Source: Cladochytrium replicatum
Lineage: Eukaryota; Chytridiomycota; Chytridiomycetes; Cladochytriales; Cladochytriaceae
DNA: 64,000 bases
Direction of reading: 5' to 3'
Assembly (NCBI GenBank): GCA_025526935.1
Contig: JAHLKD010000086.1
Location: 124,001 to 188,000 of the forward strand
Shown here one piece after another: positions 1 to 64,000 of the stretch. The translations under genes were made by a program, and so were the position numbers. The notes below the pieces were generated by a model. The model was not told the origin of the DNA. It made no database searches and saw nothing but the letters and a program-made list of their open reading frames with translations. Each line of letters begins with the position of its first letter. The stretch's first letter is position 1.

Positions 1-812
1 TTTATTTTGTTTTAATCTTCACCTCTTTGATGCACAACGGTGCAGCAGTCTCAAGTGTACTAATTACACGCTGATCATTGGCTTGTTTTTCGTTTTGGCA
101 TGCAAAGAGTATCGTAGTTTGAGCTCCCTCCTTTTCAGCACCATCTTTTTTAATAGATTAAACTCCGTCCCTGAAAATGTCTCTGAGACGGAAACATGTC
201 ATAGTATCACATTAGACATAAAACATTCAAATTTGTGATGAATTCCAACCCAGCTCTCAGCCCTGTCCTTTTCAGCGACAAATCCTGTTGATCGCGGACT
301 ATGAATCCGCTCTCGAAGGATTGCTGTAACTCTTCAGAGGTTATATTTGTCTCAATACAGCTTCACTGCTATTGGAGTCCAACAGATGGCAAAGACCAAT
401 CTGTTATCACAACTCATTCTTGCGTCTATTCCATTTTCGTTTCAATTGCAATTAACATTATATTCTTTCCCTTATGCTCCAACATACACTGCTTCTCTAT
501 CTTCCTTTAAGATTCAATAATAACTCTCCATTACTGTTTTGAGCATGATCCACAACTATTCTCAGCCATTTTTTTTCTTTCCACTTCTTTTCATGTCACT
601 TGCCGTTTCCCTGTTTATTCATAAGTATGGTCCAGCCATTTCCAGCTCTAAACCTGCATGCTCTTCCGCTGCGTACTTTATCGTGTCCATCAACGCATGA
701 GCTCTCCAAAGAATCTGAAGACCATTTTGTCTCCACCGCTGAAGAACCTCGACACTGGGCAGTGCAAAATCTGTTGCCCGGAACGAGTACTGTTAGCTGA
801 AGGCAGGGTCTG

Positions 813-1115
813 CCATGAGTCAAGTCAAGTCAAATATTTTGCTCTATTTGACTCGTGACCATTTGTGGCTTCCTTTGATTTTGATTTGACTCGCCAGTCA
901 AATGCCAGACGCCCTTTTTGACTTGCGAAATATCTGATATACCATTCTGTAGGACCACTTGTCAAATGCTTTACAAATAGTTGATTTGCCCAAATCTTTT
1001 GACAAATAGATATTTGCCTATTTGATTCGTCATGTATTTGCAGAATGTTTGCTATTCGCCAAATATTTATTTTTGAAAGGGCTAATATTTGGCAAATATT
1101 TGAGTCCTGACCACT
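813..1115. repeat. degenerate cluster of TTTGACTCG / CAAATATTTG words
   Basis: About 300 bp is dominated by imperfect copies of TTTGACT, GTCAAAT, CAAATATTT and ATTTGCC on both strands. The copies are irregularly spaced and no fixed period is visible. It looks like a decayed simple or palindromic repeat. No coding potential is seen. Confidence 0.5.
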
Positions 1116-2816
1116 TTTTGCTTAAAAAGATTAAAGTGTCCTTTCAGTAATATCACAAGCTTTCTGGAGCTCCAAGCAGGTACAAACCTGCACCTGCTCA
1201 GCGTCATTTTGCTTGCAGCTTGATGTTACAAACGTGGAGGAGCAGGTACTAATGTGTACCAGCTCCTGGAAAATCACCTGACTCCACCAGATTGTCCACG
1301 GAAAATTAGGTACCCACTGTCCTAGCAGAGAGCACAGCGTCGACCGAGATGAAGGTGACGCTAGGCAATTGAATCACTTGATCGAGTGGTTACAATAGAC
1401 TGTCCTAACCTTCTGGTCTTGTCCGTGTATTGAACTGGAGTGGGTACAGATTTGTACCCATTCGATGTCGACTTGCTTGGCCATACGAAGAGTAGTCTAT
1501 GATTTAGTACCTAGTGAACTTTGGAGTTGGTTTCCTGCTCAAGCACACCTGCACACAAGTAGCACCTCATAAAAGTATTAGGTTTCGTTAGGAATGTAGA
1601 AACCACAGGAATCCCACCCTCCTGATCGACCAGGCAACTCCTGTGTGTACAAAATCAAGAATGAAGTTCCAGCGTAAATTGGACCAAAGTGAATGTAGAT
1701 GAGCAGCATTGCTGTTCCTCACTTATCACTTTTTGGACTCAGCTTTCTACGCTGCTTCTGTTCCAATAAATTCAACAAATCAACTTGGTTTACATGCTCC
1801 TACTGAATTACTGAATTTGGTGGTAGACTGGGTCCCGCTGTAGCCGACATTGCTCTGATCGTGATCTCTTTGCTGTGTGTGATCCAGGTGTTTACTGCTT
1901 GTGAAGGATCTCGCACCATGAGCTGACACTGGAAGGGACGCTGAACGGGGGTACAGGGGCATTTAGCACATTATTCTCACTAATTGGTATGAGAATATCT
2001 GAAAACTTATATGCTTGAGTATGGTGTTGGTGAATAACTGGAATATTGCTTGTACGGTTGTGATCTATTCTGCCAAGCTTTGATCCGTTCATTCCATCGA
2101 CACATCGCAAAATGTTAAAGATATCAAGACAGATGGGGAGAATGGGGTCTGGTCGTTAAGCCGGTAGCGGGTTGTGACAACTTTGGACTCGTAAGCTATC
2201 GATGAAGCTATTCATCGATCAAGTTCTGAATAACTCAAATGCTTGAAATTGAAGATTGCTGCGGGGTATGGAAACCACCACGTTTTAGTATTTACGCCCA
2301 GAGTAGCGCAAAGTTCTGCCGAAGATAGTGGAAGAAAACTTTGAGTTGGGATCACATTGCCAAGATCGATCATGAAACTGCCGTCCTCTCACTGTGCTGG
2401 GGAAAGATTAACGTAGCAATGAATGAGGAAATCGCAGAAGGAGATGAGGTGTCCTCAAGCACCAGACGGATACCGGTTCAAACGGCGCTGAAGCCAGGAA
2501 TGTAGTGTTGAGCTTCTGGTCAGAGGCAAGATCATTCGATTAATGGGGGGCAATTCAAGTTCGTCGTGACGTCAGAATGAGGCGGACAGTTTGTAATCGA
2601 GGGAGATTTGAAGTTATTGAGGATTAACCTTATGGGTGTTAAAAACCAAGGGGTTCTCCTGGCAGCGGTAGGGTGTCTTTAGCTGTACTGTAGCTAGCAC
2701 AACAGCTCCAGGTTCCGTCTCTTGGCCCAGTACCTGTTCTCCCAGGTGTGTATATGCCTAATACTCCGACAGGCTGTACACTACACACCCAAGCTGGTCA
2801 GGTAACCAGGGAATGC

Positions 2817-2910
2817 TGTGGTCAAAGACATTGGTCACATCAACTCCTATATTCAAGTGAACAGTGCGTGTGGGCATACCTGTGGTCAAAGACATTGGTC
2901 ACATCAACTC
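2817..2910. repeat. 30-bp direct repeat pair
   Basis: The 30 bases at 2817-2846 recur exactly at 2881-2910, giving a 64-bp offset. Both copies begin TGTGGTCAAAGACATTGG. The intervening sequence is unique. Confidence 0.85.
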
Positions 2911-3670
2911 AAAGGACCAAGCCACACCACATTCCCCACTAAATGCCAAGATCACTCCACACAGGACCTGCCAAACATGGATATAAATACATGAAATACA
3001 AGTCCATAAATAAGAATGAAGAGGGATTGACAAAAAAACTCTCAGATCAAAGAGAAAAAAGACAACCCAAAGGATAACCCATATAGCAAACAGTCTGATA
3101 TGCTAGTTTTTAACAATGGGAACACAGAGTGGCAAATGATGTTCTTTCCAGATGGCCAGCATTTTGCAACTGCAGCAAAGGTGTCCAAGATTATTCGTTC
3201 ATAGTTGCTATTCTAATCGTTTTAGTATGACTGTTTGGTGGCGTTTGGTTTCCTAAGGGGCATAGTAAGACATACTTATGTATGTATGTACAAGATCCTT
3301 TGTTAACCTTCAAGGCCAAATCAATTACGGAGTCTCGCGAAAATAGGACTTTGCCAAAATGCTTCTAATAAAATACGACTATTATCATGTGAGTTAGAAT
3401 AAAACTTAAATGTGAAAGACCAAAAGCTCCATCTCCTTCAACAAAACCTAATCGACAGTAAGGATTAATAATAATAGGTGCTATAAAGGATAAGAAGAAA
3501 AATCTTGTCATTTGGTATTCATTCCATTTTTAATCTTCTAATTCATGTTTACTTTATCAGCAATCTAACAAATAGGTTTATCTGGATTTAATGATATACC
3601 TGATTTAAAAGTTAATTTTGGAACATATTTCTAAATATAACTATTATAACTATTTCAGCTTAAATGTTTT

Positions 3671-3893
3671 TTGAACTTCATAATATGTATTTATTTTCCA
3701 ACAAGTGTAAAAAAGTAAAATGTTTCATACCACCCCAAATCAACAAAACCGGACAAGATAGAATCAGCAGCGGGAGACAAAACTAGGTCATAACCAAGAC
3801 AGTTCAACCAAATGCGGTTAAGTGCACGAATAAACAAGAACCCACTGGGAAAAAGCAGGCGAAGGATAAAAAGGCCATGGTGAAAGCCTATCG
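3671..3893 (-). mobile_element. 5'-truncated, internally deleted LINE 3' fragment
   Basis: This matches the 3' end of the LINE at 56.5-61.5 kb, in the same (minus-strand sense) orientation. Positions 3671-3712 resemble the terminal part of its 3' UTR and 3712-3893 its last ORF2 codons. About 90 bp of 3' UTR, including one arm of the terminal hairpin, is missing. It is a dead copy. Confidence 0.75.
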
Positions 3894-3904
3894 CTTGCAG
3901 TTAC

Positions 3905-3952
3905 GTTGGCTATGGCGTAGTGCTCTAAGCTAGAGATAGCAGGTTCGAAGCC
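3905..3952 (+). pseudogene. tRNA-like fragment (weak)
   Basis: The segment contains a B-box-like GGTTCGAAGCC and, about 35 bp upstream, an A-box-like TGGCGTAGTG. A short T-arm-like stem can be drawn, but no acceptor stem can be closed. It abuts the 5' side of the LINE fragment, which is the only reason to note it. It may be chance. Confidence 0.25.
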
Positions 3953-3976
3953 TCTATTGAGCATATTACTTTTTGA

Positions 3977-4203
3977 GATTCGTCACGTGACCACCAAAGT
4001 AGGATTGGTACGCATCCGTACAAGCTCGCCAGACTCGATATACCAATAGCGGTGTATGTCTTCCACTCGGCTTGTATGGGGTGCCAGCATGGTAGTGCAG
4101 GAAACCAACTCACAAGTTTACGAGGTACGTACCTCCAAAAATCACATGACCCTAGAGTAGGAGAGGATACGGATCCGTATCCGCTTGCCAGACTCTATAG
4201 AAA
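3977..4203 (+). repeat. diverged ~60-bp duplication
   Basis: Positions 3977-4038 and 4140-4203 align over their length. Both run from a TCACRTGACC motif through a GTAGGA block to GCCAGACTC near the end, with many substitutions. No coding function is seen. Confidence 0.5.
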
Positions 4204-4385
4204 AAGGATTGTCAAGCAAACACAAGAATCTAATCCACATGCCATCCGATGTCGAAGTATTTGCAATGCGACATTCAGTTTACGAGCACTTGCGACTGCG
4301 GGACTCTGACAAAATCTTGATTAATTACTGAGCTAGAGGTGCTGTTTCACAAGCGGACTTTATGATTTTTTGACACAAACGCAGT

Positions 4386-5180
4386 TGATGGACACTTTGG
4401 AAAAAGAGAATCTGCATGATTTTATAGCAAAAGAGCGAGAAATGTGGTCAGTATGCACTAGTTGTCAAACGTGCAGGTGTCCTTTCCTTAACAATACATC
4501 TCCAGATTTGTTTAACTTCTAATGTAAAGGCTGAACAAAAGCTCCTTGACTACAAAGGCTCTTGAAGAAGGTGCCGCCAAGTTCAATGCATTCCTGAAAG
4601 AGAACAACAAGAACTAGGTCAATTCAATCAAGTGGTACTATTAATTGGATGTAAGTTTTTTTATCATCTGATCTTTTACTGCAGAGCAGAGATGGAGACC
4701 AAAGCCAAGTTGGAGAAAATCCAAGATATCGAAAGGCAGAACATCCAAATCATGAGCATATAAAAGAATGAGGACCAGATAAAAGATTTGCAGCGCTACA
4801 AATAGTTTCTTGACAAGTTTACGCCTCGCAAATTCTTTGAGTCAAAGCCCAAAGTGCAGCGACAGGTAAAACAACTACTAGGTCTAGGGATAGTGACGGT
4901 GGCGATGAATCGCCACTATGCTTCACTTCCCCACAGCAACTTCTCGACATCTTCACCCAGCTCGACGAAAACAACTTGGTGTCTGATTCAGAACTGTCAG
5001 GAGACGGAGGAAACCCTTGAAGAGCTCAGGCAGAATATCGGGGCCAAAATGTACAAACATGGCAATCTGGAGAAAATTAATTTTTTTCTCAGATTCGTTT
5101 CTTTACGTCAGGGAGAAGGAAACACTGAGCTTGAAGCAGAAGATAGAATTTCTCAATTCTGCTGTTGCAACAGTCATCCA
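4386..5180 (+). pseudogene. CFAP100/CCDC37-like flagellar protein, decayed
   Basis: Frame by frame, the translation follows the coiled-coil flagellar protein CFAP100 (CCDC37/CCDC38 family). In order it shows LEKENLHDFIAKEREMW near 4398, ALEEGAAKFNAFLKEN near 4558, KAKLEKIQDIERQNIQIM near 4703, KDLQRYK and FLDKFTPRKFF near 4785-4840, PQQLLDIFTQLDENNL near 4933, then QETEETLEELRQNIGAKM near 4999. Stops interrupt it (TAG after the FLKENNKN block, TAA after the IQIMSI block, TAG after LQRYK) and the frame changes near 4979. In flagellated species the family belongs to the complex that modifies inner-arm dyneins. The copy is non-coding as it stands; an intact paralogue may exist elsewhere. Confidence 0.7.
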
Positions 5181-5307
5181 GCCAATCACCACACGCCAAA
5201 CATCCATGGTGGTGGTGGTAGCCACGTGCCCAACCCATTTCCCCAATCCAGCTACATTAATATTCACTGATAATTTGCTAAATTTTACACACATTCATTC
5301 TGGACGT

Positions 5308-5335
5308 TTCGTTTCGTTTCGTTTCGTTGCGACTT
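5308..5335 (+). repeat. (TTTCG)n run upstream of the calreticulin gene
   Basis: Four consecutive TTTCG-type units lie 10-40 bp upstream of the calreticulin start codon, in the presumed 5' UTR or core promoter. Any regulatory role is speculation. Confidence 0.6.
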
Positions 5336-5346
5336 TCAATCCACAA

Positions 5347-7263
5347 ATGAAGATCCTCACCGCTTTCGCTGTCCTTGCCACTGTAGCGCTCGTCAACGCA
5401 AAGGTTTACTTCAAAGAGACCTTCGACGATGGTAACAAATACAAAACACCAACTTTGCATTATTTTGATCTCACTCAACTCGAATTTAAAACAGACACAT
5501 GGGAGAAGCGCTGGGTCCAGTCGACCTCCAAGGCAGACCTGGGCAACTTTGTCGTCTCCAATGGCAAGTTTTATGGTGACAAGGTCAAGTCCCGCGGACT
5601 GCAGACTGGTCAGGACGCGCGTTTCTATGCGATCTCGGCTCCGTTCGATGAGGTGTTTGACAACACGGACAAGGACCTTGTTCTGCAGTTCACGACGAAG
5701 CACGAGCAGGACATTGATTGCGGTGGAGGGTACATTAAGATCTTGCCATCTTCGTTGGACCCCAAGGCATTCAACGGCGATTCGGTAAGTCTACATGGAG
5801 AGAGACGTGGTGGGAGGTTTGGGTCATTTATTTGATTGCCGATAATGACGATTTCCCGCTTTTCTGGTTTGGTATTCCATCACAGCCATACTATATCAGT
5901 GAGTGTGCAATGGGAATATGCATTTTAGACCTCTTTGCTTAATTTTTACCCTTTTAGTGTTCGGATCCGACATTTGCGGCTCCAGCAAAAAGACGCATGT
6001 TATCATTACCTACAAAGGAACCAACCACCTCATCAAGAAGACCATCATTCCTCCCCATGACCAGCTCTCTCGTAAGTCTGGTGCTATAAATTTCCACGCT
6101 TGAAAGTTGATTGCAACATTTTTTTTTAGACCTTTACACCTTGGTTCTGAAACCCGACCAGACCTATGAGGTCCTCATCGACAACAAGAAAGAAGAGTCC
6201 GGAAGTTTGCTCGAGGACTGGGACTTACTTCCCGCCAAAACAATTGTTGACCCCGACGCAAAGAAGCCCGAGGATTGGGAAGGTGAGGTGCATGGAATCT
6301 ATTGTCGCGGGCAAAACATCTGACAGTTTTTAATTAGACGAGGCGACCATTGCTGACCCCGACGACAAGAAGCCCGAGGACTGGGTGGACCTTCCTGAAT
6401 ACATTTCCGACCCCGACTCCGCCAAGCCCGAGGACTGGTAGGGCGGATGCGCAATTGTTTGGATTTTTGATTCTGAATTTTGTGAATGTTGCCAGGGATG
6501 ATGAGGAGGATGGTGAGTGGGAAGCACCCAAGATCAAGAACCCTGACTATAATGGTGTTTGGGCTCCTAAGGTAAATAAATCAATCGCGCTTTAACGGCT
6601 ACGTTGGCTAAATTATTTCTTACGTTAGCAAATCCCCAACCCCAAGTACAAGGGACCGTGGGTCGCCCCCCAGATCCCCAACCCCGAATTCGGTAAGTTC
6701 AATGCACTTGCAAACGCCAAAAATCCCTAATCTCGTTTTTCTATCCAGTTGAGGACAACTACATCTACCGCTTCAAGGACGTGGGTTTCGTCGGTTTCGA
6801 TCTCTGGCAAGTCCGCTCCGGCACCATCTTTGACAGCATCATCGTGACCGACTCAGTCGACGAAGCCAAGGCCTTTGCTGACGAGACGATCGAGTCGTAC
6901 CGCGAGGCCGAGAAGACAGCTAAGGACAAGATGGACGAGGAGGAGCGCAAGAGGCTTGAGGAGCAGGCGAAGGCCAACTCTGCAAAGGAAAAGAGGGAGG
7001 AGGAGGTAGAGGAGGAGGAGGAGGAAGAGGAGAAAGAGGCGGAGAAGAAGGACGAGAAGAAGGTTGAGGAGAGCTCTGCTGCTGCTACGCCTGTTGAAAC
7101 TGTTGAGGAGACCGCTGAGGCTAGTCCTGAGGCGGAGGAGTCCGCTGCTGAGACGCCTGTTGAGACCGAGGAGGTTGTGGTAAGTTCAGAAAGCTTTGTG
7201 ATCGAAACCAATGTTTTGACAAAAATTGCGTTTCAGGACGACAAGATTCACGACGAGCTGTAA
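5347..7263 (+). CDS. calreticulin, ER lumenal Ca2+-binding lectin chaperone
   Basis: Ten exons: 5347-5431, 5495-5784, 5886-5898, 5958-6071, 6130-6282, 6338-6437, 6496-6571, 6629-6692, 6749-7179, 7237-7263, together 450 aa. A signal peptide (about residues 1-18, ending VNA) precedes the globular lectin domain, which has the conserved Cys pair in DIDCGGG and SDICGSS. The P-domain follows, with DPDAKKPEDW-type and GVWAPK-type repeats, then the globular end (GFDLWQVRSGTIFD) and a Glu/Lys-rich acidic tail. It ends in HDEL with no membrane segment, so this is calreticulin and not calnexin. By family knowledge it binds monoglucosylated N-glycans and buffers ER calcium. Exon 3 is only 13 nt. The tail is ordinary in length. 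Confidence 0.95.
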
Positions 7264-7599
7264 AGCAGCGGTTGATTTGTTGTTGCGGCATTTGATGGAT
7301 ATGCGACGCTGTAGCAAAAGCGTAATAAATCTGAAATCTTACAACACAAACTATTTCTCTGTTGAGATCAGAAAGGGCAAAAGTGTGAGGGAACGAACAA
7401 AACGAAGGAACCCGTACTTAAAATTCAATAGTCATAAAGAACAGATGAACCTCACGCATATCATATAACACAACAACATGGTCGCTATTCTCGTTGAAGT
7501 GGTCCAACGATCCACTTTGCGAAAATACTTGCAAAGCCAGATACACAGATCAGATGTTTCAACCACTCACCATTGTGCGGAACCTTCTCGGTCCGAACC

Positions 7600-7840
7600 C
7601 TCTCGTCCATGGTAACATGGTAACTGGGACCATCTCAACATCGGTTTCAGCATCCCAAACCTTTTCAAATTAGTATCGTCAATGGATCGCACAAGCTTCC
7701 GATTGGCTCGACAGAATTCCAATGTCCCTCAAATTCGAGCAGCTCCTTACCTCTCTCAGTATCCCATGTGCGAACAGTGCTGTCAACAAACTGCCGCCAC
7801 AAACACCCGTCAGGACAGGAAAGGGTTGCAACAATAACGC
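7600..7840 (-). pseudogene. WD40-repeat protein remnant
   Basis: The minus strand encodes a recognisable WD40 blade: a STVRTWDTERGKELLEFEGH segment preceded by a degenerate CPDG turn. After a stop and frame change comes a second KVWDAET signature. There is no start codon, and the flanks are not coding. It is a fragment of a repeat-rich WD40 gene. The rest of 7264-8245 holds nothing else recognisable. Confidence 0.55.
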
Positions 7841-8044
7841 ATGCATCTGCACTAAAGAGCATCTTTTTTCGCAAACCACAAATATTAAACTTAAGGTTTG
7901 CATCCAAACTAAAACACAACGTGCTGCCGACTCTTTGTGTGCTCCGCGCTTGTGAACGAAGAACCGACTACCACTAATATCTGCCCATATGGCTGCAAAA
8001 ATCCCGCCATATTCCCACGGTGTCCTCGCAATTGCGCCCACGTG

Positions 8045-8135
8045 AATTGAAATTCAGTTCAGTTAATTCAATTCAATTCAGTTAATTCACTTCAATTCAA
8101 TTAATTCAATTCAATTAATTCAACTAATTCAACTC
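8045..8135 (+). repeat. AATTCA-rich microsatellite-like tract
   Basis: About 90 bp is built from TCAATTCAATTAATTCA-like words. It lies about 110 bp upstream of the Rpt3 start codon. Confidence 0.8.
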
Positions 8136-8245
8136 CATTCGATTTCGTACGTCGAGCTGCTGCCGAATCGCACCGATTCCCGTCAATTCGAGAAGAATCA
8201 CTCAGCAACATCTTCGACCGCTCGGCTTATTTATACAATCTGCAA

Positions 8246-9754
<1,509 letters not shown>

Positions 9755-9936
9755 AGGAATGTGTATGTAGTAGTGTTGTCTTTTCCCATTAAAAATATAT
9801 GTAAACAGCAAAGATGTGGATCAATTCACTCACAACTCTGGTTGAGCTGTCCAAATCTTATGGTAAAGAATCAAGGAACTGGGGCTCCAAGCTGCCCAGG
9901 GAAACAAAATGGTGTGCTCTGCTCCTGTGGAACACC

Positions 9937-10530
9937 ATGGTGAATCAGCGTAGTGCTAGGGTATACTCCGTTCGAACGTGATCGAGTTGAGTCAATCCTT
10001 GAACTCATGGACCCCATACAATCATCGTTCCATACTCGTGTATGGCTTGACTACTAAACTGCTGTTCCCAATAAGTAAATATTACTGTAATTACTGAATA
10101 GTGCTTCCTTCAGAGAATGGATTCTTTGTCCCTAAACGGGAACAAAAATATCCTTGAACGCGTTATTTTAGTGATATTACTATATGTGATAACAACATAG
10201 AAGAGAACCATCATAAATACATATTACTCTTCCCGAGTAAATGATTGTTATCGACTTATCAATCATAACCGAGAGGTCTCTCTATGGCGGCATTTATGCA
10301 CAGAAATCCTTTTATGGAAATAGGGTGTGTGTGTAACGAAAAATTGGATGTGTTTCTGAGAAAATAGCTCTGATGTTTTGAGCTTGCTATATTAAGCCAC
10401 TGCACAAAAACCCCAGTTTGAGCAACCTGTGTGTTTGTTATTAATCCGGAAACTAGTTATATGTGTCTGCACAATGTGACATCAAAACACATCTTTTAAT
10501 CTGAACCATTTTATCAGATCGGTGCAAAGA
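9937..10530 (+). repeat. dispersed repeat, longest copy
   Basis: The left half (9937-about 10300) recurs inverted at about 35560-36025. The right half (10262-10530) recurs in direct orientation at 34985-35272. The end of the window (63870-64000) carries the extreme left part. No long ORF is present. It may be a non-autonomous transposon or a transposon remnant; terminal inverted repeats were not found. The left half contains an A+T-rich segment, the right half the word ATGGCGGC. Confidence 0.7.
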
Positions 10531-10717
10531 ATTCAGAAATTCTAGCAAATAAAAGGCAGAATTGTGTTTCAAAACTAACTGGACCAAAATCGACCTCCAG
10601 AGAAACCCGACCACCTCACACTTGGAGCTGGTGGATGCTCAACAGGTCCTGGCTGATTGTGCTCACGGTATGTCTTTCGAAAAACGATAGAAAATATCCG
10701 CGACCGACACGATAATG

Positions 10718-11153
10718 CTATTGGTTCACCCCGTCGACGTAGTTAGCCCCGTGGATGGAGTCCAGCCCGTACACAACGGGAACTTTCTTCGACCCTTCCT
10801 CCACCGCGATTTTCTGAACCTTGTCCGTAAACTCCGCAAAGTGCTTCGCGGAGTAATTGATAAACTTACCCCCGTGGTTCGCTGGGGAGTCGAAGATGGA
10901 GCCAATGCCCCATTCCTTGATCCATTTGCGCACACGCTCTTCATCGAGCTCGCTTGTTGCCGGGTCAATGAGCATTCCGGTAACGAGCTGAGTCCTCTGC
11001 CGGATTTTTTCCTTGAGTGTCATGGAGTGCCACGATATCTGGGTCAGCACCATCGTTTGGTCGTGGTACGAGGAGAGAACGTCTGGAAGGACGAACCGGG
11101 TAGGGAGTAGGAGCGGACTGCTCTTCAGTGTCGAGGATCTGTTCGAGCGACAT
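10718..11153 (-). pseudogene. GH3 beta-glucosidase N-terminal fragment
   Basis: The minus-strand frame shows the start of a family 3 glycoside hydrolase: MTLKEKIRQRTQLV, an EWGIGSIFDSP segment and VPVVYGLDSIHGANYV. The frame stops a few codons later at 10718, and the remaining several hundred residues, including the nucleophile region, are not found before the dispersed repeat. Upstream, a plausible ATG (11153, MSLEQIL) sits in a different frame, so an intron or frameshift is needed. A short GT donor after the GANYVDG segment could lead to another exon, but no further GH3 homology was seen. A truncated gene is the simplest reading. Confidence 0.65.
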
Positions 11154-11439
11154 GGGAGCTGTTCGTGCGGTGTTTCTGCGCAATGCAATGCGAGGGACTG
11201 AGCCAGTGGTGTTTTTAGTGAGGTGGAAAATTTGATTTTGAAGCAAATTTTGTGGTGCACGCGTGCCCTGGGCTTGGGAAGTGCTGTGGAGGGAAAGCTT
11301 ATATTGGATCTGGGCAGCGGGCGGGGGATCGAAAGATTGACAGCGCATAGAGCTACTGGCTGCAATTCTGAAAAATACAATAACTTAATGCTTCCTTTGT
11401 GCTAAGTGGTTGAAATTTTCCATCGCCCAGTCACGTGCC

Positions 11440-13584
11440 ATGCGCTTCTCACTAATGGAGAGTCCAAAAAGACTCAATGGAAGGAAGCCGTCGGCAGGGG
11501 CATCCTCAAAGTCTTCAAAATCATCCAAATCTTCAGCTTCATCTCTATATCAGGTGAGAGTCCTCTTTCATGAGGCGCTTGCTTTGGTTTGCACACCCCA
11601 ATTGGACGAAACGAAGCCTGCTTCCAAGTCTATCAATACCCTCGTGCACAAAATCAGACTCTGGAACTTCTCTGTTGCTAGATGCCATTTTGTGTCACTC
11701 CATCTGGCCGATAGTCCTCAACTAAAATTCCAAAAATCTCTCCAACGCATCGACGACCATCTGAATTCACTCTGGCATCATCCACCGATATCGATGACAA
11801 CAAACCAATCCAGCGCTCCAACAGAAAGCGAAGTGAGCTGTACCGGTTTACGCCCTCAATACAGGACTATGAGCTACTCGGGGATATAGGTGGGTTCGAA
11901 AATTGAGAGAAATAAAAGTTCTTGGCGAATTTTACATGGTGTTACAGGGGGAATCGATGATATAGCGTACTTGTACCTCGCTCGACACCTACCAACCAAC
12001 GAAATCGTTGCTCTTCGATATACAGACCTAACCCTCTCGGCAGACTTCGAGCTGATCGAGGAATTAATCGTACTCTATAATCTTGCCTCCTGTTTCTGAC
12101 ATCGAAGCTGATTTTTTGGATACAGCGAACAGGAACAAACACACTCATGTGCGACCACCCCAACATCCTGCCCTACTTTGTGAGCTTTGTCGAACACGAG
12201 CGTTTGTGGACTGTGACGTTGCCCATGCAGGCTGGTGCGTTGTTAGAGCGCAGCTTCCGGTGAGGGAAGAAGCGATGAAAGCAGTGTGCGGGAAAATACA
12301 ACTGTTCGGGATCTCGTACTAAAATGTTACTATTTTTCTTTGTTTTGTTTTCTTTTTTTGTTATTGAAAGGATCCTGCCGTGCAATCATGAAAGATTACT
12401 GCCCATCCGGGATGTCAGAGAACGTCGTCGCGGCAGTTCTACGAGAGGTTGTTAAAGCGCTTGTATACATCCACGATTCTCGGTTGATCCATAAGTAAGT
12501 TCTCCCAAATATTCGGGCTTGAAAAACACACCCTGATGCAAAACCTTGATTGAATTTGAAGTGACGTGCGGGCCGATAACATTTTGATCAATAACAAGGG
12601 TGAGGTTAGGCTGACAGGAATGAGACAGATCGTATCGCTGGCTCAAAATGGCGAATATCAGCCGTCAGCTTTTTCGTTGGTGGGCGACAACATTGAGTGG
12701 GCAGCACCAGAGGTCATAGCGCAGGTAACTAGTCATAACTGGCAGTTATTTCAAAGCATCAACACAGACTTTTGGCATTAGGAATCAAATTTTGATGAAA
12801 AGGCAGATATCTATAGTGTCGGTGTCACCGCATTGGAGCTTGCTTACAACAAGACGCCATTCGACGACTGGCCGCCACTACAGGTACGGCTGGAAGTCAC
12901 CAAAAATCACTCTCTGGTTTGAATATAATCTTGTTAGGTATTACTGTGCAAGCTTGCCTATCCATCACCAGCAGTCCAAACCGACAAAGTCATGTCGAGA
13001 ACCTTCCACAATTTCGTCTACGTCTGCTTGAACAAAAATACAGTAGAAAGGTCTTCATTCATTTGCAAGACTTTGTTTTCATGACTGATGCTCTAACTCC
13101 CAGACCGTCGGCACGACAACTCCTAACCCATTCGTTTTTGAAGAACGCAAGAGGGCCAAGTTACATCGAATCGCGTCTCATCAAGAAAACTGGATTGATT
13201 CAAGAACATGGTAAATGGATGTCACCAACTCGGCTCCAAGTTAGAAGCTGATACGATTTCTTCGCAGCGCATGCCATGATTGCGGCCATTAACACAGTCA
13301 TATCTCAGCAAGAAGGAGCCGGTGGTGATCAAGAGTGGGATATGGCAGTGAGAGGGGAGAGCGTGACCAGTGTGCCACCAAACGGGAGCAAACACAACGC
13401 AGTACAATTTGAATCACCACCACGCCCAAGTTCGATTGGTTCTCATAAGCAGAATCTGGAAGTTGAGGGGACACCGCCGAGGACGAGTACCGGATCTCTA
13501 AAGCAGATGGCGAGTGCTGAGGTACTCCCATCGAGAACCAGTTTATCTGGGTTGTGGGATAGAAACAGAGTTGGTCCCGCTTGA
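11440..13584 (+). CDS. STRAD-type pseudokinase (STE20 family)
   Basis: Ten exons: 11440-11553, 11715-11889, 11948-12069, 12126-12234, 12371-12494, 12562-12724, 12782-12883, 12938-13050, 13104-13210, 13268-13584; 481 aa. A Ser-rich N-terminal tail precedes a kinase fold starting at YELLGDIGGG. It keeps DHPNILPYF, AAPEVIAQ, KADIYSVGVTALELA and RPSARQLLTHSF. Catalytic residues are lost: the VAIK lysine reads VALRY, HRD reads HNDVRADN, and DFG reads LTGMR. This pattern and the order of blocks match STRAD, the allosteric partner of LKB1 with MO25. The C-terminal 100 residues are low complexity, and I see no WEF-like MO25 tail. Intron 9 uses a GTCTTC donor. A catalytically active relative is unlikely. 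Confidence 0.88.
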
Positions 13585-14316
13585 GGGAAGCAGGGAGTTG
13601 AGAAATGCGGATTTTTGCAAACGGCTCCCAAATATAAATGTCTTTCAGATCTTGAACGCAAACTGTAAATATGTTCGATCTCATCCTTCATCGTAACTCA
13701 AACCACGCACGCATACAGGTATTGTGCATTTTCGGAATCTCAACAACCACTGAACCGCAATCTCTCTGAAATTTGAATTTCCGTCATGTAATTCAATCGG
13801 CACTTTGCAAGAACGTAGATTCTTGCTAGCCCCAAGCTGCCGTGGTAGAGTAGTTGACTATCAAGTTACCGTCGGTCCCAAAGCACTATACAGTAAACAT
13901 AAGCATTATATGAAGACCAAAATCGAACAAACTTCTCCTCTACTTTCTGAAGATTTGCGATGATCTCGTCGGGTGCTGGTGCAAAAGAACTGTTCACGTA
14001 TAGAAACTAAAAGCAGCAATGAGCAAAATTCTTCGAGACCACTTCAGGTTCGTTTTTCACCAGCGGATCGGCTGGTTTCCAATTCAGCTCCTTCCGCAAG
14101 AACGCAATGACCGTCTGAAATTTGTGGGTTGAAGTTATCTTGAAGAAGCTCTGTTTGAGAATCGGAGCGTTTCCCGTTGCCTTAAACCGCACCACCACTA
14201 CCCAAAGTGATCAGTTCACTCCCGTTCCTAACACCCCAGTTGCTCACCCTTACCCTTGGACGGTACCCCAGCTGCCCCTCCAACGGGTGTCTGTGGAGAT
14301 TCGCTCATCACGTGTC
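13585..14316. other. intergenic region, nothing recognised
   Basis: This is the stretch between the STRAD-like gene and the HECT gene, both on the plus strand. The open frame extending upstream of 14317 lacks an in-frame ATG, so it is probably 5' UTR. Confidence 0.5.
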
Positions 14317-17300
14317 ATGTTTGGGAGCGAGCCCAAGAAGGTGGACGTGGCGGCGAGGGCCAAGGCTGAGAGGCTCGAGAGGGAGCGGAGGAGGAAGGAG
14401 GCCAACGATGAAGCTGTGAGAACGAAGCATGTGCTGACACTACAGCGATTCTTCCGGCGGATGTTGGCGAAGAGACGTGCTACCTTATTGATACGGGAGA
14501 TGTGGGATGGTTGGATGGCAGAGGGAGCACCGGGATCTGCTGATGCATTGCTACTCGTATGGATTTTCTTCCGCTTCTGGAAGCCCGGCGATGACGACGA
14601 CCGTCTCGCGAGTTTGTGCAAGAAGCTTTTGATCGATGCACCAAACAAGTCGAGCTGGCTCACGTTCTTTACGCATAAGGATGTTTTTTTCAGAAGGTTT
14701 TCAGTAAGAAGCATGGCGACACTTATGCATGCGTGCTTGGATCGAGCGTGTGGAAAAACAGATCGTACAACAACTAAAGCTTCTTTGGCCTCCGCTTTCG
14801 CATCAGGGCCAGAACTCTACCTCTCCGGAGCCGAGCTTAGGTTTCTCATCACGTACGCAAATTGGAAAGCATATGGGCCGGCTTGCCATACTGCCCTTGG
14901 CGAGATTGCGTCGATCATGACAACCGACGACACCTATCGGATCATAAAGTCAGGACTGTTCTCACGGATGAAGTTGTTTTATGAGACTTCAGGAAGAAAA
15001 CGAATGGATAGTCAGGATGCAAAGCTGTTGAAGAGCATCCGAATATGGACACACGGCATTGTGCATTATGCCCTGTTTCCTGTCGGTGGCAGCACAGCAA
15101 AGGTTGAAACGCCCTTGAAATCAACACCAGTCGTTGATTTGGCTTTGCAAAACTTTACAGTCGAACTGCTCACAGTTCCTGCATGGATTTCCTATGCCGA
15201 AGCACAGTGCGTGAGCCTCCTTACTCAGTCAGGCATCGTCAAGTATCTTTTCGGCCCAAACATGAAGTTTTACATCTCTTTGGAGGGCGAGAGTGCACTC
15301 TTTATGCTCGGAAACATGGTGGACATCTACCTTGCTTCCAAGAAAGCCACGGATATTGATCCCGTCTCATTTACTGCATTTGCTCCACGCGTTTGCGAAA
15401 TACTAGCTCACTGCAAAACGTATGTGAGCGAGACTGCAACCAACTTGACAAAGCTTCACCCGATTTTCGAATGGTACTCGGGAAGAACGACGAATCTGCC
15501 CTCCGAAGTCACCAAAACAGTGACGGCTCAGGTCTCGTATCTTTGGACACGACCCTTCATTTCTAATGCATTTCACCACGTTCAACAAGATCCTGCAGAG
15601 ACTGTCTCTAGTGATCGTGGAGGTAAGCCAGGATCAAAGCGCGCTGAGAATACACTGGCGGTGATCGAAATTCGGGATGCGTGCGACTTGTTCATGAACT
15701 TGATCACAACACTCCTGAACCAACGGCAGCGTATCCTGAATACTGTGACTTACATGCCAAAGCTGATCCCGAATCTGTGGCGAATGATTCAAACGCTTGG
15801 GCCAGATGGAGGCGTCGCTGTATTCCTAAGCGCTGCAAAAAATCCTTCGAAAGAACACTGCATGCCGATGCTCTCGCTCTTTTGCATTTGCGCCCGACTG
15901 CTATTCCTTACCCTCGATGATGAGGAGATCTACGAGAAGCAAGCTCCATTCAAACCCGACGAACTTGCTGACATCACCCACTTTTTGAACCGGTACTGTT
16001 TCTATCTCGTGTGGAATAACGTCGTACCGGTCACCGCTTCGTCGACCGTTGTGTCAGCAAACAGCCCTCTGATAGGCGCACCAATGAAACTACTTACGCT
16101 TCTAGCTGATCGGCATTCTCGGCGACCATTTGTTGAAAAACCTGACAACTGGCTTGTCGTTCCGCAGGCATCTCAGCAAAGTTTTGTCAAAAGCTTCAAT
16201 GAAAACGATCCAAGGGCGGTGTTCATTGTAAATTACTTGCCGCAGAGCGTCCCGTTCAGAACACGAGGTAAACACTCTTAGTTTTTTTCGGAGTGCTCTT
16301 CAAGCTTACAATCTTCCTGTTCTGGTGATAGTTGCAATTTTCCGCGGGATCGTTCAACATGACAAACAGACCCTCGGATCGTATGTCACTCCAATCAAAG
16401 TTCATCGCACAATGGTCCTCGAAGACGGCTTCCGCCAACTTTCAGGACTTTCTCCATTGCAGTTCAAACACCCGGTTCGCGTCAAATTCATCTCCAAACT
16501 GGGTCTCGAAGAAATCGGTATTGATCAGTCAGGAGTGTTCAAAGAGTTCTTGGAGGACTTGTGCAAGCAGGTGTTTGCGCAGAATTTGAACTTGTTCTCA
16601 ACAACTGAAGATGGATATTTGTATCCTTCCCCGACCGCATTTGTGTCTACGGAGAACCATCTGGATTTGCTTGAATTCGTTGGAAAGGTTTTGGGAAAGG
16701 CATTGTATGAGGTGAGTCATGATGAAAATCGATAATCTCATTTCTTGTGCTTAGTTTTTGTTTGTCTTGGAGGGCATTGTGATCGATATGCCATTTGCGT
16801 TGTTTATCTATACAAAGCTTCTTGGCAAGTATAACATGCTGGTATTTCTCTGTTGCCTTTTTATTGAGAACATTGAGAACATTAACGCTAATGTCTTCTT
16901 GTAAAGGATGAACTACCATCACTGGATCCCCAACTGTATAAGAACCTCATGTTCTTAAAGCATTACGATGGAGATTGCGAAGATCTTGGACTCAACTTCA
17001 CCATAGATCGCGACCATTTCGGCGCAATTGTAACAAAGGAAATCAAACCTGGCGGTATAAATAGTCTCCAATCTCTCAATCAATGCAACTTCTAATTTTT
17101 TTTCTTGTTCGAAGGCCGTGTTATTTCTGTGGGGAATGAAAACAAGCATGAGTATTGCTACCTCATGGCGGACTTTCGTTTGAACCAGGAGACAAAGGAC
17201 GAGTACCGTGCTTTTGTGGGCGGGTTCAAGTCTATCATCTCTGATGAATGGACGCGCATGTTTTCATCGACTGAGCTGCAGAAGATGATGTGTGGAGAGG

Positions 17301-17895
17301 GTACATTTGACCTTTCCGACTTGAGGAAGTACACAAAGTACGAAGGTGGCTACTTTGACCATCATCCAACAATCAAAAATCTCTGGAAGGTTTGTTTACT
17401 GAAAAGCATCAGGCAATAACTTCTGTGTTTAAACTTGATACTCTTAGGTGTTGGGAGAAATGGATCTGAATGAAAAGAGAGAATTTCTCAAGTTTGTAAC
17501 TAGTTGGTGAGCTGAACAACGTTATTCCTGAAAAAACTTGTACTGATATGCATCTTCTCAATCAAGCTCAAAGCCTCCTGTTGGTGGATTTGAACATCTT
17601 ACACCACCATTGACTATCCGATTTGTCCCAGCTGACCCATCCGATGAAGGAGATGCACCAACTGTCTCAGGAATAATGCAGTCACTTGGATCAGTATTTG
17701 GAGTTGGAATCAAGGATGCACAACGACTCCCGACTGCTGCAACATGTTTCAACCTACTCAAGCTTCCTGCTTATACAAAGCGGAACACATTGAAGCAGAA
17801 GCTCCTCTATTCGGTATTCAGCATAATGATGTAGTTAAAACAATATTAATGGAAAGTTGTAGATTCAATCTGGAACAGGGTTTGAGCTCTCATAA
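14317..17895 (+). CDS. HUL5: HECT E3 ubiquitin ligase, UBE3C/Hul5 type
   Basis: Eight exons: 14317-16267, 16332-16711, 16755-16841, 16907-17054, 17115-17389, 17448-17506, 17567-17813, 17863-17895; 1059 aa, close to human UBE3C (1083). The start is the first ATG, MFGSEPKK, followed by a basic helix and an IQ-like segment (TLQRFFRRMLAKRRA). A long helical region leads into the HECT domain: GLEEIGIDQSGVFKEFLEDL, GKVLGKALYE, then the catalytic block RLPTAATCFNLLKLP with the thioester cysteine. It ends GTGFELS, like UBE3C. The family extends ubiquitin chains on proteasome-bound substrates. The proteasome subunit Rpt3 is encoded 5 kb upstream; that is probably coincidence. Confidence 0.95.
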
Positions 17896-18963
17896 TGCAA
17901 GTTTTCATGGTTTCCTGACATGTCATCGTTTTGAGTGAACCTGTGAATGTTTGCAAATATGAATCTAAATTGTTTTTTCACACTAAATGTATTCTAACAA
18001 CTTTGCGCGTCGCAATGAACTATTATGTGAGATGAAACCACAGTCTTGCTCTTGCCCAGGATATACTTATGAAAAGCTAGATATTGAACTAGTTTATGAG
18101 CACTGGACCAGTGAGGATAAGGAGTAATAATTTTGAAACTACGAAATGAAGTTATGATAAGAAAGATCTTCGAACTGTGAGCAGCGCTTGACACTCCCCG
18201 CAATTGACATACAATGTACTTTCTATGTCATCTACCTTCACATGTTCTGATAATCAAGTGCAACAACAGAAATGGCATCAACTGCAAAAGGTATTCTCTT
18301 TATTCATCAATGGGGTTCTTTACATATTCTAAATATGATGGCACATTAGCAGTGGTTGGTAGATAATGATCGTAATGCTGCTCAATACAGATTCTAACAT
18401 GCTCGGCCATATTCTAAAAACACTTAACCATATTTCATCTAATTTTTTTGAATTACAATCAGGCTAAATCTTCAGCTGCAACCTTACAAACAGTTTTATA
18501 CTGTGAAATTGAAGTCTGAACAGTATTTGCTGACTAGATGATGAGATATTGAAACCTTCTTTGAACAAAGGTAACATACCGGAATCATCTCAATTATTTG
18601 AAAGGGAAGACACGAGAAGAGCAGATGCTTCTAAAACGTTATCCTTGAATCTCTGAAGGTAAATGAGATCAACAGGAAAATATGTTTACAATCATTTGAA
18701 ATGCTCACTTCAGGCACGACAATTTCTTCCATTAATTTCAAAATATTGAATTGCTTACTGACATTCAGAGATGCGAAGCTAAAACTGCCGGAGAAAATGA
18801 TTCATAAATGTTCTCTATTTCCTAATATTTCAACTTCTAGTATTTGTCATGAGATGAGTAACGCCTGTCAGAACACATTCTGTCACTCTAACAATGTAGT
18901 ACATAAGCTAGTCTTTTGGATAGTGCTTATTATCCAAATTGCGAAATAATATTCTCCAACAGT
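17896..18963. other. gene-free AT-rich stretch
   Basis: Short open frames only, none resembling a protein family. No RNA gene or repeat was recognised. Confidence 0.5.
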
Positions 18964-21650
18964 CTAAATAATGTCATTAAAAGATTCAAAGCTCGCAGTT
19001 TCGTCTCGAAGTTTGTATTCTGCAGTTTCAGTTAACAGCAAATAGATTTTGCGCAATTTGTAAACAACTCTGATCCCCCCAAAATTTGTTGCCGGCACAT
19101 GCATTCTGCAATTATTATTTTGTTTTTGTTTCCTTGTTTTGTGATAGCGGAGACTCATTGCCTCCTCTGATAGGTCTTCAAAAAATCTGAGGTCATCCTC
19201 GTACCGCTCTTTGCTTGTGGCAATATCTGGGTCAGCCTCAGCTGAGTTGTTGTCAATGAAAAGCAGCTCAAAACAGATGTGCTTTCGTATCACTTCAAGC
19301 TCTTTGATTGCCTTCTGGTGCTCTGAATAGCGCGGCATCTTCGTGGATGACAGATGGGAGGGAAGTCCAGCCTGCAGTTGTAAGGCTCTCCGGGCAGTTG
19401 CAAGAGCTGTTGCGAGCTTCGAAGTAGAGTCGAGCGTGATCTTGGAATTCTTTCTTTGCCAGAGTCATGAGATCAGAACCAGCTCGATTCTTCCAAAAAC
19501 TTCGGGTCACAAAGCAAATGTTTGCAAAGATCCTTGAGGAGATAGAAGGACACTCCATCTTTCATCCAACAGTAACAGCGAACAACGGCCAGTCGCATTC
19601 CAGCTTGCAGTGACTTTGTTCTGCTTTGGTCGTGATGGGAGTGGTGTATCGCTTTATGATGTTACTGATCGGTGGGGAATTGGCAAAGGAATGGTTGACC
19701 TGTACACAAGGTGAGTCATCGTTGCAAGTATCCACGTTTCGATTCAGCAGTCTCTGAAGCGCGCGCATCGCAGGAGGAACTGATGCCTCACATGGCAGGC
19801 CATCAGCGGGTCCTTGGACAGCAGGAGAAGGCGAGTTGACAGGCTGATGTTCTTTGAGGCGCTTCCTATGCATGCTGAAGCTTGCAGAAGCTAAGTCGTT
19901 GTGGTGTTAGTGGTGTTGTTTGAATGGACACGCAAAAGAATGGCGTGCAGATCACCGAAAAGGACATCCCTGGGGTCCTTTTTGGCAGTTTGAAACGTGA
20001 CACTCACAGATTAAAATGATTGGCCAGAGCAAAACTGCGGCCAATCAATCTGCGGGGAAACTGCGAGCTTTGATTCCCCCCTATTAGTCAGAATTCCAGA
20101 GAACAGATAACTATTAGCTTTCACATATGGTGTGTGGAGTGTCAGTTTTCCATCTAGTACCTTTTGCAACTCATCTTGGATCCTTCCAAAAGATCCCACT
20201 GTAGAATGTGATTCTGCAACAATCAGAACACACCCCACAGCTACAATACACACTGTTTTCCTATTTACAAGATTTATCTTTGCACTAATATGCTCAAGGT
20301 ATCGCATTGCTATAAATGTTTCTGATTCTTCAAGTTCAAGGTTATTGCCGAACTGCGAAGTACAAATAAATATATCTTTAATTGGGACATTGATGAGTAA
20401 GACCTTCACACAAGAGAATATTGGTACCTTCTTTTAAATTGGGGGGCAATGTGCCGTGATTATCAAAAATCTCTGGTATATTCATGTAATCATCTGATAA
20501 TAACGACTCAACCTGAGTAGTTGGCTTGAAAGATAAAGGCTCAGGCATCACAATTGGAGTTCTATAAGCACGTGGACACATAAACATTGTTTGATTTTAA
20601 CACTGAACTTCTCAGAAACATTTTCACTAGTGTTTCTCATGCTGCTGTAACTGCTGCTGATTGTGTCAGGCAAAAATCCATCATCTTCTGCTTGAGTCAG
20701 AGCCAGCATCACTGGCGTTTTAAGTCACTGAGCTCAGAATCACTATCACTAGCTTCAAAGTATAATCTCCAGCTGAACTGGCTTCTGAGAATGGCCCACA
20801 GCTTTCTGAATGTGCACAATCAGCAACAGAGACACTGCTGTGGATGCTGATCTCTGAAACAGAGCATTTGTCAGAGTCAATATCAATCTCTTCAACAATC
20901 TTTGGATGATTGTTATCCAGTCCATAAGTTTCCATGACTGGCTCAATATGTTTTGTTTGGTTTCCGACTTCGTCAATTTGCGAGTCTTCTTTGGGGTTAA
21001 AATTGTCGATTGATCAAAAGGTTCGGGGCTCCGAGCCACTTTCAGCCACGATCCTGGCTCTGCGCGGATGGCTTATCTATGGACCCTGATGCACGGATGC
21101 TCCGAACCTTCATGCCAACCCGGCTGTTGGCTTGTCTGCTTTGGGGGAAGGCAGGGACCGTAGTGGCTGTCCAGACAGTCTGAAATTTTTTCGAAATAAG
21201 ATCTTTTGGCTTAACGAATACTTTTGGTGGGGTTCCAAAGCACTCAATTGCATCGCCGTCCGGCGCATTTGGGTGAACTGCGGCGACGGTAAACTCTTGA
21301 AGGCTTGGTAACAATGATCTTGTTCGCTTCTGCTCGGAGTAAAGCTTTCAAGACAGATTCTTGTCGACCCATCTGCGGATCCGTTCAAAGCGTTGGAATT
21401 TTCATTGATTCCGTAGTTCCATTCTCTAACAATGACTTCTCTTCGGTGATCTTCTTCAGATCTGCGAGCTAGACGGCCATATACGCTCTCCAGTGGTAAC
21501 TGAGGCTCTTCCTTCGCATTGCCAGTCGTGACGGTGATCGGGATCTCTGTTGGAAACACGTGAAGATTTCGGCATGTTTGATCTGCAACGTGATCTGACG
21601 TGACAACAAACGCTATTTCCCATGCTTTTATAAAAGTTGGAGATTTGCAT
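18964..21650 (-). pseudogene. degenerate coding stretch, family unknown
   Basis: A chain of minus-strand open segments has protein-like composition: about 21559-21042, 20935-20720, 20587-20378, 20370-20011, 19873-19562, 19558-18964. GT-AG junctions can be drawn between some, but phases conflict (for example at 20435 and 21314), so no single intact product could be built. The last segment begins MPRYSEHQKAIKELEVIRKH and is acidic, which faintly recalls the N-terminal part of fungal Harbinger-type transposon proteins. That resemblance is weak. It may be a decayed transposon or a fast-evolving gene with unusual splicing. Confidence 0.3.
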
Positions 21651-22608
21651 TAAACCTGCGTTGAGGTACCGAGTGACACAATTGCAACGAATACGTCAGT
21701 TAATGACTAGAAATATTGCTGTTTTTGTAATGTCCATTGCAAAAAAAAATAAGTTCGTGCATGGGCTCCTTCCCCGATCTGCATCCGGTTTTGTGTGAGT
21801 TAGGTTTCGATCGTGTTGGTTGTTTAAGTTATGCCCTCATATCTAATGTAGTTTAAGTTATGCCCTCATCACATCGAATGGAGTCGGGAGATCTTGCACT
21901 TCACAGTCCCCTGTATCGCCCCTCGATTTGTGCAGAAAATGAGACAAGCCGATCAAACAAGCCTTGAACCCGTTTCGTATTTTCTCACCTGGAATCACCT
22001 CGATTTTGTCGATCCCTCCACTGCAAACTTTAGGTTATCGACAACTCGCGCAGCAGCAGTCGGCCGCTCAAAACGCCGCCACCTTGATGAGCGGGGCGTC
22101 TGCGTTCCAAAATAGTGGAGACGCTTATTCGGTTTATTTATGCGTGTTTTGCATCGTCTTGGTTTGCGCAAAGAGGTGGATTCTTCGTTTTCTTGCCAAT
22201 CACTGCTCCTGGTTTTGAGTAAACAAAGCAACAAACTCTTTTAAAAATTCAGAAATTGGAATGGGGGGCGAAAGTGCGATTGTCCCGGGACTTTACAGAA
22301 GGGAGCTCCATCCCTAAAAAGAAGAACCGATTCATCCTGAATCGAATACTCCAGGGCACAAAATGTGTTATATCTTAATTTGTCGACTCATTCAGTCCTG
22401 TTTGAAAAGATGTTACAAGGTTGAAACGTTCTTCATTTCGAACGTATCAGAAAGATTTACAAGAGAAGTCCTCCATTGTAACAAAAATGTCCTCAAATGG
22501 CGGGAGAGTAGACAGCCGTTTCCATCGTCTCCTCATTTTTTCAGCACTCACAATCACAGATCCACACATTTAATGTTCCCAGCGAGTGCGATATTTCAAA
22601 CAAGTTCT

Positions 22609-24286
22609 TCAATCCAGGTCTTCAACTCCAGATCCGACCAGCGCTGCGTTCCCATCTTCGCTCGTAGATTGTGCAGCTCCATCGCTCTCATCTTCCGGTG
22701 TTTCTTCAGTCTCACCGTTCAGCGAGAATCGACACACAGGACACGAGCCTATCGAAACCATAAATTAGGTCTCGCAATGAAAAGATTGCAGTATTTTACC
22801 GTTGATTTTCAGCCATTGCTCGATGCATGGTGGGTGGAAGTAGTGCTCGCATGGTAGCCTCGTCACCTCCTCTTCGGGTACAAAGTCTTCCTGGCACACT
22901 GTACAGTCAACTTGTTTCGCTGGAAAGTGATCGTTAGAGAAGGTGACGAACAGGTGAGATGTGGCCATGTACCGATCATGGATGCCTCTACGTTCACCCG
23001 TGGAAGAGCAGATATTTTCTCCTCACTAGCACGTTGTGGGCCACTGCATTTTGTGTTTAAGGCACTGGTTCCCAAAAATGATTCGGTTTAAGAAGCTTAC
23101 CTTGACCCTTGCTCCATTACTTGTGATTTGGTGAGTCAGCTAGATTTTAGTTCATTTGAAGATTGAGTTCAGGGATTTGCAAACTCACGTCGAGTAAGAA
23201 TGGCATCGAAATCTCGCTGTCCCACGGCGTAATCTAATTCATATACAAGTGTCAGAAAAATGAAGCACGATGCTCCTTATCGGTACCTCCAGGGTTTCCA
23301 AGCAAATTGATAAATTGGCTCAGACCATCTCGTCCAATGGGGGACCGTCCCATGATCGACTCGAAGATTCTATGGTTACAAAACAATAAGGAGAATGCCA
23401 AGAAAGAATGAATAAAAATTTTATGTACCTGAAAATCGCTTCGGACGCCATATCAATGTCGCTAGCGTTCATCCCACCAGGTCGATTCCTCCTTCGCCGA
23501 CCTTCACTGCTTCTGCTTTCCGGCCGTTCACCACTACTCACAGCACTCGGCTCCCCATTTTCCGCCAACAACGGCTCAGTAGGATCACCCGGTGTCTCTT
23601 CCTCTTCTTCTTCCTCCCGACTCGTCTCGTTCGTCGCTCCCGAATTTTGTGCTCCGGAAGCATTTCGGTTCTCTACCGCCGCAGTGTTGATCCTCAGTGT
23701 CGTCGTGCCGTCCTCGCGTGAGACAGTAACTGTACCGCTGTTGCCCAAAAGCTCCTGCATCCACATCTGGATCATTTCGACGGTGCGGTCGGGTTGGTCT
23801 GCTGCAGGAGGGAAGACGTTTCCGGCGCCGAATCCGCCAAAGACTGGACCAAACTCATCGGATTCTTCTTCGTCGTCTTCGTCGTGATGAAACTCCGCTT
23901 CATCCATCTGCAAGAAGTATGGGAGATGAGGAATCATTTGTGTTGATCTTTTGTATAGTACTTCTTCTACGAAATCTGAGCCGCAGATTGCGCAGGTTGG
24001 CGTGCCTGAGTCGAGCAATGCATCAACTTCTCTCTGAATTGGAGATGTGTTGAGGATGGTCGAAATGGAGTGCGGAAAACTGCAGTACCTCACACGCATG
24101 GCACCAATATGCTTTGTCGTATGGCATGAATGCGGCTGTAGATGCCGATGTCGGCCGATCGCTAGTTGGGGGTATCGTCGAGGTGGCACTCTGGGCGTCC
24201 GTCGTCACTATAGTCGCTGGTCCCTCAAATGGGCCGTCAGTTGGCCCATCATCTGATAGCGATGTTCTTTGTGGTTGTGATGACAT
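22609..24286 (-). CDS. RING-H2 E3 ubiquitin ligase, RNF126/RNF115-like
   Basis: Nine exons on the minus strand: 24286-24089, 24033-23962, 23907-23429, 23369-23287, 23233-23189, 23139-23121, 23043-22973, 22919-22800, 22748-22609; 408 aa. An N-terminal zinc finger (WCHACE, then CAICGSDFVEE) is split by intron 1. An acidic linker (DEDDEEESDE) and a Ser/Glu-rich middle follow, with the LINLLGNPG segment typical of the family and SEEKISALP before the RING. The RING-H2 reads CTVCQ, LPCEHYFHPPC and SCPVCR. Family members ubiquitinate mislocalised and endocytic cargo with the help of the N-terminal finger. Exon 6 is 19 nt and is placed by phase only. The next gene upstream is also on the minus strand. 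Confidence 0.88.
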
Positions 24287-24363
24287 AAATTATGCTTCGG
24301 ATACGGAGGGCTGGTGAGTTGGAAGCACCGAATTCGTAAAGGTTAGATGAGGGGAAAGAGGCA

Positions 24364-24555
24364 CTATAAAAAGATTTCTACCACTCCTTGGTTTCTCAGT
24401 TTAGCGTGTAGTTTCCCCAATAATGCGCGCTGTGTCCCTTGTGTTTCTCCGTTGAAATGGTCTCTGGCTGTCTGACCCAGGTTCCCTGTGGCTTGAGAGT
24501 GGCTTGAGAGCGCGTGTACAAGTGTGAAAAGGCGTTGGATGGCTTCTGGCTCCAT
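24364..24555 (-). CDS. small hypothetical ORF, 63 aa
   Basis: An ATG-initiated minus-strand frame (MEPEAIQRLFTLVHAL) lies between the RING ligase and the UPF0643 gene, all on the same strand. Composition is helical and charged. I do not recognise it. It could be a short gene or an exon of a longer one. Confidence 0.3.
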   Translation of the reverse strand: MEPEAIQRLFTLVHALSSHSQATGNLGQTARDHFNGETQGTQRALLGKLHAKLRNQGVVEIFL

Positions 24556-24609
24556 GTATCTCTATCTATTGATTGTATACTCTCTTAAAAAATCTCTCTG
24601 TTCAATGTT

Positions 24610-25227
24610 TCAGTTTCGTTTCCACACCGGATGACGATTGTCCGTCAGCTCCTCAATCCGGAATTCCGTTGATCCGGCTACCTTGATCAACCAGTACCGC
24701 TCAAGCCTATACTCGTCATACATCCTCGCCGCGAGTCCAACAGCAACAAGATGCTTGGGCTTCCTTGTAGCCCGCCGCGCAAATCCACGTCCGGCCCACA
24801 CGCACATCGCCAGGCATCGTCGATCTGCGTCCAGGTCTCCGTACCAATACTTCAGTATCCCTCCAGAGTTCTTTGCCTCTTCGTGCGCTGCGAAATCAGC
24901 ATCGTAAAGCGCTTTGTGGTCCGCGTCCGCTCTTCGCACCGAACGGAATGCGACGATATACCATACCCCAGCGAGCTCGATAGGTAGCTGGCGGCTCACG
25001 TCTCCCCAGTTGAAGGTCTCTGCGAGCGGTGTCTTCCGGTATGCCGGCGTTGTCGTGGTGAGCCCCTTCAGGGCATTGTAAAGGAGCTCGTCGGCGGCTG
25101 ACGTCTCGGTCTTGGAGTCGCTCGCTTCCTCCCATTCTGCAGCCATATTCTCATTTCTGTGTGAATCTAGCGGTCCGTCGAGTTGGCCCAAGTTGGGATA
25201 GTTGAAGGAGGTGTGTGAGGCGATCAT
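24610..25227 (-). CDS. UPF0643-family protein
   Basis: A 205-aa intronless frame starting MIASHTSFNYPNL. The middle and C-terminal half match what I recall of the fungal UPF0643 family (S. pombe PB2B2.08 type): LPIELAGVWYIVAFRS, SGGILKYWYG, CLAMCVWAGR, and MYDEYRLERYWL near the end. The function is unknown. No signal peptide or membrane segment is visible. The family assignment is from memory of these motifs. Confidence 0.7.
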   Translation of the reverse strand: MIASHTSFNYPNLGQLDGPLDSHRNENMAAEWEEASDSKTETSAADELLYNALKGLTTTTPAYRKTPLAETFNWGDVSRQLPIELAGVWYIVAFRSVRRADADHKALYDADFAAHEEAKNSGGILKYWYGDLDADRRCLAMCVWAGRGFARRATRKPKHLVAVGLAARMYDEYRLERYWLIKVAGSTEFRIEELTDNRHPVWKRN

Positions 25228-25239
25228 TTCTGTGTGTGC

Positions 25240-25735
25240 AGTGCTCCTGTGACCTAGTTGAGACTCTGGACCTAGTATTTGTTCCTGCTAGAGCTGTGAT
25301 CTCTGGCATGATCGCCTTGCGTGATCGTCGCTTCCACCACCGATGAGACGATGTGCATCAGATATGGCATCATCACTGCCAAGCCATTATGGACCGCGCC
25401 ATTTCGGCATCAATCAACAGACTACAAATAAATTTAAGAAAAATGGGTTAAATTTTGATAAAGCAAACAATTCCTAGGAATTATGATTCATGCTCATTAT
25501 TTACTTTTCTCTTTCAATCAGCCGAAACGCAGGGAAATACATAAAGTGTCCTCTGACTCTCGGTCCGTAAACCCACTTTCCTAAGACCAGCGCTTTTGAA
25601 AGCTTCACTCTCAGACCTCGCTATAACCAGTTTTAGCTGTCAACAACACAGTCACATTTCTGACTCACAAAAACACTGGTGCGAGTCCCAGTTACCACAG
25701 CAGGATCCCGGATTCAATAGTCCCTATTCTCCCTG
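25240..25735. other. intergenic, nothing recognised
   Basis: No coding potential or RNA gene was recognised between the UPF0643 gene and the first of the three related modules. Confidence 0.4.
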
Positions 25736-25906
25736 CTAGCTGACGTTTTTGAAGCCCACGAGAGCCAGTCCGCCATCCCAGCCGTGAATACGGACAACCT
25801 GATCGCCATTGTCGAGAAGGCCAATTTGTTCTGGCTGCATCGTCAACTTTTGTGCCGGTCCGTACTCACCGTCAGCATCCCAGAGACGGTACTCATCTCG
25901 CTTTTC
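25736..25906 (-). CDS. unknown module, copy A (terminal exon)
   Basis: A 56-codon exon-like frame follows a CAATAG acceptor and ends at TAG (25738-25736). It carries DEYRLWDADGEYGPAQKL, then IGLLDNGDQVVRIHGWDGG and LALVG. The same pattern recurs in copies B and C. The upstream exon was not resolved. I do not recognise the family. The regular DGEYGP and GWDGGLALV blocks suggest a small beta-rich domain. Confidence 0.4.
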   Translation of the reverse strand, partial: EKRDEYRLWDADGEYGPAQKLTMQPEQIGLLDNGDQVVRIHGWDGGLALVGFKNVS

Positions 25907-26042
25907 CTATTGTGGACGATAACCGTAAGTCAAACACATCTTTTTGAAAGAAGTTGCTTCACCTTTGGAAACTGGTGAGCGCTGTGATTAAAGATCTGGT
26001 GACGGCTTTCCACGATCTGTGAATTCCAAACCGTTAGCACTA

Positions 26043-26333
26043 TCATGTCGGCGGAAAAACTTTCTGTTTCCCGTTTGTCATATATTGGTTGTAGCAACTT
26101 TTAATATACTTGGAAGAATTGGTAACAATCAATGGTTCACCAAGGAACAGTGGTGCACTTGAGTCCGTGAGACCAGTTATGTCCACCAAAGCAAGGCCCC
26201 CGTCCCAGCCGTGGATACAGACAAGTTGATCGCCGTCTACCAGCACTCCGATGGATTTCGGCGACATATTCAGTTTGCAAGAGGGCCAGTATTCACCATC
26301 GGATCCCCAGTGGCTGTACTCATCGGCCGGAAG
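26043..26333 (-). CDS. unknown module, copy B (terminal exon)
   Basis: This copy is uninterrupted: LPADEYSHWGSDGEY, then MSPKSIGVLVDGDQLVC and IHGWDGGLALVD, followed by about 45 further residues to TGA at 26043. It follows an ATCATAG acceptor. A GTACGATAAG donor lies 60-70 bp upstream, at the end of a frame rich in Arg and Ser, and a TATA-like GATTATAAAG occurs near 26530. The start codon is uncertain because the ATG at about 26480 is out of phase with this splice. Of the three copies this is the best candidate for a functional gene. Confidence 0.45.
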   Translation of the reverse strand, partial: LPADEYSHWGSDGEYWPSCKLNMSPKSIGVLVDGDQLVCIHGWDGGLALVDITGLTDSSAPLFLGEPLIVTNSSKYIKSCYNQYMTNGKQKVFPPT

Positions 26334-26834
26334 CTATGATAAGAAAACTTAAGTGGGTGATCACAATTCGCTTGGGAGCTTATCGTACCTCGACACTTTT
26401 TATTGACCCTCCTGTGCGTCGAGAGCGAGCGAGAGGCTCGGGAGTTGGTTGACGAGAGAGTTTGGAATCTGGGCATTTTTGTCAGCGTAAACCTGGAGCA
26501 CTCAAAAATGGGAGGGGATGGTGCTTTATAATCTTCCCCAACCAACCTATTTCCATCGAATCATTATGTTCAATTTTGATTACATTAGAGAGAAGAAATC
26601 TATTTGCAAACTATGTTGACATGCTTTATTGACTTTGCTTATATTAACGGATAATTATAACATGTTCACTAATTTTGTTTTATATTTTCCCTATGGAATA
26701 AACATGTGAGACTGGTGTTTCCGAGGTTGTGATTGAAACAACGAAACAATGGTATTAGTGAGACCAAATAAGCCAAACACCTCGTTGCCGAGCATACCTG
26801 TGCTCATATGTGGGCCGGTGGAGAGTCGAAAAGG

Positions 26835-27029
26835 TTACACTTTAGTCCCGTGTGCGAAAGTCCACAGACCGGAGCTGTCAACAAGAGCCAGCCCGCCGGT
26901 CCATCCGTGAACTCGCACGACTTGATCCCCGTTCTCGAGGACGCCAATCTACTGCGGCCACATCGTCAACTTGTACGGTGGCCCGTATTCGCCGTCCGAG
27001 ACCCATAGACGGCATTCATCTTCTGCAGT
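26835..27029 (-). pseudogene. unknown module, copy C, with internal stop
   Basis: Aligns with copies A and B: EDECRLWVSDGEYGPPYKL, GVLENGDQVVRVHGWTGG and LALVD. A TAG (26951-26949) interrupts it after KLTMWPQ. An acceptor (CCAATAG) and a donor (GGTGAGCG at about 27083) lie upstream, and a TATA-like GAGTATAAG occurs near 27270. It is inactive unless the stop is a sequence error. Confidence 0.45.
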
Positions 27030-27409
27030 CTATTGGAAGAAAGTTTCAGGACATCTTATTGTTGGGACAGAGTAATCGCTCACCGTGGGGATCTGGGAAG
27101 GCCCATCTTGCGCGGGTGCTTGTTGGCTCCATTTCTGCCGTGGTAACAGGAACGCATGTCTGTGTTTGCGCTGTGGGAATGGAAGGTGCTCTGTGCGATT
27201 GCGTTACGTTCTGCACGCGAAGCATTGTGAATGCACAAAGTGACAGAGGAGGGAGGGGGGCTTCTTATACTCTGCATGGGTACTGTTGATAGGATCCAAA
27301 AAACATGCACAGAGCTCAAATCATTATTCTTCGATTGCGTGTGATAAAAAAACTCTTGGCTTTTGCTTGTTTGCTTCGGGTTCATGTGATCAACTTTGTT
27401 TTCCACAAA

Positions 27410-28735
27410 TATCGTCGATCACTCGATAAACAGTGACTCGCTTGACAATTTGCCATTTATAAGCTTATGACTTACACTATTATTGTTTATTATTAACAGT
27501 TTCGTTTTCTCCAGTACTTTATGCCAAAATGACGAACTCGGACATAAAATTGCTTGAAGATGATGAAAAAGCCGAGTTTCTATTTTCTTCTCCGAACTTG
27601 ATGCAAAAATGCTCCTGCAGTCCACAAACAGAACGAAGGTTGCATTTCGCCACTGCGTCGCCAAGTTTAACCCTACCCTTGATGTGCTCGATTGGTGGAT
27701 ATTATTTAGTCAATTTGGAGATTTCTCTTCAGCCTGCTTGTATCTTTGTGCTGAGCCAATGCAATGGTGAAACCTCTGTGACCTACGATGGAAATATAAG
27801 CAGTGATTCTCTTTGGTTTCGGGAACCTTCTGTCTGGCGTTGGCCGCGCCGTTCGTATAAGAGGCGTTGAACCTAATTTGTCATCAAGGTACGCAAGACA
27901 TTCCGATTGGAGGCTTCTTCCAAAATTCGGCGATTCGAGTATTGATAACAGATTTGATACCAAACATGTACTCATATAGGCTTACACTAGTAAGTGGATG
28001 AACCTTGGTACGATGTACATGTTACATACTGTCCAAATAAATATCCCAATCTTCTGGATGGTGAACAGCAATTTTAGCTTGCATACGAAGAAGCATTGAG
28101 TTTGAGCTACGTCTTAACAACGATCTCACAAAACTGCAGAAGACCTGTCGTTCTGTTGATGATACTGAGAAAATACCAATCTATCTGCGATTCCTTTCTT
28201 CAATGCCCAATGTGGAAATGCATTTGTTATATTTCATTCACACATGTTCTCTGCGACCGGGGATGCAGCTGATTGAAGGAGATCAGAATAGACATAAATA
28301 AAGTTCACCTGACATGTTCATAACAGATTCCCAATCACACGATTCATAAGAGATTCCCTCTTCACCTTCAATGGATCACAAATGTTTCCCCGTCTACCGC
28401 GCTTATCCTTGTAGTTCATCAACTAACACAGTCAAAGTGATCCAAGGCTGAAAGTGCGAAGGGACGCCAATATTCTACCACAGCAGGAGAGGTCAACGGA
28501 CAAATCCTGTGCATTCGCATCGCTCACAGTGCAAGGTCCAAGTTCGTGGCTACGTCTGCCCACACTCACACCAGCCATTCACCTCCGAAAACATACGGGA
28601 AAAATCGTCCTGAAGTCACGCGAAGTCAAAAACAATATCCTCTTTAACTCCACGCACGCTGCTTGATCGCGCACTCCGACGTTCATCATCCCGATTCGTT
28701 CATACATCGATTCAATTCAAACAACTCCACCGGTT
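27410..28735. other. no recognised gene
   Basis: Open frames occur on both strands, for example 27529-27870 plus (113 codons, ATG start) and 27975-27706 minus. None resembles a family, and no exon chain is evident. Confidence 0.35.
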
Positions 28736-28748
28736 TGCGCGAATCCAC

Positions 28749-29514
28749 ACTCCAGTTGGTTCATATTGACACCCATCTGGAGTGAAATCACTGTCAGAAG
28801 GTGGAGGGTTGTGCTCGCAAAAAATTGAATTTTCCAGAACCTGATATAGTTTGAATCAATAACTGGTGAAACAAATAATGGAGTGAATGGTGGAGTGGAA
28901 GGGAACTTAAATCGGGGACGGTGGAGTCGCACAAACACCATGGAGTGTACAAATAGAAAGAAATTCTAACGAAACAAACAGTGGAGTATATTCGAAAAAA
29001 TATGGTGTTTGAGGTCACGCAATCGTTGATGGACTCATACAAATGGGGCATGGAGTGTACGAAAAACAAGACAAACTTGAATGAAAATAGAATTGGTTTG
29101 TTGTTTTGTTTGTGGATTGTTTTGATGACTCGGGACTCCTTTGTTTGTGGCAGAACTCAACTTTTTCAATTTTCATTTTTTACATTCCAGGGCGGACGCA
29201 CCTTCCTCCTCATTTGGTCGATTACTCCCTTCGTTTTCGTTCACTTGTTGATTCATGTTTCTATTAACTGAAAAGCACTCCACTGAGTTTCTGCTTCTCC
29301 AAAACCTTCGTTGTTTGCGCGACTACACACACAGCTTTTTCCGTCAAGAACACTCCAAATCATTCATCCCTAAACACTCCAATCATTTATCCTTCTTTCG
29401 TTACGTTCCATGGTGCATGGTCCCTGGTTTTATGTGACTGCGCCAACCTTACACACCAGTCAACCTATAAAAAACACTTTTGCAACTCTCCATTTCAATC
29501 ATTTTGTCACTCCA
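28749..29514. repeat. TGGAGTG motif cluster that switches strand
   Basis: TGGAGT(G) occurs on the plus strand near 28779, 28879, 28891, 28922, 28941, 28982 and 29051. CACTCCA, its complement, occurs at 29276, 29351, 29375 and 29508. The orientation flips between 29060 and 29276. One stray CACTCCA lies at 28749. No coding sequence is seen here. Confidence 0.55.
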
Positions 29515-29634
29515 TAAGCTCCATCCTTCTCTTATCATTGTGTTCATATGAAAATTTGTAAAAACAAGATTCGGAATATTCATGCCAAACATCCTTGTGG
29601 ACGGCCACAGGTTTCATTCTGTGTTAGTGATGAA

Positions 29635-30855
29635 TTACTTTGAAGCCAGCGAGAACTTTGTCCTGCATGTTGTGCAAACCGGCACGTACGAGCAAAAAAC
29701 TTTTGTGAACCTTTAGTGGAAAGCCATCATTTAGCTCCGCAAAAGTCTTACTTGACAAGCACACGGAACACACGAATCCGACCTCCACAATCTTTTTGTG
29801 ACAGAAGCAAGCGGCACGGAAATCAACTTCGTCTTTCCCGGGTAGCGAGAGTGTTGTTCGAATTGATGGTTCTGCGAGGAAAGCGTACTATCCGCAGAAG
29901 TCAGCTCAAACCCATTATGTGTGATTTCAGACTCACAAGGAGATGCTGGAGAAGCTCGTCACGATGTGTGATTTCTAAGAACACACCTCCCGTGATATGT
30001 GCTGCTTGTGGCATAAAGACTGACTCTGGGCCGTAAACTTTGCAAACATCCAGTTTGATCCCCTGAATAAAAGTGTTTAGTCGCTCGCCCGAGCGCTGTT
30101 CGAAATGGGGTACCGATTTTTGAGCTGAGAAAATGCAGTTCATGATGGGGATATACTGGTCTGCTGCGTCGGGGGAGACCGATATCGTGAGTACTCTTGC
30201 TTGCGTCGTTCGTGTTTCATCCTCTCTCCTGATTCGATTGATATCTTCGGAGCAACATAAAATGAGCATTTCCAACTCCAATAACTAGAAGCATGACCAA
30301 CATGTTAGGGCGAGTGACCAAGCACCCGCAATCATCGTGGTACCGTCTGCCCAACGGGCTTAGCGTTCCCAACTTTCAAAATCGAATTCTTCTGGTTTCG
30401 CACCTGCTGATCCCTTGTCTGTGTTCATCAGCTCACGGAGCTTCTCCACAATGATTCCATCGGTCTCGCGGAATTGTTGGTACACGTTCGCGGGCTTCTT
30501 TCCGAATGCGAGCTTTGGATGATCTGGTGGTAACGGATACAGGAATGATCTGGCAATACAGGATAGTCAGATGTGCCGTCAATGGTTAAGAATCGATTGA
30601 ATTACGTGGATTTTGGCTGTGCGGCGATGAATGCGATGCGATTGTCGTGGGATAAGGAGAGATGTGCGTTTATGAAGACGAGGAGGTGTTCAATACATTT
30701 TGTGAGTGAAAGGGGAGAAGTTGAGTCAGATTCAGCGCGGGACCACTGCGTTTCGTTCAAGTCGAGAACGACGACGAGGAGATTCAGGTCGCCGTCGGCT
30801 GCAACGGGGAGCTTAAAACCTTTGTTTGGCCGTGGATTACTTTGTCCTCACCCAT
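29635..30855 (-). CDS. TFB4: TFIIH subunit Tfb4 / p34 (GTF2H3)
   Basis: Eight exons on the minus strand: 30855-30852, 30798-30606, 30549-30404, 30346-30302, 30244-30114, 30062-29937, 29887-29752, 29699-29635; 281 aa. Exon 1 is 4 nt (ATG plus one base). The vWA-like fold shows LLVVVLDLNETQW, LTKCIEHLLVFINAHLS, and NCIFSAQKS followed by KLDVCKVYG. The C-terminal zinc finger shows FRAACFCHKKIVEVGFVCSV, then FCSYVPVCTTCRTKF. All phases agree. The protein is a core TFIIH component acting with p44 in transcription initiation and nucleotide excision repair. It is shorter than human p34 (308 aa). No long ORF marks it, so it is easily missed. Confidence 0.92.
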
Positions 30856-31015
30856 AAGCAAATCCGGTCAGTGGCTTTGACATATTATGGTGTGTGACAC
30901 GTTCAGTGGCTTTGACATCACTGTCATGACGAGCCGGCTCCACAAAGCTGATAGTATGCGTTCAGCGCAAAAGGGCTTCGTGTATAATACCAATCTCAGG
31001 TGAAGGCTCCTGATT

Positions 31016-31505
31016 TTAAATTGTTGCTATTTGATCAAAAATGCGTTGCTCGCAGGGAAATGCTCTTGTGTAGTTGACCGTGCTTAACTTGGCTACATGA
31101 AGGGATGGGTGCTTGATTAACGGCTCGGCTATTCTCAGCCAATATGAGACAATGTTGGAAAGAGAAACCATTGGTGTGGAATAATGCGGCGATTGTTCGA
31201 TCGTCTGACCTGTTGCATGCGAAACGAGCAATTCCTATGTATTATTAGCATTTTTATGTTATATTCTGCATGAAAGTGGAAGTGCTCTCAGGAAACATTC
31301 GTGATGGAGCCGATACGAACGTCGCTGATCGCCACATCGTGCTATCGATTATGCTTTTGCCTCGTGTGCTCCACACATCGCTGATTTTCCTGATCCGCAG
31401 ACATCTAGCCCTCCTATTTTCTAAGATTCTTTTCTCCAACTCCCTTCAGCCACACCCCCAAATCCTGCGCTCCGCTGATCCCAAAGCCAATCGAAGAACG
31501 CATTA
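31016..31505 (-). CDS. possible small spliced gene, unknown
   Basis: A minus-strand frame opens at ATG 31505 (MRSSIGFGISGAQDL) and another protein-like frame runs 31231-31016 (LVSHATGQTIEQSPHYS). An ATACATAG acceptor precedes the second. The connecting exon could not be placed in phase. No family is recognised. The region lies between the Tfb4 start and the acyltransferase, divergent from the latter. Confidence 0.25.
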
Positions 31506-31680
31506 ACTTGACGCCGTGCGAGGAACAGCCCAAACTATTAGGAGTCGTGCGCTTTAATACCCCCTAAGGCACGGCGCTTTTCCGTCGCACAAGGCTGCCT
31601 TTGTTCAACGTTACAGTGCGACAGTATTCGCTGCCAAACTTTCAAATCAAACGACCCGCCTTTTACGCGGAACAAACCTA

Positions 31681-34289
31681 ATGGCTACTGTGTCGTCCGC
31701 CTCCATCGGCACCGTGGATTCCCAGCCGCAAAAGTCCAAATCAACCAATGATCTGCATCGTTTTTCCATCACGACCTCACCTGCACAGACCCCAACGCAT
31801 ATCACGAACCGACCAAGCATTCTAAGAAGTCAGATTCGAAGCTCGTCCACCCCCATACCTTCAACTGCGCGGAACGGTTTTCCACGAGTGAGAGCTTCAT
31901 TGTCAAAGGAACGGTTGACCGGTTCTGTAGCGTCTCCGACTGGTCTGAACATTAAGAAGCCGATGCCGGGAGGACCACAGCCAAAGGACTACATGCCTGA
32001 TTTCGAGGATAAGCTCTTGGAAGGAACCAGGCGGCTTAACTCCTCGTATGTTCTCACACTTTATGGGTGTGAAATAACCCCTAATGACCCAGTATTGACA
32101 ATTTTCTTCTTTTGTTAGTTTTGTTCTCGAGGATGGGCTTGCATTCATCCAGTATGGCGCACAGGCTATCGCACAGGATGAGTTTTCAAAGTGCTTCCAA
32201 CAAAAACCAAGAAGATCGTTTTCGCTAAAGGCACTACAGTTCCCAGCTTACTGTGCAGGATTCTTGTTCCGATACTTTGTACTCTTTCCATACAGGTGAT
32301 CCTATCCGCGTAGTTGAGTCGCTCAATTTTGCTAATTTGAAACTGCTGCATTTTTTAGGTTGCTGTTCCTCATATTTGCAAGTGAGCTTTTCTTTCTACT
32401 TTTGCCTCTGGTCCTAGCAACAAACGATATCGAGTACATGGTACGCCTGCGTTTTCAATAATCAGTTGAGAATCTTACCAATTTATGTTCTCCAAAAGCG
32501 ATCGCTCTTTAACTGGTACTGCAAATGTTTCATGAGGTCTTTTGGCAGCCAGATTCGTTTCCACGGGGCCAAGCCAAAGCTTAATGTACCTCATCTCTTT
32601 GTCGCCAACCACACTTCCTTCGTGGACTATCTCGTTCTGAGCTCGCACATTTATCCACATGCCACTGTTGCACAACGAACCGGTGGTGTCATGGGCTACT
32701 TTTTGGACAGGGTGCTAAAGTTGAACGGGACGCTGGCGTTCAATCGCAACGAAAAGAACGATCGCAGTCGCGTTTCCAAAATGTACGTGCAGCAGTTTAC
32801 CAAATATTTGGAGGTGCCCACAATTTTCTTTTATCCAGGATTCGGGAGCATGTGCATAGCCCGTGGAAATCACCACTCCTTATATTCCCTGAGGGGACAT
32901 GCGTCAATAACGAATACACTGTTCTTTTCCATAAAGGTGCATTCGAACTCGATGCAGCAGTTTGCCCAGTAGCAATCAAGTAGGCGGTTACTTGCGTTGT
33001 TCTGGTGTTCAATGTGCTAACTGTGTTCCCGTAGGTACAACAAGCGCTGGGCAGATGCGTACTGGTCGACAAAGACGCAAACATTTGTCACTCACATCCT
33101 GTACCTCATGACCCGATGGGCGTTGGTCGCAGACGTTTGGTATCTACCACCGATGAAGAAGCTGGACGGCGAGTCCTCGGCACAGTTCGCCGATCGAGTT
33201 AAGGCGATCATCTCAAAGCAGGCACGTCTCAAGAACCTCTCTTGGGACGGATACTACAAGAACTACGCACCGGCCAAAGACAAAGCGGAGCGACTCCGCG
33301 AAGCTCCTCAGAGCCGTTTTGCCGCAGTCTTGGTGAACCGCACCCGTGCAGACCCGACCACCTTCCAACTACCCTCCTTCGGCCGCTACGGCACCCGCCA
33401 ACGCCGCAACAGCATCGCGATCGGCGAAGTCCGTGCAGCTGCCCAAGCGGTCGCCGCAACGAACGTGCACCTCCGCCTCCGCCCCCTCCACGTCTCCGAG
33501 CACAACCCATTTGACCAATCCGACCTCAGCAAAGCGGAAGCCATGACCGCGATCAGAAACGAGATCCTCCGCGCTGTGGAGGACAATGACCCCGGTGCGG
33601 AGATGATCGAGGCCATTGCGAACCGCAAGAACGACGTCGTGGAGACGTGGAAGCGGTACACCAAGTTCCGGAGTCCGGACGACGTGCGCAGACGGATCGA
33701 AAACAGTAGCTGGCGGATCTGGTTTAAGCGACGGATCGAATACCAGCGCGAGCGGGAGCACGAGGCTGCGTACGAGGCCGCGGCGAGGGAGGAACGACGG
33801 AGGCGGGAGGAGCAGGTTGCGGCGTCGGCGGCGGAGGCGATGGCGGAACGGTATAGGTTGCAGAGAGGACGACAGCAGGTTCCTGGGTCGCCGAAGAGGA
33901 CGCAGTCGGGCTCGGCCCTGAGTAAGTTGGCTGGATTGTCGAGTTTCAGGGCTGCGACGGTTTCGGGGGGTGGTGGAACGGGGTGGGTTGGATTGTTCTC
34001 GCCTACGAGAGAGGTGCCGACTCGCTTGCGCGCCATGGATTCGCCGGGAGCATCGACGATCGCTAGTTCGGATGGGGAGAGTGAAAAGCCTGTGAGCGGG
34101 TTTTACTTTTCCACAGAGCATAGAGAGGAGGATGCGATCGCGCAGAAGCCGTCTGGAGTGAATACGGACGAGGAGAGCGATAATACGGCGGAGAGCGTTA
34201 GGACGGTGGTGGAAGAGATCCAGAAGGAGGATCTGATGCGTGGTGGGCGGGACCTTCTCCAAGGTGCAGAAATGCAGATGGTGTGTTGA
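31681..34289 (+). CDS. glycerol-3-phosphate acyltransferase, GPAT3/4-like
   Basis: Six exons: 31681-32045, 32119-32295, 32359-32440, 32499-32782, 32839-32979, 33035-34289; 767 aa. A Ser/Pro-rich N-terminus is followed by a hydrophobic hairpin (about 185-220: LLFLIFASELFFLLLPLVL). The PlsC domain shows the catalytic NHTSFVDYL (HxxxxD), the substrate block LLIFPEGTC and VAIKYNKRWADAYW, then DVWYLPPMKK, the order and wording of GPAT3/4. The reaction acylates glycerol-3-phosphate in the ER membrane, the first step of glycerolipid synthesis. About 350 C-terminal residues beyond the usual end of the family are Arg/Ala/Glu-rich and probably coiled coil, then disordered. A lysophospholipid acyltransferase activity cannot be excluded. 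Confidence 0.85.
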
Positions 34290-34649
34290 ACGGCTCGAGA
34301 ATTCCGAAACTATTTGGAAAGAAGGAAACAACAGAACAAGTGATCTTTTGGAGGTTTTCTACACAAAAATTTGTCATTAAGTTACGATGATCGTTTTTTC
34401 ATAGTGTATTTTTTTCTAGTTTAATCCGTTTCTTTTTGGGTCACTTGAAACAACCACTTCTTTGTTCTACCCGCACATGTTTGTTGTACTGACAACTCAT
34501 AAAAAATGGACAAATTATATCTGATTAAAGTTCAGAATGACCCATTCGAAAACCTGTGACAATGGAGACAGGATGCTGTCTCATGCACAACTCTGCTCTG
34601 ATGCAGGTCTAAATTTCTCGACCAAGGGAAATACAGAGCAGCGCACGGC

Positions 34650-34930
34650 AGCCATCAATCCAAGTGTTTGAGGTCGGCGCCCGAGGAGTTAACGACATCA
34701 ACAAGAAGATCGTCAAGAAGCTTGGATGCAGAACTTTGACAGCAAACCGACGCCATTTATCTTGGAGAAGTTGTTACACCTTCCTTCACGGATCCGGCAT
34801 TCAAGCCTCTCATCACCAAAACCAAACCCGGTCGTTCTTTACAGGAGCGTCCAAGTTGACCTGGGTTGACCAACAAGATCAAATTTAAGCCTATTAGCGT
34901 GCATCATGTTGGATTATGAATGTCACAGGA
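34650..34930 (+). pseudogene. frameshifted coding remnant, family unknown
   Basis: Protein-like segments follow one another in different frames: GVNDINKKIVKKLG, then FDSKPTPFILEKLLHLP, then DPAFKPLITKTKPG, then LTNKIKFKPISVHH. Such a relay suggests a decayed gene. I could not name it. Confidence 0.35.
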
Positions 34931-34984
34931 CTCTATTACTAAAGTCACGCTAGCAACCATAAACATAACACACTACTACATAAC

Positions 34985-36025
34985 AGATAGACTGGAGACG
35001 TCAGGAGTATGGCGGCTTTTATGCACAGAAATCCTGTTATGGAAATGGGGGGTGTTTGTGACGGAAAATTGGATGTGTTTATAAGAAAATAGCTCAGCCT
35101 GTTTGATGTTTTGAGCTTGCTGTTTTAAGCCACTGCACAAAAACTCCTGTTTGAGTAACTTTGTGTTTGTTATTAATCCGGAAACTAATTATACGTGTGG
35201 TCGACCACCTATCTGTAGTATGTGACATTTAAACACATCTTTAATCTGAACCATTTATCAGATCTTTTGAGCATCCAGTTCAGCGATAGAGGCAACTTCT
35301 CTGACGGTGCAGGCGATTTGCATGGCGCAGTGCGGTGTGAAGTCATGAGCTTTCGTGATTGATAAGACCTAGTATCATGATTCAGAGTTGTCCATGGTGA
35401 CATTTTTTAATATACAGAAGTTTAAATCCAACACACGTTTTTGTGTGGCGTAAAGACACAGATGATAAATCAAACACACGTTCTTGTAAATCCCAAATGA
35501 AGAGGATGTGGCCAGGTAAGACACATTTTGTTAAATTTCTCATTAACACAAACAAAAAAAGAGGTAACATAGGGGCTGTTCAATTTTTGTGCGAAAAAGC
35601 CGCCATACAGGAGCTCTCTATGCGGGATGCAGAGAGACCTGCTGGCTATAATTGTTAAGGCGACAACAATCATTTACTCAGGGAAGAATTATTTGTATTT
35701 ATGGCGGAAACGCGTACTTACATGTCTTCTATGTTGTTACCACATATGGTAATATTGCTTATATTACGCGTTACTTCAGCCAATGATATTTTTTGTTTCG
35801 GAAAAAGAATCCATTCTCTGGTTGAAGCACTATTTAGTAATCACAGTAATATTTACTTATTGGGAACAACAGTTTAACAATCAAGCCATACTACTATATA
35901 AGAGTATGCAACGCTGATTGATTGGCATGTATGACTATGAGTCTCAGGATCAACTCTACTCAATCACATTCAAATGAAGTATGCCCTACTCCGACTACTC
36001 TGATTCACCACAACATTCTACACAT
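34985..36025. repeat. rearranged copies of the 9.9-10.5 kb dispersed repeat
   Basis: 34985-35272 matches 10262-10530 in direct orientation. About 35560-36025 matches 9937-10300 in inverted orientation. The roughly 290 bp between them is unrelated to the copy at 10 kb. The whole therefore looks like an inversion or two nested insertions. No ORF of note. Confidence 0.65.
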
Positions 36026-36429
36026 CAAAATCCAATCGTTAACATATGTTTTTTTCTGAGAAGCCAAGGCTTTGGAGGTCTTGAGTCAACCAAGCATTGA
36101 GAAATGCCTTTGTGTGGATTTGAATGAAAGTTTGCAATCGTTCAAATGGAGCTTAGTCTCAACTTGTCAATGAAACAAATCGAGCTGCATACTGGCCAGG
36201 CGGTTCCACAGTTCCATGGCCCACAACAAAACATATTGTACAGAACTCATCTTTCAAACAGCCACCTCCAGTTATGGCATGACCATTATCCAACAGGTCT
36301 TTAGGAGTTTTGCTGTACGAGATGTGGTTTAAGCAATTGCCCTTTGCCCTCCAACAATGTCCTAGCTGAAGTTAAGAAGAAGTCAGTCTGATCAAAATTT
36401 TTACAACAGTAAGTTATGGCGACACACTC

Positions 36430-36660
36430 AGCATGAGGAAAGCAATGAATTAACTGGCCGCACTGTCCAAACCGCTGGTTGGTTCGTCAAGGAACAAAAT
36501 CTTGGGGCTGGTGATGAGATGGCTTGCAACACTGACTCGGCGCTTCTGTCTTCCACTGATCCCCTTTGAATTGGGGTTCCAGCAATTCTCCTTGACTGAA
36601 GCCCCTGATTATGCGCTGGACATCCTCTTGCTGTCCTGGCTGCCTTCGTAGGAAGTCAGA
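36430..36660 (-). pseudogene. ABCG-type ABC transporter NBD remnant
   Basis: Minus-strand translation gives [19 protein letters not shown], the ABC signature with one Gly replaced by Arg, followed by the Walker B / D-loop [20 protein letters not shown]. The frame is broken just upstream, where only scattered NBD residues remain, and nothing continues downstream. It is a fragment of a White/PDR-type half transporter. Confidence 0.7.
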
Positions 36661-36769
36661 GTGAGCTGAATTTGGTACTGGGAAACCAGGTCACCAATCT
36701 GCACTAATACATGGGAATCAAATTGACAGAATGGAATGCCAAGTAGCTGTCTCAAGCTACAAAAGCAGA

Positions 36770-36960
36770 CAGTACAGAATCAGGATCAGGAGACAAAACT
36801 AGCTCATAATCAAGACAGCTCTTCCAATGCGGTTAATCCCAAACTTTTTTGAATTTCATAATATGTAGTAACTCATTAAAAATCAATACATATCTCCCAC
36901 TTTTGGACAATCTAAAATACAAGTGTCAGTACAAATGAGTAAATTGGCAGCACATGGGGA
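36770..36960 (-). mobile_element. two LINE 3' pieces, rearranged
   Basis: 36770-36838 matches the terminal ORF2 codons of the LINE at 56.5 kb and 36842-36955 its 3' UTR, with the hairpin arms ATATGTA and TACATAT preserved around 36860-36887. The order of the two pieces is inverted relative to the parent element, so at least one rearrangement followed insertion. Confidence 0.65.
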
Positions 36961-37361
36961 GCCCTGCCTGCCAGGGGAATTGTGGTGGGTAACTATGCAG
37001 AGAATACCCATGCTTATTCGACCTAAGCTGAAGGGTAAGATCAAGAATCAAAGGTAAAAACGTGGGCTCAATAAGAAGTCTGAAATACAATAGAACAAGA
37101 GGATCAGAAGGATAAGCCATAGCGTGGGCTCTATTTGCTATATTAGTTTCATTGATCCCTCTGTTGTGGAACTTCTCTGTCGTGCTTACTTTCTTCCCAG
37201 GATTTGTGACCATTTAATTTCTTGTGAAGTCTCCGATTTCGATGTTTTTGATCCTGCCTATTACAAGGCAGCCCTTCATGCGTCTCCATCCATTGCATCT
37301 CAGGCTTTGGTTTGTGATGTAGTCTATCACCGTCATGCTCCAGTCTCCCTCTTTGCCCTGC

Positions 37362-37600
37362 ATTTGTGGATCATAAAGTTTTCTTTTTTCATTATTTATT
37401 ACTCCCCTGTCTTTTTGGCGCCTTAGCAGTATCTGACAGGTAGCCACAGGTTTGAGTTTACTTCCTCTGTTTTTATTTGCTGCTTTTCCCTTATGCTGCA
37501 TGCTTCCCTATGTGCTGGTCCAAGATCATCTTCTAAGGTACTTTGGATGTTGTTTTTTGTTAAGCATTGTATGTACAAAATAAGAAATAGTATTGTTCAA
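37362..37600 (+). mobile_element. LINE 3' end of the 62-kb subfamily, plus orientation
   Basis: The reverse complement of 61882-62129 aligns here over about 240 bp, including the last ORF2 codons and the 3' UTR, ending near 37600. The upstream frame (37130-37362) stays open but did not match the other LINE copies. Confidence 0.7.
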
Positions 37601-37621
37601 AAGAAAACTCTTTGCTAGGTT

Positions 37622-37820
37622 AGTTTCTAATGGCAGACACATATAGTGAAGCCAAATCTTATGAAGACAAAGAAAAATGAGATACCAAGGTGCAAGATTT
37701 GCAGCCTTAAGAATGTGAAGTGGACGAAACTTATTTATTGCAACATCAAGGGGGAGCTGTAAAACAGGAACAGGAACAGGAGGATAATAGATCAAGACGC
37801 AAACATTCTGAAACATGAGG
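37622..37820 (-). mobile_element. LINE ORF2 C-terminal fragment of the 62-kb subfamily
   Basis: Matches 62151-62343 and encodes the same VLQLPLDVAI, LAPWYLIF and CLHKIWLHYM segments. It lies tail to tail with the preceding fragment, 21 bp apart. Its 5' edge stops at the same nucleotide as the copy at 62343, at the word ATTCTGAAAC. Confidence 0.7.
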
Positions 37821-37869
37821 TCTGGAGAGAGCGGCAGTGACAACACTGACTTTCCACAAGTCTTTGGCT

Positions 37870-38034
37870 CGGAGGCAGCCTTACGCTTTGGCTTGCGTCG
37901 GAGGCAGCCTTACGCTTTGGCTTGCGTCGGAGGCAGCCTTACGCTTTGGCTTGCGTCGGAGGCAGCCTTACGCTTTGGCTTGCGTCGGAGGCTGCCTTAC
38001 GCTTTGGCTTGCGTCGGAGGCTGCCTTACACTTT
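37870..38034 (+). repeat. 29-bp tandem repeat, about six units
   Basis: Six near-identical units of 29 bp begin GGAGGCAGCC and contain TTACGCTTTGGCTTGCGTC. Later units carry GGAGGCTGCC. Because 29 is not a multiple of three, each frame reads through all three phases, giving a 29-residue protein period. An expressed product is doubtful. Direct head-to-tail repetition without spacers makes it a minisatellite. Confidence 0.95.
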
Positions 38035-38093
38035 GAGTTAACAAAGCTGGCGTCCATTTTTGTTGTGGTGTGGCTGGAATGTTACCGAATTGA

Positions 38094-38300
38094 AGCGTCC
38101 AGGTGGACAGAAAGTACAGCTCTCTAAGTCTGTTGTAATAGACATTTTTAATTACAAATCTTGTATTTAGTTTTCTTGGAAAGTGTCCTGGTGGACAGAA
38201 AGTACAGGTCTCGATGTCTGGTGTGATAGAAATTGTTTGATACAAAACTTATATTGCGTCTTGGAAAGTGTCCGCGTTCAGAGAAAGTACAATAGCTTCC
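38094..38300 (+). repeat. degenerate ~85-90-bp tandem repeat, three units
   Basis: The motif GTCC..GTGGACAGAAAGTACA recurs near 38097 and 38188, with a decayed third copy near 38270 (GTCCGCGTTCAGAGAAAGTACA). TTTTCTTGGAAAGT-like and GTCTTGGAAAGT words occur at the ends of units. No coding sequence is seen. Confidence 0.65.
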
Positions 38301-39924
38301 TTTAAGCTTTCTCATCACATCAGGTTTTCAGGTCTGAACTTTGACCTGACAAATTTTCTTGAAAACCTGGCTATCAGATAGGGTACATTTTGTCATTAGA
38401 CCCGAACCCAAAAGACCCAAAAACCCGCCAATTGTTAGATAAATATTTGTCTATGATCGCCTTCATCACGCAAACAACAAAAACTGTGGGCAAGTCTTTG
38501 ATAGACGCCAATACTCAGAGCTTAAGTTGATGGCTCTTTTACTCTACGAGATTCGAAATCGACAGCTAAGGATGATATCTGAAAACACAATGGTTATGAT
38601 TTTGCAACATTTACATCTCTCCTTTAAGGCTTGTATGAAGTACATGAACGTTGGATGCAAGATTGCCTAAAACCAATCGACAGGCGAGAGAGACATTTCC
38701 ATCAGCGTCGATCTTTGGAACTTACTGCCAGTTTGAACTTCGGAGATACTTATATTGTTCAGCTTAATCATTTTGCAACGACTTTCTTTTTTAATAAAGC
38801 GATACGTTTGTAATGTTTGGACGGTGTGATCCAAAGTGGGGAATAAGGCAGGAGTTCCTTCCCAACTTCTCCACTGGCACAGCCATTCCGCCAGAGGAAG
38901 AATAATGTGCAAGTGGTTGCCAGCAAGTTGACTGTGATCATGACCAGCTAGTGTGCCAGGGTGCGCTGACTCTGATTGTAGCATCACGAGCCCACTGCGG
39001 GTAACTGACTCGATAAAACAAAAGTAACAGATCAAATGCGGATCAGGGCCTTTTGTTCACCTCACCGGCACGTGGAAAATTGATAGGTGTAGTCGTAACT
39101 GCCCAGCGACGCTGCAGGAGGAGCGCACTGTTCTAGCGACGCTGCTTTCTAGTGCTACAGGAAAGGTAGTTCCCACGGATAACGAACAATGTCAATGACT
39201 GACCATGATCCTATTCAGACGAGCCCATCACAACACTTCTGGGATCCACAAAATTCACCATCCATGATACATACATGTCTGATTCGTCTGCGACGGGGCC
39301 CAACGATCCGTACCTCAACACGTAGAGTCTGTGACGACATGCGCGTCTGGACCAACCGGCTGGGTTCGTGAGCCACACTCCGCACATTTCCCACGTGATG
39401 TGCGCCACGCTCCGTGTCTGACACTTAATTTTGTTAGCTCGACAAAATTTCACCCTCTAATCCAAATCCAAACGCCTACGAGACGTTTGTCCCCCGTCAC
39501 CAACCAGTCTGCTGTATCCTATCCTTAATTTCGCCATTCGCAAATCTCGTCATCGCAAACTTCCTCGTCGCTCTCTCCCGCTGCAAATACAGAACCAGAC
39601 GACTTTGCCTCCCGAACTCTACATTGGCAGTGCGTGGTGGTCGAACCAGTCATCTATGCCGATCCAAAATAGCCAAAACAACCCAAACAAACAAACGGCC
39701 AACGGAGAAACTTCGAAACTTGCAACAAAAAGTCTTTGCGGTGCAGCAACCAGGGTGCAGTCATTTTTGACGGTTTGAGTTTCTGCAGTGATACTCGATT
39801 CCTTGGTATGGATATTCGGAGGAATGATTGGCCCAAGTGCATGCTGACAGGCTCATCGAGCAGGGAACTTCAATCGCCACATAGGAAACATTTTTCGTAA
39901 TCGAGTGAGATCATCGTCAAGTAC
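38301..39924. other. intergenic, nothing recognised
   Basis: Short open frames on both strands with no similarity recognised. Small GCGACGCTGC words repeat near 39107-39140. Confidence 0.4.
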
Positions 39925-42561
39925 ATGTCGGATACTCCTGCCAGTAGGTGGGATGATGGAAAGAATATGAGATCTCAGGAGGACGTAGTTTCTTCTCCGA
40001 GTGGCAATCCATTGAGTCGACCTTCGTCGGAAGTCATCGCAGATCCAAACCTTCTTGCTAAGGTTTCATCAGCATCATCACCAACAATACTCTCACCTGC
40101 CCCTGCACCGAGCAAACTTGCTCACTTTTTTGGAACGTTGGCTCACAAAACCTCATGGACCATTACTGCCAAGCGGAAAAGAGACAGTATTGTACTTGAC
40201 AGGGACGAAGTTCCACCTCCGCCTGCTTCATCAGAGACTCCACAATCCAATAATCTACCCATGCCCGTCACAAGCACGAGAATCGATCCATCGAACCCAT
40301 CTCGCCCTCCCCGGCTCACGTCGACCCCACTTGTCGTCGAAGACCTTCCCTCCCCACTCTCCTTGCCGCCGATAGCCAATCCCAACCACAATGATGATTC
40401 ACAAGAAAGCTCAAATCGTCGAAACTTTGGAGAATTAGATCTGCCGCCTGCATCCCTCGATTCAAGATCGCACACATCGTCGTCCTACGTTACCACAGAG
40501 GAACCCGCAATAGAACCTGTACACGGGCATAATGAGGCTGGAAGAGACCCTACTGACCCAACGGACTTTAGTGATGAATTGAGGTCATCAGATAGCGTAT
40601 CAGAAGTCAGCGCGTCAGACGTCTTCCTCGCACAACGACGTCGGGAATTGAAAGGAAAGGAACGAGCACTTTTCGAATTCTACGAAGAGATCACCGAGAT
40701 CGACGACAGCGATCGAGATGACTTGAGCGGCTCAAACTTGAGTCCCGAGGCTTCCCAACGATTCCGAGTAGAGCCAGCGTTTGGAGCTTCGGTTGCACTG
40801 GCTGGCCATACGGAAACATATGTCGATGAGCGTGGCACAACCGTCACCGGCGTCTTGACAGGAACCGTTGTATGCGCGAGCTGTGGTGCTACTCATGGCA
40901 GCAAAGTGGATGCTTCGACACAGTACGAACTTCGAACCTGGAACGCCGCTTCGCAGACAATACGCAACCGAGACGTCGAGGAACTCGAAGAGGAGATCAA
41001 CTCATCGATTCAGGCTACTCCTGAACAAATGTACACACCGGCAGCATCATTTCCACGTACACGAGAGAGCGGCCGCAACAGCAACTCACCTCCGGAAGAG
41101 GCGACGTCGGTGATAGAGATGTTGCCACCATCTGCGGTTGAAAACGCTGATTCCAAAGGAGCCTTGCCTGTTGATAAAGCATTGGCGGAACGTGTTTCAC
41201 TTGATCATGACGCTTCTGCCACCGTCCCACAAGGGCAAAAGATGAGCGCGGATGAACTTACTGCGGTCAATAGCCAACCCCCCACCGAAGCGCTTCCAGT
41301 GAATCAAAGCAATCGACTTGAACGATCACCTGTCGCAATCAATACCACAGTTTCGGATGCACCCCTCGACCCAGGTCCCAAACCCTCCAAAGTTCGGAAA
41401 TTTCTTTGCATTCCCCTCAACATCTTCCGTGGCCGCCATATCCGCCCTAAATCCAAGCCCAGCCCAGGCCCCCGCGTATCGGTGCCCATATTCAATCCAC
41501 CTCCACCTCCATCTCACCCTCCGCCTCAAGCAAACATCCCCTCAGCTCAACCACAGACCCCATCATCTCGACGCAAATCTTCCCGCAACGAACCTGTCCC
41601 GTCCTTCGAAGAAATCCTTCCGATGAACATGACTCTCAAAATGTCCGCTACGCCGCGTGCGCTTCAGAAGTCAGAAGAGGCCCGATTCGTCGATTTTCAA
41701 ACTCCGTCCGCTTCAACCCCACGCACGTCAACCAGCTCATCGCGGCGAAAGTCTCTGTTTGACGTGTTCATGACCAAACAGATCCGGAGGATGCAGGGAT
41801 TAGAGGACTTGAAACAGCCGACATCAGGTGGCAATTGGATCATCAGGAGACTGACGCGGTCCTCTACGATCATTCAGGAGTCCCCGGATCTTTCGAGTAG
41901 AACATCGAAAGCTACGGAAGCGAGTCTGAATACTCATAGCGAACCGGGACCTGTGAACGTGAATTTGCCAAAACTTCAGGTGCAGAAGGAGGAAGCGTTA
42001 CAGATGATCCAGGTGGGGGAACCTGAGAAGCAAACAGACGTCGTATCACCGAACATTCAACCCGAAGAGCAAAAGGTGCCAGATGTACTTCCAGCCCAAA
42101 TTCCTCGGATCGCCACTCAGATTGAAGCCCCAAACGTCGAAGCTTCCTCCCTTTCTCGTGAAGCGATGGACATCGTGTACGGGATGATCGAAATTAATCT
42201 CGCACTCCCCGACGAGCTCAATGGAACCATTGCGGATGAGGATGCCGTCGTGCCAGTTACCTCTGAACAGACTCTCGCATCAGTACCAGATGAAGAGGTC
42301 CCGATAGCGCGCAATTCCGGTGGTGACGACCTGATCAGAAGGAAGAGCTCAGGTCGAAAAAGGAAGCAAGATCATCGTCTCAGCGCGAGTAGACAGAAGC
42401 GAATGGGTCGCTATCTGGCAGATGCACCGGTCCGTCCTTCACGGGAGTCGGACGATGAGCAGCAGTGGTCGGTGCCGGAGACCGCGAGGGTTGCGCTGGA
42501 GGATCGTAAACGGGAGAAACGATGGGGTGGACTTTTTGCGCCAGCTCCTAAGGAGCAGTAG
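39925..42561 (+). CDS. 878-aa low-complexity protein, unknown
   Basis: One uninterrupted frame starts at ATG MSDTPASRWDDG and ends at TAG. Composition is Ser/Pro/Glu-rich with long disordered stretches and a proline run (PPPPPSHPPPQ). Recognisable patches are a CxxC pair in VVCASCGATHGSK (about residue 315), a basic stretch KRKRDS near 85, and a C-terminal bipartite-like basic region (RRKSSGRKRKQ). No enzymatic domain, signal peptide or membrane segment is visible. A nuclear location is possible from the basic clusters only. It is unusually long for an intronless gene in this intron-rich window, so it may be recently arisen or retained under selection. Family not recognised. Confidence 0.65.
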   Translation: MSDTPASRWDDGKNMRSQEDVVSSPSGNPLSRPSSEVIADPNLLAKVSSASSPTILSPAPAPSKLAHFFGTLAHKTSWTITAKRKRDSIVLDRDEVPPPPASSETPQSNNLPMPVTSTRIDPSNPSRPPRLTSTPLVVEDLPSPLSLPPIANPNHNDDSQESSNRRNFGELDLPPASLDSRSHTSSSYVTTEEPAIEPVHGHNEAGRDPTDPTDFSDELRSSDSVSEVSASDVFLAQRRRELKGKERALFEFYEEITEIDDSDRDDLSGSNLSPEASQRFRVEPAFGASVALAGHTETYVDERGTTVTGVLTGTVVCASCGATHGSKVDASTQYELRTWNAASQTIRNRDVEELEEEINSSIQATPEQMYTPAASFPRTRESGRNSNSPPEEATSVIEMLPPSAVENADSKGALPVDKALAERVSLDHDASATVPQGQKMSADELTAVNSQPPTEALPVNQSNRLERSPVAINTTVSDAPLDPGPKPSKVRKFLCIPLNIFRGRHIRPKSKPSPGPRVSVPIFNPPPPPSHPPPQANIPSAQPQTPSSRRKSSRNEPVPSFEEILPMNMTLKMSATPRALQKSEEARFVDFQTPSASTPRTSTSSSRRKSLFDVFMTKQIRRMQGLEDLKQPTSGGNWIIRRLTRSSTIIQESPDLSSRTSKATEASLNTHSEPGPVNVNLPKLQVQKEEALQMIQVGEPEKQTDVVSPNIQPEEQKVPDVLPAQIPRIATQIEAPNVEASSLSREAMDIVYGMIEINLALPDELNGTIADEDAVVPVTSEQTLASVPDEEVPIARNSGGDDLIRRKSSGRKRKQDHRLSASRQKRMGRYLADAPVRPSRESDDEQQWSVPETARVALEDRKREKRWGGLFAPAPKEQ

Positions 42562-42789
42562 CCAGCTTTTTGGCCATGCGTTGTGACGATGCCGTTTTAT
42601 CGGAAACTATTTCATAATTCAAGCCTGTTGTTGCTTTTATTGTTCTGTTTGTTCCCTCATTGCGTATAATGGTTTTCGTATTGACACTTGCAGTAGTAGT
42701 ACTTCATAGCAATTTGTATCATTTTTTCTTTCAAATATAACATAATAATGTGTGACCTTCAAAAAGTATTGATCGACAAGGGACTCAAA

Positions 42790-43648
42790 AACATAAATTG
42801 AAGAAACAAGTGAAATGAAGAAACAACCAATTTGCAGGATCGGCACTTTTCAATTTCGGCGCATTAATCATAAGTGCCGCATTTGTGGCAAGCCAGCCGA
42901 AGTTGGCCCACCAACGAATACAAAAACAGGCATTGATTTGCCTTTCCGTGGACAAAGATTTACAACACCAAGATACTTGTACCACGATTCTCACAACCAC
43001 TCCAACCAGGGAAGTCTGACAGGAGGACATAACAAATTTATTCGGCTAGCCAACGCGGCTGGAGTCTTTAAAGTGACATCCTACATCGCATGGTTCCCGC
43101 GTCCGGTCCGAAAATGGTGTCATTTACAAACACCGCATCTCCAGTGATGTATACATTTGAATCACTGGTGTGGCCAGGTATTTGCATGACACGCACAGTG
43201 AGTGAACCTATAGGGAGCGTCAGCAAGAAGCCAATCAAACGTGATCGTTCTGTTGGCAATCCGTCGAACTGGAACACAGGCACAAAATGTTCTTGAACTT
43301 TCTTGATCTCTTCGCCAATGCAAGTCCTTATGTTGCTGTCTCCAAAGGTGCTGAGCAGATGTTAAATGATCCTGTTGGGAAACCTATTTCAGCAATAGGA
43401 GCCACTCTAGCAAGATGAATTGAGCGTCACTGGATGCCCATAGGTTTCAAGGACGTATTTGGGCATGACTCATGGGGTCCTGATTCTGTAATAAACTCAA
43501 TCACTTTGTCGGCTGGATTCGTAGAAAGCTTGGAGCCGGATATTTCATAATCCAAGGAAGGATCGACTATCCCACATTGCTTGGAGTTGCCACAGCTGAC
43601 CACATTGGTGAAAGTGAACGTAGCAATTTCGGAAAAAGAAAACGACAA
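42790..43648 (-). pseudogene. metallo-beta-lactamase-fold hydrolase, decayed
   Basis: Minus-strand segments follow the MBL-fold persulfide dioxygenase/glyoxalase II pattern. These are ATFTFTNVV then GIVDPSLDYE and STNPADKVIEFI (43630-43480), then after a frame break FVPVFQFDGLP and MQIPGHTSDSNVYI, and GDAVFVNDTIFGPDAG (to about 43090). The HxHxDH metal site expected between the two blocks is gone. Downstream only residues resembling the C-terminal NAALMINAPKL remain. The gene is non-functional. Origin by transfer from bacteria is possible but cannot be told from this remnant. Confidence 0.65.
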
Positions 43649-44436
43649 CAGAATGCATTGAATAGATTGGTTTGAAGTGATGACAGCATTGGGTTGCAGA
43701 GATTAAATTAGGACTGCTGACAAATTATGTGAACAACTTGTGAAAGTGAGTTATTTGCAATCCAGTCCAAGGAGAGTGACGGCAGATCTCAGAGCAATAA
43801 GATACTGGTGACGTTGCTTGGCACACGTTTTGTTACTAAACTACTCACTCAAACCCGTTGCAAAAAATCATGACGAAGATTATCGAAAAATGAATAACAC
43901 TTCACTGTTTATCTATTGAACTGAACTGCGTTTTTGATTGTCATTCCAACTCAGGTATCCAGAAGAAAAGAAAACGCAATCAAGAGAGAAAGAGAAACAA
44001 GAGAAGGAAACGCAAATGCAAATTTGGTTCAGGCCAACAAGCTCATAGAGAGCCACTACGTCACAGATTCGCTGTGAATGAAAAAAGCACCAAGCTTTGA
44101 ACTCATAAAATGCTGTTCATGGAGAAGAAGGATGCAGACACGCTGTGATACTACGACCAAGCAAACTAACCAAATTAAAAGTGTATGTCTGGTTTTTACT
44201 TTACTATTGTTTACACACTTTAGATTAGACACATCCAAGCGCTTGAGTATTACCTCGTTGACACGTGGGTACTGAGACCTGATAGCTCTCTCTGTGAAGT
44301 AGCGTGAAGCGTTGAACGAGCTGAACGTCTCTCCGTTGCTAATTATGACCATTGTGTGCTCGCACCAACTGATTGATGTCTGTCATGTGTTTTAACGCCG
44401 ATGTAACGTTGGCTAATGTATTTTAGTACGTCGATA

Positions 44437-44780
44437 TACTACAGAAGCCTGCATCATCGTACTTTCTTCCATCGCCCACTGCACATTGGCACGCCGAAAG
44501 AATATGTCATCACGGCCACGTTGAACGACGAATCTAAGTACGATGCGGGTGTCCGATACGCCGAATCCTAGATCGCCAACATCTACTTTGCTCGACGTTT
44601 GCAAAGAAGCTGGGTTCAACTGTGCGAGGTCATGTTTATGTGAATGCTGTCCATCCGGTAATCATAAAAAACTTCTTGCGAAACCCTTTTTATTACTCAC
44701 TAGTTTGCTGAAACGAGTATTGTGAGAACGGAGTTATCCCGATTCAGCGATCAACTGAACAGCGCATTCTTATAATGCAC
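44437..44780 (+). pseudogene. short-chain dehydrogenase/reductase, stop at the catalytic motif
   Basis: The plus strand reads TLNDESKYDAGVRYAES, then a TAG in the position of the catalytic Lys of YxxSK, then IANIYFARRL. After a frame change come HVYVNAVHP and, past an intron-like gap, VRTELSRFSD. This is the order of an SDR (retinol dehydrogenase-like) C-terminal half. The Rossmann N-terminal half was not found upstream. Confidence 0.6.
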
Positions 44781-45189
44781 TGCTCATATCCGCTGAGAAA
44801 GGTGCTTTCACTGAGATGGAAGTCACAGCACGTTAACCGTCAAAAATAGAACCATAAACTTGCCGAGATCGTGTGGATCTGGACTGAGAAAGTCTTTCAA
44901 GAAAAATACAAGCAGTATTGGCAGGCTACAAATTGTAAATGTGAGTCGTCCACGTCGATCTTGTGTGTTTTCTACTGATTTTCTGTCCTTCCTATGTTTC
45001 TTTGATGTTCTAAGCTTCCTCATTTGAATTTCGCACATGAACAACTTGCAAGATGTACCTGACACAGAACATATATTCAAGAGATTTTACTTCATTCATA
45101 AAGCATGGCGGAGAATTTATAGCAGAACCCGATTCGCTACGGAAGATAAACAAAGAGTACACGAAAACCCAAAGGTGTGATTCCTCGAC

Positions 45190-46271
45190 TTAGAAAAGGC
45201 CAGGAATTTCAACAAGCTCGCCCTCAGCATACGAAAGCTCAAGAAGCTTCTGGTACGACTCAAAGAAGTCTCCAACAAAAGCGTCGTTGCTTGCAGCGTA
45301 CCTAACACAAAGAAATTTCAGCCAGTATTATATCTTGCTGTTGTATTTCAGTTACTCACTTCTCGACAAAGACGCGGAAAGCAGGGTCCTGGGCCAAAAC
45401 CATATCAGAGTTGACCATAGCAGTCTTGTCGGGGCTCCAGTATTGAGCGTTACCGGTGGACGCCTGGCCGACTGTCCAGTAATCAGTCTTGAGGAGGTCA
45501 ACGAAGTAGGTGTTGTCGAACGCGAGAGGGTCGACGACCCATGAGCCTTCGAATCCAGAACGGTCAGGGTGCATGCGACTGAAGGGTAAACTGGAGATCA
45601 GAGAAAGAACTTTCACATATCGACCTGCAAAACATTACCCAAGTGTATGAGCACCGCTCAGCGCAACAATATCTTTGTCAGAAAGACCCATGCGATAGAA
45701 AATGTTGCGAAGGTGGTCGGCACCCTTGGTTGCATCAGGCAGACGTCCGTCTGGTGTGGTGGCTGTCAGAGTCCAAAACTAACCCTTAGATCTGGACCCA
45801 AGGACTGGAGATGCGACTGTTCTCACCAGAATCGTCGGCATCGATACGGCCGGCACGCCAAACTGGTTTGCGAGTAGTGTTCCCAGCGCGCTGAAGACCG
45901 TACTCAATAGCGACGACACCAGCAAGAGTCCACAAGTCAGCGTAGGTGATAGAGGGGTGCTTCTCCTTCACTGGCTCGAGAAGTACTCGTGCGATACCCT
46001 TTTAAGATTCTCACAATGATCAGAAAAAGAGAGATCAACGCTAAAACTGTTTTCGGTCGAGTTTACTCACAAGTCCAGTGTTCGCACCGTACGTGGAAGT
46101 TCCGACGTTGAAACGCATGAGCCCACGGGGACCGCCAGTTTTTGTGTTAACATCGTACGTTCCGGCTTCGTGCCAGGCGAGACGAACAAAGATGGGGTGG
46201 CAGTTCTTCTCCTTTAGGATGGAAAGGATCTCCTCGCGGGCAGCAATGTATTCTTCGTTAGCAGCAACCAT
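45190..46271 (-). CDS. class I haem peroxidase (cytochrome c / ascorbate peroxidase type)
   Basis: Five exons on the minus strand: 46271-46071, 45998-45827, 45762-45639, 45578-45360, 45301-45190; 275 aa, in phase throughout. The distal haem side shows [13 protein letters not shown] with catalytic Arg, Trp and His. [13 protein letters not shown] follows, then the proximal [19 protein letters not shown] with the haem-ligand His and the Trp that carries the radical in cytochrome c peroxidase. It reduces hydrogen peroxide. No mitochondrial presequence is evident, because the fold begins about 10 residues after the start. The RSGFEG wording is shared by ascorbate and cytochrome c peroxidases, so the electron donor cannot be decided. 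Confidence 0.9.
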
Positions 46272-46730
46272 TTTTGACAATGACTTGGAGTGAGTGCTGG
46301 AGTTTGAGTGACTAGAAGTGAGATCAGATTTGCGTGGGATAGCGCAAGATGGTGCACGAATTTTCACCCGGTAAAACACGGAAACGCGTGCGCCGAAAAA
46401 GGAAATAGCGAGAGTGGAGGAATTAGTGAGGAGCGAGTTAAACGCAGATCAGATGAGCGCAATGAACAGCAGTCTGGAGTACAGGTACGAAGACCGAGAG
46501 CATCAGCGGTGCTGCGCAGTCGTGGCCGCACAGATCAAATGGGTTGAGCTCCTGATCGTTGAGAGATCATGCCGTCCACATCGTACCTTAGTTGCAAAAT
46601 TTGGACAATAATCAAAAAACGAGGTCTTATCACATAATCAAATGCTCACAAGCATTCAAAGAAAAGACTGGCGGACGAAAGGATAAATGGTATGCACGTC
46701 CAGAATTAAGAAGAACAAAACGGCGACATT

Positions 46731-49700
46731 TCACTGAACACCAAATCGTCCAGTAACCACAGAGTACACCACTGTATCAAAAACCACCAGCGGCCGCGAA
46801 AATCCAACTACGCTTTCCACTCGAACTCCCGAAAGAGTTTCACCTGTCTGCGAAAACCTGACTGCAATGGATCCCGGCTCACTCATCTGCTCTTTAGTCT
46901 CGAACCTTGCAACGAGCCTCTTCAATTCTTGTCCTTCCTCCTGCGCTTCCTGCGGTCCAACTTCACCGACATTCCAAATCAACACTCGCCTCTCGCCGCT
47001 CCAAACGCCCATGGGTTTAGTCTGCACGTTGGAGATCTCTCCACCGCTGGGTCCAAGCGTCACAACCACCGAAACGTCCTTCAATGCTGGTGGTGCAGCT
47101 GGTGTCGATTCCGCCCCGTTCCCAAAAAAGTCCACAGGTAGTTGCCGTGTTCGTGATCGGTGGGACGTGAATGATTCGTTGACGTGGTACGCAAGAAGTA
47201 GCGACGTGTGATTTGGCTCAAATTTCCACATAGGGGTCACAATGAGGGGCACGAGCCGGTCTGATGGTGCGTCAGGTTTCGGAGACGCGTCCACCTGATA
47301 CTTCACCGCAATGACACCGGTTTGCGCTGCTGTCGGCGACATCAGACCTCTGATCAAGGCCGGCAAGCTCACTTCGAATTCCGAATGCGACGGACGATCC
47401 GCGCACATCCTTGAGACAGCGCTGTTGGCTACACCCTTTGCGATTGTCTCGTAGTGGTTGACGTGAACCCGGAACGAAGATCCACCGCCGGAAGACGCCA
47501 ATCGCCGGAGCGCGACACCGTCAGAGAAATTCGGTGCCGTCGGTGCGAGCCTGAATGCAATCTCACCCGTGACCAAAATCTTGTCAAGGTTTCCCGCCTT
47601 GAGCATCACGTTGGCGGTTTCTGTTACAAAGACATGGAGAGGCACAGGTGGCGCCAGCCCAGCTTCGTCGTGAATGGATGCCGTTTCGCCGGATCCCCCC
47701 CACATGTTAAACGATGAGATCGAGGCGGTTTCAGAGCGGAATGCCCCAGACATGGATGCTCTGCTGGGACTGTCGATACTGTCAAAGATATTATCGTGAT
47801 CGTCGATGGTACTCATTCCAGATGCTCGGCGTGCCGTGCTGTTCATAAATTGGAAGGCATTAAAAAAGACGATACATCTGCTGTTGTCGTACCTGACGCT
47901 TTTGAGCCGGCGAGGTGCCGCTGGGCCACCCAAGCTGGCAGCTGCACTCCTGAGAGCACTCAAAGTAATATCTTGTGGTTCCGCAATAGAATCTTTTCTT
48001 ATATCGATTTTGATGCGATTCGATTGGGCAAGGCTAACAAGAAAAGTTTTAAGAGTGGTTGCTACGGACTGAAATGATGCAAACCTCGTTGAATCAGAGT
48101 CGTCCGCCTCATGGTTTGCCGCTTCAGGAACTGTATAACCATCAGCATCAACCTTAGTCTTACTCTTAAGTTAATTGAATCGTCAAGTTTATGAAAAATA
48201 TCTTCCCAACAGCACATACTGAAGAAGCATTTTCGGCAAGTACAGCAAATGGATCCAGTGCAAATGGTGTAAGCGGAGCTGGTCTCACTTCCGCACTACC
48301 GTTGGATGCCGAAGCAGTGGGGACAGCAGAAAAAGTGGGAGAGGAAGGCTCATGAGGAGGCTGCGCTGTAGATGGCTTTGGCGAGGAAACGGATCCACGA
48401 GGAAGTGATAGACTAATTTATGTGATGAGTCAAAACCATACATAACCCAGTGGTAGGAAACGTCTCACCCAGCAGCTTCGCTCGGTCGGCGGCTATCAGG
48501 AACATCAAAGTCTGTTGGAACATATGATTCTGAAACAAAATAAGCATAAAATGCTTGGTGAATGAACTGATCTACCTTTATTGGATTTTGCCGCGCAAAA
48601 GGCTTCGATATCAGCATGGAAGTCGAATCCTAATGCCGCGGCAACTAATTTATCGGGTATCTGATTCACGTATGCGCTTCAAATGTTAGGCAATTGATCA
48701 AACACTTGCCCACTTACGCTGGCGAGTGCACCACCCAGTGTCGACTCCGCTTGGGCGACCATTAATAAACTATCCTGCAAACTTGTAATCGAGACTCGTC
48801 CATAGATTGAAATTGATCAAAGAGTTTCGCGGCTTCACTCGTCCAGTGACTTTCTGCACCCTCCAATGCCGTTCTTGCTTCAGAGACTTTCCGCTCTGAA
48901 TTGAGAAATATTCTTTAGTTATTCGAAGCAGCGATGATGAGCGGCAATGATGAGCAAACTGAACTTACCCGCCTTCTCTCCGGAAACTCTTCTTCTCGAT
49001 ATTGCTTTTAATATTCCTCTGGGAGCAGTTGCTGGTTCATCATCGTTCACGCTGTTGAACTTTGCGCGTTTATCCTCGACATCCTTTGCGAGTTTGAGCA
49101 CTTCTGTCTCGTACTACGCAAAAATATAAAGGCTTAATAAGGGTGGTGAAATATAATTGATAACTCATACTTGCTTCAGTTTCCGCCACTCCGGATCGAC
49201 ATCTCCGCGACTTCTGAGTTTTGCTTCAGTTTTGGACACAACCTGTGCAAACGAAGTGTGTTCTTTCGCTGTCTCCTCGGCCGATACCATCAAAACATCC
49301 CATAGCTGCGCAGAAAGGCTAATGGACGGGTTTACAAGGCATCAGCATTATTCAATTTCCAAACCTCAGGACATCTCGCTCAACCGAGAGAACGCGCTTT
49401 CCAAGTCTCGAAAGTTCAGCAGCATACCGTTCCTCAATTGCCGCTCTGCAAATGATGCACAAATGAGTTAAATGTTACCATAGGAGAATGTTCAAGTACC
49501 CCCCTTACCTCTCCCTCAAGAAGTCTGCAAACTCGAGGTCAAAAGATCTTCCGCCCTTTAATCTGCGAAACACAATGTCGGCCGACTCGCGAGCCTTATT
49601 CAGCTGTGCAAATGAATTAGGTCCGGCCGTTGTTGTGCAATTCCTTTACAACTCCACGGACACACGAATTCTTCTCCATATATTTCCATCATTATCCACT

Positions 49701-49740
49701 GAGAGATCATACGTACAGTGAATGCCTCAGCGAATCCCAT
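46731..49740 (-). CDS. muniscin, FCHo/Syp1-type endocytic protein (F-BAR + mu-homology)
   Basis: Minus-strand exons: 49740-49717, 49603-49509, 49445-49365, 49318-49171, 49113-48969, 48895-48718, 48660-48576, 48529-48469, 48412-48220, 48152-47893, 47838-46731. MGFAEAFT leads into an F-BAR-like helical part: FADFLRERAAIEERYAAELS, AQLWDVLMVSAEETAKEH, YETEVLKLAKDVEDKRAKF. A Ser/Pro linker carries DPFAVL, and the last about 350 residues form the mu-homology domain (LDKILVTGEIAFRL). The family nucleates clathrin-coated pits by bending membrane and binding cargo and AP-2. At 48782-48775 eight bases (GTTTGCAG) must be removed to keep the frame, giving 789 aa. Without that correction the gene is frameshifted. 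Confidence 0.85.
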
Positions 49741-51528
49741 CGATCAATGTTCCAGCAACAACTGTTGTGGAGAAAGTTGGTCTCAAGCCACGTGGAGTTG
49801 TTTGAAACCTAGCACACACAAGTAAGCTGGATTGTTACTGATTTCATGCACCGAGAGATTCGTTTCTTCAACTCGACCCTGCAAGGCGAAAAGAATTGGT
49901 TTCACCTTTGGAATAACCTGGAACCTTGTGATGAAATGCATAACAGAGAAGTTGCATTGGATCAGTCTGTGTGGTATTAAACCGTAGGTAAGTCTATTCA
50001 ATATGACATTTCTCACCTCAACTTTTATTATATGTAGATGCGTGCATTGCGGTTTAAATTATGTAAAACGATGAAGAAGATCATGATAAAGAAACCTTTG
50101 AATACGCTTGCCGACGGTTACAGTCGGAAGTTTGGGATCGCTGGTACGAGACCCGCCAACAGTCACACACCATCATGAGTCGTTCAAAAATCCAGCGCAT
50201 CAATCAAGTTGTAACAATAGATAACTCCCGATCGACTGCACGAACTGCGCACATCTAGATCCATTGCCCAACATCGTCAGGTAAACGTTTCTCCCTTGAT
50301 CACTCAATGGGGTTCCCCGAGCGACTCAGAAGTTTCAAAGGCACTTGGATATCCATGGTAGGTGGAACTTGATGAAGTATATGTACCTTTCTTTACCAGT
50401 AGAACACGATATGCGCCTCGCTGAGGCCAACAGCAAAAAGGTGAAACTGGATGACGCTGACAATTGGTTGGAACTTGCCTGGCTTGTCACCAACTGGACT
50501 TGGGTCAGATAAAACAATTCCATATCAGAGCTTGTCATCAAATCGACCTCAAGTCAAGCAGATCAACCGGTCCTAATCACAACTTTCTGGATCAAGCAGC
50601 GGGATTCTTGTCGATTCAAGGAGTTGTTTGTGCCAGGCTGCCAGCACGCCATGCAACACATGGAATCATAGGTTTCGAACTGGGAGAGAGGAGTTGTCCA
50701 TGGCAGCAGTTGCATTTAACCAGACAGCTCTACCATGTTTGCGCGGTCATGGACAGACGTGCAGATGCTGGGAGATGTGTTTCACTCCTTCTATAAGGTG
50801 TGCCTGGGGTGGACCAAACCAGTTGCTCAAACGTTCCGTTTTCCAATCTGCTTAAATGTCACTCCACTCATTCATGTTACAGACAATATGCCTGGTTGTT
50901 TGGTTTCAATTCCGCTTGGGGAGATCAAGAGGTTGATGATCAACATTGAGAAAAAGATTATATCAGCTAGAATTGCTGTTTTAATATTGTCAACAGGGTT
51001 CTTTTTCCAGCAATCAGATACCGATGGCGAACACAGGTGCTGCCACGGACAGATACAGTGAAGCTTCAACGTGCTATCAACACAGCTGTCAAGCGGAAGT
51101 TTGGTCTCCCTATGAGCTGTGCATTAAAAAACGCTTGGTTGAAATAAGTCAAATGGCTAAATTATCAACTTTTTCTCAAATTGCTCACCAAACGATCGTC
51201 GTTCGCCGGTACATATCGAATTGTTGGCGTGCTCGCACCTCTGAAATCGATGAACCCATGTCTGCCTCTGGAGAAGTCCGCGTTTCACGGTATCTGCGAT
51301 CGGCAGTGTAAAACAACCGTCACTTCACCAGTGTGCTCTGCGGCTGGAAGATTTTTGGCGAAGGTACCAAGATGAACATCCTCTGCATTTGATGGCCTCA
51401 GATGCTGCTGTTCGTTCTGCTTGTGTACGAGACTTCCGACTCTTGGATGTTTCTGATCATTCTGGGTATGTTCGCCTGCGCTGTGCATTTGGCCTCTCTG
51501 CGTGCTCGTCGTAAAAGAAGCTGTGTGA
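49741..51528. other. no intact gene recognised
   Basis: Scattered open frames, the longest near 50735-51061 plus. None is recognised. A plus-strand stretch near 50070-50210 has protein-like composition but is broken by stops. Decayed coding sequence is possible. Confidence 0.3.
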
Positions 51529-51858
51529 TTAAAAGGTCTCGTAATAGTTGGGTCCGACGACATCCTGTGTCTGGGCCTGAAATTGCTCTTTCGCATGATC
51601 TGGAGTCAGTCCGTGCCCACTTAACCTCTTCGTTTGGTTGCTTCGGTATCTTCGATATTCTCTGTTGTCATTTTCGTACGTGTTCAGCCGCTCCCTGAGC
51701 TTTCTCGCCTCTCTTTCCACTTCTACTCCCTCTTCACGAGCAAGCTCGAGCTCGGCGCGCAATGCTTCTGCCGTTCCTTCCGCTTTTGATGCGGCTCGAG
51801 TTTCGATACGAGGGGCCCGAAAAGCGGTTGCTGCAGCGCGAGAGCCAAAAACCAGCAT
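51529..51858 (-). CDS. 109-aa coiled-coil protein, unknown
   Basis: Starts at ATG MLVFGSRAAATAFRAPRI, an Arg/Ala-rich amphipathic start without acidic residues that would suit a mitochondrial presequence. A charged heptad-like helix follows (about 30-75: ALRAELELAREEGVEVE). It ends VVGPNYYETF. No family is recognised. Upstream exons on the same strand are possible. The mitochondrial location is inference from composition alone. Confidence 0.4.
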   Translation of the reverse strand: MLVFGSRAAATAFRAPRIETRAASKAEGTAEALRAELELAREEGVEVEREARKLRERLNTYENDNREYRRYRSNQTKRLSGHGLTPDHAKEQFQAQTQDVVGPNYYETF

Positions 51859-52491
51859 TTGTTGTTGGAGCTGGATCGAGTCTCAGGCCCGAGTTTTGCT
51901 GCTTGCGGCTGAGCAGGCTTTCCATAGCTGACTCTGGCGTGCGAATGTGAATCGAGGTCGTTGAGCAGTTGGTCAATTTTGTGTTCTCAATCGCAAAGGA
52001 TTCCGTTGGACGAATGGCTCTGCTTTCCATTGGTACGATGATGCCGATGGCTTCCTCACAGGGGCTAAAGGCCACGCAAACGTACAACTCAGCTCTGGTG
52101 ATCCATTTCCTTGCTTGGATTTCCATGCAGTTAGGGGCCGTGCAAGGCAAAATTTGAAACTGTTCGAAAAGCGATCAGTTGAACTTGACGCATTCTTGTT
52201 TAAGGATGTCATATGGATCACCATACAACTAATTTTAAACACTGATGATGATTATGTTAATCATTAAAACTAGCAAGTACGGTATAGCGGAATGCAAATT
52301 TGGAACGACATATCAATCTCTCGTTGTGGGAAGTCACGTAAGCTTGGGCATTCTTGTGCTCTCCAGAAATCTTCCTGCTGTTGTGCCCTGAAATCTTCCT
52401 GCTGTTGTAGTTTTCGTTTCACCAAATGCTACAGATGGATTTGAGACAAACAAAGATCAGCTTGATTTCTCTTTTTGGCGAGTTTGGGTTG

Positions 52492-53608
52492 TCATCGCAT
52501 TTGGGACAATTGTAAATTGAGACGTTTGAGTTGCGCCAACCCGTCAGTCACGTCGCGAAGGGCTGCAAAACGGAAGGCAACTGGCGACGGAACAGGGCAA
52601 GCTTCTTCCAAACCTCCTTGCGCAAACGGGTGATCTTTGGCAACTTTTTTTGCCATCATTTGAAATTTCTAAGATCCCGGTCAATTGATAAAGTGACACC
52701 TTCGACGAGGATGAAAACCTACACTTTTCCTCCGGCTCGGACAGTTCTTTCCAGGACTGACCAATCAGCTTCATTCGCTCTGCGGTCGACTGAGTTTGTT
52801 TTTGCTCTGACAACTGTCGGCTTTCATCAAATTGAAAGTTTGAACGAAAAGTTACATGATTCGCAGCAGTGTTGGTGGTTGCGGCACCTGGCAAGGTGGG
52901 AGCGGGATCATCAGAATGATGTGCTAATGGAGCAACACCGCTGGCAGTCGGAATCGGAATGATAGATTCTGGAGATTCAAGCCGACTCCTTCTATGGTAT
53001 TTCTTTGGTTTACTAGAATTAGCTCGATTGCTTTTCGAAAAGGTCAAATCTCACACCACTCGGTCAGCCTCGGTCATATTCTTCCAGCGTTCAGTAAGCA
53101 GCTTTTTTGATCTCGCAAGCCAGTAGCTCAGTTTGCACTCTTTTTATTATACGTCTGCCAAGACAGGTAAGTATTGATACAGTTATTGGTATTTCTTACC
53201 TCACGTCCTCCAGGAAGCATTTGAACGGTTCCTTGGGGCGTGTGTTATTAAAGAGCGAGCTAAATTCAGAAAATAAAAGACAGAGCTTTCTCCTGGAGGT
53301 ATGTTCTGATCCAGGATGATAAAAGTGTCCGACATCCTGTCTTGAGGTCACGCCGCACGCTGGTTGGCACACACCTTAACTTTCGCATCCGGGCGTCGTT
53401 GAAGAGACGCAGATTCTCGACACAGGAAGCGAATGATTGTCGTTATCTTGCAGCATGGCGATGTGGGAGTGGTTTGAAAAATGCCGTTGCTCATGACTGT
53501 TTTTGGTGATGCAGCTGGAATTCGAGATTCCTGATACCAGCGGAGTTTCAAGATGATTTTTCCTGCAGCGGAATTGTCTTTCGGCCTTTGTATAAAAGGA
53601 GGAAGCAT
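52492..53608 (-). CDS. HMG-box-like protein (possibly broken)
   Basis: Segments on the minus strand resemble HMG boxes of the mitochondrial TFAM/Abf2 kind. These are RPKEPFKCFLEDVR (about 53250-53205), then RRIIKRVQTELLACEIKKAA and ERWKNMTEADRV (53170-53060), and a second box with ERMKLIGQSWKELSEPEEK (about 52790-52733) and FQMMAKKVAKDHPF, ending at TGA 52494-52492. A possible first exon starts at ATG 53608. Two places need a frame correction: one extra base near 53098 between the halves of box 1, and an out-of-phase junction near 52730. It is either a pseudogene or affected by sequence errors. Function in DNA binding is inferred from the boxes only. Confidence 0.45.
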
Positions 53609-53780
53609 TTCGAGAAAGATTGGAATTGCCTTATTTGGAATAGTTGCTTGGGCCCAAAATGCTGTGCATCTGGCGACAAAATCTAGCCATGGCCAAGTCC
53701 AGTCTCAACTTGACGCACACAGTTTAGATAAATCTAATAGCAGCTCAAAAAACAACACTCATCGACAGACCATTCAGCCA

Positions 53781-54633
53781 TTAAATCGCCATGCTTGCAC
53801 GCAACTCTGCAAGCTCTTTATCCTCATCATCATCTGCAAAGAATTGCTGTCGTGCTGGTCTAGGTGGTTGTGCGATTGCTGGGATGGTTTCTGTGTTGAT
53901 AATAAGCCAAAAAGTCAAAGTACCGAAGCTAAAATACTTTACCGGGTGTTGATAAAGGTGCGTCGGGAAGGGTGTCGACAAAGGGGATATCGAGGAGCTT
54001 GGCATCGAGCTCCTCCTGTTCCAGCTCCTCCAGCTCTGCCAATAGTTCATCGTCGTCCATCATTGGGTCCCCTAGTGCTCCAATGGGCTGGGATATTGCT
54101 GTCGAGAGTTCGTTGGCAAGGTCCATCTGCTCGCGGATGTCATCCATCGTCTGATCGACTTTATCAATATTTCTAGTTGTTGGCGATTAATTAGAGCAAA
54201 TTGGGTCAACGCAGCGTTTCACCAACAATGATCCGTGTATGTTCTTCATAGCTGAAGCGCCATGCCGCATTGCGTCCATTGTTTCCTTCATGACCGTTGA
54301 GCTCTCGAGGGCCATAACTTGTGTCTCGAGAGTCAACTTTGAGTTTCCAATCTTGTCAACCATGTCTTCATACATTCTCTTTCTCTTCAGTGCAAGAATC
54401 GCCGCTTATGAGACATTAATATTACAAGGTGTTCTATCAGTTCTGCTCTATTATGCACCTCTCTTGTTCTTTGAAGCATTTGCCTTGGCCGTCTTCAGTT
54501 CCTGGTCCACCTTTGCCAGCAGGTACTTTTCCCTCTTGTCGAGGGTGTCAAGACTCTCTCTTAGCCGCATGATGGCTTCGTTTGGGTTAGCCTTAGCCTT
54601 CCCCACTCGCCCGAACAGGCTCTGGATGTTCAT
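53781..54633 (-). CDS. SNF7: ESCRT-III subunit Snf7/CHMP4 (Vps32)
   Basis: Four exons on the minus strand: 54633-54459, 54404-54227, 54172-53943, 53890-53781; 230 aa, normal for the family. Order: basic N-terminal helix (LFGRVGKAKANPNEAIMRLR), helix 2 with ALKRKRMYEDMVDKI, AMRHGASAMKNIHG, NIDKVDQTMDDIREQ, then the diagnostic CHMP4 block LLAELEELEQEELDAKLLD. The C-terminus (DDDEDKELAELRASMAI) fits the helix that binds Bro1/ALIX. Snf7 polymerises into the filaments that drive membrane scission in the multivesicular body pathway. Introns are 44-54 nt. The block after helix 5 excludes CHMP2 and CHMP6. Confidence 0.92.
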
Positions 54634-54802
54634 CCGTGAATGTCGTTGATGTGGCTTGTTTTGGGATTTGTGGAAATTGGGAATTTGGAGACTTAATTGA
54701 ATCGAAGGCATTGGTGTAGCAACTCTTGGAACATCTGATTCGCATCGCTCGACTCTCAATCAATACTCCTGGCTGCCGTTCGAACAGGCATTGCTGCATC
54801 GT

Positions 54803-55183
54803 ATGTTACAACAAATGTCTCCATCAGACTCCATAGATTCAATAGCTGAAAGAGGAAACGTCGCTCACTGCACTGGAAACTTCCCCAGGGCCATCAGCGA
54901 GTACACTCGCGCACTCTCTTTCCTTCAAACTCAACAAACCCCATCCCTGTTCAACGCAATTGCAATGTGGTTCTCAAACGGAAACATCATCGAACCTCTA
55001 TCGACACCCACTAGTGAAAGCCCAACCACAACATCCTTCTTCCGTCCATTGACACCCTCATACTCAGAAGAGAATCGACCACCCACCCTGCAACCACAGA
55101 AACCACTCGAAAACCTCGATATCGCTGGTCGCTCCACCAATACCACCCCCCCCCCCCGCCGAAAACTACAGGATCATGAGTAA
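54803..55183 (+). pseudogene. TPR protein, 3' end replaced by LINE sequence
   Basis: Opens at ATG MLQQMSPSDSIDSIAERG with a TPR helix pair (GNVAHCTGNFPRAISEYTRA), then a Ser/Thr/Pro-rich tail. At 55146-55157 a run of 12 C marks the join to antisense LINE ORF1 sequence, which supplies the last eight codons. A normal TPR protein would continue, so the gene was probably truncated by the insertion or by a later deletion. If expressed it would be 126 aa. The Snf7 start lies 170 bp away on the other strand. Confidence 0.45.
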
Positions 55184-56508
55184 TTCGCAAGAGGTGAGCA
55201 AATCTTTTGTGAACAGCCTTTGCTACAGCAACTTGACGTTGCTCACGTGATTGAACAGATCCAGAACGAAGCTGCCCAGGGTAAAAAAGATCAACGGGCA
55301 CCTCATCACCTGGAAAAATGTCCTTGTGGAGCTTGTCAGCACAGTCAGAAGTACAAATAAACTCTGCAATGTTACACACAACAAACTAATATGTTGAATG
55401 TCATGCAAAATTGAGGGTTTCCAGAACTTCAATTAATCAGATGTGGAGCTGATTAAGTGACTACGACTAATTTTTTTTAAACCTAAAAGTAGTAAAGCCA
55501 GCTGCACAATCACGAACAGGTTGAGGAGGATTGATCAAAATTGGCGACTCAGTTAGATAATCAATCACCAATCTGCGCAGCCATAGTGATCTACGAGAGA
55601 GGGAGTCTACTACAGCAACCACTTACTGATAAAGGGCAGGCTGAGCATCAACATTGCCAGCTTCAATACGAACAATAGCATTTGTTGCACTAGATGCAAA
55701 TTTTGCAGTGCTGAAAGGCCCAGGATTGCGAGTTGCAGGGGCAGGCAGCGGTCGGCTAGCACTCGCAACTTGAGCATAGGAAGGCACAGCAGAGACAGCA
55801 GCAGGAGGGCTGCTGATAGTTTCAACCAACGGAACAACAGCAATAGTCAATGCAGCAAAGAAGGCAGCCTCGGTTTCTGGTTCCAACACTGGGAGAAATT
55901 GCATTGCATGAGTGAAAGCAGACATCACTAATGGATGAGATCCAGAAGTTTGAGCAGGGGCCAGCACATGCAGAGCATCCAAGAATCAGTCACGAGGAGT
56001 GGGCAAGGGAGAGGTAGCAAGATCAGCTGCAGAGGCATTCGTCTCGACCCTGGCACGAGAGGCAGGTCGGCGAGTTGAAGGTGATTTTGACCCTCGACGT
56101 TTCCCTTTTGGGTCAGCATCAGCGACAGTAATTGACATTTCAACAGTATCATCCATCTGAACATCAACAGCACTTGCAGGGGATCTTCCACGAAGTTGAG
56201 CACGATCTGAGGTGGATGATACACGATCACGTGATTGGCAGTCACGTGATTTGCGAGGCACTTCATTGGCCCACAGAAAATTCTCTCAAGCAAAGTTGTT
56301 GGGTTGTGAGTCAGGAATATTTTCCTGAGTGGTGCGAGGGCGGGATGCAGAGGTGGCACGGGAGAGCAAATTTTGGATGGGGGTGCAGCGGGCGGCATGT
56401 AAGGTGGCTGTGCAGGCAGAGTGCTGGGAGGCAGCATTGATTTTTGAGAGAGAGAGAGTGAGAGAGAGAGAGAGAGAGAGAAAAGCAATGGTTAGAGAGA
56501 GAGAGAAA
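55160..56508 (-). mobile_element. LINE copy B: 5' part with decayed ORF1
   Basis: Starts at about 56508 in a GA-rich (sense CT-rich) 5' leader. ORF1 begins near 56434 (MLPPSTLPAQPPYMPP), parallel to copy A, but is frameshifted. Recognisable ORF1 C-terminal homology (AKAVHKRFAHLLRITHDP) runs down to about 55165, where the copy ends at the C-run. ORF2 and the 3' end are absent. Part of the TPR gene lies beyond the breakpoint. Confidence 0.75.
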
Positions 56509-56530
56509 ATTTTTTTTTTTGAACTTAATA

Positions 56531-56560
56531 ATATGTATTTATTGTCCAACCAATACATAT
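56531..56560 (-). other. 3'-end hairpin of LINE copy A
   Basis: Perfect 9-bp inverted repeat, 12-nt loop, just inside the A tail. The SINE at 61.6 kb has the equivalent hairpin with a compensated base-pair change. This is a plausible recognition site for the ORF2 protein. Confidence 0.65.
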
Positions 56561-56663
56561 CACCCGCTGGTGCAAAATCCAAATACAAGTGTAAAAATAC
56601 ACGTAAATTGGCAGCACATGGGGAGCCGTGCGAGCCGTAGGAAAAGTAAAATGTTTCAAAACA

Positions 56664-59600
56664 CTAAGGCATATCCAAATCAACAAAAGCAGACAAGATA
56701 CAATCAGGAGCTGGAGACAAAACTAACTCATAACCAAGACAGTTTGACCAAATGCGGTTAAGTGCACGAAGAACAAGAACCCAATGGGAAAAGGCAGGGG
56801 AAGGATAAAAAGGCCGTGGTGAAAGCATATCAATTGCAATGTCAAGAGGTAGGCGGGGATCGTCAGGCGGGCCTAAATCAAAACTAGCAGACAAACTAGC
56901 ACGCAAATGTAGACACACAGAGACATGGGCACGCGACACTTCAGGGGCATCATGACAGTTCCTACAATAAGGTCGGGGGTTTGGAAACAGGCGGCCAAGC
57001 CGATATAGCAGGAACAAACGAAGACATACTGTTGGGAGATGTTGGTGTGGGGGTAGCAACAAAGGGTGGCGAAGTTTCAAATTGCGGACAGGGGCAAACG
57101 AAACTGCAATTGGTCCATTATGCGCAACAGCTAAAGACTGAAAATGCAACATCAACGGATGAAGTGGGAGCACAACAGGCATAGGAACAATGAGATCATT
57201 GTGACAAGCGGAAAAATAAGGAGATGAACCATAACCGACTGGAGATGACCGATAGAATTGCAACACAGCAGCTGGTAACAGAGGGCTGGAATCACTAGAC
57301 CAGCGAGCAAACATACGTGCTTGAAGGTACTTCAGCCTGAACTCAAAAGTAGGAATTTGCGCTAACAGCAACAAACCAACACGCGAAGTGGTATGGGCTA
57401 TCGAAAACAGACGACACAGTGCATGATAACAAAAACGCTCGAGTACCTGAAGCTGAGCAGTGGAAGGCCGAATAAATGCTAAACCAAACTCAAGTGAAGG
57501 TCTAATAAAAGACAAAAACAACAACCTGGCAACACGAGGAGCAGACCCACCAAAGTACGAGACATAAGGTGCAAAAAGATACAATGAGGCACGAGCTTTC
57601 TCTAAGCGATGATCAATAGTTGCAGCAAGATCAAACCCTTCAATAGTAAAATAGTGACCAAGGTATCTAAATGAAACCTCTACAGGGAGGGCAGAGCCAT
57701 GAAGCTTCAAGGGGGGGGGTAACCGTTGAGAAGATAACACAGCACACTTTGAAGGTGAAAACACAAAATGAGAAGCTAAAGCAAAATCTTCACAAATTTT
57801 CAATGCACGTTGGGCTTGCTCAGGGGTGGCAGAAAACAAAGCTATGTCATCAGCAAAAAACAACGAATTGAAAACAGGAGTGTTATAAGAAAACCTAGCA
57901 AGATGAGAAGATTCACGACGAAGGAGCTGTGCTAAAGGATTGATGAAAACTGAGTACAAGAACGGAGACAAAACAGAACCTTGAAAAAGACCTCGTGGAA
58001 GCGAAAACAAATCAGAAGAACGATTCTCTATAACAACCTGAGAAGAACAACGATCAAACATACTCATCAAAACAGAGATCAAACGGTTTGGAATTCTGGG
58101 AAATTGACGAAGACGTTCCCACAAAAGAGGCCTATGCACAGTATCATACGCTGCTTTAATATCTAAGAAAGTAACACAATAAGGCAGAGCAGTGCGGGAA
58201 GCCCGTCGAAGGGTAGCATCTAATGCAAAAACACACTCAACACCTGAACGATTGGCCTGGAAACCAGCTTGGGCGGGATCAAGTTTACCAACATGAGCTA
58301 CAAGCATAGGAAGCAGGGTACGCTCAAAGATTTTTCTATCAACATTGGTTAAAGTAATGGGGCGGTACTGACTAATATCACCAATGGAGCCCTTATTCTT
58401 CCAAACAGGTAACAACAAGCCAGCATTCCAGGCAGAGGGCGACAAACCTGAACGGAAAATAGCGTTTGAAAGTTGAACAAAAAGGATAGCAACATCAGAA
58501 GCTAACGGCTTAAATAACTCAGCTGGAATATGGTTTGGGCCAGGAGCAGAGTTGTTTGGGGAAGAACGAATAGCACAAACAAAGTCACTAACACTAACTG
58601 ACACAGAATCATTCAGCGCATGTAGACGAACGTGTTCTGCACTGGCAGAGGATTGTGCAAACTGAGTCTGATAAACGGAGGCAAAGTGATTGCGATAATG
58701 AGATAAAGAGGCAGGATCAGACAATAAACCACTTGCAGCTGAGCGCCGTTGATGACACCTACGCGCGGTGGAAAGAACTTTGCTAACCTCGGTTAAAGAA
58801 CTAGGAGAAGAACTAAACATATTGTCGCCAGAAGCCTCTCGAGCTCGCTGAGAAAGAGACCAAGTACGAAAAGCTTTGACACGCTCACGCGATAGCCGGT
58901 CACGCTCCAAGCGGCAATACTCAACTAAACCAGGATCAGGAGCATCACAGGAAGAAACAGCTAAATAGTGCTTATGAGCAAGTAAGTAGCTCCGTCGCAA
59001 GGCCACTAAATGCGGCGGCAACAATGGCAGGGCAGGGCGACGGCGAACTAAACTGGGGGGTCCAATGACACAAGCAGCACATGAAGTAACAAAGGACAAA
59101 ATAATATCCAATGCAGAGTCAATACATCCCTGTGCAACATCCACAGACATTTGGGCAAAGGCGGGAGCTTCTAAAATTGGACTGAGTGCAGCATTGACAT
59201 CAGCAAGGGTGGGATCAAAAAACAAATGTCCCACATCCTCCATTGCTTGAAAGACAGCAGGTTCACGCAACAGATGAGCAGCCCAGCGCTTGTGGGGGGG
59301 TGCAGCAGAGGGAGCGCTGGCATTGGGAGGAGCAAAAGAAAAAACAGCTGTAACCGGAAAATGGTCAGAAGCCCAAGGCATAAACTCGCCGTCGGCTAGA
59401 CGACTATGAACTATGTAAGAAATAGGATCACATTGAAGCAGAGGATTGACAAACAACAAATCGATAATGGAGTCACCATTGCGAGAAGAAAATGTGGGGT
59501 TATGACAGGAAGGGTGCTTAACTAGAGAGAAACTAGCGGCAGAAATAAACTGCTCAAACAACCTACCCCTACGATTTGAAGAATGATCACCAGTAGCTAA

Positions 59601-60044
59601 AAAACGGGCATTGAAATCGCCCAACAAAAGAACAGGGCACGGAGACGACGGGACATGTTGAGGAAGTGAAGCAATAAACTCTTCAAGGAAGGGGTCCTGA
59701 GCAATACCACACGGAGGCAAATAATACCCTCCAACCAAAAGCCCACGATATGTAAACCATAGAGAGGTGCCACCATAACTAGAAACGAGACGGAAATCAG
59801 AAGCTCTACAAAGACTGCGATTGATCAAGACTCCCACACCAGCCCGTCGTGTACCCGATGACCCAGGAGAAAAACGAGTGTCAAAAATCAAATCTGGAGA
59901 AGGCAGCGGGTCTAAAGGAAAAAGGTGTGTTTCAGTCAGGAGCAGAAAAACAATGTGATTTGCGCGCATAAAACGAAACAGTGAATCAAGAACTCCAAAG
60001 CTCAAATTGCGACAATTGAAGGTACCAACTCGAACACTAATCAT
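56664..60044 (-). CDS. LINE ORF2: AP endonuclease and reverse transcriptase, 1126 aa
   Basis: N-terminal APE-type endonuclease (about 1-230): VGTFNCRNL, LLTETHLF, LLGDFNARF, and ASDHFPVT with the catalytic His. Reverse transcriptase (about 480-760): NSAPGPNHIPAELFK, YRPITLTNVDRKIFER, FLDIKAAYDTVHRPL, LFQGSVLSPFLYS and the catalytic FADDIALFS. The C-terminal part carries a zinc-knuckle-like CRNCHDAPEVSRAHVSVC, then ends FVDLDMP. No RNase H domain was seen. The layout (endonuclease, RT, C-terminal knuckle) fits L1/Tad-type clades; the clade is not assigned. All catalytic motifs are intact, so activity is plausible. Confidence 0.93.
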   Translation of the reverse strand: MISVRVGTFNCRNLSFGVLDSLFRFMRANHIVFLLLTETHLFPLDPLPSPDLIFDTRFSPGSSGTRRAGVGVLINRSLCRASDFRLVSSYGGTSLWFTYRGLLVGGYYLPPCGIAQDPFLEEFIASLPQHVPSSPCPVLLLGDFNARFLATGDHSSNRRGRLFEQFISAASFSLVKHPSCHNPTFSSRNGDSIIDLLFVNPLLQCDPISYIVHSRLADGEFMPWASDHFPVTAVFSFAPPNASAPSAAPPHKRWAAHLLREPAVFQAMEDVGHLFFDPTLADVNAALSPILEAPAFAQMSVDVAQGCIDSALDIILSFVTSCAACVIGPPSLVRRRPALPLLPPHLVALRRSYLLAHKHYLAVSSCDAPDPGLVEYCRLERDRLSRERVKAFRTWSLSQRAREASGDNMFSSSPSSLTEVSKVLSTARRCHQRRSAASGLLSDPASLSHYRNHFASVYQTQFAQSSASAEHVRLHALNDSVSVSVSDFVCAIRSSPNNSAPGPNHIPAELFKPLASDVAILFVQLSNAIFRSGLSPSAWNAGLLLPVWKNKGSIGDISQYRPITLTNVDRKIFERTLLPMLVAHVGKLDPAQAGFQANRSGVECVFALDATLRRASRTALPYCVTFLDIKAAYDTVHRPLLWERLRQFPRIPNRLISVLMSMFDRCSSQVVIENRSSDLFSLPRGLFQGSVLSPFLYSVFINPLAQLLRRESSHLARFSYNTPVFNSLFFADDIALFSATPEQAQRALKICEDFALASHFVFSPSKCAVLSSQRLPPPLKLHGSALPVEVSFRYLGHYFTIEGFDLAATIDHRLEKARASLYLFAPYVSYFGGSAPRVARLLFLSFIRPSLEFGLAFIRPSTAQLQVLERFCYHALCRLFSIAHTTSRVGLLLLAQIPTFEFRLKYLQARMFARWSSDSSPLLPAAVLQFYRSSPVGYGSSPYFSACHNDLIVPMPVVLPLHPLMLHFQSLAVAHNGPIAVSFAPVRNLKLRHPLLLPPHQHLPTVCLRLFLLYRLGRLFPNPRPYCRNCHDAPEVSRAHVSVCLHLRASLSASFDLGPPDDPRLPLDIAIDMLSPRPFYPSPAFSHWVLVLRALNRIWSNCLGYELVLSPAPDCILSAFVDLDMP

Positions 60045-61438
60045 TGACGAAGATGGGTTGAGCGAGGCTGACGCGCAATCCCGCGGGCACTGTCCAGCAC
60101 AGTTTCCTGAGCATCCATGGGGAGCTGACCACGGACATACAGGAAAATAGCAGGATCAGTAACTGAACTGAGGATATGTGCATATCTCTTGTGGACAACT
60201 TCCCTGACCGCAGCCTCCCGCTGCTCCAAAGGCAGAGTAGAGGCTCGGCGAAGAAAGTCAGGGTTTGATTCGTCAGTGGAAGCTTCCTGGGTGGAGAAGT
60301 GCGCACGGAGAGCAATTGCGGTTGAGCGAATACAGATAAAGGAAGCAATGTTGCGACCAACGAAACTGATGTGGCGGATACCACGCACCACCTCATTGCC
60401 CAAGAGAGCCCTCAGCATGGTCCGCACAAAGCCGAGCCGCTGTCTCATGATGTCCTTGATGTACACAGTGGTCAAATCATCCACACGGGCCTGAAGATCA
60501 GCAGGTGGGGAGACCAGCAGCGGAGAGGTCGGAGGATAGAATACGACAGGCCGAGGGCCACGAAGGCTGACATTCGAAGTGGGGTCACGACCAGCAAGGG
60601 CAGTCCTGACAGCTTCTGTACGAGATTCAGCACTCAGTGTGGGGAGACTCTCAAGCACACGGGCACGGGCATTGGCAGCAGCAGCGGCATAAGTGCGTGG
60701 ACCACGAGGTCCACGTGGGGCAGGTCGACTAGACGGGGGGCGAGGGCCAGGAGCACCAGAGTTCCCAAGATCGTCCTGAATTGGAGGATTACCATGCAGT
60801 TGTCTAGGGGGAAGGCACACAGGCGCAGCCACATCATCATGGCGGGAGACTGGGGCAACTGGAGGTGAAGGCGAAGGCAGCGGCCTCCCAAAGCGACCCA
60901 CCAGATCCTCGGCCATATCACGACAAACACTAAAAAATTCAGCAGGAGTGTCCCTCGGCAAATGTGCAAGCATAGGATCCAGCATCGCCAACGGATCAAA
61001 GGTTGCACAAACAGATCGCATCTGAGTGAGAACGACACGGAGATCGGCCAGAGATGCAACACTCGAGGGAGCAGCCACAGCAGCAAGAACCCGGACACCC
61101 GGCAGATGTGATCGGGAACGAGAACGGGAGCGACCACGGGGCAATTCATGTTCAGCAGGTCTTTTGGCGCGTCGGTCACGTGATCGGAAGTCACGTGATT
61201 CGGCATTTTCATCCTCCCCCATATTCACATCATCGGCCCAGTGAATTGGAGAGGCAGGAGCGGAGAATGGAAGCTGTGGAGCGGAATTTTCAACAGAGGA
61301 GGCACGGGGGTGCGAACGGGCCTCAAAAATCACGGTGCCACCAGAAAGTCCATCAGGGGGCACAGCGGGGGGTGCGGCAGGCGGCGCGGCATGCGGCGCA
61401 TCAGGCGGCTGCGCATGCGGAGCGCTGGGAGGCGGCAT
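60041..61438 (-). CDS. LINE ORF1 protein, 465 aa
   Basis: Starts at ATG MPPPSAPHAQPPDAPH, the first in-frame ATG after the CT-rich leader. The first about 60 residues are a Pro/Ala/His-rich run and Arg/Ser repeats follow (RSRSRSHLPG at about 120), typical of RNA-binding tails. The C-terminal half carries a folded-looking domain: VYIKDIMRQRLGFVRTMLRA, then SFVGRNIASFICIRST and REVVHKRYAHIL. I saw no CCHC knuckle in this protein. The stop TGA overlaps the ORF2 ATG as ATGA, so ORF2 is probably translated by termination-reinitiation. ORF1 proteins bind the element's RNA and assist target-primed reverse transcription. Confidence 0.85.
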   Translation of the reverse strand: MPPPSAPHAQPPDAPHAAPPAAPPAVPPDGLSGGTVIFEARSHPRASSVENSAPQLPFSAPASPIHWADDVNMGEDENAESRDFRSRDRRAKRPAEHELPRGRSRSRSRSHLPGVRVLAAVAAPSSVASLADLRVVLTQMRSVCATFDPLAMLDPMLAHLPRDTPAEFFSVCRDMAEDLVGRFGRPLPSPSPPVAPVSRHDDVAAPVCLPPRQLHGNPPIQDDLGNSGAPGPRPPSSRPAPRGPRGPRTYAAAAANARARVLESLPTLSAESRTEAVRTALAGRDPTSNVSLRGPRPVVFYPPTSPLLVSPPADLQARVDDLTTVYIKDIMRQRLGFVRTMLRALLGNEVVRGIRHISFVGRNIASFICIRSTAIALRAHFSTQEASTDESNPDFLRRASTLPLEQREAAVREVVHKRYAHILSSVTDPAIFLYVRGQLPMDAQETVLDSARGIARQPRSTHLRQ

Positions 61439-61443
61439 TGATT

Positions 61444-61445
<2 letters not shown>

Positions 61446-61508
<63 letters not shown>
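61446..61508. repeat. (GA)n tract in the LINE leader
   Basis: About 60 bp of almost pure GA/CT dinucleotides, with one GATA interruption. It forms the 5' leader of LINE copy A. Copy B has a similar but less regular tract at 56447-56507. Confidence 0.95.
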
Positions 61509-61509
<1 letters not shown>

Positions 61510-61516
61510 GGATGAG

Positions 61517-61570
61517 GCCCGTGTAGCTCAGCGGATAGAGTGTTTGCGTGCTAAGCAAAGGGTCGCCGGT
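61517..61570 (+). pseudogene. truncated tRNA-Arg copy
   Basis: Identical to the intact tRNA-Arg at 62351 apart from two substitutions in the anticodon loop (GTGCTAA in place of CTCCTAA, giving an anticodon GCT) and one in the T stem. It stops at the start of the T loop, where the SINE tail begins. It cannot form a functional tRNA. Confidence 0.85.
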
Positions 61571-61573
61571 GGG

Positions 61574-61865
61574 ATTTTTTTTTTTGAATGTTATAACATG
61601 TATTGACAATGCTTAATCAGTACATGTCACCCACGTGTACTTCAACCAAGATTTGGAATCTTCAGTACTTGGGGAGCCGTGCGAGCCGTAGGAAAGAGGA
61701 GCGAAGGCAATGGCGAATCGAAGGAGGTGTGGCGCGGTACTTGCACGTGACACGATATTGCGAGAGATATATTTCGTAGGAAATTCGAATCCAGTCCCCT
61801 ATAGGATTCGAACCGCGGAGTTTAGCTTCGAAAAGTCGCATTCGTACCGACTGAGCCACTATGAT
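61574..61865 (-). mobile_element. tRNA-derived SINE with LINE-like tail
   Basis: Sense on the minus strand, about 290 bp. The head (61863-61781) carries a pol III A box (GTGGCTCAGTCGG) and a perfect B box (GGTTCGAATCC), but its stems are degenerate. A body of about 100 bp follows. The tail (61690-61585) resembles the end of LINE copy A, sharing GGGGAGCCGTGCGAGCCGTA and the terminal hairpin (arms at 61596-61605 and 61618-61627), and it closes with a run of about 11 T on this strand. This is the build of a SINE mobilised by its partner LINE. It interrupts the tRNA-Arg copy. Confidence 0.75.
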
Positions 61866-62344
61866 TTTTTTTTTTTTTTTTAACAATATTATTATTTATT
61901 TTGCACATACAATGCATAACAAAAAACAACACCCAAAGTGCCTTACAAGATGGTCATGGACCAGCACATAGGGAAGCGCGCGCAGCATAAGGAAAACCAA
62001 CAAAGCAAAACAGAGAATGTAAACTCAAACCTGTGGCTACCCGTCAGATACTGCTAAGGTGCCAAAAAAACAGGTGAGTAATAAATAATGAGAAAAGAAA
62101 ACGTTAAAGATCCACAAATGCAGGGCCAAAGAGGGAGTCTGGAGGAGAAACTTCTAATGGCAGACCCATACAGTGAAGCCAAATCTTATGGAGACAACGA
62201 AAAACTAGATACCACGGTGCAAGATTCACTGGGTTGACAATGCGAAGTGGACGAAGGCCATCAATTGCAACGTCAAGCAGAAGTTGTAAAACAGGAACAG
62301 GAACAGGAGGCAACAATAGGTCAAGACGCAAACATTCTGAAACG
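61866..62344 (-). mobile_element. 5'-truncated LINE, second subfamily
   Basis: Poly-T of about 18 (the A tail) at 61864-61881, then 3' UTR and the last 75 codons of an ORF2 (62331-62104). These include VLQLLLDVAI, LAPWYLVF and CLHKIWLHCM and end AFVDL, similar to but clearly diverged from the copy A ORF2. The 5' edge is at 62343, joined to the flank of the tRNA-Arg gene. Related fragments lie at 37.4-37.8 kb. Confidence 0.75.
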
Positions 62345-62350
62345 GATGAG

Positions 62351-62423
62351 GCCCGTGTAGCTCAGCGGATAGAGTGTTTGCCTCCTAAGCAAAGGGTCGC
62401 CAGTTCGATCCTGGCCTCGGGCT
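62351..62423 (+). tRNA. tRNA-Arg, anticodon CCT
   Basis: Cloverleaf drawn by hand: acceptor GCCCGTG with CTCGGGC (one T-T mismatch), D arm GCTC/GAGT, anticodon stem TTTGC/GCAAA with loop CTCCTAA, T arm GCCAG-TTCGATC-CTGGC. Internal A and B boxes are intact. It reads AGG codons. No intron is present and no clear T run follows within 20 bp. Confidence 0.9.
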
Positions 62424-63869
62424 CATGAATTGCTGTTTATGGTGGGTGCCTCTCAATGAGAAGTCAGCCTTAATTAAGGTGACAATGTTTATTTTCTTAT
62501 ACTCGAATACATACACTTAAATTGGCGACTGTTTTCTTATACTCCGACATATACACTTATATTGGCGATTGGCACAGTAAAAATCTGTACTCTGTTTGAG
62601 CATGGTTGAGTACACTTCATCCTGAGACTTATTCACAGTGTACTCACAAAGTTGTTAATCTTGTACGCAAATTGTGCATGTTTTCTGAAGAGGGGTAACT
62701 ACCTTCCAAACCAGCTTTCAATGAATGCCCACTGTTCAAATGCATGACTCTAGGGAAAAGAGAGGTGGAGAGGCAGAGAAATAGAAGATGATTTTAGGGG
62801 CTACACAGAGTACTATTGAATGTAACGTTTGCAACAACTTAAGTTGGTATGCCCATTTGTGGTGAATAATGATGTTTAATTGGCTGTCACACTACTATTA
62901 CCAGAATCAGCTCCAGGGGATGAGCTGTGTTTATTTTGCTTTGACATAGAACAACGAGCCATTCTTGAAGTTGGTCAGTGAAGCAAATAATTAGCGTCGC
63001 AGATGAACTGGATGAACACTCACAGGTTTTGGTTGTTTATAATGGTACCAGCACTGGGAAAATTGACAGATAGACATTCTAAAGACTAAAACTACAGTAT
63101 CATTTGTTGGTACTCACAATGTCTTGATCATGGTGCTGAACGCCCCTCCTCATCTTTTGGATTTCTGAAAACATGTTGCTTTCATTAATCTTGCCACCAG
63201 CATGCTAAGATCAAGGTTTGTAGCCTAGAATTTTTTAAAGTTTCCATAGAAAAATGGTCTTCAACTGTAACAGACACTACGCATATCTCGTCCCTGCTCC
63301 ATGTTCCGATTCATTTTCAGAAGCAGCCACACAGCTGATAAGGTTAAAAACCCTTAAAAAACCTCCAGGACAGCAAATACATAGCAGAACGGTAAGTAAA
63401 CAATGAGATAACAAGGTAAAACAAGATATCGCAGTTGAAAAAAAACTGAAACATTATCCAAAAGGTTAATTCCAAAAAAGATAATAATCACTTCTGTTTC
63501 AATGATTGTACCACGATTCAATGTCCTTTTTGAACTGTTTCCTTGGAATTTCGACAACCAGTGCAAAATTTTTGCGCTTCCACTTTTGCAGCTGTTGTTG
63601 CCCACACATTTCCCTCATCAGATGGAACCTTGAATTCATTGATGAGAGAGTCTTTCCTTGGCATTGCCCATAGTCGAGAAAGAAGTTGCCAAACGAAAAA
63701 ATTGCTTCCCAGTTACCTGTGGATGGAGCCTAGTCGCGAAGTAGGGAGTTGAGTGGAGTGGTTTGGTGGAACTTAACCAGGGCAGATATGGTTAAAACTC
63801 AATTGGAGTTGTTTTCTATGCTCACTCAAGTAGACTTCATATTTGGAATATACCTACGTTCATTGGGGA
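62424..63869. other. gene-free stretch
   Basis: No coding potential recognised. Short words such as CATCCTGAGACTTATTC (62611) also occur in the dispersed repeat family, suggesting a decayed copy. The rest is unremarkable. Confidence 0.4.
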
Positions 63870-64000
63870 AGTTGTGTAGAATACTGTGGTGAATCCATGT
63901 CGTCAGAGATAGGTACAAAAGTGATTAAGTAGAGTTGATCCTGAGACTCACACGCCATTCCATCATCGTTATCAACTCAACAATTATACTGACGGGTCTC
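63870..64000 (+). repeat. partial copy of the dispersed repeat, cut by the window end
   Basis: Matches the outer part of the copies at 9937-10060 (direct) and 35900-36025 (inverted), sharing GTGTAGAAT, GTGGTGAATC and AGTAGAGTTGATCCTGAGACT. It probably continues past the window. Confidence 0.65.

Follow-up and report, generated by a model that had tools for sequence, protein, structure and literature searches.

In the genome of Cladochytrium replicatum, a SINE and the LINE families A, B and C lie immediately upstream of tRNA genes in divergent orientation, and the SINE shares its 3' tail with LINE A. We examined a stretch of 64,000 nucleotides (C86:124001-188000, hereafter the window) and searched its elements in a single assembly of 50.5 Mb in 198 contigs. 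The first-pass annotation of the window recognised that SINE and LINE share a tail, which stands, and missed the main feature, the targeting of tRNA genes. We consider it likely that the SINE is tRNA-derived and is moved in trans by LINE A, whose machinery, targeted to tRNA promoters, would recognise it by the hairpin tail that the two share.

The window contains an array in the order tRNA-Arg, LINE B, SINE, LINE A, from which we infer a history of insertion (Table 1). The SINE copy in the window lacks GACC, the first bases of full-length copies. Its head carries two motifs that we take to be the A box and the B box of a Pol III promoter, and the presence of both in a short non-coding repeat places the element among tRNA-derived SINEs. 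The Rfam tRNA model gave no match to the head (61500-61900, up to E 5) and matched only the separate tRNA-Arg fragment. The head is thus not scored as a tRNA and its cloverleaf is not recognisable, so that the tRNA origin rests on the A and B boxes. The region of the tRNA-Arg fragment (61510-61574) may be an unusually long target duplication from a later insertion; by eye, target site duplications are short or absent. A pattern scan allowing up to three mismatches found the SINE head at 121 places in the genome (54 + 67), with none for a reversed control, which shows that the candidate is a multi-copy element and not a single occurrence. In a DNA search, at least 34 places reached the top score across all 279 bp among the best 40 of 137 candidates scored. 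The SINE copies appear to be recent, because many of them are identical.

Table 1. Positions of the elements, their parts and the tRNA genes in the window.
Feature	Positions	Strand	Remarks
SINE	61575-61864	minus	290 bp; tRNA-like head, body, LINE A-like tail, A tail 61575-61585
Putative A box TGGCTCAGTCGG in SINE head	61847-61858	minus	
Putative B box GGTTCGAATCC in SINE head	61804-61814	minus	
Tail motif CCTACGGCTCGCACGGCTCCCC at SINE tail start	61671-61692	minus	identical to LINE A 56620-56641
SINE terminal stem-loop	61594-61629	minus	RNA-strand arms TGACATGTACTGAT (61629-61616) and GTCAATACATGTTA (61607-61594)
LINE A, apparently full-length	56510-61509	minus	5' (CT)n of variable length, ORF1, ORF2, 3' UTR, A tail
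LINE A ORF1, 465 aa	60041-61438	minus	
LINE A ORF2, 1126 aa	56664-60044	minus	endonuclease PF14529, PF03372; reverse transcriptase PF00078
SINE-shared tail motif in LINE A 3' UTR	56620-56641	minus	
LINE A terminal stem-loop	56529-56562	minus	RNA-strand arms TGATATGTATTGGT (56562-56549) and ATAAATACATATTA (56542-56529)
LINE B 3' end with A tail, 5'-truncated	61865-62345	minus	hairpin 61885-61934; 5 bp upstream of, and divergent from, tRNA-Arg
tRNA-Arg(CCT)	62351-62424	plus	presumed target gene of the array
Second tRNA-Arg copy, 5' part	61510-61567	plus	between LINE A and SINE; 97% identical to 62344-62401
Older LINE subfamily tail	36845-36968	minus	same terminal stem; arms 36894-36882 and 36872-36858

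Both reading frames of LINE A, ORF1 and the endonuclease-reverse transcriptase, are open, and the stop of ORF1 overlaps the start of ORF2 as ATGA. ORF1 has no Pfam match. The best named PDB matches of the reverse transcriptase are LINE-1 ORF2 and then R2, which does not fix its clade. At least 40 full-length matches to the LINE A 3' end (the best 40 of 380 candidates scored) and at least 40 long matches to the LINE B 3' end (the best 40 of 466) are 99-100% identical. Also matched were PF08550, a nitrogen-regulator domain named for fungal AreA, and a muniscin domain, which point weakly to a fungus, and a tandem repeat with copies 94-97% identical lies at 37869-38035 of the window.

The sharing of a 3' tail between the SINE and the neighbouring LINE, as claimed in the first-pass annotation, is well supported. 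With up to three mismatches allowed, GGGGAGCCGTGCGAGCCGTA occurs in the window only at 56620-56639 and 61671-61690, against 0.00 occurrences expected from 100 shuffles, and the SINE tail and the 3' UTR of the adjoining LINE A are homologous. Both elements carry, as had also been noticed, an inverted repeat beside the A tail: a stem of 13-14 bp in which 13 of 14 positions are paired in each, so that the terminal stem-loop is kept across the SINE/LINE partners. The arms were originally read on the plus strand, where they do exist; the RNA strand, however, is the minus strand, and a T.G wobble in the earlier reading becomes a C x A mismatch in the RNA. The piece at 36.86 kb, from the tail of an older LINE subfamily, keeps a stem as well, and the majority tail of about 10 older relatives, taken by eye, pairs at all 14 positions. 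Compared with 200 shuffles each, the hairpins have z-scores of -3.40 (SINE), -3.18 (LINE A; the common tail, one base different from the window copy), -4.92 (older subfamily majority), -4.07 (LINE B) and -3.58 (LINE C), which represent two tail groups rather than five independent tails. No shuffle folded as well for the SINE, LINE A and LINE B, and one did for each of the older subfamily and LINE C.

The covariation of the stem had been put forward as an argument that the hairpin matters. The change of the second pair on both sides is real, from U-A to C-G on the RNA strand. The six substitutions between the arms of LINE A and the SINE comprise the two that make up this compensated change, three that keep or create pairs and one that breaks a pair. 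We dropped the same substitutions randomly on matching bases, a simple model applied in seven runs with unadjusted P values. At least 13 pairs were kept in 3.5% of trials from LINE A to the SINE (P 0.035), the change from the older subfamily to the SINE gave P 0.21, and the reverse directions and the change from the older subfamily to LINE A were uninformative (P = 1). In an alignment of seven tails, the scores exceeded those of shuffles modestly: two pairs showed a double change (mean of 0.4 in shuffles, 32 of 500 of which reached two), one of the two being a G-C to U-G change in a decayed copy; the covariation score was 0.153 against 0.101 in shuffles (14 of 500 as high), and 87.2% of cells were paired against 84.5% (22 of 500). 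Sliding the structure by -3 columns gave three double-changed pairs against the two observed, yet left only 36.7% of cells paired. The genomic copies do not help: 112 BLAST hits in overlapping loci gave 15 distinct segments, and within the SINE and within LINE A the tails hardly differ (52 and 44 identical hits, respectively). Few lineages therefore inform the stem, genomic SINE copies add no covariation, and we set aside covariation across genomic copies as a test. Decayed LINE A copies lose stem pairs, as expected. The covariation argument thus retains one double change, set against one broken pair, the range of P values and the shifted structure; covariation alone is thin and does not carry the case for the hairpin.

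A better argument is the recurrence of the stem in LINEs B and C. Their tails, too, close with a stem directly beside the A tail, at the same place as the stem of LINE A; they are related to each other (~82%) and have no BLAST match to the LINE A tail. The stems of LINEs B and C differ by an A-U/U-A double change, with one pair broken in B and two missing in C, and the observed number of pairs or more was kept in 4.4% of placements from B to C and 0.9% from C to B (P 0.044 and 0.009, unadjusted). These observations bear on the possibility that the shared tail is recognised through its primary sequence, the hairpin being incidental and due to shared ancestry and A/T-rich inverted repeats. The SINE and LINE A do have the 22-nt motif and a large part of the stem in common by descent, the two differ by a single double change, the older subfamily gives P 0.21 and the slid structure has as many double changes; but this explanation does not account for a stem at the same place in tails without a BLAST match to LINE A, nor for the double change and pair retention between LINEs B and C, and we regard it as rather unlikely. 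Recognition of the terminal hairpin by the LINE reverse transcriptase, proposed in the first-pass annotation from the covariation, remains the likeliest reading of the shared tail and stem, although the covariation itself lends it weak support.

The 5' ends of the SINE could be read at 104 of the 121 places (46 + 58), the other 17 lying outside the count. Directly before an ARAGORN tRNA gene were 38 of the 104, all of them divergent and none in the same orientation. The distance to the tRNA gene has a median of 6 bp and a range of -5 to 28 bp, and is 2-11 bp in 35 of the 38, when 9 nt are allowed for the full head; the complete head start is present in 19, and the other distances are a few bases off. 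All 38 junctions are distinct, so segmental duplication does not explain the pairs. The tRNA genes represent 18 isotypes (Pro, Thr, Ala, Cys, Met, Glu, Gly, Leu, Ile, Phe, Gln, Arg, Asn, Asp, Lys, Val, Ser and His). Another 52 SINEs follow an A run, and every one of these stands head-to-tail behind a LINE or SINE tail, the nearest family being LINE B in 29 cases, LINE A in 12, the SINE in 10 and LINE C in one. In four more, the A run is impure and the LINE B tail lies 12-33 bp away, bringing the stacked copies to 56. Five SINEs of the A-run class are followed 70-172 bp farther upstream by a divergent tRNA gene, as stacking predicts.

Five SINEs in four distinct regions (those on C18 and C24 look like copies of one) are head-to-head with an antisense LINE A, including the copy at C80:95358, which has the antisense LINE A before its head. 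At loci L013, L037/L038, L185 and L170, a LINE A stands divergently with its 5' end a few bases before a SINE head. A further five SINEs adjoin sequences that are tRNA-like by eye, one with a weak Rfam tRNA match at the expected position (20.1 bits, E 0.65, below the 29-bit cut-off) and one without an Rfam tRNA match. The other three (L031, L166 and L174) share a repeated stretch, GCTAGCGTCGTGGGTTAAA, which includes a possible B box AGTTCGATTCT and is not a tRNA according to ARAGORN or Rfam. Four tandem SINEs stand beside tRNA-Asn at C43:330483-331421 (L187, L206-L208), with TTCCG after the A run at three junctions. Another array (L195, 1-281) consists of a LINE B tail, a short LINE A tail, an apparent 3' tRNA fragment (judged by eye) with 9 A, and then a SINE, an order suggesting that fragments of tRNAs, too, are reverse transcribed and inserted there. 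Many matches lie near contig ends, and we considered telomeric arrays; this was rejected by eye, as the orientations are mixed and the anchors are tRNA genes.

The same association is seen from the side of the tRNA genes. We took the first 60 of at least 62 tRNA places (63 of 2278 candidates scored), picked by tRNA score, with 220 bp on each side, and compared them with a BLAST library in which LINE B and LINE C were represented by pieces of 1.5 kb and 1.25 kb, so that more distant or 5' parts were missed. A LINE A, B or C or a SINE was found upstream in 48 of the 60 and downstream in one, a sample in which the neighbours L104/L107 and L120/L121 look duplicated. All 76 upstream BLAST hits are divergent, the nearest family is LINE A in 27 cases, the SINE in 9 and LINEs B and C in 6 each, and the match starts within 20 bp of the tRNA in 34 of the 60. 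Among the 12 unmatched genes, two have a LINE A 5' end upstream (L097 by BLAST, L108 by sequence) and four have antisense relatives of LINE A ORF2 (L090, L092, L103 and L122; 38-54% identity, E 7e-5 to 2e-16), giving a LINE or SINE upstream of 54 of the 60. Two have only (GA)n (L119 and L129; a weak ORF2 match at L119, E 0.005, was discounted), and at four (L074, L079, L101 and L124) no element was recognised upstream. In the first 70 loci and the window, 27 element ends lie no more than 120 bp from the 5' end of a tRNA, and every one of them is divergent. The elements show the narrow spacing from tRNA genes that marks tRNA-gene-targeted retrotransposons.

With the same library, none of the eight 5S matches (seven complete and one cut, with alike flanks and hence fewer independent cases) and neither of the two U6 genes was occupied on either side. 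A third U6 match scores below the cut-off; it is truncated, carries a short A run and is flanked by a LINE B tail and a LINE A that lacks its 5' part (L219, 1-529), and is either a retrocopy or a chimera inside the array. One 5S gene is truncated and continues into repeats of the type CTAACCCTAA (L216, 1-547), and several 5S matches lie near contig ends and are perhaps subtelomeric.

The A-run position of half of the SINEs, taken alone, would also fit insertion at A tracts, with a LINE endonuclease that targets A/T runs, as in Zorro3, which inserts at poly(A) (PMC7175516), and a merely secondary association with tRNA genes. This is improbable given the 38 SINEs whose distance from a tRNA gene varies little and whose orientation is always the same, and given that tRNA genes picked independently of the elements are occupied so much more often upstream than downstream. 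Random insertion with survival only in safe places is very improbable: although the literature on compact genomes discusses tRNA genes as places where integration is safe (PMC5006619), the distances, the single orientation and the 48 upstream against one downstream are too exact for it, and the near-identity of the copies would have left selection little time.

We therefore return to LINE machinery targeted to tRNA promoters. The SINE would be transcribed by Pol III into an RNA whose 3' end copies the LINE A 3' UTR, and the stem-loop beside its A run would be recognised by the LINE A reverse transcriptase; the choice of LINE A rather than another LINE as the putative mobiliser rests on the homology of the tails. 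The LINE machinery would nick the DNA a few bases before the tRNA gene, near the Pol III start, and prime reverse transcription there. The outcome is the insertion pattern that we observe, with SINE and LINE 5' ends facing the 5' ends of tRNA genes, while the enzymology is conjectural. A divergent insertion leaves the site on the tRNA side free, and later insertions would push the earlier ones outward; this explains head-to-tail arrays with the youngest element innermost. The guidance probably comes from proteins on the A/B-box Pol III promoter rather than from DNA sequence, because tRNA genes of 18 isotypes with different junctions are used.

A more comprehensive version is possible, and we offer it tentatively. 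According to it, several LINE families and the SINE land on A/B-box Pol III promoters and are present at most tRNA genes, and the SINE is not only carried along but also serves as a target; the arrays are time-ordered with the youngest element nearest the tRNA, and a promoter of the tRNA type is required. The last point is based on the empty 5S and U6 genes. The SINE is counted as a target because its tRNA-like head appears to attract LINE A (the five head-to-head copies in four regions); this suggests that the head itself serves as a LINE A target, and is a lead rather than a result. If the targeting is real, the more than one hundred SINE sites catalogued here can be used for testing how guidance works; LINEs A, B and C, with their terminal hairpins, form a natural set of tails for testing template recognition.

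The eel SINE and its partner UnaL2 combine a tRNA-derived head, a LINE-derived tail and a terminal stem-loop. Tail sharing between SINEs and LINEs with terminal stems is well established, including in fungi (Mg-SINE/MGL and SINE2-1_BG/Tad1-24_BG), and compensatory changes have been reported in a plant LINE lineage (PMC3747384). Like the present SINE, the SINEs of these fungal pairs, which are of the stringent-tail type, have a tRNA-derived head, a LINE-derived tail and a terminal stem-loop; they differ in that the passages of PMC3747384 that describe such pairs mention no targeting of tRNA genes by the SINE. Among open-licence papers, we found no report of a tRNA-targeted SINE that shares the targeting of a LINE; open-licence papers likewise yielded no tRNA-targeting LINE outside social amoebae and none in fungi. 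In the part of Table 1 of a 2018 review covered here, the tRNA-targeting non-LTR elements are all from social amoebae (PMC5911963), and the available portions of PMC6875170 and PMC10886601 contain nothing on tRNA-targeted LINEs.

The dictyostelid elements TRE5, TRE3, NLTR-A and NLTR-B are likewise non-LTR elements beside tRNA genes, and NLTR-A sits 2-6 bp upstream of the mature tRNA (PMC5911963, PMC5006619). The elements described here differ in their host and in the tRNA-headed SINE that rides along; in addition, 5S genes are a target of TRE5, but all eight 5S matches, alike in their flanks, are empty here. Pol III genes are also the insertion sites of the yeast elements Ty3, which mostly lies 0-20 bp upstream of tRNA genes (PMC7175516), and Ty1, but both are LTR elements that use an integrase. 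Zorro3 of Candida albicans is, like the LINEs of C. replicatum, a LINE of a fungus whose insertions have an A run on either side (PMC7175516), but its target is the A tract and not the tRNA gene. Tail sharing and tRNA targeting are each known; if the proposed targeting is true, guidance of LINEs by Pol III occurs in a second kind of host.
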